Part shown: positions 1 to 64,000 of the stretch, piece after piece
How the letters are laid out: each line of letters starts with the position of its first letter
How positions within the stretch are numbered: position 1 is the first letter of the stretch
NCBI GenBank assembly: GCA_903813345.2
Contig: CAIIXF020000008.1
Coordinates: forward strand, 21,064,822-21,128,821
Source: Owenia fusiformis
Lineage: Eukaryota > Annelida > Polychaeta > Sabellida > Oweniidae
Direction: 5' to 3'
Length of the DNA stretch: 64,000 nt
Made by a program: the position numbers and the translations under genes
Notes under the pieces: model-generated
What the model saw: the letters and a program-made list of their open reading frames with translations, nothing else
Told to the model about the DNA's origin: nothing
Databases searched by the model: none

Positions 1-488
1 CCGGTATACACCAATGGGGCAAAATCCCACTTGCCCCATCGAGTCCCATCTTGCCCCATCGAATCCCAATTTGCCCCATCGAATCCCATTGGACCTTGAT
101 GACTTTGCCCCATCGTGCCCCATGGAGTCCCATCAAGCCCCAGGAGTCCCATCAAATCCCACCGTGCCCCATTGGTGTATGTCGGGCTTCGCACAACACG
201 TCATATGACCGAAAATCCCACGATGCCCCATGGAAAGAATGAACATGTTCATTCTCGATGGGACTCCATGGGACTCCGTGGGATTTTGCCCCATCGAGTC
301 CCACCGAGTCCCACGTGGGACTTCATGGGACCTCGTGGGACTCGATGGGGCAAGATTGGGCAAAATCCCACGAAGTCCCATGGAGTCCCACGGACTTCAT
401 GGGGCAAAATCCCAAAAGGTCCCACGAGGTCCCACGCAATTTTAAGTCTATGGAGGTCCCAACTTGCCCCATTGGTGTATACCGGGCT
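1..488. repeat. TIR-bounded TCCCA/TGGGA minisatellite
   Basis: The block consists almost wholly of short heptad-like words (GTCCCAT, GCCCCAT and their reverse complements). It is bounded by a perfect 22-bp inverted repeat: positions 1-22 begin CCGGTATACACC and 464-485 end GGTGTATACCGG. A third copy of the end motif lies near 164-190. Word orientation switches inside the block, pyrimidine-rich first and purine-rich around 255-360, so the strand could fold extensively. It is probably a non-autonomous inverted-repeat element with an expanded core. The left end may continue outside the window. ORFs here are repeat artefacts. Confidence 0.75.
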
Positions 489-891
489 TAAGGATTTTAG
501 GCTCACTGGCTGCAGAAGGGAAATGTTTCACCAGGATATTTTTCTTATTAAAAGTAAGCTATTTTGTTGATACTTTTTTAATTAAGTAATTTATTATTTT
601 TAAGATTTTCATTTATCAACTGTTAAAATATAGAGGCCAAAGTATCAAAGGATATATATTTAAAGAAAATATTGATGAACCAAAAACATAGAGTATTTTT
701 TCTTACTGTTTGATAGGATTTGTCACACTTTGCTGTTGCTGTTATCAAGTCATAATTAGAATGCCCATTTGAAAGACAGCAGAGTCTTAGATAAATAGCA
801 GATAAACAGCAGATAAATCTTATAATTACTGATTTATTCATCTTTCAGATCCAACTACGTCCCCAGCATTTCCAATGCCTGTAACATGTGA
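489..891. other. AT-rich spacer, no gene seen
   Basis: No coding signal, tandem repeat or inverted repeat was recognised between the minisatellite element and the decayed gene that follows. Confidence 0.5.
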
Positions 892-3800
892 ATGAAAATG
901 AGTGTAAATTCATTTTTTTCGAAATGCATGTTTTGTCAAAAAAGAAAATATAAAGGCAGCAGTACTCACAGGATTGAAGATGATAAATCTGGCCAAACTA
1001 TTAAGGATACAGCTGTGATGAGAAATGATGAAGCAATGATGTGCAGAGTCTTAGATGTTGATCTTGTCTACAATAAAGCTTGATATCATAGCAATTGCAG
1101 ATCAAGCTATGTTGCCAGAAGAAATCTGCAATTTTTGGGAGAGAAAGAAGAAGGAGAAGAAAATAAAGATATTCACAAAGGTTCGTTTGAAGAACTTTTA
1201 AAAGACATTAATCAGCGATTGATGAATGACAGTGAAGTATTCAAAATGACTGATCTAGTGAATAAATATCAATCATATCTCCCGGATGAGTCACATAGTT
1301 ATAGCTCCTCAAATTTATATAGAAAACTAAAGAAACATTACGGAGATGAAATAGTTATCCAAACAAGACAAGGCCAGGGCATGACTTCAATAGTCAGAGA
1401 AAGAGATGTAGATATTTTGAAAGCATTCAATAATTTGAAACTAGGAGAGAGGTCATTACAGAAAACACAATAATGTCAAATCTTCCAGATTCCACCATTA
1501 CTGAACACAAGCGAAAGTGTAGTGTTATAACACAAGGCCGTGGCATTGATAAGAGAAGAAGCTCAGATATACACAACCATCGATGTCTTTCCCAAAGTAG
1601 ACCAGATGAAAATGGACAAAGTTGAAGAAAATCTACCACGACTTCTTAAAACAATGATGCCCTGGCTTGCTGATCCAAAAACTCAAACTTTGAAATCAAA
1701 TGATTGCACCAACCATGTATTGAAGCGCAACGCTTTAACACTTGCTGAATGTCTCCTGTCAAACATGCGCAAAAGCAACATAACTCCATTTACTCTAGGC
1801 CTAGCTGTACAGCTACATCATACTTATGGCAGGAAGGAACTCATTCATAACCTGCATTCGCATTGATTTTGTGTGAGCTATGATACCTTACGCCGCTTCT
1901 CGACTGCCATAGTGCAGCATGAATCAGATCAAATGACAGATGGAGTGTATGTTCCACATATAAAACCAGTGTCAGATGGGGGAAATATTGTACATGAATG
2001 TGATGACAACATAGATATAAATGCGGAGACCATTGATGGAAAAAATTCCTTCCACTCAATGGCCAGGGTAGTATTTCAAGATCAAGATCCAAATGATGCT
2101 TTTGAACACATCACAATGAAAATAAATCCATCATCCGCAAGAGCCTTGGCTGTTGATGATAAGAAAAAGTCTGATCTGACTTTGCCTTTGCCATATACAA
2201 AGCCTATTACCCGACCAAGCCCTCCAAAATATCCAGAAGCCAAAGTTTCCATCAGAACAATGACAGAGAAATCAAACTATAATTCACTGTCATCTGATAT
2301 AGGGTGGATACTGCTACGCATGGGGTGCAGAGGAGCTTTGCCTATGGTAAATACTATTCATGCAGCTCAAATTATCCCTTTGTGGACTGGTTACAATCAC
2401 ATGGTCGCAGCAAAGGAACAAACTATCACTGCCACTGCTTATCCACCAATCATAGATGCCCCTCCTTCCAATATTGGAACGGTATTTACAACTATGACGA
2501 AAAGTAAGGAAATGATGAATTGGGCAGCCGTATACCATACAAACATTTGATCAACAGTTGTATAAGTTAGCCTTACAGGTTAAGTGAAATAAAGCAGAGT
2601 TTGAAAACAGCATTATTAGACTAAGTGGTTTTCACATGATGTGTTGTTTTATCTCTTGCATTGGAAAGATATGCGGTGACTCTGGGCTTAGGGATATCCT
2701 TGTCGAATCTGGAGTTAATGCAGCAAATACTGTAGATCAAATGCTACAGGGAAAGCAGTTCAAGAGGGCTTTACGGGGGATAGCACTGACATATGAAGCA
2801 GTGATGCAAACATTTCTTCTATCTTTCATTAAAAGGTGTGAGGAAAATGATAATGTATCTGAAATCTGGACTAATATTGATGATTGTGTCAATGCACATA
2901 CAGAGGGTGGTGAGGCGATGAAAACCTCCAGAAAAGAATTTGAGAAAGGGATCACAGATAAACTGCTTCCACAACTGAATGAATACAGAGAAATGGGGCT
3001 GCAACCAATCACCAACATTTACTTTTTGGACAATGTTCCTTGAAGCTTGTGAAACCTTTCTTGAAAACCTAAGAGCGGAAAGAGGTGGCGATTGGGATAT
3101 GCATCTTACAAGTGTGGCTAGGATGTTACCATACTCTTTTGGAGCAAACAAGACAAATTATGCCAGGTGGTCTCCAATCTACATCCTTGATATGATGAAC
3201 CTACCAGAAGCTGTTCAAAGTGCATCTGAAGAAGGAAAATTTTCCATCCGCAAAACAAGTCATGGTTTTAGTTTTAGGTCAGATATGGGGACATTAACCA
3301 CTGTAATTAAAGATGCAAAGGGAGATGGGGGCGGAGTTGATCTCACAAGCAAACCACAAACAATGATCAGATGGAGCCTAACTAGGCATATATTCAGCAG
3401 GATATCATCTACTTTTAAAGATAGATGCAGTGAATCTTCGAATGAGCACATGCCTCATCCACAAGAGTGCCATTCTAATTTGATGCGTGACGAAAATGAT
3501 GTCAAGCTCATCCAAGATCATATAGAGAACAGAATGACTAATCCATTTGATGTACATAGTCATCCTAATGTTCTCCTTAACATATCAACGGGTGTTTATG
3601 CAAGTGAAGATGTACAACATTCACTCTTATCTATTGTCAAATCTGGTTTGATGAAAATGTATCAGTTTGTATCCTCAGCTCTTGAGGAACAATCAACCAA
3701 TTTCTACCAGACGATAAAACAAAACAAACTTGTAACATTTTGTGACATGCACCCAAAGTCCAAGGTTAAAACAAGGACAGAGACTATGGCTGTTGCAATA

Positions 3801-4324
3801 GGTGCTGAAACCATCTTCCAAAGAGCATTAACAATTTGCAACAAAAGACCTCATGTCAACATAGATACTATGCTAGAACATCCAATTACCATAATCCCTC
3901 CTGCAATATTCCATGATGATGGAAGCATGAGGAAGAATGTCAAGTCAGACCTTGTCAAGGTTTTGCAAGTCAATCAAACGACTATTTTCCCTTCCTCTGA
4001 TCCAGATAACACATCATATATAATTGATGGAATGTGTGTTATACAGGCCATACGGGGAGACAAGTTCAACAACTTTTACCAAATTGGGCAACACTTCCTT
4101 AATTAAATCATATGCTGGCTCAGACTAGCTAGCACTGTGATACTGGTGTTTGATAGGTATGATAAGGCTGACTCTCCAAAGGCTGAAGAGAGAAAAAGGA
4201 GAAAAATGGCTGGGCATGAAAAGATATATCAGGTTAAATCAGAGAGAATGGTACCAGACTGGAGAAAATTTCTAAATGTTGATGACAACAAGGCCTGTAT
4301 TGTGGACTTCATCACAAATATGTT

Positions 4325-4798
4325 ATGACCACTATTCATAAGTATTTGATTGGGTCACAAAAACTTTACATAGCAGGAGGACTCAAAGAAGAAGGTGAAA
4401 CATGTGTGATGATTTCGAAACAACAGAAAAAGAGTATTGATGCTCTAGCATCCTCACACGAGGAAGCTGATACACGAGTAATATTTCACCTCATGAAACT
4501 CGACGAAGAGGCAGACCCAGGAAACCATGAAGTAGTCATTAAATCTCTAGATACTGATGTTCTTGTTCTTGCAGTTTACTATTTCAAAAAAATGATCAAC
4601 ACACATAAGATATGGATTGAAACTGGGAAAGCCACTGGGACAACCAACAACCACAGATTTATTCCTATTCACTGCATTGTTGACCAAAGGGGGCACATGT
4701 TCTGTAGTCTACTACCAATGTTGAATGCCATGTCAGGATGTGACATTACATCATCTTTCTATGGTCATGGCAAAAAAGGCTTTTGTAAAGACTATTGA
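4325..4798 (+). pseudogene. XPG-I/PIN-like segment of the decayed gene
   Basis: This is the best preserved segment. SSHEEADTR, followed about 30 residues later by SLDTDVLVLA and then by SGCDITSSF with a GKK tail, follows the order of the glutamate, aspartate pair and GxD motifs that bind metal in XPG/FEN1 nucleases. Assignment to that superfamily is inference from motif order and spacing. An overlapping frame takes over at 4725, so the locus is broken here too. Confidence 0.55.
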
Positions 4799-5297
4799 AA
4801 AGGTAGGATGTGATGGCTTCGATGGGATGAAGACTCTTGAAATGGATAGCTTCATTGATGATGCAAGAAGAAAAGTGGGGAATATGTATGATCCCAAACA
4901 ACACGATCTATTAAAACTAGGCAATCTAGGAAAATTACGCGCTCACTTATTGAAAACCTCAGTAAAATACAAATCCCTACTCAAATTACCACCAAGTGAA
5001 CCTGCATTTCGTCAACATGCACTGAGAGCCTTGTGGCAGAGTTTGCAATGGACACAATTACACAAATCATATCCTGAACTTCCAGAAAGAATAGGGCATG
5101 TGTGGTCATTGGTGGAAGGGGATATTGTGACTACAAAGTTTGAAGGCCCCTCAGCTTCAGAAGTCATTGAAGGATTTCTTTGCTCTTGCAAAGGGAAGGC
5201 CATATGCCTTAAAAATTGTGAATGTGCATCTAGTGGATGCACAATTCTATGCCCATGCCTCGGAGATGCAGCTATTTGTAAAAATGTATATTCTTAA
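4725..5297 (+). pseudogene. C-terminal segment with CXC-type cysteine cluster
   Basis: The segment continues the decayed gene in another frame. It contains a conserved-looking FRQHALRALWQSLQWTQ block, then a dense cysteine run (CSCKGKAICLKNCECASSGC followed by CPCLGDAAICKN). The C-x-C and C-x4-C pattern resembles tesmin/TSO1 CXC DNA-binding motifs or a related zinc-binding module. Only one such cluster is present. The reading frame stops at about 5297, just before the 49-bp satellite. Confidence 0.55.
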
Positions 5298-5374
5298 ATT
5301 CAGAGGTGAGATATTTATTTGGACACTGGTCAAATACTGGGTGCCTTCAAGATCTGTCTATTATAGAACATCTG

Positions 5375-6905
5375 CTCATTCTCCGCAAATTTCCGTGCCA
5401 AATTCGATGCCAATGCCCGAAGACATAACTACTACCACCTTCACCTATGAATTCAGTGCCAATACCTGAAGTCATGACTACCACCATCTTTACCTATGAA
5501 TTCAGTGCCAATGCCTGAAGTCATGACTACCACTATCTTTACCCATGAATTCAGTGCCAATGCCTGGAGAAATAACTACCACCATCCTTACTTATGAATT
5601 CAGTGCCAATGCCTGAAGACATAACTGCCACCAGCTTTACCTACGAATTCAGTGCCAATGCCTGAAGACATTACTGCCAACATCTTGATATATCAATTCA
5701 GTGCCAATGCCTGAAGTCATGGCTTCCACCATCTTAACCTATGAATTCAGTGCCAATGCCTGAAGACATATCTGCCACCATCTTTACCTATGAATTCAGT
5801 GCCAATGCCTGAAGACGTAACTGCCAACATCTTAATATATGAATTCAGTGCCAATGCCTGAAGTCATGGCTTCCACCATCTTCACCTATGAATTCAGTGC
5901 CAATGCCTGAAGACATAACTGCCACCATCTTAACTTATGAATTCAGTGCCAATGCCTGAAGACATATCTGCCTCCATCTTTACCTATGAATTCAGTGCCA
6001 ATGCCTGGAGACATAACTGCTACCATCACTACCTATGAATTCAGTGCCAATGCCTGAAGACATATCTGCCACCATCTTTACCTATGAATTCAGTGCCAAT
6101 GCCTGAAGACATAACTACTACCATCTTTACCTATGAATTCGGTGCCAATGCCTGAAGACATAACTGCCACTATCATTACCTATGGATTCAGTGCCAATGC
6201 CTGAAGACATAACTTCTATCATCTCTCCTTATGAATTCAGTGCCAATGCCCCAAGACTTAACTGCTACCAGCTTTACCTATGAATTCAGTGCCAATGCCT
6301 GAAGACATAACTACCACCATCTTTTCAGTGCCAATGCCTGAATACATAACTACTACCATCTTTACCTATGAAATCACTACCAATGCCTGAAGTCATGACT
6401 ACCACCATCTTTACCTATGAATTCAGTGCCAATGCCTGAAGACATAACTACTACCATCTTCACCTATGAATTCAGTGCCAATGCCTGAAGACATATCTGC
6501 CACCATCTTTACCTATGAATTCAGTGCCAATGTCTGAAGACATAATTGCCACCATCTCTACCTATGAATTCAGTGCCAATACTTGAAGGCATATCTGCCA
6601 CCATCCCTACCTATGAATTCAGTGCCAATGCCTGAAGACATAATTGCTACCATCTTTACCTATGAATTAAGTGCCAATGCCTGAAGACGTAACTGCCACC
6701 ATCTTTACCTACGAATTCAGTGCCAATGCCTGAAGACATAACTGCCACCATCTTTACCTACAAATTCAGTGCAAATGCCCGAAGACATAACTACTACCAT
6801 CTCTACTTATGAATTCAGTGCCAATGCCTGAAGACATAACTGCCACCATCTTTACCTACAAATTCAGTGCCAATGCCTGAATACGTAACTGCCATCATTT
6901 TTACT
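5375..6905. repeat. 49-bp satellite array, about 30 copies
   Basis: Tandem units of 49 bp each contain GAATTCAGTGCCAATGCCTG followed by AAGACATAACTGCCACCATC and a short CTTTACCTAT tail. Period was checked from successive GAATTC positions (5448 and 5497). Most units keep the EcoRI site; one unit near 6320 is shortened. The unit length is not a multiple of three and every frame stops, so it is not coding. It abuts the 3' end of the decayed gene. Confidence 0.95.
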
Positions 6906-7891
6906 TAGCCTGAACACATAACCACACATAACTGAAGACATGACTGCCAAGTGGATGTATAACAAAACATTATAGTGAAAGAAGCAAAAATTCAGAAATA
7001 TAATTGTTCAAGGGATGATATAATTCTAGGATAATAAAACCTGATCTGGAAAACAATTTTAAATGACTTGAAAAAATTGAATTGTTTGAAATTGGCCTGA
7101 ACAATGATATAAGAGATAATAAATGATCAGATATACTAGATAACAGGAACAATCTTTTTGTTATTTAATGTGGTTGCCATGGTAACCGATATATCAATAA
7201 CACAGATTTCTGCATTAGTTATCATTAAATACATATAGGGTAAACTAGTAGCTTTCATTTGGCACAGTATTTATTAAAATGTTATAATTAAAGTTAGATT
7301 GTGAAACTTCATTTCAAGTTCCCTGTTTCATTATAAAGGTACATTTATCAGCACTAAAATTTTCAAATAAACAACTTCAATACACTACATTTATACTTTT
7401 CATAGTTATTATGCCTCATATTTTATATCATAATGGAGCTATGATGTTAAATATTTATACTTTAATAAGATATCCTAAGTTATCCTCAATGATTCAATGA
7501 AACAATAGTTTGTATTGTTTAAAGTATTAAAAAAACATATATTATTGAACAAAAAATTGGATTATGACGTCACAGTTGATATGCAAATGAGCTAATTTGC
7601 ATAATTTTTAATCAATCATTATCTTTGTTCCTTAAGCTTTCATTTGGCGTTAATATCATCAAAATCGGATAAAAAATGACAAAGATATATTTAATATTAG
7701 AAATAGTCCTCATTAGCAGTGGTAAAATTTAGTTGCCATGGAAACGGGCGTCTAAAACATCATTGTCCCTCACTATGATTTAAAATATATATTTTTTTAC
7801 TGAAAGCATATATAAACGAAGAGATTAAGGTATGACACGTCCTTATATACTCTGAACTATTAATCTCCTCAAATTCTCATTTTCACTCCTC
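6906..7891. other. AT-rich non-coding DNA with two RFX-like palindromes
   Basis: No exon was recognised. GTTGCCATGGTAAC at 7173-7186 and the near copy GTTGCCATGGAAAC at 7732-7745 are the only distinctive motifs. The pair may mark the ends of an old repeat. Confidence 0.45.
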
Positions 7892-8460
7892 GAAGGTCAA
7901 ATGTCAAATCTTAAGTCAAATCTAAAGTCAGATTTGAATTTCTGAGAACACGTAGATGATTTTGAAAATTTTTTTTAGTCAATTTGAAGCAAGTTGAAAA
8001 CAGACCTTTTTGACCTTTTTTGACCTTGAGAAGGTCATTGAAGGTCAAATCTTAAATGAAATCTTAAGTCAGATTTGAATTTCTGAGAACACGTAGATGA
8101 TTTTGAAAAAAAAATTTAGTCAATTTGAAGCAAGTTGAAAACAGACCTTTTTGACATTTTTTGACCTTGAGAAGGTCATTGAAGGTTAAATGTCAAATCT
8201 AAAGTCAGATTTGAAGGTCAAATGTCAAATCTAAAGTCAGATTTGAATTTCTGAGAACATGTAGATGATTTTGAAAAAAAATTTAGTCAATGTGAAGCAA
8301 GTTGAAAAAAGACCTTTTTGACCTTGAGAAGGTCATTGAAGGTCAAATGTCAAATCTAAAGTCAGATTTGAACTTCTGAGAACATGTAGATGATTTAGAA
8401 AAAAATTGAAGTCAGTCTAAACAGTATTTGTTAAGTTATAGGAAGTTGTAAGAAATTGTT
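7892..8460. repeat. Tandem repeat, units of about 125-145 bp
   Basis: Four to five diverged units start with GAAGGTCAAATGTCAAATCT at about 7893, 8040, 8182, 8212 and 8338. Each runs through CAGATTTGAATTTCTGAGAA, a poly-A stretch and a GACCTTTTTGACCTTGAGAA block. The array runs directly into a copy of the GGTGGTGACATA element family. Confidence 0.85.
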
Positions 8461-8562
8461 ACAGACGCCGGACGCCAGACGCCAACCTCCAACCACCAAC
8501 CGCCGTCGCAAAAAAACGGAGACCATAACAATATGTCACCACTTTTGGTGGTGACATAACAA
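8405..8562 (+). mobile_element. MITE-like element, GGTGGTGACATA family, copy 1
   Basis: The copy begins with TTGAAGTCAGTCTAAACAGT, passes through GTTACAGACGCC and several degenerate GACGCC/CCAACC words, and ends in a small hairpin, TATGTCACCAC-TTTT-GGTGGTGACATA. The same 5' half precedes the copy at 31700. Confidence 0.7.
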
Positions 8563-8714
8563 AGCTAACATAGACATTCAATTTGGCTATAAGATGCACA
8601 CATTTACATTGTGGAACGCCACAGGCTCTAGTTCAAACATGACCACAACATATACATGTGGCAGAATACTAGTCAGTCAAACAGTATAATACACCAAACA
8701 CACACTGTAAATAC

Positions 8715-11700
8715 CTCAATGTACAGTGTCTTTGGTGGTTTCATGTCTTGTGTGAGATCAAGACCCCCATCCTCTCCCAGGGACCTCATATAGTTGGCCA
8801 AGGATTTGTTGTATTTATTAAACCATTGGATCTGAAAAACAAAGTAGATCATTTTATGCATCTCAATACTATTATTTCAAAACTCAAAGTTACTCTAAAA
8901 TGCACCAAAATTTGAAAATGTATCTGTATTTCTGAAAACAAACCAGTCCTTCAACATCCATACCTCTGAAAAAGTTAAATATTCTTACAAAAGATTTATC
9001 CATTTTATCCAAGAGGTTAAAATAAGGGAACAATTCAAAATGATGAATAATTAACAGATGTGAATGAATTAAAATGAAGTAGTCAGACTTAAAAAATAGC
9101 TCGATTCAATGCACATGTTATTTCATTGCGTTGTAACTACATTGACTGATGCCCCATGGCCCAAGGGAGCGTTTTACTACATTGGAAACTCTGAAACTAT
9201 TTTATTTAACTTTGTGGTATATGAAAAGATTCTAACCTCAGCTTCTGACAAGTTGTATTTGACGTCAGCAGGAAGGACACTTCCAAACTCCCATCTCATA
9301 TCTCGTGTTGTCTTCAAACGATTTTGTCTAAAATGTAAAAATTAGTACATGCATAAAAAAAAGTTAAATTGACAAATAACATTTATGACACATAGTTCAA
9401 ATTTCAACGATGCTTTTATGTTACATTTAATCATATTGACAGAAGAAAGTAGGAACTGTTGTCAACATTTATTGTATTAATTCCACGACTTCACTTAATG
9501 CTAGGGGTGTTTCTCAGGTGTTTCTATATACAGTATATAAGGGATACATACAGGTAAGCTAAAATGCAGCGTTTGTTTCTCTCCAGGGCAGCATGCCTGA
9601 TCTGTACACCAGAGAACAAACCAGCTTCTCCCTGCACTGCATCATTGCTAAGATCAGAAAAAGAATGAAGTCCATGGGATTCATTAAACAACACAAGAGC
9701 AGGCAAAACAAGGCATTAACGTGCAAAATGTCACCACCGGCCTTTTGTTAGAGATCCTGACCACAGAACACCAACTACCAAACTTAGTGCGTATTTGGTT
9801 GAAATTAACATGCAAAAAGTCACCACCTACCATTTGTTATGGACACCACCTGCTAAACACTGTCATCAAAAAAGTGGGTGACTATAACAATATGTCACAA
9901 AATGACCAAAAAGGCATAAATACTGTATCTATCACTATTTCGTGCTGCTTAATTCATTAAATTACACCTCAAAATTTACTAAATCAAAATGCTCACCAAA
10001 CAAAATAAAACTCTTTGCACTTGTTCGAAATTCACTTCTTAAAAGAGAGCTTCATCATTTGTAGTTTATAACTAGACTTTGCATGCAGGGTAATACTTAA
10101 TTCAATATGTAAAAACAAACTTACACATCTTGCTGGTTCTGTTCATAAAGTGCTTTCATTTCTTCCAGTACATGTCTCAAAGTGTCCTCCTATAAATAAA
10201 CATGTATAAATCTTATTTGTGATATCAGCAAGAATAGTTATGCAATATACAAGTACAGTATAATTATTAATAAATTGCAATAGTTCTGTTTCAGCTCAAA
10301 TGGATGATCTAAGTAGTATATCACAATGCTGACATTTAGTTTTGAACTTTTGATCTTGAATTATATACAGTGATCTCCCCAGGATTTTTTCTCAGGTGGG
10401 TGCAAAATTCTCATTTTCACAATTCAGACAAAAATTGGTCAAAATATGCCAATTTTTCATGATTTTTCTCATTTTGAAGTGGGTGCAAAGAGATTTTCAT
10501 GTGGGTGCTGCGCCCACTTGCTTTAAGGGTGGGGAGATTAGCGATATATATTGAAGTAGTAAATATTATAAAATAATAGTGAGTGCCTCAGATTCTAGTT
10601 GAGATCATAAACAACATGTGATACATATATATCCATAACATTCCCAAACTTCATCCTCTCTAGCACATACAGAGACTAAAGTCCCCGATGTACCATATAT
10701 GTAAATCCCTTTTTGGCACAAGTTGTACCCTCTAAAACTTGCCCCTTCTAGGATTATTAATGTATGCTTTGTATGTTATCATACTACAGCTTCAATAATA
10801 TGAAGAAACATATAAAGCATGCTGGGAATGCCATGTGATATATATGTAAATGTTCATGTGTCATCAGACCTTTTACCGCTTCATCACTGGCAGCTGTTAA
10901 ACATTAAAAAGATACAATACAGAAAACCCTGTCTAATCCTGTTTTATCAATATTGGATACATACGGTTAGGGTTAGGGTTAGGGTTATTTCGGTTATTTC
11001 GGTTAGGGTTATTTCATCATGTTTAGGGTCATTCTGATCATGTACATTGTGATCCTGGTCCTGTAAATGATATGTGGAAATATTTAAATTGACTGGAGGT
11101 CAAAACAGAACTCTGTTATCTTTGTTCAAAAGATGTCTAAAAAATGCCACATGTTTTGTCACTTCCTGTTTTGTCATTTCCTGTTAAGTACCACTTCACC
11201 TTAACCCTTTCCCGACGTGAATATAAGAGGAAAATGTTGGCTCTGGTGATGGATAAGTAAGAGCAGTTTTTAGGGGAAAACTGCAAAATACCTACGCCCC
11301 GGGACCTATACCCTGAATTTTATCACTGAAATACAATTTTTAGTAAGGATTATCACATTAGAACAACTTGTCAAAAATTGGTGTCAAAATACTGAATAGA
11401 ACTGGAGATATTGTCATTTCATTGATGTATATAGATAAAAATAATGGTGCCAAAAGGAGCCTATCGTCCTGAAAGGTATTACATAATAGGGCTCCATATG
11501 GAGCCTATTGTCGTGAAAGGGTTAAGGCGTCTGAACACAATTTTCTTCATCTTATAGGATTTATGTGCTTATAACCTATCCAATGAGGGGCTGCAGTATG
11601 ATTACTCGAGTCTCTAGCCAATTCTTGGCTAGAGGTAATTTCATCTGGAATACATTTGAAAAAAGCTGGCTGGCGTGTCATAAATTTATTGAATATTTTA

Positions 11701-14013
11701 AAAATCACCAGATAAATAAATCATTAATTAAAATCGGACCGGCTCGGCTCCTTGATGAGATATTGCATGATTTCGTGAGGATTTTGTCTAAAATTAAAAC
11801 AAATGGCTCCAAGAAAAATGGCGATATTCGAAAACTGGACGAAATGTCGTTAATAACTGGCTGTAAATTCTAAGTTAACGATCCAGAAGATGTGAACTAA
11901 TACATTGATCACTTCATGTGTGTTTTGGAATTTTTGGTGAGGTAATAAGACCAAAACTTTAAAGACCAAAAATTTAAATTGTGATGTGGAAAAATGGCGG
12001 ACATTTGATTTCAATGATTACGACATGACCCGTTATACATGCACGTCATGCAGGAATTTATCCTAGGACGAAGGCCACGATACAGTGGCCTTAGAAGAAG
12101 GTAAAAGTATGAATATTTTTTACATTTCCCTGGCATTTTTGGCCTTAAGCCTTACGAGGATAATTTCCTTTTTACTTTTATGCTTATTGAGTCAAGGCTT
12201 GCTCTATCGACTTATTTTTCCTTCTACAAGACGAATTCCTGTGGTAAAATGAAACCACAGGAAAACGAGTAATTTAAAAGTTGAAACCCTGTCAGTGGAC
12301 AGAAGAACACAAACGTTATGCAAAAAATCATAATAAATCCAAACCTGCCACATTCACCAATCTGCAGTGAGTTTGTAATGTAGATTCCAATTCATAATTT
12401 TTAAATTTAGAGCTAGAGTCCATTTCACTGCTTCATTTCGTCAGTAGAATGGCAAAAATAAGAAATTGGGAGACCATTGTGCAATAATATATGGAAAAGT
12501 ATATTCATAATGTACATGAATGACATTTGTATATCTTGGATTGCTTCTAGTTTGGCTTATAAAGTGTGTGGCCTCTTCTATTTGGATGTTTCTCTGCCAT
12601 GTTATTTTCAATAAGATTAAGGCGAAGCTAAATTAAATAAAAAGTACAAAAAATGACTGCCATATTTTTTTGATAAAGACACATGTTTTTAAAATCTGTT
12701 TACCTTGTATATGAATTGTATATCTTGACAAATGAAACATGTCAAAGTTAACATCACACATAAACGCATTTTTCTAAACTATGAATTGGAGGTGTATAGA
12801 TCCCCAAAGCTAGCATGAAGAGTGCGAAGTGAGGCTAATTTTAGAAAGTTTCAAGGAGTAGTCTTGCAACAGTCACACATTTGCAAGAGTCTAAAATTTC
12901 CACAAATCATCTTACCTTTCCCAGGAACAATGAAGGAGCATTAAAATGTGTTCTTCTTGCATTGTTAGAGTATAATAAAGCTCAAACCATTGTAAATTCT
13001 AAATATTTCATGTCCACCATTTTATTTGCCGGAACTACTTCTAGACTTCCTGATTAATCCTCATACAAGTTTTGTGACTTCACCAAGTGGCATGGATTAT
13101 CACCTGTATATTTTATCTATTACAGTATAATTATCATGATAGATACATGATAGAGGCTTTATGAATGATAAACAATGGATACATGAATGAGAATAACTCT
13201 GGACTAAAAAATAGTTCCAGGAAACAAAATGGTAGACATGAAATATTTAGAATTCACAATGGTTTGAGCTTTATTATACTCTAACAATGCAAGAAGTACA
13301 CATTTTCATGCTCCTTCGTTGTTCCTTGGTAAGGTAAGATTATATCTGGAAATTTTGAATTCTTGCAAATGTGTGACTGTTTCAAGGCTGCTCCTTGAAA
13401 CTTTCAAAAAATAGCCTCACTTCACACTCTTCATGCGAGCTTTGGGGTGCCATGCACCTCCAATTCATAGTTATGAAAAATGCGTTTAAATGTGAGGTTT
13501 TCTTTTATGTGTCTCTTTAGTCAGGAAATGCATTCACATACAAGGAAACAGTATACAAAATCTTCTGACTTTATAAAAAAAAAATATGGCTCCCATGTTT
13601 TTGTAATTTTGATTAACTTAAATGTCACCTTAACATGGCTGAAATTCTTCAAATTACAAGACGGCACAGGCTTATTGCACAAAAAACTAAAAAATCTGAA
13701 ATATACAAATGTCATTCATGTACATTATGAATATACTTTTTCATATATTATTGCACAATGGTCTCCCAATTTCTTATTTTTGCTGCTCTACTGGCGAAAT
13801 GAAGCAGTGAAATGGACTTTAGTGGGCGATAATATGTGAAATTCGAATAACGAGTGATTTCAATCCAAATTTGATGCAACCAAAATGTAAATTGTCCTAA
13901 AATTGCGAAGGAAATCAATCAGACGTATGGTAACTTACATTGAATGGTGGCAAAGATGCCCCTCTCGATCTTTGTAGTTCTCTAATAAGGTCCAAAGCCT
14001 TTTCGCAAAACAT
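8715..14013 (-). CDS. GINS1: GINS complex subunit 1 (PSF1), partial: last exon not found
   Basis: PSF1 is one of four GINS subunits; with MCM2-7 and CDC45, GINS forms the nuclear CMG replicative helicase. Minus-strand coding exons: 13939-14013 (starts [15 protein letters not shown]), 10125-10189 ([19 protein letters not shown]), 9552-9647, 9237-9327 ([18 protein letters not shown]) and 8715-8831 ([20 protein letters not shown], then KTLYIE). All junctions are GT-AG and keep frame, giving 148 codons. The vertebrate protein has about 196 residues, so about 47 C-terminal residues (the B domain) are missing. No matching exon was seen below 8715; it may lie beyond position 1, with the satellites and decayed gene in the last intron, or be lost. 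The strong donor GTAAGT was chosen for exon 2 because it restores the V-N at the junction. Intron 1 holds a 1.4 kb foldback element. Confidence 0.92.
9709..9905 (+). mobile_element. MITE-like element, GGTGGTGACATA family, copy 2 (double head)
   Basis: CAAGGCATTAACGTGCAAAA-TGTCACCACC starts the copy. A second head (AACATGCAAAAAGTCACCACC) lies about 95 bp on, followed by a tail TATAACAATATGTCACA. It looks like one element inserted into, or partially duplicated within, another. It lies in intron 2 of GINS1, opposite to the gene. Confidence 0.65.
10028..10095. repeat. Short interspersed 65-bp repeat, copy 1
   Basis: The copy contains CTTCTTAAAAGAGAGCTTC, then GTTTATAACTAGACTTTGC and GCAGGGTA. 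It shares these blocks with copies at 14741, 17805, 20892 and, in part, 29486. Confidence 0.65.
10371..10540. mobile_element. 170-bp MITE with TGATCTCCCC termini
   Basis: The ends are inverted: TGATCTCCCC at 10371-10380 and GGGGAGATTA at 10531-10540. The core contains two GTGGGTGCAAA words and GTGGGTGCTGCGCCCAC, itself a palindrome. It lies in GINS1 intron 1. No coding capacity. Confidence 0.65.
10969..10988 (+). repeat. Short interstitial telomere-like TTAGGG repeat
   Basis: About three and a half copies of GGTTAG/TTAGGG are followed by related GGTTATTTC words to about 11025. Confidence 0.8.
11199..11527. mobile_element. 329-bp MITE with CCTTAACCCTTTC termini
   Basis: CCTTAACCCTTTCCCGAC at the left and GTCGTGAAAGGGTTAAGG at the right are inverted with one mismatch. 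Internal GGAGCCTAT words repeat near the right end. No ORF of note. Confidence 0.7.
11680..12060 (+). repeat. Degenerate dispersed repeat, related to 18200-18450
   Basis: Shared blocks include GTGTTTTGGAATTTTTGGTG and ATAAGACCAAAA, then ATGTGGAAAAATGGC and ACGACATG, in the same order as in the 18.2 kb copy. Divergence is high, so this is an old repeat. Confidence 0.5.
12415..13821. mobile_element. Large foldback element with about 600-bp inverted arms
   Basis: The outer ends are AGAGTCCATTTCACTGCTTC at 12415 and its inverse (GAAGCAGTGAAATGGAC) near 13801-13817. Inversion continues inward: the ATATATGGAAAAGTATATTC block occurs in both arms, and 12750-13020 is inverted relative to 13210-13490 (GAATTGGAGGTG, CAAAGCTAGCATGAAGAGTG and GCAAGAAG blocks on both sides). 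A short spacer of roughly 180 bp separates the arms. ORFs inside it are artefacts of the arms. It sits in intron 1 of GINS1. The 63.6 kb element has the same outer ends but a much shorter interior. Confidence 0.8.
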
Positions 14014-14033
14014 TTTGTTAAATTTCCCTCCAC

Positions 14034-14050
14034 CACGTGACCTTTGACCT
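14034..14050 (-). promoter_or_regulatory. DR1 nuclear-receptor element overlapping an E-box, upstream of GINS1
   Basis: On the minus strand, AGGTCAAAGGTCA (14050-14038) is an exact DR1 consensus, overlapping CACGTG at 14034-14039. It lies 20-37 bp upstream of the GINS1 start codon. DR1 sites bind HNF4/RXR-type receptors and CACGTG binds bHLH-ZIP factors such as MYC. Function here is inference. Confidence 0.5.
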
Positions 14051-14233
14051 GACACCTAGTGGAAACAGTAAAAACTATAACACAATTTTTGGTTGTGCCA
14101 GACCCGCCTGTCCACAAAACTTCAGCAAACACTGCAATCTCCTACATTCGTTTAGCAGATGACTCCTTACTTATTTAAACACTGTTCTTTATTATGATGC
14201 AGTTTGGGACACTCTGAAATGAGCGTCGTTGTT

Positions 14234-14280
14234 GTTGTGACGAATGACGAGTGAGCGTGACGACTGACGAATGATACGTC
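14234..14280. promoter_or_regulatory. Cluster of TGACGA half-sites in the GINS1 upstream region
   Basis: The words TGACGAATGACGA, GTGACGACTGACGAATGA and TACGTC lie within 45 bp, giving repeated CRE/AP-1-like half-sites. It may equally be a small tandem repeat. Confidence 0.35.
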
Positions 14281-14395
14281 CTAGCGATAATTAATAAGAA
14301 CTTGACATAGCCTGACCTGAGACTTAGTCTCAGACATAACCAATTCCAAGATATAATCATCCCACTTCTTTACCCCAAGTCACACTAACACAAGA

Positions 14396-14432
14396 GCCCC
14401 CCCCCCTTAACACACACACACACACACTCAAG
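14396..14432. repeat. Poly-C plus (AC)n microsatellite
   Basis: A run of Cs is followed by about nine AC units. Confidence 0.9.
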
Positions 14433-14740
14433 AGACCACAGTTAGAAATTCTTTAGAGACCAAATTTGAGTCAGATATCATGTAACCTCTACTATTTTGA
14501 CACTGACTAATTGTGGCACCTTTCGTTAATCATTTAAGAAAGAGCTAACTTTTTCATTTCTACGTGGTAACCTTCAAAATCAAAATCTTATCTTAAAATA
14601 AAATCAGAACTGTTCGAAAATTGCATAAATGCAATGATGAGACAAAACATACTGTCAAAGTAACATTTCCTCAGTTATCAACTTGTTTAATTCTTGATAA
14701 TCTTTGTCATCCATTAAGATTCTAAGCACGTGTGTTTGGG

Positions 14741-14805
14741 TACCATGCGCGCAGAGTGTAGTATACACTACATGTACGAAGACGAAGCTCTCTTAAGAAG
14801 CGAAT
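14741..14805. repeat. Short interspersed 65-bp repeat, copy 2
   Basis: TACCATGCGCGCAGAGTGTA leads to ACGAAGACGAAGCTCTCTTA and AGAAGCGAA, matching the copy at 20892 in the same orientation. Confidence 0.65.
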
Positions 14806-15138
14806 TATTTTTTTCATTATTCTCTTATTTATAATCAGAGTTGGTGAAAATAAATAAATTCCAGGTGCCGATTTGATATACAGTCTGATATCTTGATTGA
14901 GATAGTGTAACCATAAAGTTGTTATCACAGAGAGGTTTGGGTCAGTTCAGGTCTGTGTTTAGTTCCATTGTGGTTTGGAAACTTGGTTGTTCCAGGGTGG
15001 TAGCTATGTATTCACCCTAATTTGACTAATTGGTTGTGATGATAAAAAATACTACAAAATGCGTGGTCGTTTGTTTACATGGGTAAGTAATCGACGTCCC
15101 GCCCCCTCGTATAAGATCATCATATTTTGATTGTTATC

Positions 15139-15147
15139 GCGCATGCG
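15139..15147. promoter_or_regulatory. NRF1-like site GCGCATGCG
   Basis: This is a near-perfect match to the palindromic NRF1 motif in otherwise AT-rich DNA, about 1.1 kb from the GINS1 start and 217 bp before a candidate divergent first exon. Confidence 0.4.
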
Positions 15148-15355
15148 TAGCTAATGGTATTAAAGGTATTGTCAACATCACCCTAAGATAATCTGCTAAT
15201 TGATTTGGCCCAACCCGACAACAGAGAATCTGAACTTGTTCAAGTCTTAATCGATAAGCGCTTCGAAGTTCAATTTCTTTCCGTTATTTCTACCTCCAAC
15301 GCTGACAGTCTAATTTTTGAAGACCGACCAAAATTGAAGCGCAAAAACAAAAAAA

Positions 15356-15389
15356 ATGGACCTGAGCTTACCCAAGCCAAAAACAGGTG
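15356..15389 (+). CDS. Candidate first coding exon of an unidentified plus-strand gene
   Basis: ATG in the context AAAAAAATGG opens MDLSLPKPKTG and is followed at once by a strong donor (GTAAGT). The upstream NRF1-like site supports a promoter. No downstream exon was recognised before OSR, so the gene, if real, is unidentified. An alternative reading is chance. Confidence 0.2.
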
Positions 15390-15650
15390 GTAAGTTATAT
15401 CCACAAATGATTTATAGTCTTTATAATAAAATTTTATGAAATGTCTTGAAAAAAATTTAGAATTTTTTCGATAAAGTTTGATACTTATATTTTCTTATGT
15501 TATTCTTGAACTTGAAATTAAAAAGCAATTAATGAGGGTTTGAGATTTTTGTTGCTATTTTTGCATGTTTCCAATATAAAATTGTATTGTTTGATAAAAT
15601 TTGCAATAGAAAATGCATATCAGTGTGAGGATTAGAAAAAACTGTTTTTA

Positions 15651-15774
15651 TGGCACTACCACAAGTGGTGACATTTTTATGGTCTCCAACTTTTTCTTCT
15701 TCGGTGGTTGGTTTTCGGCGGATTGTATTTGGTGTCTGTAACAAATGGCAGGTCGTGACATTTTGCATGTTAAT
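15651..15774 (-). mobile_element. MITE-like element, GGTGGTGACATA family, copy 3
   Basis: On the minus strand the copy reads ATTAACATGCAAAATGTCAC through CATTTGTTACAGACACC to TTGGAGACCATAAAAATGTC, ending with CACCACTTGTGG. Complete but diverged. Confidence 0.75.
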
Positions 15775-17804
15775 ACTTTTCAAGCGAGCTGGTTGTTCAG
15801 TATTCCATAAGTTAGTCTCGGATCTTCTACTTTCTGAAATAGATATTCATTGCTCGCTTCACTCCATCAAATTTTCCCTTACGCGGGAACACTCGATAAA
15901 ATTGTCACATGTAAAAACATCATTGCGTTCCAGCTGCAATATAATGGGCAAAAGTTGTAAAAACTGTTCGGTGTATAAGTTTTTGTCAAAATAGAACAGA
16001 AAAATTAAAAAACTATTCCTATTTATAATTTTAACAAACAAACCTAGGAACATAATTTGAATGATAATATGGTCAGTTTTATTATCTCATTCAATTAACA
16101 GTGTGCCAACTTCTGCTACTCTTCAGAGCAATTATTGCTCCCTACACGTGTCAAATCATCAAAAATCTAATCCAAACTCGGGAGAAATTCAACCATACCT
16201 CGTTATCGAATGATACTGGTATCTTCTTCATAATGGATTTATTCTCACCGGGCCTATCATGATCAACTATTCCTGTGATCTTGGCTCAAGTGTACAAACT
16301 TTCTAATGAGAGTGGGTAATAGGTCACCCGCGCGTAACCCTAATGTTAGAAACTAACGACTAATTGCAAATGATGCACCGTCTTTGGATCCATTTCAGCC
16401 TAATTTTGTTTTTGAATTTACTCAAGTGCGTTCCAAAATTCCCTGAAGGGTCTACGAGAAATGTAAACCTTGATAAAGTGAGCGTTTTAACAGATGGGTG
16501 ACTAACTGATGCCGCGTTACGCAAACTGTATCAAAGTTAGTTTAAATAATTAAACCTGAACATGTAGACCAATTAACAGTTTGGTAATGTTCCGTTTATT
16601 TAACAGGTTCCTCTGATTTTCCTATTAAAATTGAAACTCGAGCTATAAATTGAGACTGGTCGCATGCAGTCGTGTGTTTGTGGTCCATTCTTGAACTTCT
16701 GGAATTCCTTTGATTTTTCTGGAGAAAATCCAAGACAATAAAACTCAGATTACACAAGCATCGTGGTTTTGCAACCAAGTTGTTACCTAAAATCATGAAA
16801 GAAATTTTCTTATTTATACATTATAGTCTACTGTTATAATTGGGTGACTTCGTAGACTCTCAAACTTAATCATTTTTAGAGTATAGCTGGTGTCTTTAAA
16901 CGAAGCAAAAATCAGTTTATACTCTTCAACAATCAGCAATTCGAATCGACCATTTGAACCATGGACATGAAATTTAAAAATTATTTGGCTAATTTAATTC
17001 CCCTTTATCCCTTTCATCTCACAACGAAAGTGGTTAGTTTTAACCCACATGAAAGTGGAAGTCGGTTGTAGGAACATGGTTTCTACATAATTCATTCTAT
17101 AACAATCAGTCATTGCGATTGTCAAATGAAAGAATTCGCAATGTAGAAACAAGACAGAAACATGGTAGTGCCTCTTTTGTACAACGTACCTCGTACACAG
17201 GGCAGTCTTTAAGAGCTCTTTCGGTCCCTTTGATGCTGTTTATTTACCTTCTATGATAGGTATATCATTACAATGTTGTGGATTGCTGGGCTATCAATAT
17301 TGTCATTGTTGACTTTATCATCATCAAAAAGATATAACAAGTTTAATAGTTGTATGCGCGTAGGATTATGATTATCATAAACATGTATAGGTGGTTACTA
17401 TATCTTAACACATGTACGCTTTTACAATTAATTATGACATGTGTTTATGAGTCGGTAAATTCTGGGAGCCTTTGATCGTTATCTAACCCCGCAACTGTAA
17501 GTTCCGCTATACATGTAGTTGATAGATAACATGATGCAACTAGCGTATACAAGATTTGAACAAGTGGAGCTCCATTCATAAATTTTACTTATCATTTGGA
17601 GTAATTTTAATATGTTATATACTCTAAAGTTCACAGCATTGACTAATCCTTAGATCATCGCATTTAGATATTTCCCGAGAAAGTTAAAAAAAGTTAGAAA
17701 AAATTATTTGTCGAATTGATTTGCGTCAATTTTAATGTTGAAAATGTTAGACAGCAGCCCAATAGTTTGTTGATAGTCTTGGGACATTAACATTTGCATT
17801 CTTT

Positions 17805-17870
17805 CGACTTCGCTTCTTAAAAGAGAGCTTCGTCTTCAGTTTATAACTTGACTTTGCGCGCAGGGTACCT
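17805..17870. repeat. Short interspersed 65-bp repeat, copy 3 (inverted)
   Basis: GACTTCGCTTCTTAAAAGAG, then AGCTTCGTCTTCAGTTTATA and GCGCGCAGGGTA; inverted relative to the copies at 14741 and 20892. Confidence 0.7.
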
Positions 17871-18199
17871 TATATAATTAGGGTACCTAACGGAACATGA
17901 TAGTTCACATTTGAGTTCCCCGTCTGCCGTTTTAAAAAATCGTTTTGCAAAAATGTGTACTTATGGAAGTTAGAAACTATTGAATTATAATGTATTTATT
18001 GTATTGTTATCTGTGTGGATAACCAAAAAACTACTGTTCTGGGAGTACTTATTATGCGGTTGGTTCAAATTATTGTCATAAATTGAGAATGCATTAAAAT
18101 CTCCATAAAATCTGCACCACAACAGCTCATGAATTAAAAACCCAAATCGAAATTCCATTTTACAATCATAAAATATTGTTTGTTAATTTTACGACTGTA

Positions 18200-18450
18200 T
18201 CTTTTCAACAAGGTGGATTGGCTCCCAGTATCGAAACTCAATATTTTTCAACAATGAAAACATCGTTATTTTCTGAAATTAAAACCGACTATAAATTCAA
18301 AATAAACAGGACAAAAGATTTGAACCAAATTATCTCGATCGTTTCTTGTGAATTTTGGAATTTTTCGTCAGGAAATAAGACCAAAATTCACGATGTTCAA
18401 ATGTTGAAGTGGACAAAATGGTATCACGACATGCCCATATATGGGACAGA
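18200..18450 (+). repeat. Degenerate dispersed repeat, related to 11680-12060
   Basis: GTGAATTTTGGAATTTTTCG, ATAAGACCAAAAT, AAGTGGACAAAATGG and CACGACATG follow the same order as in the 11.9 kb copy. Confidence 0.5.
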
Positions 18451-18919
18451 ATATCGATGTTGCACCCTGGAGCCAATCCTCCTCCTTGTTTTTTCATATA
18501 AAATATAGGTAAAGATCACGTTGAGGAACTGCCCGTGACAAGTTGCTTATTGTAAATTTTCTTGAATTGGAAGATTTAGAATAACAATTTTAAGAGGAAA
18601 TGAAGATATAAGAATTATCCCTGGTTAACCAATTCAAATAGATGAAATCCTCTCCAAATAAAAAAGTCAGTTCATTATTTTCTGTCATGAATATATTTGT
18701 TGTTTGAAATCCTTTTTCCAGTAGCTCTACATTGTGTTGTGTGTGTTTTGGATACTTTATTTCCGCCAAAGGATTTTCTTTTTCCAGATAATTTTATAAC
18801 TGACTCTAGCTGGGCATTTCAATCTTTGTAAATTAAACTTGACGGCGAATTTCTATAAATATAATCGTTAATGCGCTTAAAGATGAAAAAATGTTGCGGA
18901 AACCGAACATCAAGAACTA

Positions 18920-18982
18920 GGGCCCGGGAATGATATAACATAGGAAACATGATTTACAAACATTTTATTATTGCATTCCCGG
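18920..18982. repeat. Small inverted repeat with GGGCCCGGGAATG ends
   Basis: GCCCGGGAATGATATAA and TTATTGCATTCCCGGGC face each other across about 30 bp. Either a MITE remnant or a hairpin. Confidence 0.5.
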
Positions 18983-20446
18983 GCTTCGGATCAAAAGACA
19001 TCATGTTTCACATGATACAACTACAGCCATAAAAAAATACAGAAAAAATGTTTTACCAAAATTACTACTATTTATTATACACGTTATGTTTGTAAAATTA
19101 ATTAATTTTTGGTGAATAAGAGAAAACTTTTAAATAAGAAAAAAATGTTTCAAGGAAACCAGATCAAAGTATGAGATACGATTTAAAATTAATTATTTTT
19201 GGGAATAAGAGAAAAAAACTTTGAAATAAGAGAGATATATTTGAAGGAAACCAGGTTAAAGTATAAAATAAGACCTGGAATAGGTAGGCCCAATATGCAA
19301 TGGACCATGAAAGTTTTAAAATGTTTAGAAAGCATATCCAGATTAAGAGGGATGGTGAGTCAAAAACTCCCAGTCTATAAATTGTTTAACTTCCAGAGTC
19401 TGAGACTCCAAATATTGTCAAAGATGTATCATCGGAGTCATTTTTATGTAAATATGACGCAAGTTATTAATCCACCCATCCTTCCCAGTCAGCAGTCTCC
19501 AAGACTGGGGCGGGGGTGTAATTCGGATCTTGTACATAATTCAGGGCGACGCTTGCTTCAGTCTCCTAGGATTCAACTCATAAAATACCTGCCATTCTTC
19601 CTTAGTACAGTCTCTTCCTAGCACGCCTCATCTCGAGTGGCCGGTAGTTCCTAAGTCTATATACTTTAAGGCAATGAGTATCCTTTGGACGTCCTTTTCA
19701 TTCGAACCTCAAATAAGTTTAAGGAAAAACTAAACAAATTCGGCGCCACTAATTTCTTAATGAAACCCAATATGCCTAGCCAGAACATGGAAACTGAATT
19801 TGCATAAAATATTGTTTTGTTAAGCTGCGAATCTTACGGGCCTTACGTAAATTACGTCACGGCGCGGCTCCGTAAGAGGTGGACACTGGTAGTCTCAAAC
19901 TCTATGTAGGGAGGGATTAGGATCCACTTGTCGTCGCCGGCATTTTTGTAACAATATGTAATTGCATGAAGAGCTCTTACAACAGGTGAAGTTAGGGATT
20001 TTCGGAAGTAATCGCCCCAATTGTGATCGACACTGTATCGTTATGATATTGATTGTTCACTAGATTGTAACGAAACAATAGTCCAAACTACTGTTATTCC
20101 CAATTCAAGATTATCATAATCTGCTTCTTCTCATCGAACCTTACATTGCATCACCCGGCAACCACTAAACATTCAGTTCGTTCAATATCCCATCAAAAGC
20201 AAGTAAACGACGATGGACCCTCATTGGAATTATCATCCTCGTTCTAAAAATATCATATCATTCATCTCAGTTTCAGAAAGTTTCCTAATGTTTACTAATT
20301 TCTGGATATTTGTTTTGCCGAAATAAACATCCAAATCAACTAAAAATACAAATGTATTGGGTTCTAAACGTTCTTATTCTTTGCCCATACAGTGAGTGGG
20401 GAAGGAGTGGTCCATTTGGTTTTCCGATCTGTATTTGCATCTTGGA

Positions 20447-20476
20447 TTGTTTGTTTGTTTATTTGTTTGTTTCATT
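20447..20476. repeat. (GTTT)n microsatellite
   Basis: About seven TTTG units, one altered to ATTTG. Confidence 0.8.
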
Positions 20477-20891
20477 TAAACGAGGTCAAATCTCCCTGTT
20501 TTCAAGTGTTGCTTCTTGTGCTTTTCTCTCGGTCTCTATCGTGAGAAATAATAGATGATTACAAGTAATTATTTGTTAATTTGTTTAATTGTTTTGGCAC
20601 TTACCGGAACCGTATTTGCTACCCATTATTCTCCATTAGATTTGTTGAATTGCGTTTATTTACATGAGGTGGGAATACAATTAAAGAAATCAATTAAAGA
20701 ATCGTCGTAAACAATGGCAGTTTACTTAACTTCTAATCGCTTTATTTTCAAACCGAAATTGTAGTTTGAAAATTCAATTTATTGAGAAGCCATAAGTAGC
20801 AACATCAGAAAACTACATTATAAACCTAGAAATCTCTTTAAATCTAAACACAAAGTGACACATTGGTTTTTTTAATGGTTTCATTCAATCT

Positions 20892-20963
20892 TACCCTGCG
20901 CGCAGAGTCTAGTTATAAACTACGACTACGAAGACGAAGCCCTCTTTTGAGAAGCGAAGTCTG
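20892..20963. repeat. Short interspersed 65-bp repeat, copy 4
   Basis: TACCCTGCGCGCAGAGTCTA leads to GTTATAAACTACGACTACGA and GAAGCCCTCTTTTGAGAAGC; the fullest copy in the window. Confidence 0.75.
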
Positions 20964-22103
20964 ACTTTCTGAGACATGAGAAGTGTACAATAACACAAAT
21001 TGTAAAATGTAGTAAAAATGCACCCACATGGATTTAGAAAAGACACACCTTTTCACGATAATCTTTGGGTCCAGCGACAGCTGGTACTTTATTAAAATAG
21101 TGAGCAATAATATGTATGTACTTTAAATTAGCATCAACTGCACTATTAATATTATGTGAATCATCTCTTGTAAATATTACTTTACTATTTTTAAAATACA
21201 CTTTTTTCACTTAGCAACCTTGGAAGCTTGGAACTCTCCATAAAACCTTAGAATTGCTTTTTTATGTTCATATCTATGATTAGACATCATGATTCATGAT
21301 CTAGGCATATATTGACAATTTTAATTTTAGGCCGTTACTCATACTCTCATACTTAAAGTGTCTGTTCAGGTCTTTATACTTTGATGCGACACTCCAAGAT
21401 GAGTTCATATGTTATGCCGCTAACTGGCCAAACTACAAGCGATTCATACATGCTTTCAGATTTCAACCATTTGAAGTTAAAGTTGTAAACTCTTTGTTTT
21501 CCCACTCATTGTTGGTAACAGTCTCCTTATATTTTCAAGAGGGTATAAACTGCTCAAGAACCTCTCAGTGCTGGGTACTAGGTTATTTGAAATATAGATT
21601 TTTCGCTACCGTGTGTACTCTGTCGCCAAATATCTTGTTTCAGCCATTGGAGCAAAGCCGGTTGTGTGTTTACAAAGTTGTAATGCCAGTAGCATTAGAG
21701 GATTTGGCTTTAGAAGTCAACTATGAATTCTTTGCGAAAGTACCTGAAACCCCGGACAACGCAGGAATCATAAGTGGGTGACTGTGCCATTGCGCTTTAG
21801 CAGGAAATCCAATTATAACACTATAAGACAATGATAACACGATATTAAATACAATGAGCTCTATTAGTTGACGTGTCCCAGAGATAAATGTGCTGAAAGT
21901 TACGCTGCACACTTTTGTGAAAAATGATTGACATGATGGTAATCTCTGAACGAAAACCTTCCAAATTATTTGCCGAAAAACATAATTCCCATTTATTTGC
22001 ACAACCTATGGTTTTTATTTTTTAAGTGTTATCACGAAATCTTTGATGCTAACAGAATTATGCAGATATGGCTATTTGTTTGTTGATCGATCCATTAATT
22101 ATA

Positions 22104-22182
22104 TGTTTACCTGGGCAGGTAACTTATCTAATTAGACTGATACGATGAGCAAAAGGTGTCAAGATCCGACTGTGACACACCT
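22104..22182. promoter_or_regulatory. Candidate OSR upstream regulatory cluster
   Basis: Within 80 bp lie TGTTTAC (forkhead-like), a perfect palindrome TTACCTGGGCAGGTAA made of two facing CAGGTA zinc-finger/E-box-like sites (22107-22122), TTATCT (GATA) directly followed by TAATTAG (homeodomain), and facing T-box-like sites AGGTGTCA (22154-22161) and TGTGACACACCT (22171-22182). The cluster is 2.1 kb upstream of the OSR initiator. Density and symmetry are unusual for this AT-rich background. Enhancer function is inference. Confidence 0.35.
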
Positions 22183-24250
22183 GAGAAATCAAATCTAATG
22201 AGTAAATCTCAACATAAAATCCCGATTTCCCAATCAATCCTCTCCAGTTATTATTGACGTAAAGTATGATAGGCCGAAAAACACTCCAAGGATTTCACTT
22301 ATCAATTAATTAAGGTAAATTAGGTAAAGTTGGGCATATGTATATTTGTATGGGAGGAGATGCAAAGTTTGTGAAAGTGATGAGCAGCGAGTGTCACCCT
22401 CTCCATGGTAAGTGTAGACCACTGATTGCAATTAATTGAGTTGATTCTTCATTTAATTTTATCTATCAATATTGTCAATATTTCCACATTTTCCCAAATT
22501 GTGAGAGTTCCAATTTTGCAATGATGAAAATTCTCATTTAGCTAAATTGTAGATTCCCTGTGTCAAAATTGAAGATTAAACAAACAGAAGAAACCAGTCA
22601 CAACATAAAATTGAAATGATGGTGGCTAATTGGTATGTTGTAGAAGCAAAATTGGTCAAGAATAATTAGGCCACTTTTTTACCTTTACACTGTCTGTCTG
22701 TACGAAATTATCATCAAAAATGGAAAATCAAGAAACTGATATTTGGGATTGTTCTATAAAATGAAAGCCCCGTTCCAATGAATCGCTAAATGTAAAGAAA
22801 TGTTTCTAAAGCTCTAAAGTGAGTATTTGCCTTGTAGATAGTAGTCCAGATGTGCAGGAAGGACATGGGATTTATCAATGATTATGCAACACCTTCTGTA
22901 TAGAGTATACCATAGTGTGACACCCTCTCTTCCCCTCACCTGTACAAACCGCACTGACACTAACTGCCTTACCACCAACTTATAATCCAGTTAGACAGGA
23001 TGATATCAAAGCAATGCAAATAATATAACAAGAACATACATGTCTTGTTATCTGAGATACCACACTCCAAGATGAAAATGCACCTCTTTAGAAAAATCAT
23101 TAGGCTTGTTAATAACTCGGGTACTTTATGATTTGTTTTGAAATTGGCCGCGGATTAAACTTTGAAAAAATACTTGACAAAGTATTGTTGATTAAAAGTC
23201 GGGAAAATGACTCATTTTACAGTATCATCGTTTACCTTTCAGGTCGGCCATGTTTTACAAATTTAGTCACCTTGATAGTGCTTTAATGGGCGTGTACACG
23301 GCAAATCTGATTGTTTTAATATTGACCCGGTAGATCTTTCCCATTCCATCCATCACAAGTCATGTTCTGGTATGTTTTCGTTCCCTGTCGTTCCTGTCTA
23401 AGCCATCTCGAGATGATAACAACGGGTGACAAAGACTATATCTAAGAAACATAAAGCGCTCGTATAATGGTCGTATTTTAAATTAACAACTTAGTAATGC
23501 GGTCAAAAGTTGAACTCCTGAGTATCATTTCTACTAATTACTCATTAAAATGTGGTGAAATCCTTTACATAAAATTACCACATTTAATTAAAATCACATA
23601 ATAATGGGCAACCGCATCTGAAAAGCATTTTCTAGGTAACCAGGAAAAATAAAGACCATCTCAGATCAAGGCGTCATGACCCGATGACATTTTTTATTTT
23701 TTACCCCTGCCTTACCCCCACTCGCGATATGATGTCGAACAATTCATTATTGCGATTATGTCACATGGTTACACATAGTAAACAACGAGACAAGTAGACA
23801 AACAAACAAAATCAAATTCCGGTTCTTGAAAGTTACAAAAATAGGCTATTTCGAATTTAATTTCTTCCTTGGGGGAGAGACGAGATCGGGTAGAGGGTAT
23901 GGGTAATTTTTCAGTATTTTCTGGATGGTTTGTTGGCGTAAGTCTCAGAGTAGATTTTGTTGAAGTGTTTGTTCCCTGTTGACGAGAGTTGGGCAATTGG
24001 AGTGTACCAAAGGGATTATCCGAATGTAGGAGTTTCTTGCCCTTACTCAAAATGACACGATGGTTGTTTTTTTTACTTAATTGTTCTTTTTAATAAAAAC
24101 TATAAAATGTGTGAAGCATAAGGAGATGTATGTTAATGAGTCTACTATTTTAGTATGATTTAAGTGGAGGAAAGTTCATAGTTTTTGAAGTAGCCTGTGT
24201 TTGAACAAGTTCAAATATTTTGGGAGGGATAGTCCAATAGGCTGAGGGAC

Positions 24251-24286
24251 TATAAACATCGGGCTCATCCACTAGTTCAGTCAGTC
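24251..24286 (+). promoter_or_regulatory. OSR core promoter: TATA box and initiator
   Basis: TATAAA at 24251-24256 is followed by two overlapping initiator words, TCAGTC at 24277-24282 and TCAGTC at 24281-24286. They place +1 at 24279 or 24283, 28-32 bp downstream of the TATA start. The 5' UTR would be about 70 bases before the ATG at 24352. Confidence 0.6.
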
Positions 24287-24351
24287 ACAATTTCGATCTC
24301 GTACTATCAACAACTCTCAAACATCACATTTTACAAAGGAATTTTAACTTA

Positions 24352-28670
<4,319 letters not shown>

Positions 28671-29012
28671 TTTTAAACACTGTACAGTATAGAGCACAGC
28701 TCCCGGGAAAAGTATATTTTGGACACGTAAATATTAGTCGGAAATTTGTGCCAAATTGAGATATTCTGTTGAGCTGTGAAGTCAATGTGTCAATATTCAT
28801 GGAACTTCCCATCGGGATATTTTTGCGTCAAGCTTTGGCATTTTGAAATTATGAAATTAATTTCTAGAATCATTCTGCAGAATTTCGTTTTTCTCCGATA
28901 TAATATACTGTAATAGTGCTTTGTTTTGTTTAGAATTTTTTATTTATTGTCTCTACATATGAGATGTATGCATGCTTGTACATATGAAATAATAATATTT
29001 ATACACATATAT

Positions 29013-29018
29013 AATAAA
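29013..29018 (+). terminator. Candidate poly(A) signal for OSR
   Basis: AATAAA lies about 340 bases after the stop codon; another lies near 29066. Confidence 0.5.
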
Positions 29019-29485
29019 CATATATAATTGGAAAAATACGAATAGTAGTTTGTTACTTCGAGTACAATAAATTGAAATTGAAAAACTCAGGTATAAAATA
29101 AACTAAACAAAAAGCCAAAGGTAGCTTCTTTGTTTCGTTGAACTTTGAACATTACGTACGTGTTGTTTCTCCTTCTGTTATTATTTGCCAAGTCATGGCG
29201 TTTTATTATGATGTACAAAGTTGGACGTTCATGAGTAGGTCAATTAGTACTTAAAAGTCATGAATATAGAACACCAGAGAGCACACCCAGATACAGACCA
29301 ACCAGTATTGTCCTATCACAAATACAGCCCATCAACATCGAAATTGTGTGTCATCAATTATTATATCAAAATATAGTAAGTATATGATTTTTATGAATAA
29401 ACGGTCATGCATGCATATAATGCACACGTTGAGCTTGATCTATATGTAAACTAGGATGAGTATTATTTCTTCCTCCTAGTTATCA

Positions 29486-29523
29486 ACGAAGACGACGCTC
29501 TCTTTTGAGAAGCGAAGTCGAAC
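29486..29523. repeat. Short interspersed 65-bp repeat, copy 5 (partial)
   Basis: Only the ACGAAGACGACGCTCTCTTT and GAGAAGCGAAGTCG blocks remain. It lies between OSR and CHAC. Confidence 0.65.
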
Positions 29524-29916
29524 GAATGCAAAGCGTATGTATATTTTGTGTAAATCGATGAGCTATGGAGGATTTTGATTTCCATTTCAAGTTTACGATT
29601 ACGGCAAAATAGGTTTATGTCGTTTACCAAGCCTATCCTAGGATGAAGAAGATTCTCAAACGCAGGCCCATTCTGTTTTTAAAAATACTACTGTTAAATA
29701 GATGGCGAAATAGTAATATACAGCTAGCTGTAATCGATACAGCTGAAGTCAATAAACTACTTCACCAACCAAACCCGTTCACATCATCGGGTATTGCATC
29801 AGTTTCTACACATTTATTTTTACATGACAACAGCCTGCAGCATCCCAGTACTGTAGTATTGCATCAGATGGTCGACCATGTGCTTGTGTTTACAACACGT
29901 GATCAAAACTAAACGA

Positions 29917-29962
29917 ACCAATCAGATCGATCAAACAAATATCGATCTGTTCTCCCATTGGT
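29917..29962. repeat. 46-bp repeat carrying CCAAT boxes upstream of CHAC
   Basis: It begins ACCAATCAGATCGATC and ends CTGTTCTCCCATTGGT, so the outer six bases are inverted. An identical 46-bp copy lies at 31358-31403 in intron 2 of the same gene, with related flanking bases (GTGTTTACA and GTGATCAA to the left). CCAAT and inverted CCAAT (ATTGG) therefore lie 130-180 bp before the CHAC start codon. Confidence 0.8.
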
Positions 29963-29984
29963 CAACAATTTAAAGGTCCGGGTG

Positions 29985-29992
29985 TGACGTCA
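29985..29992 (+). promoter_or_regulatory. Perfect CRE/ATF palindrome upstream of CHAC
   Basis: TGACGTCA lies 103 bp upstream of the start codon, 23 bp after an inverted CCAAT box. Vertebrate CHAC1 is induced by ATF4 through ATF/CRE-type elements, so a stress-responsive promoter is a reasonable inference. Confidence 0.5.
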
Positions 29993-30094
29993 ACACTGCG
30001 TGGTAATATCATAAACAAATGTAGGAGGATTTTCATTTCATTCATACTAAACAACATCCATTTGGAGCGGAGGGAACAAGAAAATCCTGACAAA

Positions 30095-33000
30095 ATGACT
30101 TCTGATCTATCAATGGAGAACTTACTGAACCACTGCAACAGACTGTGGATCTTTGGTTATGGGTCACTGTGCTGGAAACCGGGCTTTCAATACAGTTCAA
30201 GGAAACTTGGTTTTATCAGAGGCTACTCACGGAGGTTTTGGCAGGGCAATGCCACACATAGAGGCACACCCAATAATGTAAGTAACATAGATCTGTTTAT
30301 GATATTATACTGTTTCTGTATGTCTTTGAGGACAAAGGGACTTTGTCTTATAAATGTGTTTATTTCCATGAGTAAAGATGATGCAAGAATACAAGTACAG
30401 TTTGTCCTCATAAGGACAATGCAATATGGCTCATAACCAGTTGTCAATACTGGGGCAATACTCCACATGAAACTGAAATCAGTACTTTACTTGATTGCAA
30501 TCTGGCTAATCATCAATATAATCTGAATATTAAAAAAAGAAATCCAATACTGTATCAATATACTACATATACGTACAGCATATCAGTGATGTTGACCTGA
30601 CTATTTTTCTGATTTCAGCCTGGCAGAGTTGCAACTCTTGTAAAAGATGAAATGGTGAGTAATACTTGTAAATACTTGCAAAAACCTTTAAAGGGAGATT
30701 CAACACAAGTGATACATACAAAACAAATTAAAGGATAATTGGAATTGTTGACCATCCTCGCTGGGTTGTAGAAGTGCAATATAGTTAATGGCTACAAAAT
30801 CAATTAGTTGTTCATTGAAATGCAACACAATAAATGTAATTACAAATGCAACACCATTATGAACAATTCTAGTTATGATGTCAAAATGCATCACACTAAA
30901 TGGTTCTAATTTAAATATAATCCCTCTTAAATGTATCATATGATGTTCCAACTCAATTAAATGAAATATATTTGACTTATAACAATTTACTAGAGTTCTG
31001 ATCATCCATAAATCCATTGAGCAATAATGATGATCGTTGGAATCAGTAGAATATAAAATAAATCATCTCCAAACTCTAAAGGGCAAACTTGAAACCAGGA
31101 ACTTTATCTGATAAAAGAGGTGCTATATACATATTCCAAACCACCAGCTGGTTCATGTGGTGTATACTAAATATAAACACAAAGGGCTAAATATACATGT
31201 ATTAACATCAGTATCATGTTGGAAAATTTCATCATCATCTTAGCTCAGCTCAGAGTTCTGTTATCATCAATGGAAATTGATATTACGTTTTTGTAATTAT
31301 CTAGTATTACTTGACCCAGATATTAAAATGACTGCTTGTGTTTACATCATGTGATCAACCAATCAGATCGATCAAACAAATATCGATCTGTTCTCCCATT
31401 GGTGAACTGTTTAAGGTTCAGCTGGAAAATAACATTTTAGGAAAAAATTGCTATACCTGATATGTTATTTTCTGGTACAAAGTAAAGTATGAAGGCATGT
31501 GTTAATAATTTCCTTGCTTTTTTCAGGAAAGTATCATTACATTGTTTTCATTTAGTAAATCTGGTAAAAGTTCACCTCTTACCAGATTTACTAAAAGAAG
31601 ACAATGTAATGGTACTTTCCTGAAAAAGGCAAGTAATTTAACACGTGCCTTCATTAACTTATTTTGTATCAGAAAATAACATGTGCAGGTATAAAGTCAG
31701 AAAAAATTGAAGTCAGTCTAAACAGTATTTAAGTTATTATTAGAAGTTGAAAGAATTTGTTACAGATGCCGATCGCCAACCACCGTAAAAAAACGGAGAC
31801 CATAACAAAATGTCACCACTTTTTGATGGTGACATAATAAACCAAGATATCTATGAATCTAGCTTCTGATCATGCAGGTAGTTCATGTACATCCCAAGCC
31901 ACAATTAAACTTGAAAAAGAAGAAATATATAGGTTGTTTGCCCTTGAAATCTTGTAATGTTTCTCTAGGCCTCTCAGCTGCTTAGTACATTCAGCTAAAT
32001 TGCCTTTAACCGCGATTCAAGACACACAAATATATCATTTCCAACCAAAACACTCCCCCAGAGCATGCTCCTTTAGCTCTTCAGGGTTATCAAGTATTTT
32101 GTGATTCAAGATGTATATAAACAACTAACATCTACATGTATCTAATGGCCTGTCCCTTATTGACTTGTCCTTCTATTAGTCCCATTTCAATTGCAAACAA
32201 AAAACAAAATAACAAAAAGTACTTAAATTATGACATTTCAAAATAATTCATTGATTAGTAGATTTGTCATATTTCAAGTCCCTCATCAAATACACATATA
32301 AAAAGAACAGCCTTGTGTTTATTGACCTCTATATAAGTGCACTGTTTATTGTTTATATTTTATATATTCATGATGATATATATCAAATGCACTCATTTTA
32401 TCAAAGAAAATCAAGGGTAATTAAATAGCCATGAAATAAAGGTAGGACTAAGTTGGACATCATAGATAAAAATTTTGTTTTTATATTGTTTTGTGTTCCC
32501 AGGCACTTCCTTTGAACCAACAACCTTCAAATACACAACTTGCATTTTAGAAATTACAATAAAAGCTGACTTACTGTCTAAGAATAAAGCCTGCCTCTGT
32601 AAGACTGTAAATATGTACACTGGCAAAAGGCCAATAACCTGGCCAAACAAACCTTTTCCAGTTCTTATAAATATTCAATATATTCCATAAATAATTAGAA
32701 ATTTGACAAAATTACAGTTTTTTTGTATCATACGCAACAAAATACATAAAACCTCAACAATTTATTTACAATACCTTTTCTAATGGGGAAGTTACAAATA
32801 TCTGAATTCTCCGAAATTAAAAATAGGATTTCCAGCTTTTAAAGAAAAGTGGTAAACAAAAGCATCAACATATCTAGCTTTCTTGAAAAGTGCACATATT
32901 TTAATTAATTGAACTTTGATTGGAGGATTTAGACTTGTTATGATGATGGCTATGGATGGAAAATCCATGAATCACAAGATTGAGATAAAAAGGTTTGGGA

Positions 33001-34080
33001 AAAAGGGTGTTATCACACATAAATTAAAGATAGTACGATGCTAAGTATATATCATGATGTGTGTTGCATTTCCATAGCTTTATGGTGCATAACCATTATC
33101 TCTGCATTACCATAGTTTAACACATTACCATGGTATTAGTTTAATGCATTATGGTAACCATGGATTCATGTTGCATTAGTAACTACTAGTATTTTCATAC
33201 TACCTTAGTCTCATGTAAGCATGTAGTTTTATGCATTATGGTAACCATGGATTCATGTTGCATTAGTTACTATATAGTTTCATACTACCTTGGTTTCATG
33301 TAAACATGTGGTTTTATGCATTATGGTAACCATGGATTCATGTTGCATTAGTAACTATATAGTTTCATACTACCTTGGTTTCATGTAAGCATGTAGTTTT
33401 ATGCATTATGGTAACCATGGATTCATGTTGCATTACCATAGTTTCATGCTGCATTCCCATCATACTAAGACTCCATATTAAATCTTTGTGTACTTTTCTG
33501 CTTTCAGAACAGTGTATGGGGAGTTGCTTACGAACTAGTGGGCCACGCTCAGATTGAGCAAGCCTTGAAGCATTGCAGCCATAGAGAGCTAGAACTTGGC
33601 GGATATATAGTGAAAATACAACCTTTCCAGATAAAGAACAGCACCAATGTGATTCCTGTTCTAGTGTATATGGCAACACCTGCCAATCAGCATTACTTAG
33701 GCCCCGCCTCTATTGACGCTCTTGCAGAGCAGGTAACCAACAGTGAAGGTCCAAGTGGACATAACATTGAATATGTTTGCCGATTGGCTGACTGGGCACG
33801 TCACGAATGCCCAGAGGAAAATGATCAGCATTTGCTCCAATTGGATGAAAAAATCAGACAGATTTGCCAGGAAAGGAAAATCTGTATGAGGACTGCTATG
33901 GGGCCGGACCCCACTCCTTTGAGCCAGTATCATCGTAAAAAATGCCACCAAGCTGAACGGTTGCGTGCTTCACTTATCATGGCATCACTGAAGCAGTCAC
34001 ATTATCGCAAACATAAAACTTTGCATATTGAGCAAAACTATGAAATCTCTAGCAAGACAATCTCCACAAATGCCAAGTAA
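30095..34080 (+). CDS. chac1: CHAC1-like glutathione-specific gamma-glutamylcyclotransferase
   Basis: ChaC enzymes cleave cytosolic glutathione to 5-oxoproline and Cys-Gly. Three exons join in frame at phase 0: 30095-30277, 30619-30654 and 33508-34080, giving 263 residues. Residues 20-25 are FGYGSL, the substrate-binding loop. RRFWQGNATHRGTPN and PGRVATLV (spanning exons 1 and 2) are family signatures. WGVAYEL follows, and RELELGGY supplies the expected catalytic glutamate at about residue 100. Three residues between that Glu and GGY match CHAC1 spacing rather than the shorter CHAC2. YLGPASIDALAEQV and GPSGHNIEYV continue the fold. The C-terminal tail of about 80 residues (basic, KQSHYRKHKT) is longer than in CHAC2 and has no motif I know. 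The start was chosen at the first ATG that gives the usual spacing to GYGSL. CHAC1 versus CHAC2 orthology is tentative. Confidence 0.92.
31358..31403. repeat. Second copy of the 46-bp CCAAT repeat, CHAC intron 2
   Basis: Identical over 46 bp to 29917-29962, which suggests a recent duplication, gene conversion or a young mobile repeat. Confidence 0.8.
31453..31692. repeat. Long intronic hairpin, arms about 112 bp
   Basis: The left arm (31453-31567) and right arm (about 31577-31692) are inverted with roughly ten to fifteen differences. Matching blocks include TTCAGGAAAGTA/TACTTTCCTGAA, CATTACATTGT/ACAATGTAATG and TAGTAAATCTGGTAA with its inverse TTACCAGATTTACTA. The loop is about 10 bases. It may be a palindromic MITE or a source of hairpin RNA in the CHAC transcript. 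Confidence 0.8.
31700..31840 (+). mobile_element. MITE-like element, GGTGGTGACATA family, copy 4
   Basis: Same start (TTGAAGTCAGTCTAAACAGT) and same end (ATAACAAAATGTCACCAC, TTTTTGATGGTGACATAA) as the copy at 8405, with a shorter GACGCC-type centre. It abuts the long hairpin. Confidence 0.75.
33146..33450. repeat. 85-bp tandem repeat, 3-4 copies, before CHAC exon 3
   Basis: Units begin GCATTATGGTAACCATGGAT at 33146, 33233, 33318 and 33403, a period of 85-87 bp. Each carries the palindrome GGTAACCATGG next to TTCATGTTGCATTA. The array ends about 60 bp before the exon 3 acceptor. Confidence 0.9.
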
Positions 34081-34095
34081 TGAATTATAGTTGGT

Positions 34096-34101
34096 AATAA
34101 A
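34096..34101 (+). terminator. Candidate poly(A) signal for CHAC
   Basis: AATAAA starts 16 bases after the stop codon; a second lies near 34180. Confidence 0.55.
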
Positions 34102-36329
34102 TACATGACAATATTCCCCACATGATGATCGTTGATATCCATTATAGTGTAAGAAAATCATGGAAATTGCAGTATAGCAATAAATTCATATCTAGTTAAA
34201 ATGCAGAAACAAAATGGATGCCAATCAAGAGTCTTCCAATGATTTAAAAGGCCTAACAGCCAAAAAATGTTGAGTTGGCTAGATTCAGTATGCTAAGATT
34301 TGACTTTGACAATAATGAAAAATTACAACTGATCTCAATCCGAATTTATGTTGAAAAAGTTTGGCATGTTGTTGCAATTAGAAGTATACGACATGTGACA
34401 TATTTAATTAGTTTTAATCAATGTATACTGCAAAAACTTATTTTTCAATTAAGATGATGGGTTGAAGATGTGCCCCATCTATAATATTCTACATTATTTG
34501 CCTCTATTTTTGCATGTATTTTTATTTATAAATCATCCATTTATGTGTGCATTAAGTCATAAGAAATTTCACGACTCCACGCCTGACCCTATTACTTTTT
34601 TTTTTATAAAATCAAACTTTATTAATAAACATATTTTACATTACATGCATACAATAAGATAAAATACAATTATAGAAATTTCAAGTTACATTACATCTTT
34701 CTGATCATTATTTCAATTTCTCGAAAATAGCTTTTACATTACTAGCTGTATTGACCCTTTTTTTAAAATCATGTATAGCTTTTTTAATTACCCTATTAAA
34801 AATATTACTAACTATTTCTTAAAAAACAATTATTTGAACATAATAGTTGACAATATCAGTGTTATTTCATTTTGAAAAAACAATAGGTTAACAAATTCTG
34901 GTTACATAAAATTGTGAATAATTGATGAAAACGGTCTCCACTAAAACCTGATCACTTGAACTGCACTGAATTTGCAGAATATGTGTTACCCTGTAAGCTT
35001 GAGTTACCCTGTATTTTAGAATCTCATGACGATCTCATATGGTTTTCATCAGCTGATATTTTGATTGTATTTTTGCTTCAAGGATTTCAGTCAATGCATT
35101 TAATTGTCAGCAGATTGCAACAGAATATAGCCATTGCTCCCAATAAAAACTAGTCAGTTAATATGATGGTAGATTTTAGGTAATACATATAATGTCTACT
35201 GTATTTTCATTGTAGAGCAATAAGTATAATCCCAACATCAATTTTATTGTTGTTGAATAAATTATTTTATCATAAAAAAAATAGAAACAAGTTTTACTGT
35301 TCAATTTATTTGGAATAAACACAATTATCCAACTAAAGGTAGATTTATAAGGGACTGTGTCTACATTCCACGGCCTACCTCTTCCCAAAATATAGCATTC
35401 ATTCACTTTTGTTATAAGTTACTTCCTTCAAAAAATCAATGTTCTCCATGACTGTTATGCCTCTACTTCCCCCTAAATGCTATACACCAGATGCTAGTAG
35501 AAATAATCTTGATTTACTTTATTAAAAATTCAGTCAAAATAATGTCATATTTGGAATGTACATGTAAAATTACACCTAGAAATGTGGTTTTGAAAAGAGT
35601 CTATCAACTTTGGATATTCAATTTTCTTTGAAAATGTGACTTCTAGGTCGGGGAGATTCCCCATAGACCCCATGTTGTAATATCACAAAAATGGAAATAT
35701 CTTTTCTTGTGTTGGGCAGATAATATTTTCTTTTACTGGACATAAACTATCAGATACATAAGGGTAATATGAAAAGTGAACCACTAAAACTGATGATTAT
35801 TCAAGTTTAAGGGAATTTTGTAATACCCTGCCATGTTATTTCTCCCGAATCAGCCACCTGGTGGCTAAAGTGGTAACTGCCTGTCCTACTCGCATCTGAG
35901 TAATTTCTAAAATATATATATATATTTACAAAAGAAAGTTTAATATTTTCTAGAAAATATTTGCATTTATTTCATATTGTCCAATGTACATATTAAACAT
36001 GCAACCAATGGTTTGCATTAAACCATATCCTTGGTCAACTTAGACTACAATCAAAGCACACAGTTGACATTTTCAAAGTGCTATAAAAGCTCAGTGAATT
36101 CAAAAATGAGTCTAGAGACATCAGGAGTCTAATTATAATATTGATGGCAATATAAATTGAATTCTGAATTTTCCAAGATTACTCGGGATATATCCAAATT
36201 GTAAAAAAAATTGTAAAGTAAAAATAACTCATCAGAATTATTAAGGAGTTTACATCTTGATACTACATGTCTTTAGGTGAGGTTTAATTACTTCATATTA
36301 TTTCATATGTATGTATGTATGTATAAATA
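34102..36329. other. AT-rich intergenic DNA, no gene seen
   Basis: No exon with family similarity was recognised. A poly-T run at about 34599 followed by ATCAAACTTTATTAATAAAC looks, on the minus strand, like the A-rich 3' tail of an old retroelement, but nothing upstream confirms it. A short (AT)n run lies near 35910. Confidence 0.45.
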
Positions 36330-38115
36330 TTTATTAACGTCTCACGCCATATATAAAATAGTACAATAATGCAATATCAGTTAAAATCTTCGGCCCGGCC
36401 GGTGTCGACCTATGGGAGACTTAAAATCATAATAATCACTTGTTAAAAGTTTTTGATTATTAAATTAAAGAACGCCTTTTTAAAAGCATATTAATCAGTG
36501 TCTTTGACAATGTCCTTTGTAACATTGGTGTAGTCATAATAGAGCAAAACTGTTGAATATAATTAAAAGTGTGAAAATCTGGAATTTCCTCAAGGCATTT
36601 CAGAAACAATGGAGTTCTAAGTTCATCATAAGAATTGCACTGTAGAAGAAAGTGTATCTCGTCTTCAACAGTGTGATTGTCACAGTGACATCGACGATCC
36701 TGGAGTGGGGTATTGTGATAACGTCCAGTTTCAACCTTCAATGGGAGTGTTCCGCCTCTAAGTTGGGCAATTGCTTTGCGTTCGCTCCTTGACATGTTAA
36801 TGCAAGTATAATGGGCGGGTTCCACAGAGTGTGTTTTAAACAGTCTATATGTTCGTAATTTGTTGCCATTAATTGGGTTATTTCTATCGTCCCAAAGACT
36901 GTTGTGCCATTCGACGTGATCTGCCCGTGTGCACGCTTCTTTGACCTCGTGGAGATGGAGTTTAACTCGAGAAATAGTTTCATTGTCGGTGAGCTGAGGG
37001 AAGTCCAAATCTTGTAACATTTTCAGCGTGAGATTTTCCCAAGATTTACGATATCGGCAAGACCATTTAGATATATGCTTCGGTGTCCTATATGTAGCCA
37101 TGTTTTTTAATCGACACCAGAGTCTAGTCACCTCGACTCTCTGTTTGGTAAATACTGATGTCCAGCAGATATCTCCTTTGGTTGATCCATTTGGTGCTGT
37201 ACGTCCAACACCGAGAAAATATCGCGCCGCTTTGTTTTGAACTGCATTCAATTCAGAGTATTGTCGAGTGCCCCAAATACCGGCACCATATAACATAATA
37301 GGGGAAACAAGGGTGTCAAAAAGTTTCGTGAATACAGCATAAGGTAGTCCACCCTTTACATTTGTTTTTGCAATTAACATTCCTAAGGCACGATTTGCCG
37401 ATTTTGCAAGTATTTTAACAGTTTGTCGCATGTCCAGATGTTCATTTAATGTAAGTCCTAAATAACGATATTCCGAAACATATTCTAGACGATTAGATGG
37501 TCCAAATGTGAATATATGATTACTCCTGGCATGAGATTGCGATCTAAAATGGACGATTTTTGTTTTTGTTGTGTTAAGTGTCATTCTCCATGTATTACAC
37601 CACTCGTAAAGTTTATTCAGCATATGTTGTAAATCATTAGCAGTTGGGGCAACAAGTGCGACGTCATCTGCATACATGAAAATGCCAATGTTTTTTCCGT
37701 CTATGTCTACTCCTTTGTTGAGAGCGTTAATCGCCGTTTCCAGATCGTTTATATATATAGAAAATAACGTCGGAGAAATCGAACAGCCTTGTTTGACTCC
37801 CTTGGATATGTCAAAACAATGTGTGAGTCTACCATTAACACGAACTGTATATTGTACATCTTGGTAGAGAGACATAATAGCGTGGTATATTTTGCCTTTG
37901 ATACCGGTCTTCTGGAGCTTATAAAACAGGCACGTGCGATTGATATTGTCGAATGCACGTTTTGCGTCCACGAAACAGATGTACGTATCCTGTTTGGCTG
38001 TCTTCCTATTATTGATTATCGAATATATACTGTAGAGATGGTCCTGACAACTGCGATCCGTACCACACGATTTCATACCATAAGTCAAAGGCTTCCTTCT
38101 CAAAGAGTAGGTCAC
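36330..38115 (-). mobile_element. 5'-truncated non-LTR retrotransposon with reverse transcriptase ORF
   Basis: The minus-strand ORF 38115-36460 (551 codons) encodes reverse transcriptase from palm region onward: FVDAKRAFDNI, GVKQGCSISPTLFSIYIND, MYADDVALVAP (the catalytic YADD) and the thumb block KIVHFRS...YRYLGLTLN. A C-terminal zinc-binding module follows (CHCDNHTVEDEIHFLLQC), as in many LINE ORF2 proteins. The endonuclease and RT fingers are absent, so the copy is 5'-truncated near 38100, typical of target-primed reverse transcription. Past the stop, the 3' end becomes (ACAT)n-like tetranucleotides at about 36306-36330, a common LINE tail. The ORF is otherwise open, so the insertion is fairly young. 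Clade (Jockey, CR1/L2 or RTE-like) cannot be fixed by eye. Confidence 0.92.
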
Positions 38116-38730
38116 AACCCCAACTTATTGTACTGTGATAAAACAACACAAAATACATTAGGTAAATAATGTAAAATCTTGACCTGAATCATGGACTTGA
38201 TGATAATAAACCCCTGACTTGATCATATAGTATATTCCTACTTTTAGACATTTAAGGAACATAGGCAACCAAAAATGTATATCAAACAATTATTTACAAA
38301 GTAGACTTCATGTTCATGGAGAATTATGCTGGACATACATGTAATGAACTTTTGCAAAAGTACACTGAATCATTGTGTTTGAGCATTATATTGTTTTTAT
38401 TGTCAGATTTTTGGGTATTTCGGATCCCACAAAGATTGAGTTTGAATGCCAATTACAAGGGTATTAGAGGCACAAAACAGGCAAGGTTATTGCCTCAACC
38501 AAATTTGACATAAAATTATGATCACGCATGTTCTTTAACTGAAACTATGAAAATAAAGTTCATTGATACTATGACAGTATATCCCATCTGGCTAAAGGTG
38601 CCTCATCCATCTGATTAATTGTAATACTTAGTTAAATATCCTAGCTACACCCTTGTTTATATTTTGTTCAAGTTCTGTTTAGTACACTAATATAGCATAC
38701 ATACAACATAAATACTGCACATGTGTTGAT
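38116..38730. other. AT-rich spacer, no gene seen
   Basis: No repeats or coding signal recognised. Confidence 0.4.
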
Positions 38731-38868
38731 TGTATTTCAATATAGGCCTGTCATAAGGAGGTACTCTAAGACAGGCCTATTGTGAAACTAGATTTGTATT
38801 TATATATAGGCCTGTCATACGGAGGTACTCTAGGACAGGTCTAATGTGAAACTAGATTTGTATTTACA
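38731..38868. repeat. 64-bp tandem duplication, each unit with an 11-bp-stem hairpin
   Basis: Units start TGTATTT at 38731 and 38795, with a third start at 38859. The first contains ATAGGCCTGTC and GACAGGCCTAT, a perfect stem with a 17-base loop. The second keeps the stem with one change. Confidence 0.85.
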
Positions 38869-39104
38869 TGTAAACTGTGTATCATGAAATTCATGAAACG
38901 CTGACACAAGAATTTCTTAAAATTCCTGGATTGTTCACTCTCTGAGTGTTATTAAACTTGGATTTCATTGCATAAACACTTGCACATTTAATCACCACAT
39001 CATCATTAACATCATAGTTGGCTGTAAATCCAGCTAGCACAAGGGGCTGGATTGCCAAAGCTATTTACAAAGGATTACTCCTCCTCACTTCAAATGACAA
39101 CAAT

Positions 39105-39195
39105 AACAAGGCATTAACATGCAAAATGTCACTAACTGCCATTTGTTACAGACGCCAACCGCTGAACACTGTCTACAAAACCTCCACATAAAAAT
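39105..39195 (+). mobile_element. MITE-like element, GGTGGTGACATA family, copy 5 (3' truncated)
   Basis: The head (ACAAGGCATTAACATGCAAA, then CATTTGTTACAGACGCCAAC) is typical; the tail hairpin is missing. Confidence 0.65.
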
Positions 39196-39875
39196 GGACT
39201 TGTTTTTATCCCTTTCCAACAACAAAGGTATGTTCTTGTAAGCATCCATATTTAGCACAGCACAATATGACAAATAATTTCAAAAACATTGAAATTACAT
39301 TTAGACCTACTAAGTATTACAGTAGATGCCATTTCGTACCTGCTGTTGTGAAGTACATACCAAATTTTGAAAATCCTGAGTGCAACACAGGAATATGAAC
39401 AGTATACTAACGCCATGTTATATTCAACATGTTATATTTTCTATCTTGGAAAAGATGCAATATCAAAGGAGCGCCGTCTCTTTGAAATCACATAGAAAGA
39501 ATTTACGATCTCTATTTAATTAGGAGAGATTCTATACTATCAACCACAAACATGTGATTTTACTTCAGGACATTTGACCATTTTAGTTCCTTTAAACGTT
39601 CATTTCGGATGTGATAAGAGGTTGCATCCAGGTAAGGAAGACAATACATGTTGCCAGGGTAACCTGACTTTTGATGCAAGCCTGGCGACTTTTAGGTACA
39701 GATTTCTTGAGCAATCCTATATTTGGGAACTTAATTATCACGATTGTTCATTTCTTCAGATCTTCTCAATATTACCAGATCAAACAGGACACAGCTCTGT
39801 TTAGTCAGATCAGAGGAGCTGTTCATATTTCTTATTGCAACGTATCTTGAGTTATTGTTTGATATGTTGATTTGG

Positions 39876-40440
39876 GAGTGTCATTTCTTGAGTTGGAGTG
39901 TCACATCTCATGTAAGAGTGTCACACCTCATGTTAGAGTGTCACATCTCACGTTAGTGTGTCAAATCTCATGTAAGATTGTCACATCTCATGTTAGAGTG
40001 TCACATCTCATGTTAGAGTGTTACATCTCGTGTTAGAGTGTCACAGCTCATGTAAGAGTGTCACATCTTATGTTAGAGTGTCACATCTCATGTTAGAGTG
40101 TTACATCTCACGTTAGAGTGTCACATCTCATGTTAGAGTGTCACATCTCATGTTAGAGTGTCACATCTCATGTAAGAGTGTCACATCTCATGTAAGAGTG
40201 TCACCTTCAGATATCTTGTTGAGTGTCTCATTTCACTCAGAATGTCACAGTTCATGTTGGAGTGTACAATCACACTTTGGAGTGTTACCCCTCATTTAGG
40301 AGTGTCATATTTCACCCTAGTGTGACATTATCCCCACATGATGTATTTTCACCTTCAGGAGTGTCATGATACACAATGGAGTGTCAAACAGATGTTTTAG
40401 TTTGTAGTATCTCATTTCCGATTGGAGTGTCATGAATCGC
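39876..40440. repeat. 20-bp tandem array with decayed right flank
   Basis: About 16 near-perfect units of GAGTGTCACATCTCATGTTA run to 40205. Degenerate units (GAGTGT...CAT words) then continue to about 40440. Homogeneous on the left and decayed on the right, as expected from unequal exchange acting on part of the array. Small ORFs here are artefacts. Confidence 0.9.
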
Positions 40441-40683
40441 CCTGGTTACTTGTTTTAGAACCTGGAGATAGAAGATGAATATATAACCACATTCACAAAA
40501 CTTATATCAGTTACACATTATTTGTATTGAGTCCCAACTGAACCATTATTGATCAATTGACAATATCAATTCTAAATGTGTTTCATTTTTTCTTGCCGTA
40601 TTGATCCATAGTGCTTTGAAAGTAACTGCCACATAATAAATAAGGTAAATCAATATCATGAAATTTCCAAGTAGGAAGCTGAT

Positions 40684-40788
40684 TATTAGCCTTGCCCAAG
40701 ACGGTATTTTTTACGAATCTGATCTTGAATTGGTGGTCATAATAGAAATCAAGATAAGTAAAAGAGACCGACTTGGGCAAGGCTAGAA
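40684..40788. repeat. Inverted repeat with about 40-bp arms
   Basis: AGCCTTGCCCAAG (40688-40700) and CTTGGGCAAGGCT (40772-40784) are perfect inverses, and pairing extends inward through the TTTTTAC/GTAAAA blocks. A likely small foldback MITE. Confidence 0.7.
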
Positions 40789-41255
40789 GCTGATGTCAGA
40801 TTAGCATTTGACATCATCACCTTGTTATATACAAGGCATCACCTAATAGAAGTTTTGCATGAGTTAAATGGAAATGTGCAAGGAATGATCTGAAAGCAAT
40901 TTTCCATTACTAATGGAAATAGACAAGGTATAATCTGATAGTAATATTCCATTAGTAATGGGAATCCTAGCTTTGAGAACGACAAATTCATGAATTCCAT
41001 AATTCTACAATCTAACATGTACAATCTTATGTTTAATTTGACAATATGCATTTTAATGCAACTTATGAATAATACGCTTAATGATGTACAACCTGAGCTA
41101 TCATGTCTGAGACATTAGTTCTTACATTTAATAAAAGTTTATATCATTCAAAAAAGCTGTCAAACTTATTGTATATTATTCCTTTTTTCAATTTTTAAGA
41201 TATTAGTTAAGTGCAGCCATATTGGCCAATCCAAAGTTCTAGCAAAAATCCCCTC

Positions 41256-44200
41256 TTAAAACAGTGGATGCTCTATATATTCACCTTGTAAGCTATAGCC
41301 ATATGCAGCATAAGCAGCTTCTTTTGCTGCTTGTTTCCCTGCAATCTCAGCAGCTGATATGGCTTTACGTAAACTGCCTCTCCCTCTAGGTCGACGTCCC
41401 CCTCCAGTTGGAGTTTTCTTGCCACGGCCCCTTGCTAAACCCCCTCGCTTGGTGGGTGGTGGTGTACTGCTTGTGTCACCTATTGCAAAAAAATAGTTCT
41501 TTTACATACATGAGAGCGAGAGGACACATCTCTACACAAACATGACAATGCTAAACAGGACAATGACAGTATAGCACTTTCCAAGAATCTAATGACCAAC
41601 AAAGGAGAGTATATTTCAATACAGAAGAGGCAGATTAATATTAGATTATATAAATTATTGGACTTAAACGAACTCTTTCACTAAAATTCCATGAATTGAC
41701 CCCTCTTCAGCCATTCATTAATTTATCCTTAAATTGTACAGTTCAATTGTACAGGCAACTCGACAATTTAAGAGTGAGTACAAAATGTATACCTGTGAAG
41801 GCAGCTTGGTCATCAACAATTAGCATTCCATCATTACTATCCTCATCTCCTACTAAACTAAAGCTGGCATGCTCACCACCCAATGACTTCTGGAATACAA
41901 AAGTGACACATTCAATACAATTACGTAACATGAACAGTAAGTAATTCATCATTTCTGTCCTCATCTCCTAAACTAAAGCTGGCATGCTCACCACCCAATG
42001 ACTTCTGGAATACAAAAGTGACACATTCAATACAATTACGTAACATGAACAGTAAGTAATTCATCATTTCTGTCCTCATCTCCTAAACTAAAGCTGGCAT
42101 GCTCACCACCCAATGACTTCTGGAATACAGAAAGTGACACATTCAATACAATTACGTAACATGAACAGTAAGTAATTCATCATTTCTGTCTCATCTAGGC
42201 CCAAAGTATTCATCATTTCTGTCTCATCTAGGCCCAAAGTATTCATCATTTCTGTCTCATCTAGGCCCAAAGTATTCATCATTTCTGTCTCATCTCCTAA
42301 ACTAAAGCTAGCATGCTCACCACCTAATGACTTCTGGAATACAAAAAGTAACACATTCAATACAATTATGTAACATGAACAGTAAGTAATTCATCATTTC
42401 TGTCCTCATCTAGGCCCAAAGTATTCATCATTTCTGTCTCATCTAGGCCCAAAGTATTCATCATTTCTGTCTCATCTAGGCCCAAAGTATTCATCATTTC
42501 TGTCTCATCTAGGCCCAAAGTATTCATCATTTCTGTCTCATCTCCTAAACTAAAGCTAGCATGCTCACCACCTAATGACTTCTGGAATACAAAATGTAAC
42601 ACATTCAATACAATTATGTAACATGAACAGTAAGTAATTCATCATCTAGGGACACAGTATTCATCATTTCTGTCTCATCTAGGCCCAAAGTATTCATCAT
42701 TTCTGTCTCATCTAGGCCCAAAGTATTCATCATTTCTGTCTCATCTAGGCCCACAGTATTCATCATTTCTATCTCATCTTGGCCCACATTCTCCACTCAC
42801 AGACATTTGAAATGCATAATGACACATTTAATACAGTTGGTGATACACCCTTTAACATCATCTAATTCAATAAAACAACAAAATGACTCTGAAATACTCA
42901 CCACACTCTGAGGACTGGCTGCAGCTGAGCTTGACTCATAGTTAAAGATGGATGGTTCCCCCTGAGAGGATAAGGTAGTGTTAGAGGCACTGTTGGCTAT
43001 AGCAGTCTCCTCAGTTGGTTGTTTCCTCTTACGTCCTGGCTTGTTCTTTGGTAGTAATACACCAGATTTCTTCAAGCAAACAAACTGTTTTAGGGCGCAA
43101 TTCATAAGAATTCTAGACATATTGGTCAAGCTGAGTTACAGACTGTCATGTTAAAGTTGAACATCATTAAGGAATAGAACGTATAACATAATGCAAAATG
43201 TCACCACCTGTCATTTGTTACAGATGCCAAACACTGAACACAAACTGCTGAATTCTAAACACCATCCACAAAAAGATGGAGTATAGAGCAATTATGTCAC
43301 CAGTTGTGGTGGTGAATAATAAAGTGATAATATAAAATTGTCTTGTTCTCCTTTTGTTGCAATACTTAATATTTGATCAGTGTCACAATGTACCTTATTC
43401 AACAGAAATAGTAGTACTGGAAATCTGATTTCTTTAAAGATCGTTACCTTTGCATGATATTGCTCTCGTTTACGCATACGATCTTTCGCTTTTAATTGTT
43501 CCTCTTTCTGCTTCCGATCAGCATCTTTCTGTTTCACTAAATAAAATAAAACAAAAATTCAAATAATATAATTAATTTCATCCAATATTTTATTTTGAGA
43601 AAATTACCAGGTATAATTCATTTGATTAGAAAGGTATCAGATTAAAACTATCTTGTTTACAAAATAGAGCTTTAACAACCCATCCACTAAAGTAAGGGAC
43701 TATGTTTAGAATTAAGAAACAAAATTTCTTGTGAGACAATGCCATACCTTTTGTTGTGAGTTCCTCCTCTTCCAACAGTAGGGAAACCACCTCCTTTGCC
43801 TTGAGAACATCTGGCTTGAAATTCTCTCCACTGATTACCATACGCTGGATCTACATAAGAAAATGAACTTGAGTAATTCTACCTATAGCCTATTATAGCT
43901 AAAAGCACAGAACATCCTTGTTTGCATTCTTCCATGATAAAACAATATAAAGTTGAACATATGCCATTAACTAAACATTTACCTCACTCTTCTCCTTAGC
44001 CCTCTCTAAGATCCTCATCTCTATGCTTCCCTTTGTGATGAGCCTGTACACAGTGACCTGCTTCGTCTGCCCGAGTCTGTGGGCCCTGTCCATGGCCTGC
44101 TGGTCAACTGTAGGGTTCCAGTCACTATCATAAAATATCACCTTCAAAAAAGAAAAGAGAATGAGTATAATATAAATATTTATTGGTTCATGAAAATTTG

Positions 44201-47200
44201 ATTTGAAGTTATAATCAGATAAAGTTCATAGATAGTCTTAGTTGTTAGCCCATTTTATGTGAATAAAATTCAGGACTTTTGCATGGTGCATTATGTGAAC
44301 CATTATAAGCATCAAAGGAGATATGCATTCAAAGCTTATAAGGGTGACATAAATTTGAATCTGGATACAGTTCTTCAATGAGTTTAACTCCAGTAAAACC
44401 TGTATAAGTGGAATTCATCTGGTTCCTCAAAAGTATTCCACTTGGATTTTGGGAGGTGTATCACTTACAGAGGTTTATTTTACATTAAAGGCAGAATCAG
44501 ATCTATAGGGGGTGACAAAATTACATGCAACGTGCATAATTGACCTACCAATCTATTCCTTACAATATCAAATACATTATCTCCCAAAAGTTTGACAATA
44601 TGTTATAAATTGGTGAAGTTATGAATGATTCAAAGTGCAAAAATGGGTGAAAATGTTTAAATTCTCCCAAATAATAAGAATGGTAACCATTCTTATAGAA
44701 AAATAATACATTATTGTAAAAATCTTTCGTTTTCCTTAAATAAAGTATGCACTTTTGTGATTTTTAGAAAATAGACATGACAAGGAATGACATGAGCCAA
44801 AAATATTCTAAAATTGAAACAATTTTTTGTTTAGCCTGCTCGCTATCTCTGATTCTCTCTTTAAGTTCATGGGTAGCAGGATTTTAAATGGAGTTCAACT
44901 TATGGAGGTGTTCCACTTTCAGTGGTGTTCCACCTTCAGAGGTGTTCCACTTGGTAGGCTTTACTATGCAGTACTTACAGTGTCCGCAGCAGTGAGGTTG
45001 ATCCCCAGTCCCCCAGCACGTGTACTAAGCAGGAACACAAATATGTCACTCTTGGTCTGGAAGTCCTCTACCATGTCACGCCTATCTGAAATCTTAGAGG
45101 AGCCATCTAACCGCATGTACTTGTGCTTTCTGTGCCACATATACTCCTGGAATATACAAATACAAAATATGGTATTTATTTTAACAAGGTTTGCTTATAT
45201 TAATTCAACCCTGATGAAGAGTCCTGGATATCATTCTGAAACATGTAAATACAAGGCATTAACATGCAAAATGTCACCACCTGCCATTTGTTACAGATGC
45301 AAACTGCCGAATGCCAAATGTCCATTGAACACTAACAGCCAAACATTAATCGCTGAACATCATCCACAAAAAAGTTGGAGACTCTAACAATTTGACTCTA
45401 ACAGACTTTGTTTAAATGCTAACAATTTGATTAAGATTATTGCACTAGAAAGAGACTAAATCTCTGAATGTACTACTTTGAATTCCACTGAATGAATTCC
45501 AAAGTTGCAAATATTCAAAACTGAAATGAACTGTTATGTCAAAGAGCTGTACCTCTAGCAGATCTATCATCCGGGTCATCTGTGAGTATATAAGCACTCT
45601 ATGTCCCTCTGCCTTGAGTCTTGCAAGTAAACTATCCAGCACTTCAAGCTTCCCTGCATCTCTGATCAGGGTTTCTTTATCTGAAAGAGATATAATAATC
45701 ATACAGTGTTCTAAATTATAAGACTTCATTTACAGTAAAAACACTCTTAAACACCTGTACCAGCGGAAAACTAAGAGACAAGGTACAAATTTGGATAAGG
45801 CTAATACTAACTTCAATTTTAGCATTCTACACAACTTTAATACATCTTCCTCATCAGATTGAAACTTATTTTGTTTGATAATAAAATAAACATTTCTTCC
45901 CTTATAATTTTGATATACAAGTTCCAACAAAAACCTTTTAAACAAACATTATAATAAATTGTAAAATAAGCATACCTGGTATGAGTACATTAGAGAAGCC
46001 ATGTTTGGGATGGATACCATAAAAGCCTCCAGGCTGTGTGGGTGAGAAGTACCAGGAAGACCATCGCACCTGAAAAGCAAATAGAAATATAAGATCAAGT
46101 TATCAAATTAAACTGTGAACAAAATTGAGAGTGTACATTAAAACATTCTGATAGAATGGATGATAAGGAGTATAACAAAGATTTCAGAGGGCCTGGTTAG
46201 AACTAAATTACAAGGCACTAACACGCAAAATGTCACTACCTGCCATTTGTTACAAAAACTGAATGCCCAACTCTATCGCCAATCACTGAACTCCGACCAC
46301 TCCGGTGGTGGTGACATAATGAACGACAGCATTTACCATCTTGACAATAGTTAATCACTGGACATTCTTCAGGCAAGCGTATAGTACATATATTGCACAT
46401 TGCTATAAATACATGTCGTATTAAATGCCTACCTGCTCTGCAATCTCGGTGGAGCCATACATGAGACTATCATGGGCAGACTTAGTACCACACAGATTGT
46501 CACGTTGACGCTCCCACTCTGCCATACGATCATCACAGTACCAACTGATATCCTTGCAGAATGCCTAGAAATAAACACAAACAAGATTATAACATATTAT
46601 GAGGTTATATAATGGTTGATTCCGTATATCGTGTTTATACTCAAGTGAGTATATGATATATTCACGAGTGACTGTAGGAAACGAGTGAATACGAGGGGTG
46701 ATCAATAAGTAATGGACGCTTTTTTACACAGATACTTTTTATGGACCAATACCTTCGATTTTCTTACCAGTGATACATCGTTCAATTATCTATCAACTCT
46801 GAAGATTTGAAAATAAGACATGTAATATATTTTGCTATATCTTTATTTCCATGAAGGAGGTATAGGTACCCCGGGACCGACATTTAAGTCAAACATTCTG
46901 AAGCTATTTTAGCTTGTTTAACATGCAACGCAGTTGAATGCAGGTTGACAAAACAAACCATTGTGGTCATGAATTACCCCATTATGTTATGCCACAGTTG
47001 ATTTTGAATATTTTATCATCACTTTGTGGTATATTCATGCCAATTCATTCTACAGGGCCCTCTACATAGGTTCCATCAAGTGCTACATGTACACAATTCC
47101 TCATCCTCTAACTCAAGATTGTGAGACAAGGCTGAATCCATTTTCTGACATGGTAGCAAGATGCAGTTGTACGGGTTGTTTTATTTCATCAATGTCAATA

Positions 47201-50200
47201 AATCTACGTCCCTTCTGTATAGAAATAAGTACTATAAGAATAAATAAGTCACATGTGGGCAGATCTGGACAAAATGGTGCATTGGCCAAGGGCTCAATTT
47301 TGAGGTCCAGGGATATTGTTTTCTGAACATTTTGAGATCTGTGGGCAGGTGCATTGTCCATATGGAGTAGGGTGTTCCCTTCTCCCACCAACTCATTCTT
47401 CCACAATGCTTCCTCAAATTCCTGCAAACCCCGACCATACAACACTGACATCACAATACTTAATGTTTGTGTGTTACCCGTCAGCAAAATATTTCAAACA
47501 ACACAACACTTGTTGCTTGTAAAAAAAGTTCAAATCTAACTGAAATTTGCCAAACTGGCAAAAAACTGAAAATGTGACATAAATGTCGGTCCCGGGGTAC
47601 CTGTACCCCCTTCACGGAAATAAGGATATATCAACATGTATTATATATTTTGTCTTCAAATCTTAAGATTTGATAGATAATTGAATGATGTATCACTGGT
47701 AGGAAAATCAAAGGGATTGGTCAATAAAAAGTATCTGTGTAAAAAAGCGTCCATTACTTATTGATCACCCCTCGTATATCATATACTCACGAGAGTATAA
47801 CGATATACAGAATCAACCATTATATGATCTTATTATCCCAACCTCATATTTAATCAATAAAAGGTTAATCTAAATTCAGCAGTTGTATATCAAGTCAAAG
47901 AGTCGTATACGCTGCCCAGGAGTTGTATACGCTATCCAGGAGTTGTATATCGTTCTCAAGAGTTGTATACGATGAGTGTTGGTTTTATATTGCAGTTATA
48001 CAATGCTATTATACAATCATATAAAGCACTTAGGGTGGGATAAATTCGTATATATCATGTCAGTCTCTCCAACATTTGGGTCATAATGTACCATCCAATA
48101 TCCTTAAAAGATTAGGACAAAGCCTTCATAATGTATCTCTATTTTCAATCCCGTCAGTGTCAGACGGAACAAAGTATAATTTAGGGTAACTGGTCAACTG
48201 GTCCCCAAGACAACTCGTTCTCAAGTCAACTGGTCCCCACCTTTGTTTTATTTTAAATCAAGTATTGAACTGGAAATGGGTAGAGATATACATTATAATT
48301 GCTCCATATTGTTTAGAATAGTTTGAAGAATGTAAAAGAGTTTTGGCAAGAATTTTTCTGTTACCACATTCAGTGAATAAACTATGACTAAATCTATGAC
48401 TAAAATGACTAACCTTAGGTATAGTATAGTAGAGGAATGCTGGTATATATGTTGGCATGAGATCTAGTACTTTAGGAGATCGAGGTGTATGTACATGTTC
48501 AGGGACTAGGGGATTCTCATCTTGGTTGGCACCAGGATTTGAAGCTTTCTGAAAGACATAATATATTTGGAATACTGAGTGGATGCACTTTATTCATTAT
48601 ATTTATCATCCAACGACAGAATATCTATAAAATACAAGAACACAAATGTGTACAATATGTCCCCACCTATGGGTGATCCTGTCAAATGGTTATCCTAAAA
48701 ATGAGTAGACAAGACTTTACCGACACAATTCGAGGACGGAGAATCCAAAATGGGCACCTTAAAATTTACCAAGAATGCCAAAAAATTAGTCAGTTCTAGA
48801 TTTTCATACTAAGAACCACCCCTGAAAATTTGAAATTGATCCGTCACACAGTTAACCAGAAAACATGTAAACAAGACTTTACAGACAAGATTTGAGGACA
48901 GAAAATCCAAAATGGCTGCCTTGACATTTATCCAGAATGCCAAAAACTAATCTGTTCTAGATTTTCATACTAAGAATCATCCCTGAAAATTTGAAATTGA
49001 TCTACCAAACAGTTCACCTGGAAATGTGTAGACAAGACTTTACGGACAAGATTTTAGGACAGAAAATCCAAAATGGCTGCCTTGACATTTACCAAGAATG
49101 CCCAAAAACTAATCAGTTCTAGATTTTCATACTAAGAATCATCCCTGAAAATTTGAAATTGATCTACCAAACGGTTCACCTGAAAACGTGTAGACAAGAC
49201 TTTACGGGCAAGATTTTAAAACGGAAAATCCAAAATGCTGCCTTGACATTTATCCAGAATGCCGTAAAAATAATCAGATCTAGATTTTCATACTGAGAAT
49301 CATCCTTGAAAATTTGAAATGGATCTACCAAATGGTTCATCTGAAAATGCGTAGACAAGACTTTACAGACAAGATTTTAGGACGGAAAATCCAAAATGGC
49401 TGCCTTGACATTTACCCAGAATGCCCAAAAACTAATCAGATCTAGATTCTCATACTAAGAATCATCCCTGAAAATTTGAAATTGATCTACCAAACGGTTC
49501 ACCTGAAAATGAGTAGACAAGACTTTACAGACAAGATTTTAGGACGGAAAAATCCAAAATGGCCGACAATAAAAAAGTGATTATGAGTTTTTGCTGAAAT
49601 CTTTTTTCAAAATTATCACATATAACTACTGTTAACAATAACATAAGCTTTTACAACAAAGTACACCTGAAATTATTTATAAAGCTACTAAAAAGTTAAA
49701 GTATGAAAACTGAAAAACACCATTCAATATGATACAAAGTATTATCGTGCGCTAACTTTTCTTAAAACATTCAAAATGGCTGACATGACTGAGCTAACAG
49801 GTCCAAAACCTAATCAGATCTAGAATGAAGTGAGCTGAACAAGATGTTAAAGTTTTAAAAGCAACTGTGAAGCCGTTTTTCTTGAAGTTTGCAGACAAGG
49901 ATTTTAGCATTTGACTTCAAAATGGCCGACAGGAAGTAGGTATCGAGTTAATTTTTTTTCATCCACATCTGTATGCACTCATAAGTTATCCCTGAAAATT
50001 TGAAGGTGATATCTGTAGCGGTTTTGGAGAAAACTGCCGGACGTACGGACGGACAGACAGACGGACGCGCCTAGGCCGACAATATGGCCCCACACTATGT
50101 GGTGGGGACATAACAAAATTGATGTCCATACTATCTAATATTTACTCAAATGGACAATATTTGTGAAATCTATAAGTGAGTGAAACTTTCTTTAAGGATT

Positions 50201-53200
50201 CCTATTATAATGGGTTTGCTGTACAAGCACAGGCAAAAATGAAACAAAATGTACAAGTATATCCACAACACATGTACATAAAGTGCCATTTTGGAAACAT
50301 ACAGAAAATTCTGATAATTACTTACTTTGAGGGGTGAAGTTGGCACTTTCTTGGTAGGAGAAGTAGGTGGTTTTCCCACGCTACCGCGGGTTGAAAACCT
50401 CCTAGATCTAATCTTCCGGTGGCCCAGGGTCTCTGGGTGATACTGAAGAGTGTGACTGCAATGGGTGTACAGGCTAGACTGGTGGCTTGTAAATATATGA
50501 CACTGGAGATTCTTTGAAGTGGATACATTTGTGTAATGTGTAGTAGATATTGGCTCAAGCAGGAATGATCTGCGTTCTAAATATCTGAAACATTCCAAAA
50601 ATTTATAGCATAAATAAATGATAATATCATGTACATGCAATCATATTAATTCAAACATTCTATAGGTTTTGTATGTATTGAATGCATGAACATGAATGCA
50701 TTTTTAGCATTTAGAATTGCATGCAACATATTAATTCATTTACATAAATACTCAAATTAAAAATTATCAGTTACAGGGTGATCCAGTTTATGGAACATCT
50801 GTTCCAAGTTTCAAGAAGATTGGTCCATTAGTATTCAAATGGCAACTTCTGGATCACCCTGTATAATTTAATAATAGCTGACTATCTGCCATACATATTG
50901 AGTACATAAAATACCTGATCTGTTTGAGTGGCTGAGCTGCCCATGTTGCCATGTGCTGTATGGTGTATGCCTCCTTCAACCAGAGAAATACAGCCAACCA
51001 CCTAGTCAGCAGACCCCCATGCATCATATGGTACAATTCCTGGGCCGACATATTGATGAAACGTGTAAATGAGAAGCAACTTTCCACTCTGTTATTGGTC
51101 TCATCTATAACAAAAACAACAGAACATCAACAACAATTGTATGTACACAGTTCATGTTGATTTTTGCTGTGTTTTGAATTTAAGTCATGATTGTATTGTT
51201 ACAAGGATGTCCCTATCCTGCAGTATATCATTCTCCCTGTATAAATATGTATTTTGAAGTATATCCAGATCAATGTCAGTTTTCACATTATCTGCCCTGC
51301 GTGAACAGTCTTTATCACGTCACATTCTCTCTCATAACATACACAAGGAATTAACCTTCAAAATGTCACCACCTGGCATTTGTTACAGACACCAACATCT
51401 GAATATTGTTACAGATGCTGAACACCAAATGCCAAATACAGCCCACAAAAAAGTTGGAGAATATAACAAAATGTCACAATTTCTGATGGTGACATAAAAA
51501 TGAAGTTTTCGCAACATGAGAGGGAATGAGCTATGTTTTACACACAGATTATCATTCCATAATGAGGCAATTACAAACCTGTGATTAGTATAGAAACATA
51601 CCTGTATCTGACTGTGTGTTGAGACTCTCATGTATATGTTGAGGATTATGGATGTAAAACATATTGTACAAGATCCTTTGTTTGCTTGGAAGACTGGTCT
51701 CAATGATCCCTACAATCATAGAAACATCAATTCAGTGCTAAACTCCTAATTTTAATTTTGGTCAAACTATGTCATGTTTTGACACAGTGTCAACAAAACA
51801 AGGAGAGGTTTGAGGTTCAGAAAAATATAGTCCTGTTGCATGTATTTTATATCAAATCATTTGACTAAATTTTGAACATTTAAGCATAAAAAAGATTTAT
51901 TCATCATTATTATGATGACCACGTTTTATGAAACACATTTTGAAAATAAGCTCACCATCTCTGTAAATAAGCTTCGGGAATGTGTAAGGGTTTATTCTCA
52001 TAGTGTATGATGGGGTCCTGATGTCTCGTCTTTCAAATAGCTCTGGGTGGTTACACACCTATAATTAACAATGGTACATCATGCAATGACACAAGCCCTG
52101 CTAGCCTCATTTGGGATTTACACATACAGTAGAATTTTTATGTAAATTAATTTAATAAATGATTATGTTTAGAAAAACGTATGGGATGAAAATTGCTTAA
52201 GTTACGAAAGTACGATTATGCTAAAGTTTGACAAGGTTAAACATGATCATCAAGGTATGTGAATCAAGAGTTGAAGACAGGTATATAGTCTTACATTATA
52301 ACATAACTGTCAAAGTATGAACATGTACATGTAACTAAAGAGTTGCAGACAGGTAAGAAGTCTTGCATCAAGCTACTTGGTCACACCCCATTCTCCATCG
52401 TATATATCAGGAGAATAGGATACCCAAGCCAAATTGGATCATTTTTGGAACACATGACTAGAGAGCAGGCTAGTTTAATGAATTTAGTACCTTCCTGAAT
52501 TGCATGACGAGGTTCATGAGACTACTAGTGGAGGTAGAGCTAGAGGCAGATTGGATCAACTCCTCAATGGAGATCTTGTTCTTTATTCCTTGGTACAGCA
52601 TCTTCTGTCTGGTAGTCAGTGGACAATACACAAGGATCTCTATCTTTCCCAGCAGTTCGTTCTCAACATCTTTCTTCACCCGACGTAACATAAATGGCTT
52701 GAGAATCATGTGAAGTCTTGAGAGTTGGGCTGAAATATTTAGTTGTCAGAGTTTACATTACATGAATGTTAAGAAATTTACATTCACACGCATATCATGG
52801 TCAAATGTGATTCATATTGACGTTTTCTATTCAGGATTGAATCTTTCATGATGAGAAATCCTTGCTTAATCTCAGAGATTGGTTGCAAGTTTTTCAGAAG
52901 ACTCAATCAAGTATATCTTTTTAGGGGATGGGTTAAAATATTAATGTTCTTTTCTTCAAGAAACTAATTTAACCAGAGCCCAGACTCCAACCAAGAAGGT
53001 TTGTTAAACAATAAAAAATAAATTACATGATTGAAAGCTTTTTTGATAACATAACTTTTTACCCCTGTCTAATGCAACATAATGTAAGAGTGAAACACTA
53101 CTCAGCTACCTAACACAGTCACTAAACTCTCTCACCTTCGTCAAATCCTGACTGTTTCTCAGCATGGTTTTCAATGTCTTTAGAGAACCATTCGTTGAAC

Positions 53201-56200
53201 TCATCATGTGAGTCAAACATTGTAGGCATGATGAAATGAAGCAAGGCCCACAGTTCAGCCATGGAGTTCTGTATGGGTGTACCTGTCAATAGCAGCCTGT
53301 TTCTACAGGAGAATCCCAGGAGCTGCTTCCAGCGTACACTGAAATGAATTACACGCAAATATAAATTGCCCCATCAGTTTAGGGAACAAATATGAACACG
53401 CTTGCATATGAAAAGTCCCCTGTATTGTCCAAGTAGACAGGCTTATTTCAAATGAAAAGGACATTTGGTTAGAAATTCTGTTTTGTGTCATCCACTGGAA
53501 TCTCTCCTCCTAGCTTAAAACGTATTACTCTGTACATGTAAATTAATGTATTTCAAAGTTTGATTTTAAAGTAGATTGCAGAATTTCGCATGAAACCTCA
53601 CCTTGCACTGCTCTTGATTGCTTGTGCCTCATCTAGTACCATATACTGCCACTTAATGCGATTGAAATACTTGAAATCTTGAATCACCAATTGATAGCTT
53701 GTAATCACAATATGGAACGGAGCATCTTTACTATGCATGTTTTCACCCTGCCAAAATTTGCGGAGGGTTTTCCTGTCTGATGTGTTTCCCCAGTATGGCA
53801 CTACTTTTAATGAGGGGATGAATTTAGCACATTCCTGCTGCCAATTGTGAAGTGTTGAAGCTGGAGCTATCACCATAAATGGTCCCCATATTGATTGCGA
53901 CTGAAAATGGGTAGAATTGTTTGATATATACATGTACATGACTTCTGAAGTACAAGTCAGTTATATTATATTTAGAATAATTGTAAAAATCTGGATTAAC
54001 AAACTCTAGATGGGTTATATGTAGACTTATGTCTGTCAGGTCAATTTGGGTTAAGTCAGATCAGACCCAGGTTTAGATTCCTCTTTGAGTCATTTGGGAA
54101 GTTCACTGCCACTGAAATAATTGGCTTCCTCCAAATTGGACACCATGGATTCCTTCTGCGCTAGCATCAAGGAAGTATTTTTGAATGACCCAATTCAAGG
54201 AGGTAGTAACCTGACCAACCTGCAATTACAAACTAACTTAACTTGACTTACCTCCGCCAAATGAGCCAGAAATGCTATGGATTGCACAGTTTTTCCCAAA
54301 CCCATCTCATCAGCTAGAATCCCATTGATACCTTGGTCATACAGAGATAGCAACCAGTTCATTCCCTGCAAGTAAATTAAAATTGATGTTACTATATGTC
54401 CATTGTGTGCTAGCCATATGCATATGTGTAATGTTAAAGACTAAATATGAGTCTGTTTCACCTGGTTCACTAACAATGTCGCAATATCGTATAAACCATC
54501 CAATTTTATTGATTGTCCTAAATATTATGTGAGTAATGATAAGAGATCCCTCATGATAACTATTCCACTTAGAAATATGTACACAATTTGTATAGACTTT
54601 CTGAACTTTTCATCAGTCAGAACAGGGTAATTAGATTTTAGCATCAAGTTTAGAAAATACACATGTAATGGGGGTATACAAGCATATAAGGTTTGTGACC
54701 ATCTATGACACTAAGTCAGTACACTTACCTTCAGCTGATATGCCTTAAGTGTGCCCTCAAATATACTTGGTTGAGGCATGTCCTCCGAGTGGAAGTCAGG
54801 GTTGGCTAAACTGGACTCAAGGGTCTGTTCCTCCTTGCCCTGTATCTTGGCTATTTCATTGTCAAACATCAATGTCTTGGATTTGTGTTGCATTAAGGCA
54901 GCATTGGCACGGTTCATGGCACGGTTCTTCACCCCCACTTGATCTAAGAAAAAAATTCAAATTCTTCTTGAGGCTTGCTCAGATCTATTGAATGGCATGT
55001 TTGTTTTTTAAATTTCTAATTGGAACTTCATGGATAAATTATGAATGAAACAGTTTCATTAAAGTTTTTTTTTGTGAATATGATTTGTCTTGTGATTTTA
55101 AAAAGTTGTTTCTTTTAGTTTTTCACTGGTCTTTTATACAGGTCTTGGTTTTTAATATTTACTCACTTTCCATTTTTCTCATTTATTTGACCCAATACGA
55201 AGTTTGAGGGAAATAAAATTTTGCGGAAATGTGATTTTCATGATATGATCTCTTTATATTTATCAGATCATTTTCTGAATGCACTTGCAAGGAAAGATGA
55301 CATCATTGGTCACTCACCATAATCATCTGCATATTGATCAACAATAATATTCCCACTTCCAATCTCTTTGGTCTTATCCACAGCAGTATCTTCAAGACGT
55401 TTCAGGATCTGTTCCTTCTTCTCATCTCCCTCCCCAGTTATCTTACGACTCATAAAGTGGGAAAACAGTTCTGTTTGTGTAATTAAAAAGTTGAGTTTTC
55501 GTTGTTGACGCTTGGCCTGAAATTCATGTCATAAAAATTAATAGCATGTCGTTAATTTAATCAATTTTCATTTTCCACAAGAACAAACTACTTACTTGAG
55601 TAAACTAATAATTTGCAGCATTTAAAATCAAGATATTTACATACTCCAGGTGAAAGTTTACTTGATATGTCCTGGACCTGATCTAACATCTATTGTCACA
55701 CTTCATAGTTTTGAACTTCGAATATATATGACATTATTATTACTTTTAAAATCTATTTACTTCTTTCAAGTTGAGATCCATTTTTCTTTGTTCGAGTGCT
55801 TCTTTCTCGGCCTTCTTCCTTGTCTCTTTCTCAACCTTTTCAAACCTCTTCCAGTATGTCATCACCTCCCGCGTTAGGCGTCGTGCTCTCATTGGTGTTT
55901 CCTTGACAACTCTTTGAGATTGCATGGCACTTTTACGCATCTCTTTCACACACTCTTTAGCTACCTGAAAAATATATCTGTGCTTATTGCAAATTCATAG
56001 TGATTCAGGGGTTTCACTAGAAATTCTGACAACAGGCTAAATAAATGAAAACAACAGGCAAAATTAATGGAAATCATAAATTTAACATCGAAAAGTTGAA
56101 GAATCCCTAAAAACAACAGGCTATTTTGTGAAAACAACTGGTGAAAAGCGCCTGTTGCCTGCTGCTAATGAAAGTCCTGGTGATTGTCCAGTGATATGTG

Positions 56201-59155
56201 TTCAAGCATTCATTTAATGTATAATTAAAAGAAAATAATTATGATTAGGCCATATCAATATCAAAATAATATTTCATACAACTGCACAATCACTGTTATA
56301 CATTGGTTTCACGAAGTACCTTAAAGGGTTCCGATAAGCTACCCATATAAAAACAATATGGCAACTCCAGATGAGTCATCTGTGTACTAATACGTTATGG
56401 GAAAATCTTAGATGTCAATTTTTCCTTATTATATACAAATATAAGATTCTGAAACATCACCCATAAATGTGAAATTGATTTGTCAAAATAAAACCTACCT
56501 TGTGACATGTGACGATCTATTATATACTAATGGTTATAAAAGTTCGAGGTGTTGACGCAACAACCTCGAGCCTGTGAACCCTTGAGCATTATTCAGGGAT
56601 CGGGCCTTTTATACTAAATGGTGAGCAATACCAGAAATGAGCGTTCAATTTGCTAAACAATATGCTTCACCATTTAACATCAGAGACAGCTCTTGGCTTT
56701 TCCTTTATATTCTGTTCTTTACATATCAGGTTAATTAATGTTGTAAATCTTACTTTTTTATGCAATTGTAACATTTCTTTCCTGGCTGATGCTCTTGCTT
56801 TCTGGGCTTTGCTGACCTCTTTTTTCATCATTCCCACCCACAATCGACGACGTTTCGCCGCAATCTGTTCTGGCGTGAACTTTTTGGTTTTTGGATCTTT
56901 GGATTTTTGAGCAAACATTTGTGCTTCATGAGCCTGTTGTTGTTTCTGAGCGAGAAAAGCTCGGATAATTTCTGGATCAATCTCACCATTCTGAAAAATA
57001 AAATAATATTTATATTTTATATTGATCAAGAAATATGTGACATTTTCTTAATATATGTACATGTACATGTACATGTACAACCATTCTGGAAAACTTAAAA
57101 ATATGATTATTGATAATCCAGTTTTTCCAAGCAACAATTTGTATGTTAAATTTTTCATAAACAGCCAATCAATTATAAGATGCCTTCTGGGTACAAACCT
57201 CTTGCATTTGCATGATTTGGATTTCCTGTCTCCTAAGTTCTTCTTCAGATTTCTTCATTTTGGCTGAAATAGAGTGTTACAAAAATCAGAAATATGCAAA
57301 TCATAAAAATAATGTACCTAATAACCTCGTAATCATAATTTGATAGGTAAAGAAGGAATAGTTGTTTTTAAGAGTACTCATAGAATAATTACACAGTACA
57401 TGTATGTTTGTGACTAGCACAGGCAAAAGTTAGCAGGAAAAAACTCGGACTGTTGCAGAAAATAACTTATTCAATACATGAGAAAAAGGGAAATTACCTT
57501 TCATTAATTTCTTTTGTTCTTTGGCTAATTTCTTCTTGGGCCCAACAATAAGCTTCTGTTGCTGGTAGAACTTGTCTTGCTGACTAAGCAGGCCTACACT
57601 GTAGTATTGGTACTGCTGCATCTAATGTAAATCAAGAGGAAAAGCTTTAATTTCATTCTGTTATACCACAGTTCCGTCAATCAGGGGTCTCTTATACTTT
57701 AACGTCAGACCTTTTTATACCTTATGATTTTATGGCTCTTATAACTTATATCAATACAACAACATTTTGCATGTAGGATCTTGGAAAGTTACAAAATATT
57801 ATACATGTACTATATGTGACAAATGTACAAATGTTTTGAAATGACATTGAGTAATGTGAACATTTATACAATCAAAAGAGATAATTTGTATATATATAAC
57901 TTTTATTGACATATTGTATCATTACATGATTACATTAGTCACGTATAATACATGTAAAAGAAAAGATGTTCAAGATTTGAGGTAGACTACTGATACAGTG
58001 CTGCATACAAACCCCCAAGACTGCTCAGATTTGAGCTTGTTTATAAGGGAGCTCAGTTACAAGCTTGACAAAATCTAAATGGTTTTTCTGGTTTGTATAC
58101 TGGATAAGGCTCATACATTGGACATAAATTTTGAGGCAGTTGAGCACAAACAATAGTCTTAATTGTTTATATTACCTCTTTGTCTCTGTAAAATTCACTC
58201 TGACTGCCCCTTTGTAACTTATGCAGCTTTAACATAGTATGCAGGTTGTCAACAGTGATAGGTGCAGACTCCTCGTCTGATGATGTGTCACTCAGTAGGA
58301 TATTCTGAAATATTTATTAAGATTATCTTCAAATTCATTTTCATTATCACGTGTACAGGCTGTCAAACTAATCTACAAGAAAAGTGCTTTGAGGTTTCAA
58401 AGGGGTACATTATTTATCTTCACATTTGTGTCCCCACAATGTTGTTGTTTTGCTCAAACTTGCCCTGTATTAAAATACAACTGCAATTTCATCCATTGCA
58501 CAACTTATATTTGCAAATTGTGATTGTCACACTCCCTACTTACCTTCAGCCATTTTCTACTCTTCTTCACTTTGCTGAAGTTATACATGTGTGCTTTATC
58601 AGCCCTCCTTTCAGCCTTAGGTATAACAACACCTTGGATGATCTGATTGCCTTCCAAGTCAGTATCTGAGTCTTTTGTCACATCAGACTCTGAGTCTCCC
58701 ATCTCATCTCCACTGAAATACAACAATAGAAAAAATATTCTCATTATATACAAAGAAAAATTAGCAATTATCATGTTCAAATTTTAGAATCTCAAATTCA
58801 AGGGGCCCGGGTCAAGGGGCCACCATGCTCAACTAAAAACTTGTTTCTTATTCTGCTATACTTGCTCATTTTCAATTTCATGAAATGAAACTAGCTTATA
58901 AAATACACTGTCAGCTTGATTAAATTTCTGCTATGGCTGGTACAAGAGGCAAACAGTTGTATCTTCAAATTCTGTAATTGACAAGTATATTTACTATCAT
59001 CTCCTACCTGATAGGGTCATTGAGCATCCCCTCAACATAGTTGAGCAAAGGGTTTAGATTGAGTGCCTTCTCAACTCTCTGGATATGTATAGGTGCAGCT
59101 AAATCCCGACTTGTCGCAGCTGCTATGGGGGCCTGGCTAGACATCTTGCCTCCCC
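41256..59155 (-). CDS. INO80: INO80, catalytic ATPase of the INO80 chromatin remodeller
   Basis: INO80 slides nucleosomes and acts in H2A.Z handling, transcription, replication and DNA repair. Coding exons (minus strand, in order): 59008-59144 (ATG at 59144), 58544-58712, 58176-58304, 57498-57621, 57199-57263, 56754-56990, 55761-55964, 55318-55516, 54729-54943, 54252-54365, 53602-53900, 53136-53338, 52491-52729, 51956-52058, 51602-51709, 50915-51104, 50326-50584, 48414-48548, 46433-46564, 45976-46069, 45553-45680, 44979-45146, 43983-44141, 43748-43850, 43448-43536, 42902-43069, 41793-41889, 41256-41479. All phases agree, giving 1496 residues (human about 1556). Landmarks: [15 protein letters not shown] near residue 90; DBINO/HSA-like basic coiled region 250-385; DEMGLGKT 512-519; DEAQ 621-624; LTGTPIQN near 648; RAHRLGQ 1236-1242; Arg/Gly-rich tail ending in [12 protein letters not shown]. 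An acceptor 11 bases before the ATG implies an upstream non-coding exon. Confidence 0.95.
41793..41889 (-). CDS. INO80: INO80 C-terminal exon (parent of a duplicated exon series)
   Basis: The exon encodes [12 protein letters not shown] followed by [15 protein letters not shown], matching the acidic LVIVDD block near the human C-terminus. The acceptor (GTATTCCAG) and donor (GTATAC) keep frame with exons 42902-43069 and 41256-41479. Four diverged copies of its 5' half lie just upstream in the same intron. Confidence 0.85.
41890..42800 (-). repeat. Tandem exon duplications and 33-bp minisatellite in the last INO80 introns
   Basis: On the minus strand, at least four units repeat acceptor plus exon start (GTATTCCAG, then [15 protein letters not shown]). 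Exon-like copies are 41925-42004, 42040-42119, 42156-42333 and 42374-42581; a fifth, partial copy is at 42614-42796. The three proximal copies keep a donor-like GTAATT; in the two distal ones it is GTTACATAATT and lost. The longer copies contain 3-4 units of a 33-bp repeat whose minus-strand reading is [11 protein letters not shown], in frame with the exon. The 80-nt copies would shift frame if spliced in, and read-through meets TAA. Confidence 0.85.
43192..43320 (+). mobile_element. MITE-like element, GGTGGTGACATA family, copy 6
   Basis: ATGCAAAATGTCACCACCTG and CATTTGTTACAGATGCC at the head; TTATGTCACCAGTTGTGGTG-GTGA at the tail. It lies just past the donor of INO80 exon 43448-43536, antisense to the gene. 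Confidence 0.75.
43983..45680 (-). CDS. INO80: INO80 ATPase lobe 2 exons
   Basis: Exons 45553-45680 ([18 protein letters not shown]), 44979-45146 ([25 protein letters not shown]) and 43983-44141 ([34 protein letters not shown]) carry helicase motifs IV, V and VI, including the arginine-finger RAHRLGQ. They are colinear with the human protein. Confidence 0.95.
44393..44966. mobile_element. Probable MITE with AGTAAAACCT / AGGCTTTACT ends
   Basis: The termini are imperfect inverted repeats, and the interior has further paired words (GTGGAATTC and several GGTGTTCCACTT copies near 44905-44950). It ends 13 bp before an INO80 exon donor. Boundaries are approximate. Confidence 0.4.
45251..45392 (+). 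mobile_element. MITE-like element, GGTGGTGACATA family, copy 7
   Basis: ACAAGGCATTAACATGCAAA, ATGTCACCACCTGCC and ATTTGTTACAGATGC at the head; CATCCACAAAAAAGTTGGAG near the tail, whose hairpin is lost. Confidence 0.75.
46211..46320 (+). mobile_element. MITE-like element, GGTGGTGACATA family, copy 8
   Basis: CAAGGCACTAACACGCAAAA and TGTCACTACCTGCCATTTG at the head; CTCCGGTGGTGGTGACATAA at the tail. The core is short. Confidence 0.75.
46599..47848. mobile_element. Palindromic MITE interrupted by a mariner element
   Basis: Left flank 46599-46690 and right flank 47777-47848 are inverted copies: TATAATGGTTGATTC, GTATATCGT and GAGTATATGATATA on the left face their complements on the right. Removing the mariner-like insert and one TA rejoins a short palindromic element. 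Confidence 0.7.
46692..47774 (-). mobile_element. Internally deleted mariner-like transposon with about 200-bp TIRs
   Basis: The ends are CGAGGGGTGATCAATAAGTA (46692) and its inverse (ending 47774), flanked on both sides by TA, the expected target duplication. Inversion extends inward about 200 bp to GTACCCCGGGACCGACATTT / AAATGTCGGTCCCGGGGTAC. A minus-strand ORF remnant (47487-47113) keeps the second and third catalytic regions of a mariner transposase: [12 protein letters not shown] and [11 protein letters not shown]. The DNA-binding domain and first Asp region are missing, so the copy cannot encode an active enzyme. Confidence 0.88.
47878..47975. repeat. Short tandem repeat of GAGTTGTATACGCTATCCAG type
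   Basis: Four to five imperfect units of about 20-23 bp follow the palindromic MITE. Confidence 0.65.
48414..51104 (-). CDS. INO80: INO80 inter-lobe insertion exons
   Basis: Three exons (50915-51104, 50326-50584, 48414-48548) encode much of the long insertion between the two ATPase lobes that in INO80 binds the RUVBL1/RUVBL2 ring. The first keeps the conserved [20 protein letters not shown] block. The 50326-50584 exon is poorly conserved by eye and ends in a proline/threonine run with repeated SP-K motifs (TSPTKK, TSPLK); the next has TPRSPK. These could be proline-directed kinase sites. Confidence 0.85.
48655..50113. mobile_element. 1.45 kb TIR element with an internal 157-bp tandem array
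   Basis: The left end (ATGTCCCCACC near 48658) and right end (TGTGGTGGGGACATAAC near 50098-50113) are inverted. Inside, five to six units of about 157 bp (AGACAAGACTTTACGGACAA, AAAATCCAAAATGGCTGCC and CCTGAAAATTTGAAATTGAT in each) run from 48690 to 49570. The right side ends with a GGACGGACAGACAGACGG stretch. The ends echo the smaller GGTGGTGACATA family. It fills most of the INO80 intron between exons 48414-48548 and 50326-50584. Confidence 0.7.
50774..50861. mobile_element. 88-bp MITE with CAGGGTGATCCAG termini and TA duplication
   Basis: CAGGGTGATCCAG and CTGGATCACCCTG are perfect inverted ends, with TA on both sides (50772-50773 and 50862-50863), pointing to a Tc1/mariner-type MITE. It ends 53 bp from an INO80 exon. 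Confidence 0.85.
51342..51498 (+). mobile_element. MITE-like element, GGTGGTGACATA family, copy 9
   Basis: ACAAGGAATTAACCTTCAAA, ATGTCACCACCTGGC and ATTTGTTACAGACACC at the head; GGAGAATATAACAAAATGTC and GATGGTGACATAA at the tail. The centre holds a second GTTACAGATGC, suggesting a partial internal duplication. Confidence 0.75.
53136..54365 (-). CDS. INO80: INO80 ATPase lobe 1 exons
   Basis: Three exons (54252-54365, 53602-53900, 53136-53338) carry the first RecA-like lobe: Walker A DEMGLGKT, motif Ia ([11 protein letters not shown]), the Walker B variant DEAQ typical of INO80 proteins, and motif III in [20 protein letters not shown]. No catalytic residue is missing, so the motor should be active. 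Confidence 0.95.
56005..56180. mobile_element. 176-bp MITE with CAGGGGTTTCACTAG / CTAATGAAAGTCCTGG ends
   Basis: The ends are imperfect inverted repeats. The interior repeats AACAACAGGC three times. It lies in an INO80 intron. Confidence 0.6.
56547..56573. repeat. Short hairpin TCGAGGTGTTG / CAACAACCTCGA
   Basis: The stem has a single-base bulge and a three-base loop. It could be a MITE end or chance. Confidence 0.4.
57054..57079. repeat. (ATGTAC)n microsatellite
   Basis: Four units of the self-complementary hexamer lie in an INO80 intron. Confidence 0.9.
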
Positions 59156-59885
59156 CTAAAAATAAATAAATCTCTTATGGCTTTTTATCAGTTTAGGAAA
59201 AGACTGATCCCATCGACACTGGACAGGAGGACAGGTAGCCTCAAAACAGGGTTAAAGTGAAAGGGTAAAAATCGATCATATGTGTAAAAGACTGAACATA
59301 TGTGTAACCTTAAATTATTAGATATAATTCAAATTCGAATGCATGTCAATCATATTCAGTATTTTTCATTTTTTACACATTCAGTTGTTTTTAATTTTGT
59401 TAAAATGGTTCAAATGAAAGACAAGCAAACAAATCCCCCAGACTAAATTGTCCTGACTAAGTTTCCAGAATAATTTTTTGCTGAAATTATTTCTAATGAA
59501 AATAACTTCAAGTTAATTGCTATTGTCAGACTTAAGATGATGTAATGTCAAGCAGATTGTTTGCAGACTGACCAAATTAAGATGTTACGTTTTGTGTTTG
59601 TGGTTTTCATCATGATTTAAAATGGTTAAGACATGTTTTAATCACAACCTTGTAAAGTCACTGTTGTCATTGAACTCTCAGGTGACTGGTCAATGGTTCA
59701 CCTTTTTCGTGAATCTGCACCCCGCTGCTTAAAGACTCTACCGCTGCAGGCCCGTAGCCCGTGGTTGTACCAAGGGGAGCTTTCGCCGAGGGGGGGAACT
59801 TTTTGACAGTTTTTGGTCAAAAAATCATGCGACAAGTGCTCATAATGGTGAAAATTTGCATGCTTTTGAAAGAATTTCTCACATG
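59156..59885. other. INO80 5' intron or leader, no coding seen
   Basis: The AG acceptor at 59156-59157 implies that transcription starts further right. Around 59700-59800 there is a GC-richer stretch of unknown origin (CCGTAGCCCGTGG, AGCTTTCGCCGAGGGGGG). Confidence 0.4.
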
Positions 59886-61689
59886 CTATCTATTGCAAGA
59901 CTAACGCCTGGTGTAACCGTCACCATATTATTCGGTGTTTTTTAAGTAGCGCAAGGATCCTGCCATGACCATGGCAGTGTTATTTTGTAACCCTGGTATA
60001 ACCGTGACAACGCTGTATTATATTGCAAGGCCTGTCATGACCGTGAGTGTTATCGTGGAAGCCTGGTGCGGCCGTAGCATTTACGTTTAATTTAAGAATT
60101 TTTTATTGTTGTTTGTTAAGTAATTTGTTTACTATCCACTTTTAAATAAATTGTTTATTAGCGTGACACAAATAACTTGTTTTATTCTGTGTAAATGATT
60201 AATTATTTTAGAATATGCGGAAATAATGTGAATATAATGTCTAGTAGTAATTTTGATATTAACATAATTAAGGTATTTAAACACCTACATCACCTCTCGC
60301 ATACCTGAACTTGCAATACTACATTACACTGCCACGGCGGTCATACCAAGCCTTGCAATACTATATTACATTGTCACGGTCATGGCAGGCCTTGCAGTAC
60401 TGTATTACATGGTCACGGCCACGCCAGGCCTTGCAGTACTATATGACATTGTCACGGTCACGCCCGGCTTTGCTATAAACATTGTCACGGTTATAGCAGT
60501 CCTAATCATAAATTATTGCAAGGCCTGTCATGACCGTGGTAATGTTAAAGCCTAATATGACCGTGACAATGCTTATAAGGCCTGTCATGACCGTGGTAAT
60601 GTTAAAGCCCCGTATGACCGTGACAATAGTTGCAAGGCCTCTCATGACCGTGGTTGTATTTAAAGTAGCATGAGAACACTGTAATGACAATTTCCTAATT
60701 TTTACTCATAAATAATTTGCGAACAAACTAGAGTCAATACGTCCAAATCCAAACAGGGGGGTAAACACGAACGGGTTCCAAATAATGGCAAGCAGATCAT
60801 TGAATTGAATAATAGTACCTCTACTACCTCTACATAATATCTATAGCCTGAAAGATACAATATAATGATGTATACCAACAATCTTACAATAAAATAATCA
60901 ATTATGATGATTTAGGTGTTCGGAATTACCCCCATGCTAGTGTTTGGAATTACCCCCACAAACTCTGTGCGTTTAAATTAATAGATATCAGTAATAAATG
61001 ATTTAAATTTTGGTTTCTTGATATGCAGGGGTGACAGGATCCAGTATCATAAGTTAAGGGTATCATATAATGATATACCATCAATCTAATAATTAAAACA
61101 ATTAAGTTTAAGTTAAGTGTTTGGAATTACCCCCATGCAAGTGTTCGGATTTACCCCCCAAAAAAACTCCTGTTCGGAATTACCCCCCTAAAATACCTTG
61201 TAGTAAAAATGGAATAACCCAGATATTTTTTTACAATTTTTCGTAATTTTTTCTGCAAATGCATTCTACAGTGGATAATACACATAATATATATAGAATC
61301 ATAGCATAGATGTGCAGTACAGCCAAGCTAACTACATTTTTTGATGGGGGTGTTTGGAAATAGACGTACTGACTCTATATCTCTACTCTCATTCAAAGAG
61401 CTTCGATTCGAAAGCATATATTTTCTATAATGATCAATTAATAAGATTTATTCATAAAAAATACCAACAGCAACGGGTCATTAATGTCATATAAAGGTTG
61501 CGGTCGCGCCAGGCTTACACGATTACACTACCACGGTCATGGCAGGCATTTTAATATAATACAGCATTGTCGCGGTTATTAGGCTTTCACGATAACATAA
61601 CCACGGTTATGGCAGGATCCTTGCGCTACTTAAAAAACACCAAATAACATAGTGACGGTTACGCCAGGCGTTAGTCTTGCAACAGATAG
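59886..61689. mobile_element. 1.8 kb composite inverted-repeat element
   Basis: The ends CTATCTATTGCAAGACTAAC and GTTAGTCTTGCAACAGATAG are inverted. Near-perfect pairing extends about 90 bp inward through CGGTGTTTTTTAAGTAGCGC and AAGGATCCTGCCAT. Inside, about 50-bp units with TCACGGTCATGGCAGGCCTT face one way at 60330-60490; the inverse units (AAGGCCTGTCATGACCGTG) face the other way at 60035-60070 and 60515-60655. No transposase ORF was seen. A second TIR element is nested at 60731-61375. Confidence 0.75.
60731..61375. mobile_element. Nested 645-bp TIR element with GTTCGGAATTACCCCC repeats
   Basis: The ends GAGTCAATACGTCCAAATCC and GGAAATAGACGTACTGACTC are inverted, with TA flanking both sides. 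Five copies of TG-TT(C/T)GGA(A/T)TTACCCCC are spread through the interior. A roughly 200-bp stretch (near 60860-60955) is partly repeated at 61060-61150. Confidence 0.7.
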
Positions 61690-62129
61690 GGTCTCGAATT
61701 TCTGGTGGAACCACAACACAAGAATCGAAGAGAGCCTATAACTTCTTATTCGCTATTGCCTTTTTGAATGCGAGGCCAGTGGTTCAAAGTACGGAACATT
61801 TACTCTAATTCCTTTTTGAACTAGGCTAATACATATTTTGTCTCTCAAACCATTGGCTATCACTTTTATGCATATGATCATGGCATCACAAAATGCAATG
61901 TGGAATCTGAACATTGTCGATGTTCAACAAGATAATTTTATCTAAATACAACGTAACAGTGGATGAACATGGCCTATATTCATAGTAAATTTATTGAACT
62001 AACCGAATGCACAAAATAAAACGGAGAAGCATGTTCAAATTGACTCTGTTTCATCTTCAAATCAACAATCAAATCGGTCTTCGAATCGTTCAGAAAAACA
62101 TGGCCCACTTTACATCAGGGATTACATAC

Positions 62130-62200
62130 CTTTTTAATCGATTTGAGTTGCGATAGACTACATAGAAGGGGTGCAAAGTCCACAGAAAAGAATTCACCAA
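62130..62200 (-). promoter_or_regulatory. Candidate non-coding first exon of INO80 (right edge unknown)
   Basis: On the minus strand a strong donor (AAAAAG|GTATGT) lies at 62129-62130. INO80 needs an upstream exon because its first coding exon has an acceptor before the ATG. No independent evidence fixes the start of this exon. Confidence 0.25.
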
Positions 62201-62669
62201 TATGGCGTTTATTCAGCTGCATAGATCTATGGCAGAGGGCGGCAAATAAGAATGCACTCATGACTTTCCTCTTGCTTCGCGGGGGGCACCTGCCATTATC
62301 GGCAAATTCTCATAGACTGTTTTAATATCTAAAAAGACATATTTTCTGATTCATTGATATGAAAACGAGAACATATTAACAATTTACTTAAGTTTATCTA
62401 TTTACCAGATTATTTTGCCAATAAATATAAAAAATATTACAGATTCCATTTCCCGCAAAATGTTGAGAGACTATGACCTTTCAACTTTACGGAATAGTAC
62501 GGAAATAAATTCAAGTCATATTTCTGCTTTAATTTGTACTACCATCATAAAATTATAAATAATCAATATATATCATATCTTACATTGATTCATTTAGTCG
62601 TCTTTTTACAATTTTGATAAAAAAAATGTGCCTGAACTCCGTGCCGTGAAATTTGTAGACCCCGAATTA

Positions 62670-62750
62670 GCCATCTTCTAGAAAAGAGAAAGCTTTGCCG
62701 ATATTATTGCAGAAGAGATCACAAATTGCACGTCTTTCACAAACAAGGAA
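62670..62750 (+). promoter_or_regulatory. Candidate first exon/promoter of a divergent plus-strand transcript
   Basis: A YY1-like AAGATGGC (minus strand, 62677-62670) is followed on the plus strand by a strong donor (AAGGAA|GTAAGT) at 62750. Two frames are open through the stretch, and neither gives a recognisable protein. Any further exons lie beyond the window or were missed. Confidence 0.2.
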
Positions 62751-62754
62751 GTAA

Positions 62755-63579
62755 GTATACATTACTAGAAACATACATCAGAATGTCCTCAAATGTATTA
62801 CAATAATTTTAACTGGATATATAGGATAAAATGCATGCTTTTGGGTGTTCAAATAACAAGATTGTCGTAAGTTTTGCGTGTTGATTTTTTAAATGGGGCA
62901 GTTTTCTTTTCGATTCTTACTGAATTCATGAGGTTATCTGTAAAGCTTTATAGTCATAAATATGTTATTTGTGTGCCTTTGCTTTCATATTCCTTAATTT
63001 TTACAGGTTGAATTATAGGAATTATTACTAACAAGCGATGAATAACTAACATTGGAAATTTTTGTAACCTTCAATTTTGACCCAGTAAGCTTAGGGCTAA
63101 GGCTTAGCCTTCCCCTTTCTTTGTGTAGCCAAGTTTTGCACGATGGATTCATTAATTAGACCACTTCATTTGCCCCGTCATCGTGCTAAAAAATCGCCCT
63201 ACTCTTTAGATAATAGATTTGCATTCCATTTGTTCTGTACAGTTGGTTTATGCTACTAACTTGTAGTGAGAATTGATGGCTTTAAAGTTTTGATAAAAAA
63301 AGAAGACGATGCCTCGAACTAGATTTCATTCGTGGGAAATTCTGTTCATTCAAATTTTAATGGGTTCCCATTGAAGTCCCGCATAAACTCACTTTTGCAC
63401 AAAGCGAAGAGTACACGTTGGGTCAAATGTGATGATTTCCAGCCAATTCATAAACTCATAAGCCAACCTTATAAGCCTTATAAGCATTCCTTGAGAGTAA
63501 TTATTTTTAACGTCTGAACTTAGAAGATCATGTACGTAAGTTGGAGAGCATGAAAGGATGTCTTGCTATTATTTACATA
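62755..63579. other. AT-rich DNA, no gene seen
   Basis: No exon or repeat recognised with confidence. Confidence 0.4.
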
Positions 63580-63969
63580 AGAGTCCATTTCACTGTTTAA
63601 CTGCGTCAGTAAAAGCTAAAAAGAAAGAAATCAAAATATCATTTTGCAATAATATATGGAAAAATATATTCCTATTGTACATGAATGACATTTGTATATC
63701 TTGGATTGCTTCTAGTTTGGCTTATAAAGTGTGTGGCCTCTTATATTTGGATGCTTCTCTGCAATGTTATTTTCAATAAGATTAACATGGCTGAAATTCT
63801 TCAAATTACAAGACGGCACAGACTTATTGCACAAAAAACTAAAAAATCTGAAATATACAAATGTCATTCATGTACATTATGAATATACTTTTCCATATAT
63901 TATTGCACAATGGTCTCCTTATTTCTTATTCTTGCCGTTCTGACGCAATGAAGCAGTGAAATGGACTCT
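63580..63969. mobile_element. 390-bp palindromic element, relative of the 12.4 kb foldback element
   Basis: The ends AGAGTCCATTTCACTG and CAGTGAAATGGACTCT are perfect inverses. Pairing extends about 130 bp inward through TGCAATAATATATGG and GTACATGAATGACATTTGTA. The left half is nearly identical to 12415-12620 and the right half to 13640-13817. It lacks the roughly 1 kb inner palindrome of that element. ORFs inside are artefacts. Confidence 0.85.
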
Positions 63970-64000
63970 AGTCTCCATTATTGAATGCAGCTTAAAATTG

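Follow-up and report, generated by a model that had tools for sequence, protein, structure and literature searches.

The window, that is the whole stretch of 64,000 nucleotides of DNA analysed here, carries an animal-type INO80 gene on its minus strand, and one intron region of this gene holds a tandem array in which the edge of the following exon is repeated. Translation of the minus strand with stops written as X gave matches to INO80 ATPases in all three frames for positions 64000-54001 and in two of the three frames for positions 54000-41201, the third frame of the latter segment being without matches. Sequence matches over the helicase and the C-terminal region place the product among the INO80 ATPases: one frame matched 6hts_G at E=9.9e-130, and the spliced C-terminal part of 218 aa aligned with human INO80 at E=9.5e-25 (6hts_G) and 5.7e-22 (7zi4_G). 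The identity of the gene proposed in a first-pass annotation of this DNA is thus confirmed. The same annotation had chosen one exon downstream of the array as the genuine one (Table 1). This choice was sound, since the exon aligns with human INO80 DESSSDMLVIVDD, to which 8 of the 13 residues of its motif are identical. The next exon finishes the split codon of the genuine exon and then reads GDTSSTPPP..., and translation of the exons joined with the genuine exon skipped revealed a shifted frame and an early stop.

Table 1. Positions within the window of the INO80 exons and of the elements of the intronic array
Feature	Position	Strand	Description
INO80 exon upstream of the array	42902-43069	minus	168 nt, end phase 0, donor GTG/GTGAGT
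Unit 0	42582-42869	minus	decayed; acceptor-homologous site CAA; four 33-mers, the first at 42778, followed by intron-end sequence as in the other units
Unit 1	42334-42581	minus	248 bp; four 33-mers; ATAATT replaces GTAATT; reads to a stop
Unit 2	42120-42333	minus	214 bp; four 33-mer cores (three full units and a hybrid)
Unit 3	42005-42119	minus	115 bp, identical to unit 4
Unit 4	41890-42004	minus	115 bp; exon-start copy with the 3' end of the intron; poor, out-of-phase GT after 80 nt
33-bp minisatellite cores (n=12)	42163-42778	minus	three blocks, starting at 42778, 42542 and 42294
Genuine exon	41793-41889	minus	97 nt, phase 0 to 1, 32 residues, donor CAG/GTATAC
Internal donor-like GTG/GTGAGC	41871-41879 (GT starts at 41876)	minus	13 nt into the genuine exon
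Next INO80 exon	41285-41479	minus	195 nt; human INO80 alignment up to residues 1482-1483

The acceptor TATTCCAG followed by the exon start AAGTCATT is present five times on the minus strand of this INO80 intron region, with first exonic bases at 42581, 42333, 42119 and 42004 for four copies and at 41889 for the genuine exon. A 24-mer covering the acceptor and the exon start found 5 matches in the whole window (at most 3 mismatches) against 0.00 expected, in agreement with the four exon-start copies with their own acceptors, upstream of 41889, that had been reported before, and units 1 to 4 fit the tandem amplification within the intron that had been put forward with them. Units 1 and 2 are longer than units 3 and 4 because of a 33-bp minisatellite, and unit 2 counts 178 nt from its exon start to GTAATT, which gives it the phase of the genuine exon. 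The fifth unit, previously described as partial, is indeed present but more complete than this description implied: its segment 42869-42760 aligns with the proximal units at a score of 73, which 0 of 2000 shuffles attained. Once the 33-mers are removed the score is 57, again attained by 0 of 2000 shuffles, and the best of 180 control segments taken from 43.2-54 kb scored 37. The CAG of its acceptor has decayed to CAA. An unbroken run of 162 identical nt is common to unit 4 and the genuine exon, 125 nt of it upstream of the exon and 37 within it, and units 1 and 2 show 1 difference in the 223 nt compared; together with the identity of units 3 and 4, these values point to a recent exchange. Over their first 36 nt, the distal copies differ from the genuine exon at 2 positions only, both of them third codon positions and synonymous, a pattern explicable by conversion from a selected genuine exon and also by coding use. 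An inverted-repeat pair (41032-41056 and 42807-42831, 80% over 25 nt) was set aside as a probable chance occurrence in AT-rich DNA.

The start of the exon is copied, as the first-pass annotation had it, but not the start alone, since a diverged homology to the exon runs some 28 nt further. Once the 37 identical nt are passed, 21 of 28 nt in the copies still agree with the genuine exon. Shuffled sequence did as well in 2 of 2000 cases, and elsewhere on the minus strand, away from the array, 0 of 62,771 positions reached 21, a count that is somewhat flattering since the 28-nt stretch was picked from the alignment. When a fixed length of 39 nt is compared, the 21 matches obtained are reached by 2 of 5000 shuffles and at 38 of 62,760 other minus-strand positions, and as other positions attain 22-23 matches, this comparison is significant only with the position given beforehand. 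The 28-nt match rules out that the copies hold the exon start only. A codon alignment of 36 nt between the copies and the genuine exon shows 8 differences, distributed 2:2:4 by codon position (third-position excess P=0.26), and 5 of the 12 residues are changed in the copies. Among the 8 motif residues common to the genuine exon and human INO80, the copies keep 4 and lose 4. Signs of coding constraint are missing from the 3' half of the copies, with the reservation that 36 nt make a small sample.

The core of the 33-bp unit (23 letters) matches 12 times with at most 3 mismatches over the whole window, always within 42173-42778, against 0.00 expected; the minisatellite is present in three units (0, 1 and 2), no core was found elsewhere in the window at this tolerance, and exact matches to the 23-letter core were absent from the viral contigs searched. 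The 33-mer codes for an 11-residue unit in the frame of the exon, which is its sole open sense frame, and the in-frame minisatellite announced by the first-pass annotation stands. The 33-mer (GATGAGACAG, read as DETEMM) differs from the exon-like GATGAGGACAG (DEDRND) by the absence of one G. In MINISATELLITE, GATGAGACAGAAATGATGAAT is one G short of the exon-like GATGAGGACAGAAATGATGAAT; units 3 and 4 contain the latter, as does the end of unit 1. With this G missing, DETEMM corresponds to a shifted frame of DEDRND, and had the 33-mer been selected to form an acidic tail, a frame shift at its origin would be surprising. Minisatellites derived from exons are a general known kind. The INO80 repeat resembles them by its relation to a coding sequence and by its period, a multiple of three, and differs from them by its intronic position and by its one-base shift relative to the exon-like sequence. 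A period that is a multiple of three is shared by 12 of the 32 TRF rows of the window, some of which overlap, and since the 33-mer has a single open sense frame, its match with the frame of the exon is about a 1-in-3 event; taken together, these two properties make the in-frame state roughly a 1-in-9 coincidence. The 33-bp period was for these reasons rejected as a proof of selection.

Merged by hand, the 32 TRF rows correspond to 23 separate arrays, which occupy 8.7% of the bases of the window and 10 of which are at least 100 bp long. Tandem duplication being common in the window, it is unsurprising that one array overlaps the edge of an exon. The longest array is a 49-bp minisatellite of about 31 copies (5401-6904), and another one, with a period of 162 bp and 5.4 copies, lies within a large INO80 intron (48683-49563). 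An 85-bp tandem array on the plus strand (33137-33460) lies directly upstream of, and ends within about 50 bp of, a ChaC-like exon starting near 33508, whose product we take to belong to the gamma-glutamylcyclotransferase family; it represents a second intronic array close to the acceptor of an exon. The window also contains, on the minus strand, an ORF with a reverse transcriptase domain (36463-38121; PF00078, E=1e-29), probably a non-LTR retrotransposon, and a transposase-like fragment located in an INO80 intron (47116-47490; PF13358 DDE_3, E=0.0041, not reaching the curated cut-off). Several long open frames are found on the plus strand at 1867-4106, and those at 1867-2547 and 2979-4103 gave no Pfam match at E 0.01.

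Splice sites were scored with a model built on 13 donors and 11 acceptors from the INO80 gene alone, hand-picked from the human INO80 alignments, and the background scores were taken from the minus strand of the window only (3614 GTs and 3452 AGs). In a model built without the genuine acceptor, the four copy acceptors reach 7.35-8.56, within the top 2% of the 3452 AGs, and the genuine acceptor itself 8.56; including the latter in the model inflates the scores of all five (9.66-14.5). These four extra acceptors repeat the splice site of the neighbouring exon, as do the units of a VNTR bearing a splice site. The donor at the end of the copies, TTAC/GTAATT, scores 1.39, a value equalled or exceeded by 39% of the 3614 minus-strand GTs, and falls below all of the 13 real INO80 donors, each scored while left out (2.63-10.15). 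The donor of the genuine exon scores 6.77 in the model and 4.91 when left out (8.1% of GTs as high). The weakest real donor has a score of 2.63, a level reached by 23.8% of GTs, so that a low score does not exclude the use of TTAC/GTAATT. The GT is absent from units 0 and 1. Concerning the claims made previously on these sites, the length of 80 nt attributed to the proximal copies is right, but their donor-like GT is a poor donor; the distal copies were said to have lost the donor, which is correct at 42581 (ATAATT), whereas the copy at 42333 keeps GTAATT. From the GT at the end of a copy to the next acceptor there are 35-36 nt. In most animals, introns have to be longer than 35 nt. A minimum intron length is required for canonical splicing, as stated in PMC5435141.

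Another donor-like site, GTG/GTGAGC, which the first-pass annotation had not reported, lies within the genuine exon (Table 1) and is also found in the copies at 42568, 42320, 42106 and 41991. Its score of 7.95 is in the top 1.5% of GTs and above that of the genuine exon's own donor in the same model (6.77). If the site at 41876 were used, 28 residues would be deleted in frame, the motif shared with human among them. Judged by their scores, the copies offer neither a usable donor each, as mutually exclusive exons would, the strong internal donor delimiting a 13-nt exon only, nor the two usable splice sites of a poison exon, the acceptors being good and the distal donors poor or absent.

The closest known kind is the intronic VNTR that carries a splice site, as in ABCA7. 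According to PMC5954066, the VNTR in intron 18 of ABCA7 has a 25-bp unit and includes the donor of exon 18, and its length correlates with the skipping of exon 19. Both arrays are tandem, lie at an exon-intron border and include the splice site of the adjacent exon. In ABCA7, however, it is a donor that lies in the array, which has been shown to vary in length and correlates with exon 19 skipping, whereas in INO80 the acceptor and the exon start are copied and the array is known from the sequence of one assembly. The INO80 array also resembles the tandem exon duplications and mutually exclusive clusters treated in PMC9741552 and PMC9013439 in having homologous exon copies in tandem within one intron, with the first 37 nt identical in unit 4. 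Unlike mutually exclusive clusters, its copies have a poor distal donor or none, are mostly in the wrong phase and have lost half of the residues shared with human. PMC9741552 presents functional substitutions of tandem exons in human as rare events, ancient for the most part, whereas the INO80 array is freshly exchanged; according to PMC9013439, tandemly duplicated exons are abundant and some unannotated ones are possibly expressed. A literature search combining INO80 with “tandem exon duplication” found no paper in the collection covered, and no title on an INO80 exon array appeared among the matches listed in broader INO80 searches.

Several alternatives to a neutral origin of the array deserve consideration. 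That the array or its copy number was misassembled from a simpler repeat is extremely improbable: the identity of units 3 and 4 and the near identity of units 1 and 2 would fit an artefact of this type, but unit 0, the pair 1/2 and the pair 3/4 differ in diagnostic substitutions and in the 33-mers they contain, and one of the units has decayed. Misassembly does not make differences of this kind, though the copy number could be off by one or two. The mutually exclusive exons suggested in the first-pass annotation are disfavoured by the poor distal donor and by the wrong phase or missing GT of 3 of the 4 copies: a GT and the phase suitable for replacing the genuine exon are combined in unit 2 only (178 nt), the copies of 80, 80 and 212 nt being unfit. 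Unit 2 has a good acceptor (8.14) and an open frame that continues into the next exon; swapped for the genuine exon as a mutually exclusive or alternative exon, it would insert 13 residues, three 11-residue repeats and 13 residues, giving an INO80 with a repeat segment. A too short gap between neighbouring exons is known elsewhere to prevent their joint inclusion, a mechanism limited to clusters of two in PMC6071210. Such a use of unit 2 is nonetheless very unlikely, given the score of its GT, its 3' end coding for MMNYLLFML, unlike the conserved motif, and the stop that would follow its splicing to the genuine exon. Such a stop arose in every combination of a copy with the genuine exon that was tried, whether through the internal donor of the four copies or through the GTAATT of three. 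It is also highly improbable that the copies serve as poison or alternative terminal exons, the inclusion of which would end translation and lower or truncate INO80. Splicing of the 80-nt copies to the next exon would indeed lead to an immediate stop (...DELLTVHVT), and read-through leads to a stop from all four copy acceptors, but it does so from the genuine exon too, and the stop in the copies is therefore not telling. Of these two proposals of the first-pass annotation, poison exons are unsupported as they depend on the same poor donor, and so are terminal exons, AATAAA being absent from 42901-41480 and the sole ATTAAA (42832) being upstream of all four copies.

A regulatory role is unlikely as well. 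The copies could act as competing acceptors, or GTG/GTGAGC could delimit a 13-nt in-frame microexon or serve as an alternative 5' splice site, the length of the array then tuning the acidic-motif content of INO80. The good copy acceptors, the strong internal donor found in all five sites and the conservation of the frame are in line with this possibility: a 13-nt microexon, whichever unit it came from, would keep the frame and give a 13-residue sequence, and so would use of this donor in the genuine exon. ABCA7 offers a precedent, with an intronic VNTR containing a donor and a length correlated with exon skipping (PMC5954066). Against it stands the very small size of a 13-nt exon, and the site need not relate to the array, as the genuine exon carries the same GTG/GTGAGC. 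Very small exons of this size usually need special enhancers. An extended form of this idea, in which the array would operate as a length-variable splicing rheostat, is decidedly unlikely; the repeated acceptors and the internal donor would then produce in-frame INO80 isoforms either devoid of the conserved acidic motif (KSLGG-DTSS) or bearing the repeat of unit 2 instead, and the tail of the remodeller would vary between individuals.

We thus consider it likely that the locus is an intronic tandem-repeat array which has captured the edge of an exon, and prefer this neutral reading over the functional ones. Among the possibilities offered by the first-pass annotation, unselected duplications are the best fit to the poor donor, the gap of 35-36 nt and the mostly wrong phase of the copies. 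An old tandem duplication would have copied the exon together with its flanking intron, after which the 3' half and the donor of the copy would have decayed. Unequal exchange or conversion would later have multiplied the unit composed of the intron end, the acceptor and the exon start, and would have kept the copies identical to the first 37 nt of the genuine exon and to the preceding intron, while a one-base slip followed by slippage may have generated the 33-bp minisatellite in the distal units. This order of events is suggested by the patchwork of the array, which points to an old duplication and then to a recent exchange. As a real donor stands at the 3' end of the genuine exon alone, the spliceosome should pair the upstream donor with the genuine acceptor, and the copies would be at most decoy acceptors with small effects. 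The array may be tolerated because its copies are hard to complete as exons, their donor being poor or absent and the next acceptor 35-36 nt away, and we infer from these features that it probably evolves without selection. Three observations speak against the neutral reading: the differences restricted to synonymous positions, the strong internal donor that preserves the frame and the right phase of unit 2, the last two of which the first-pass annotation had not pointed out.

If the array is what we propose, it would represent a snapshot of an exon edge caught in intronic repeats, in which an old unit in decay, an exon half that has diverged and units of recent exchange are found together. 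The INO80 fragment tested in the cited work covers residues 487-1556 and is wider than the exon 41889-41793. Should it be true that any of the copies is spliced in, the length of a minisatellite would be tied to the tail of a chromatin remodeller.
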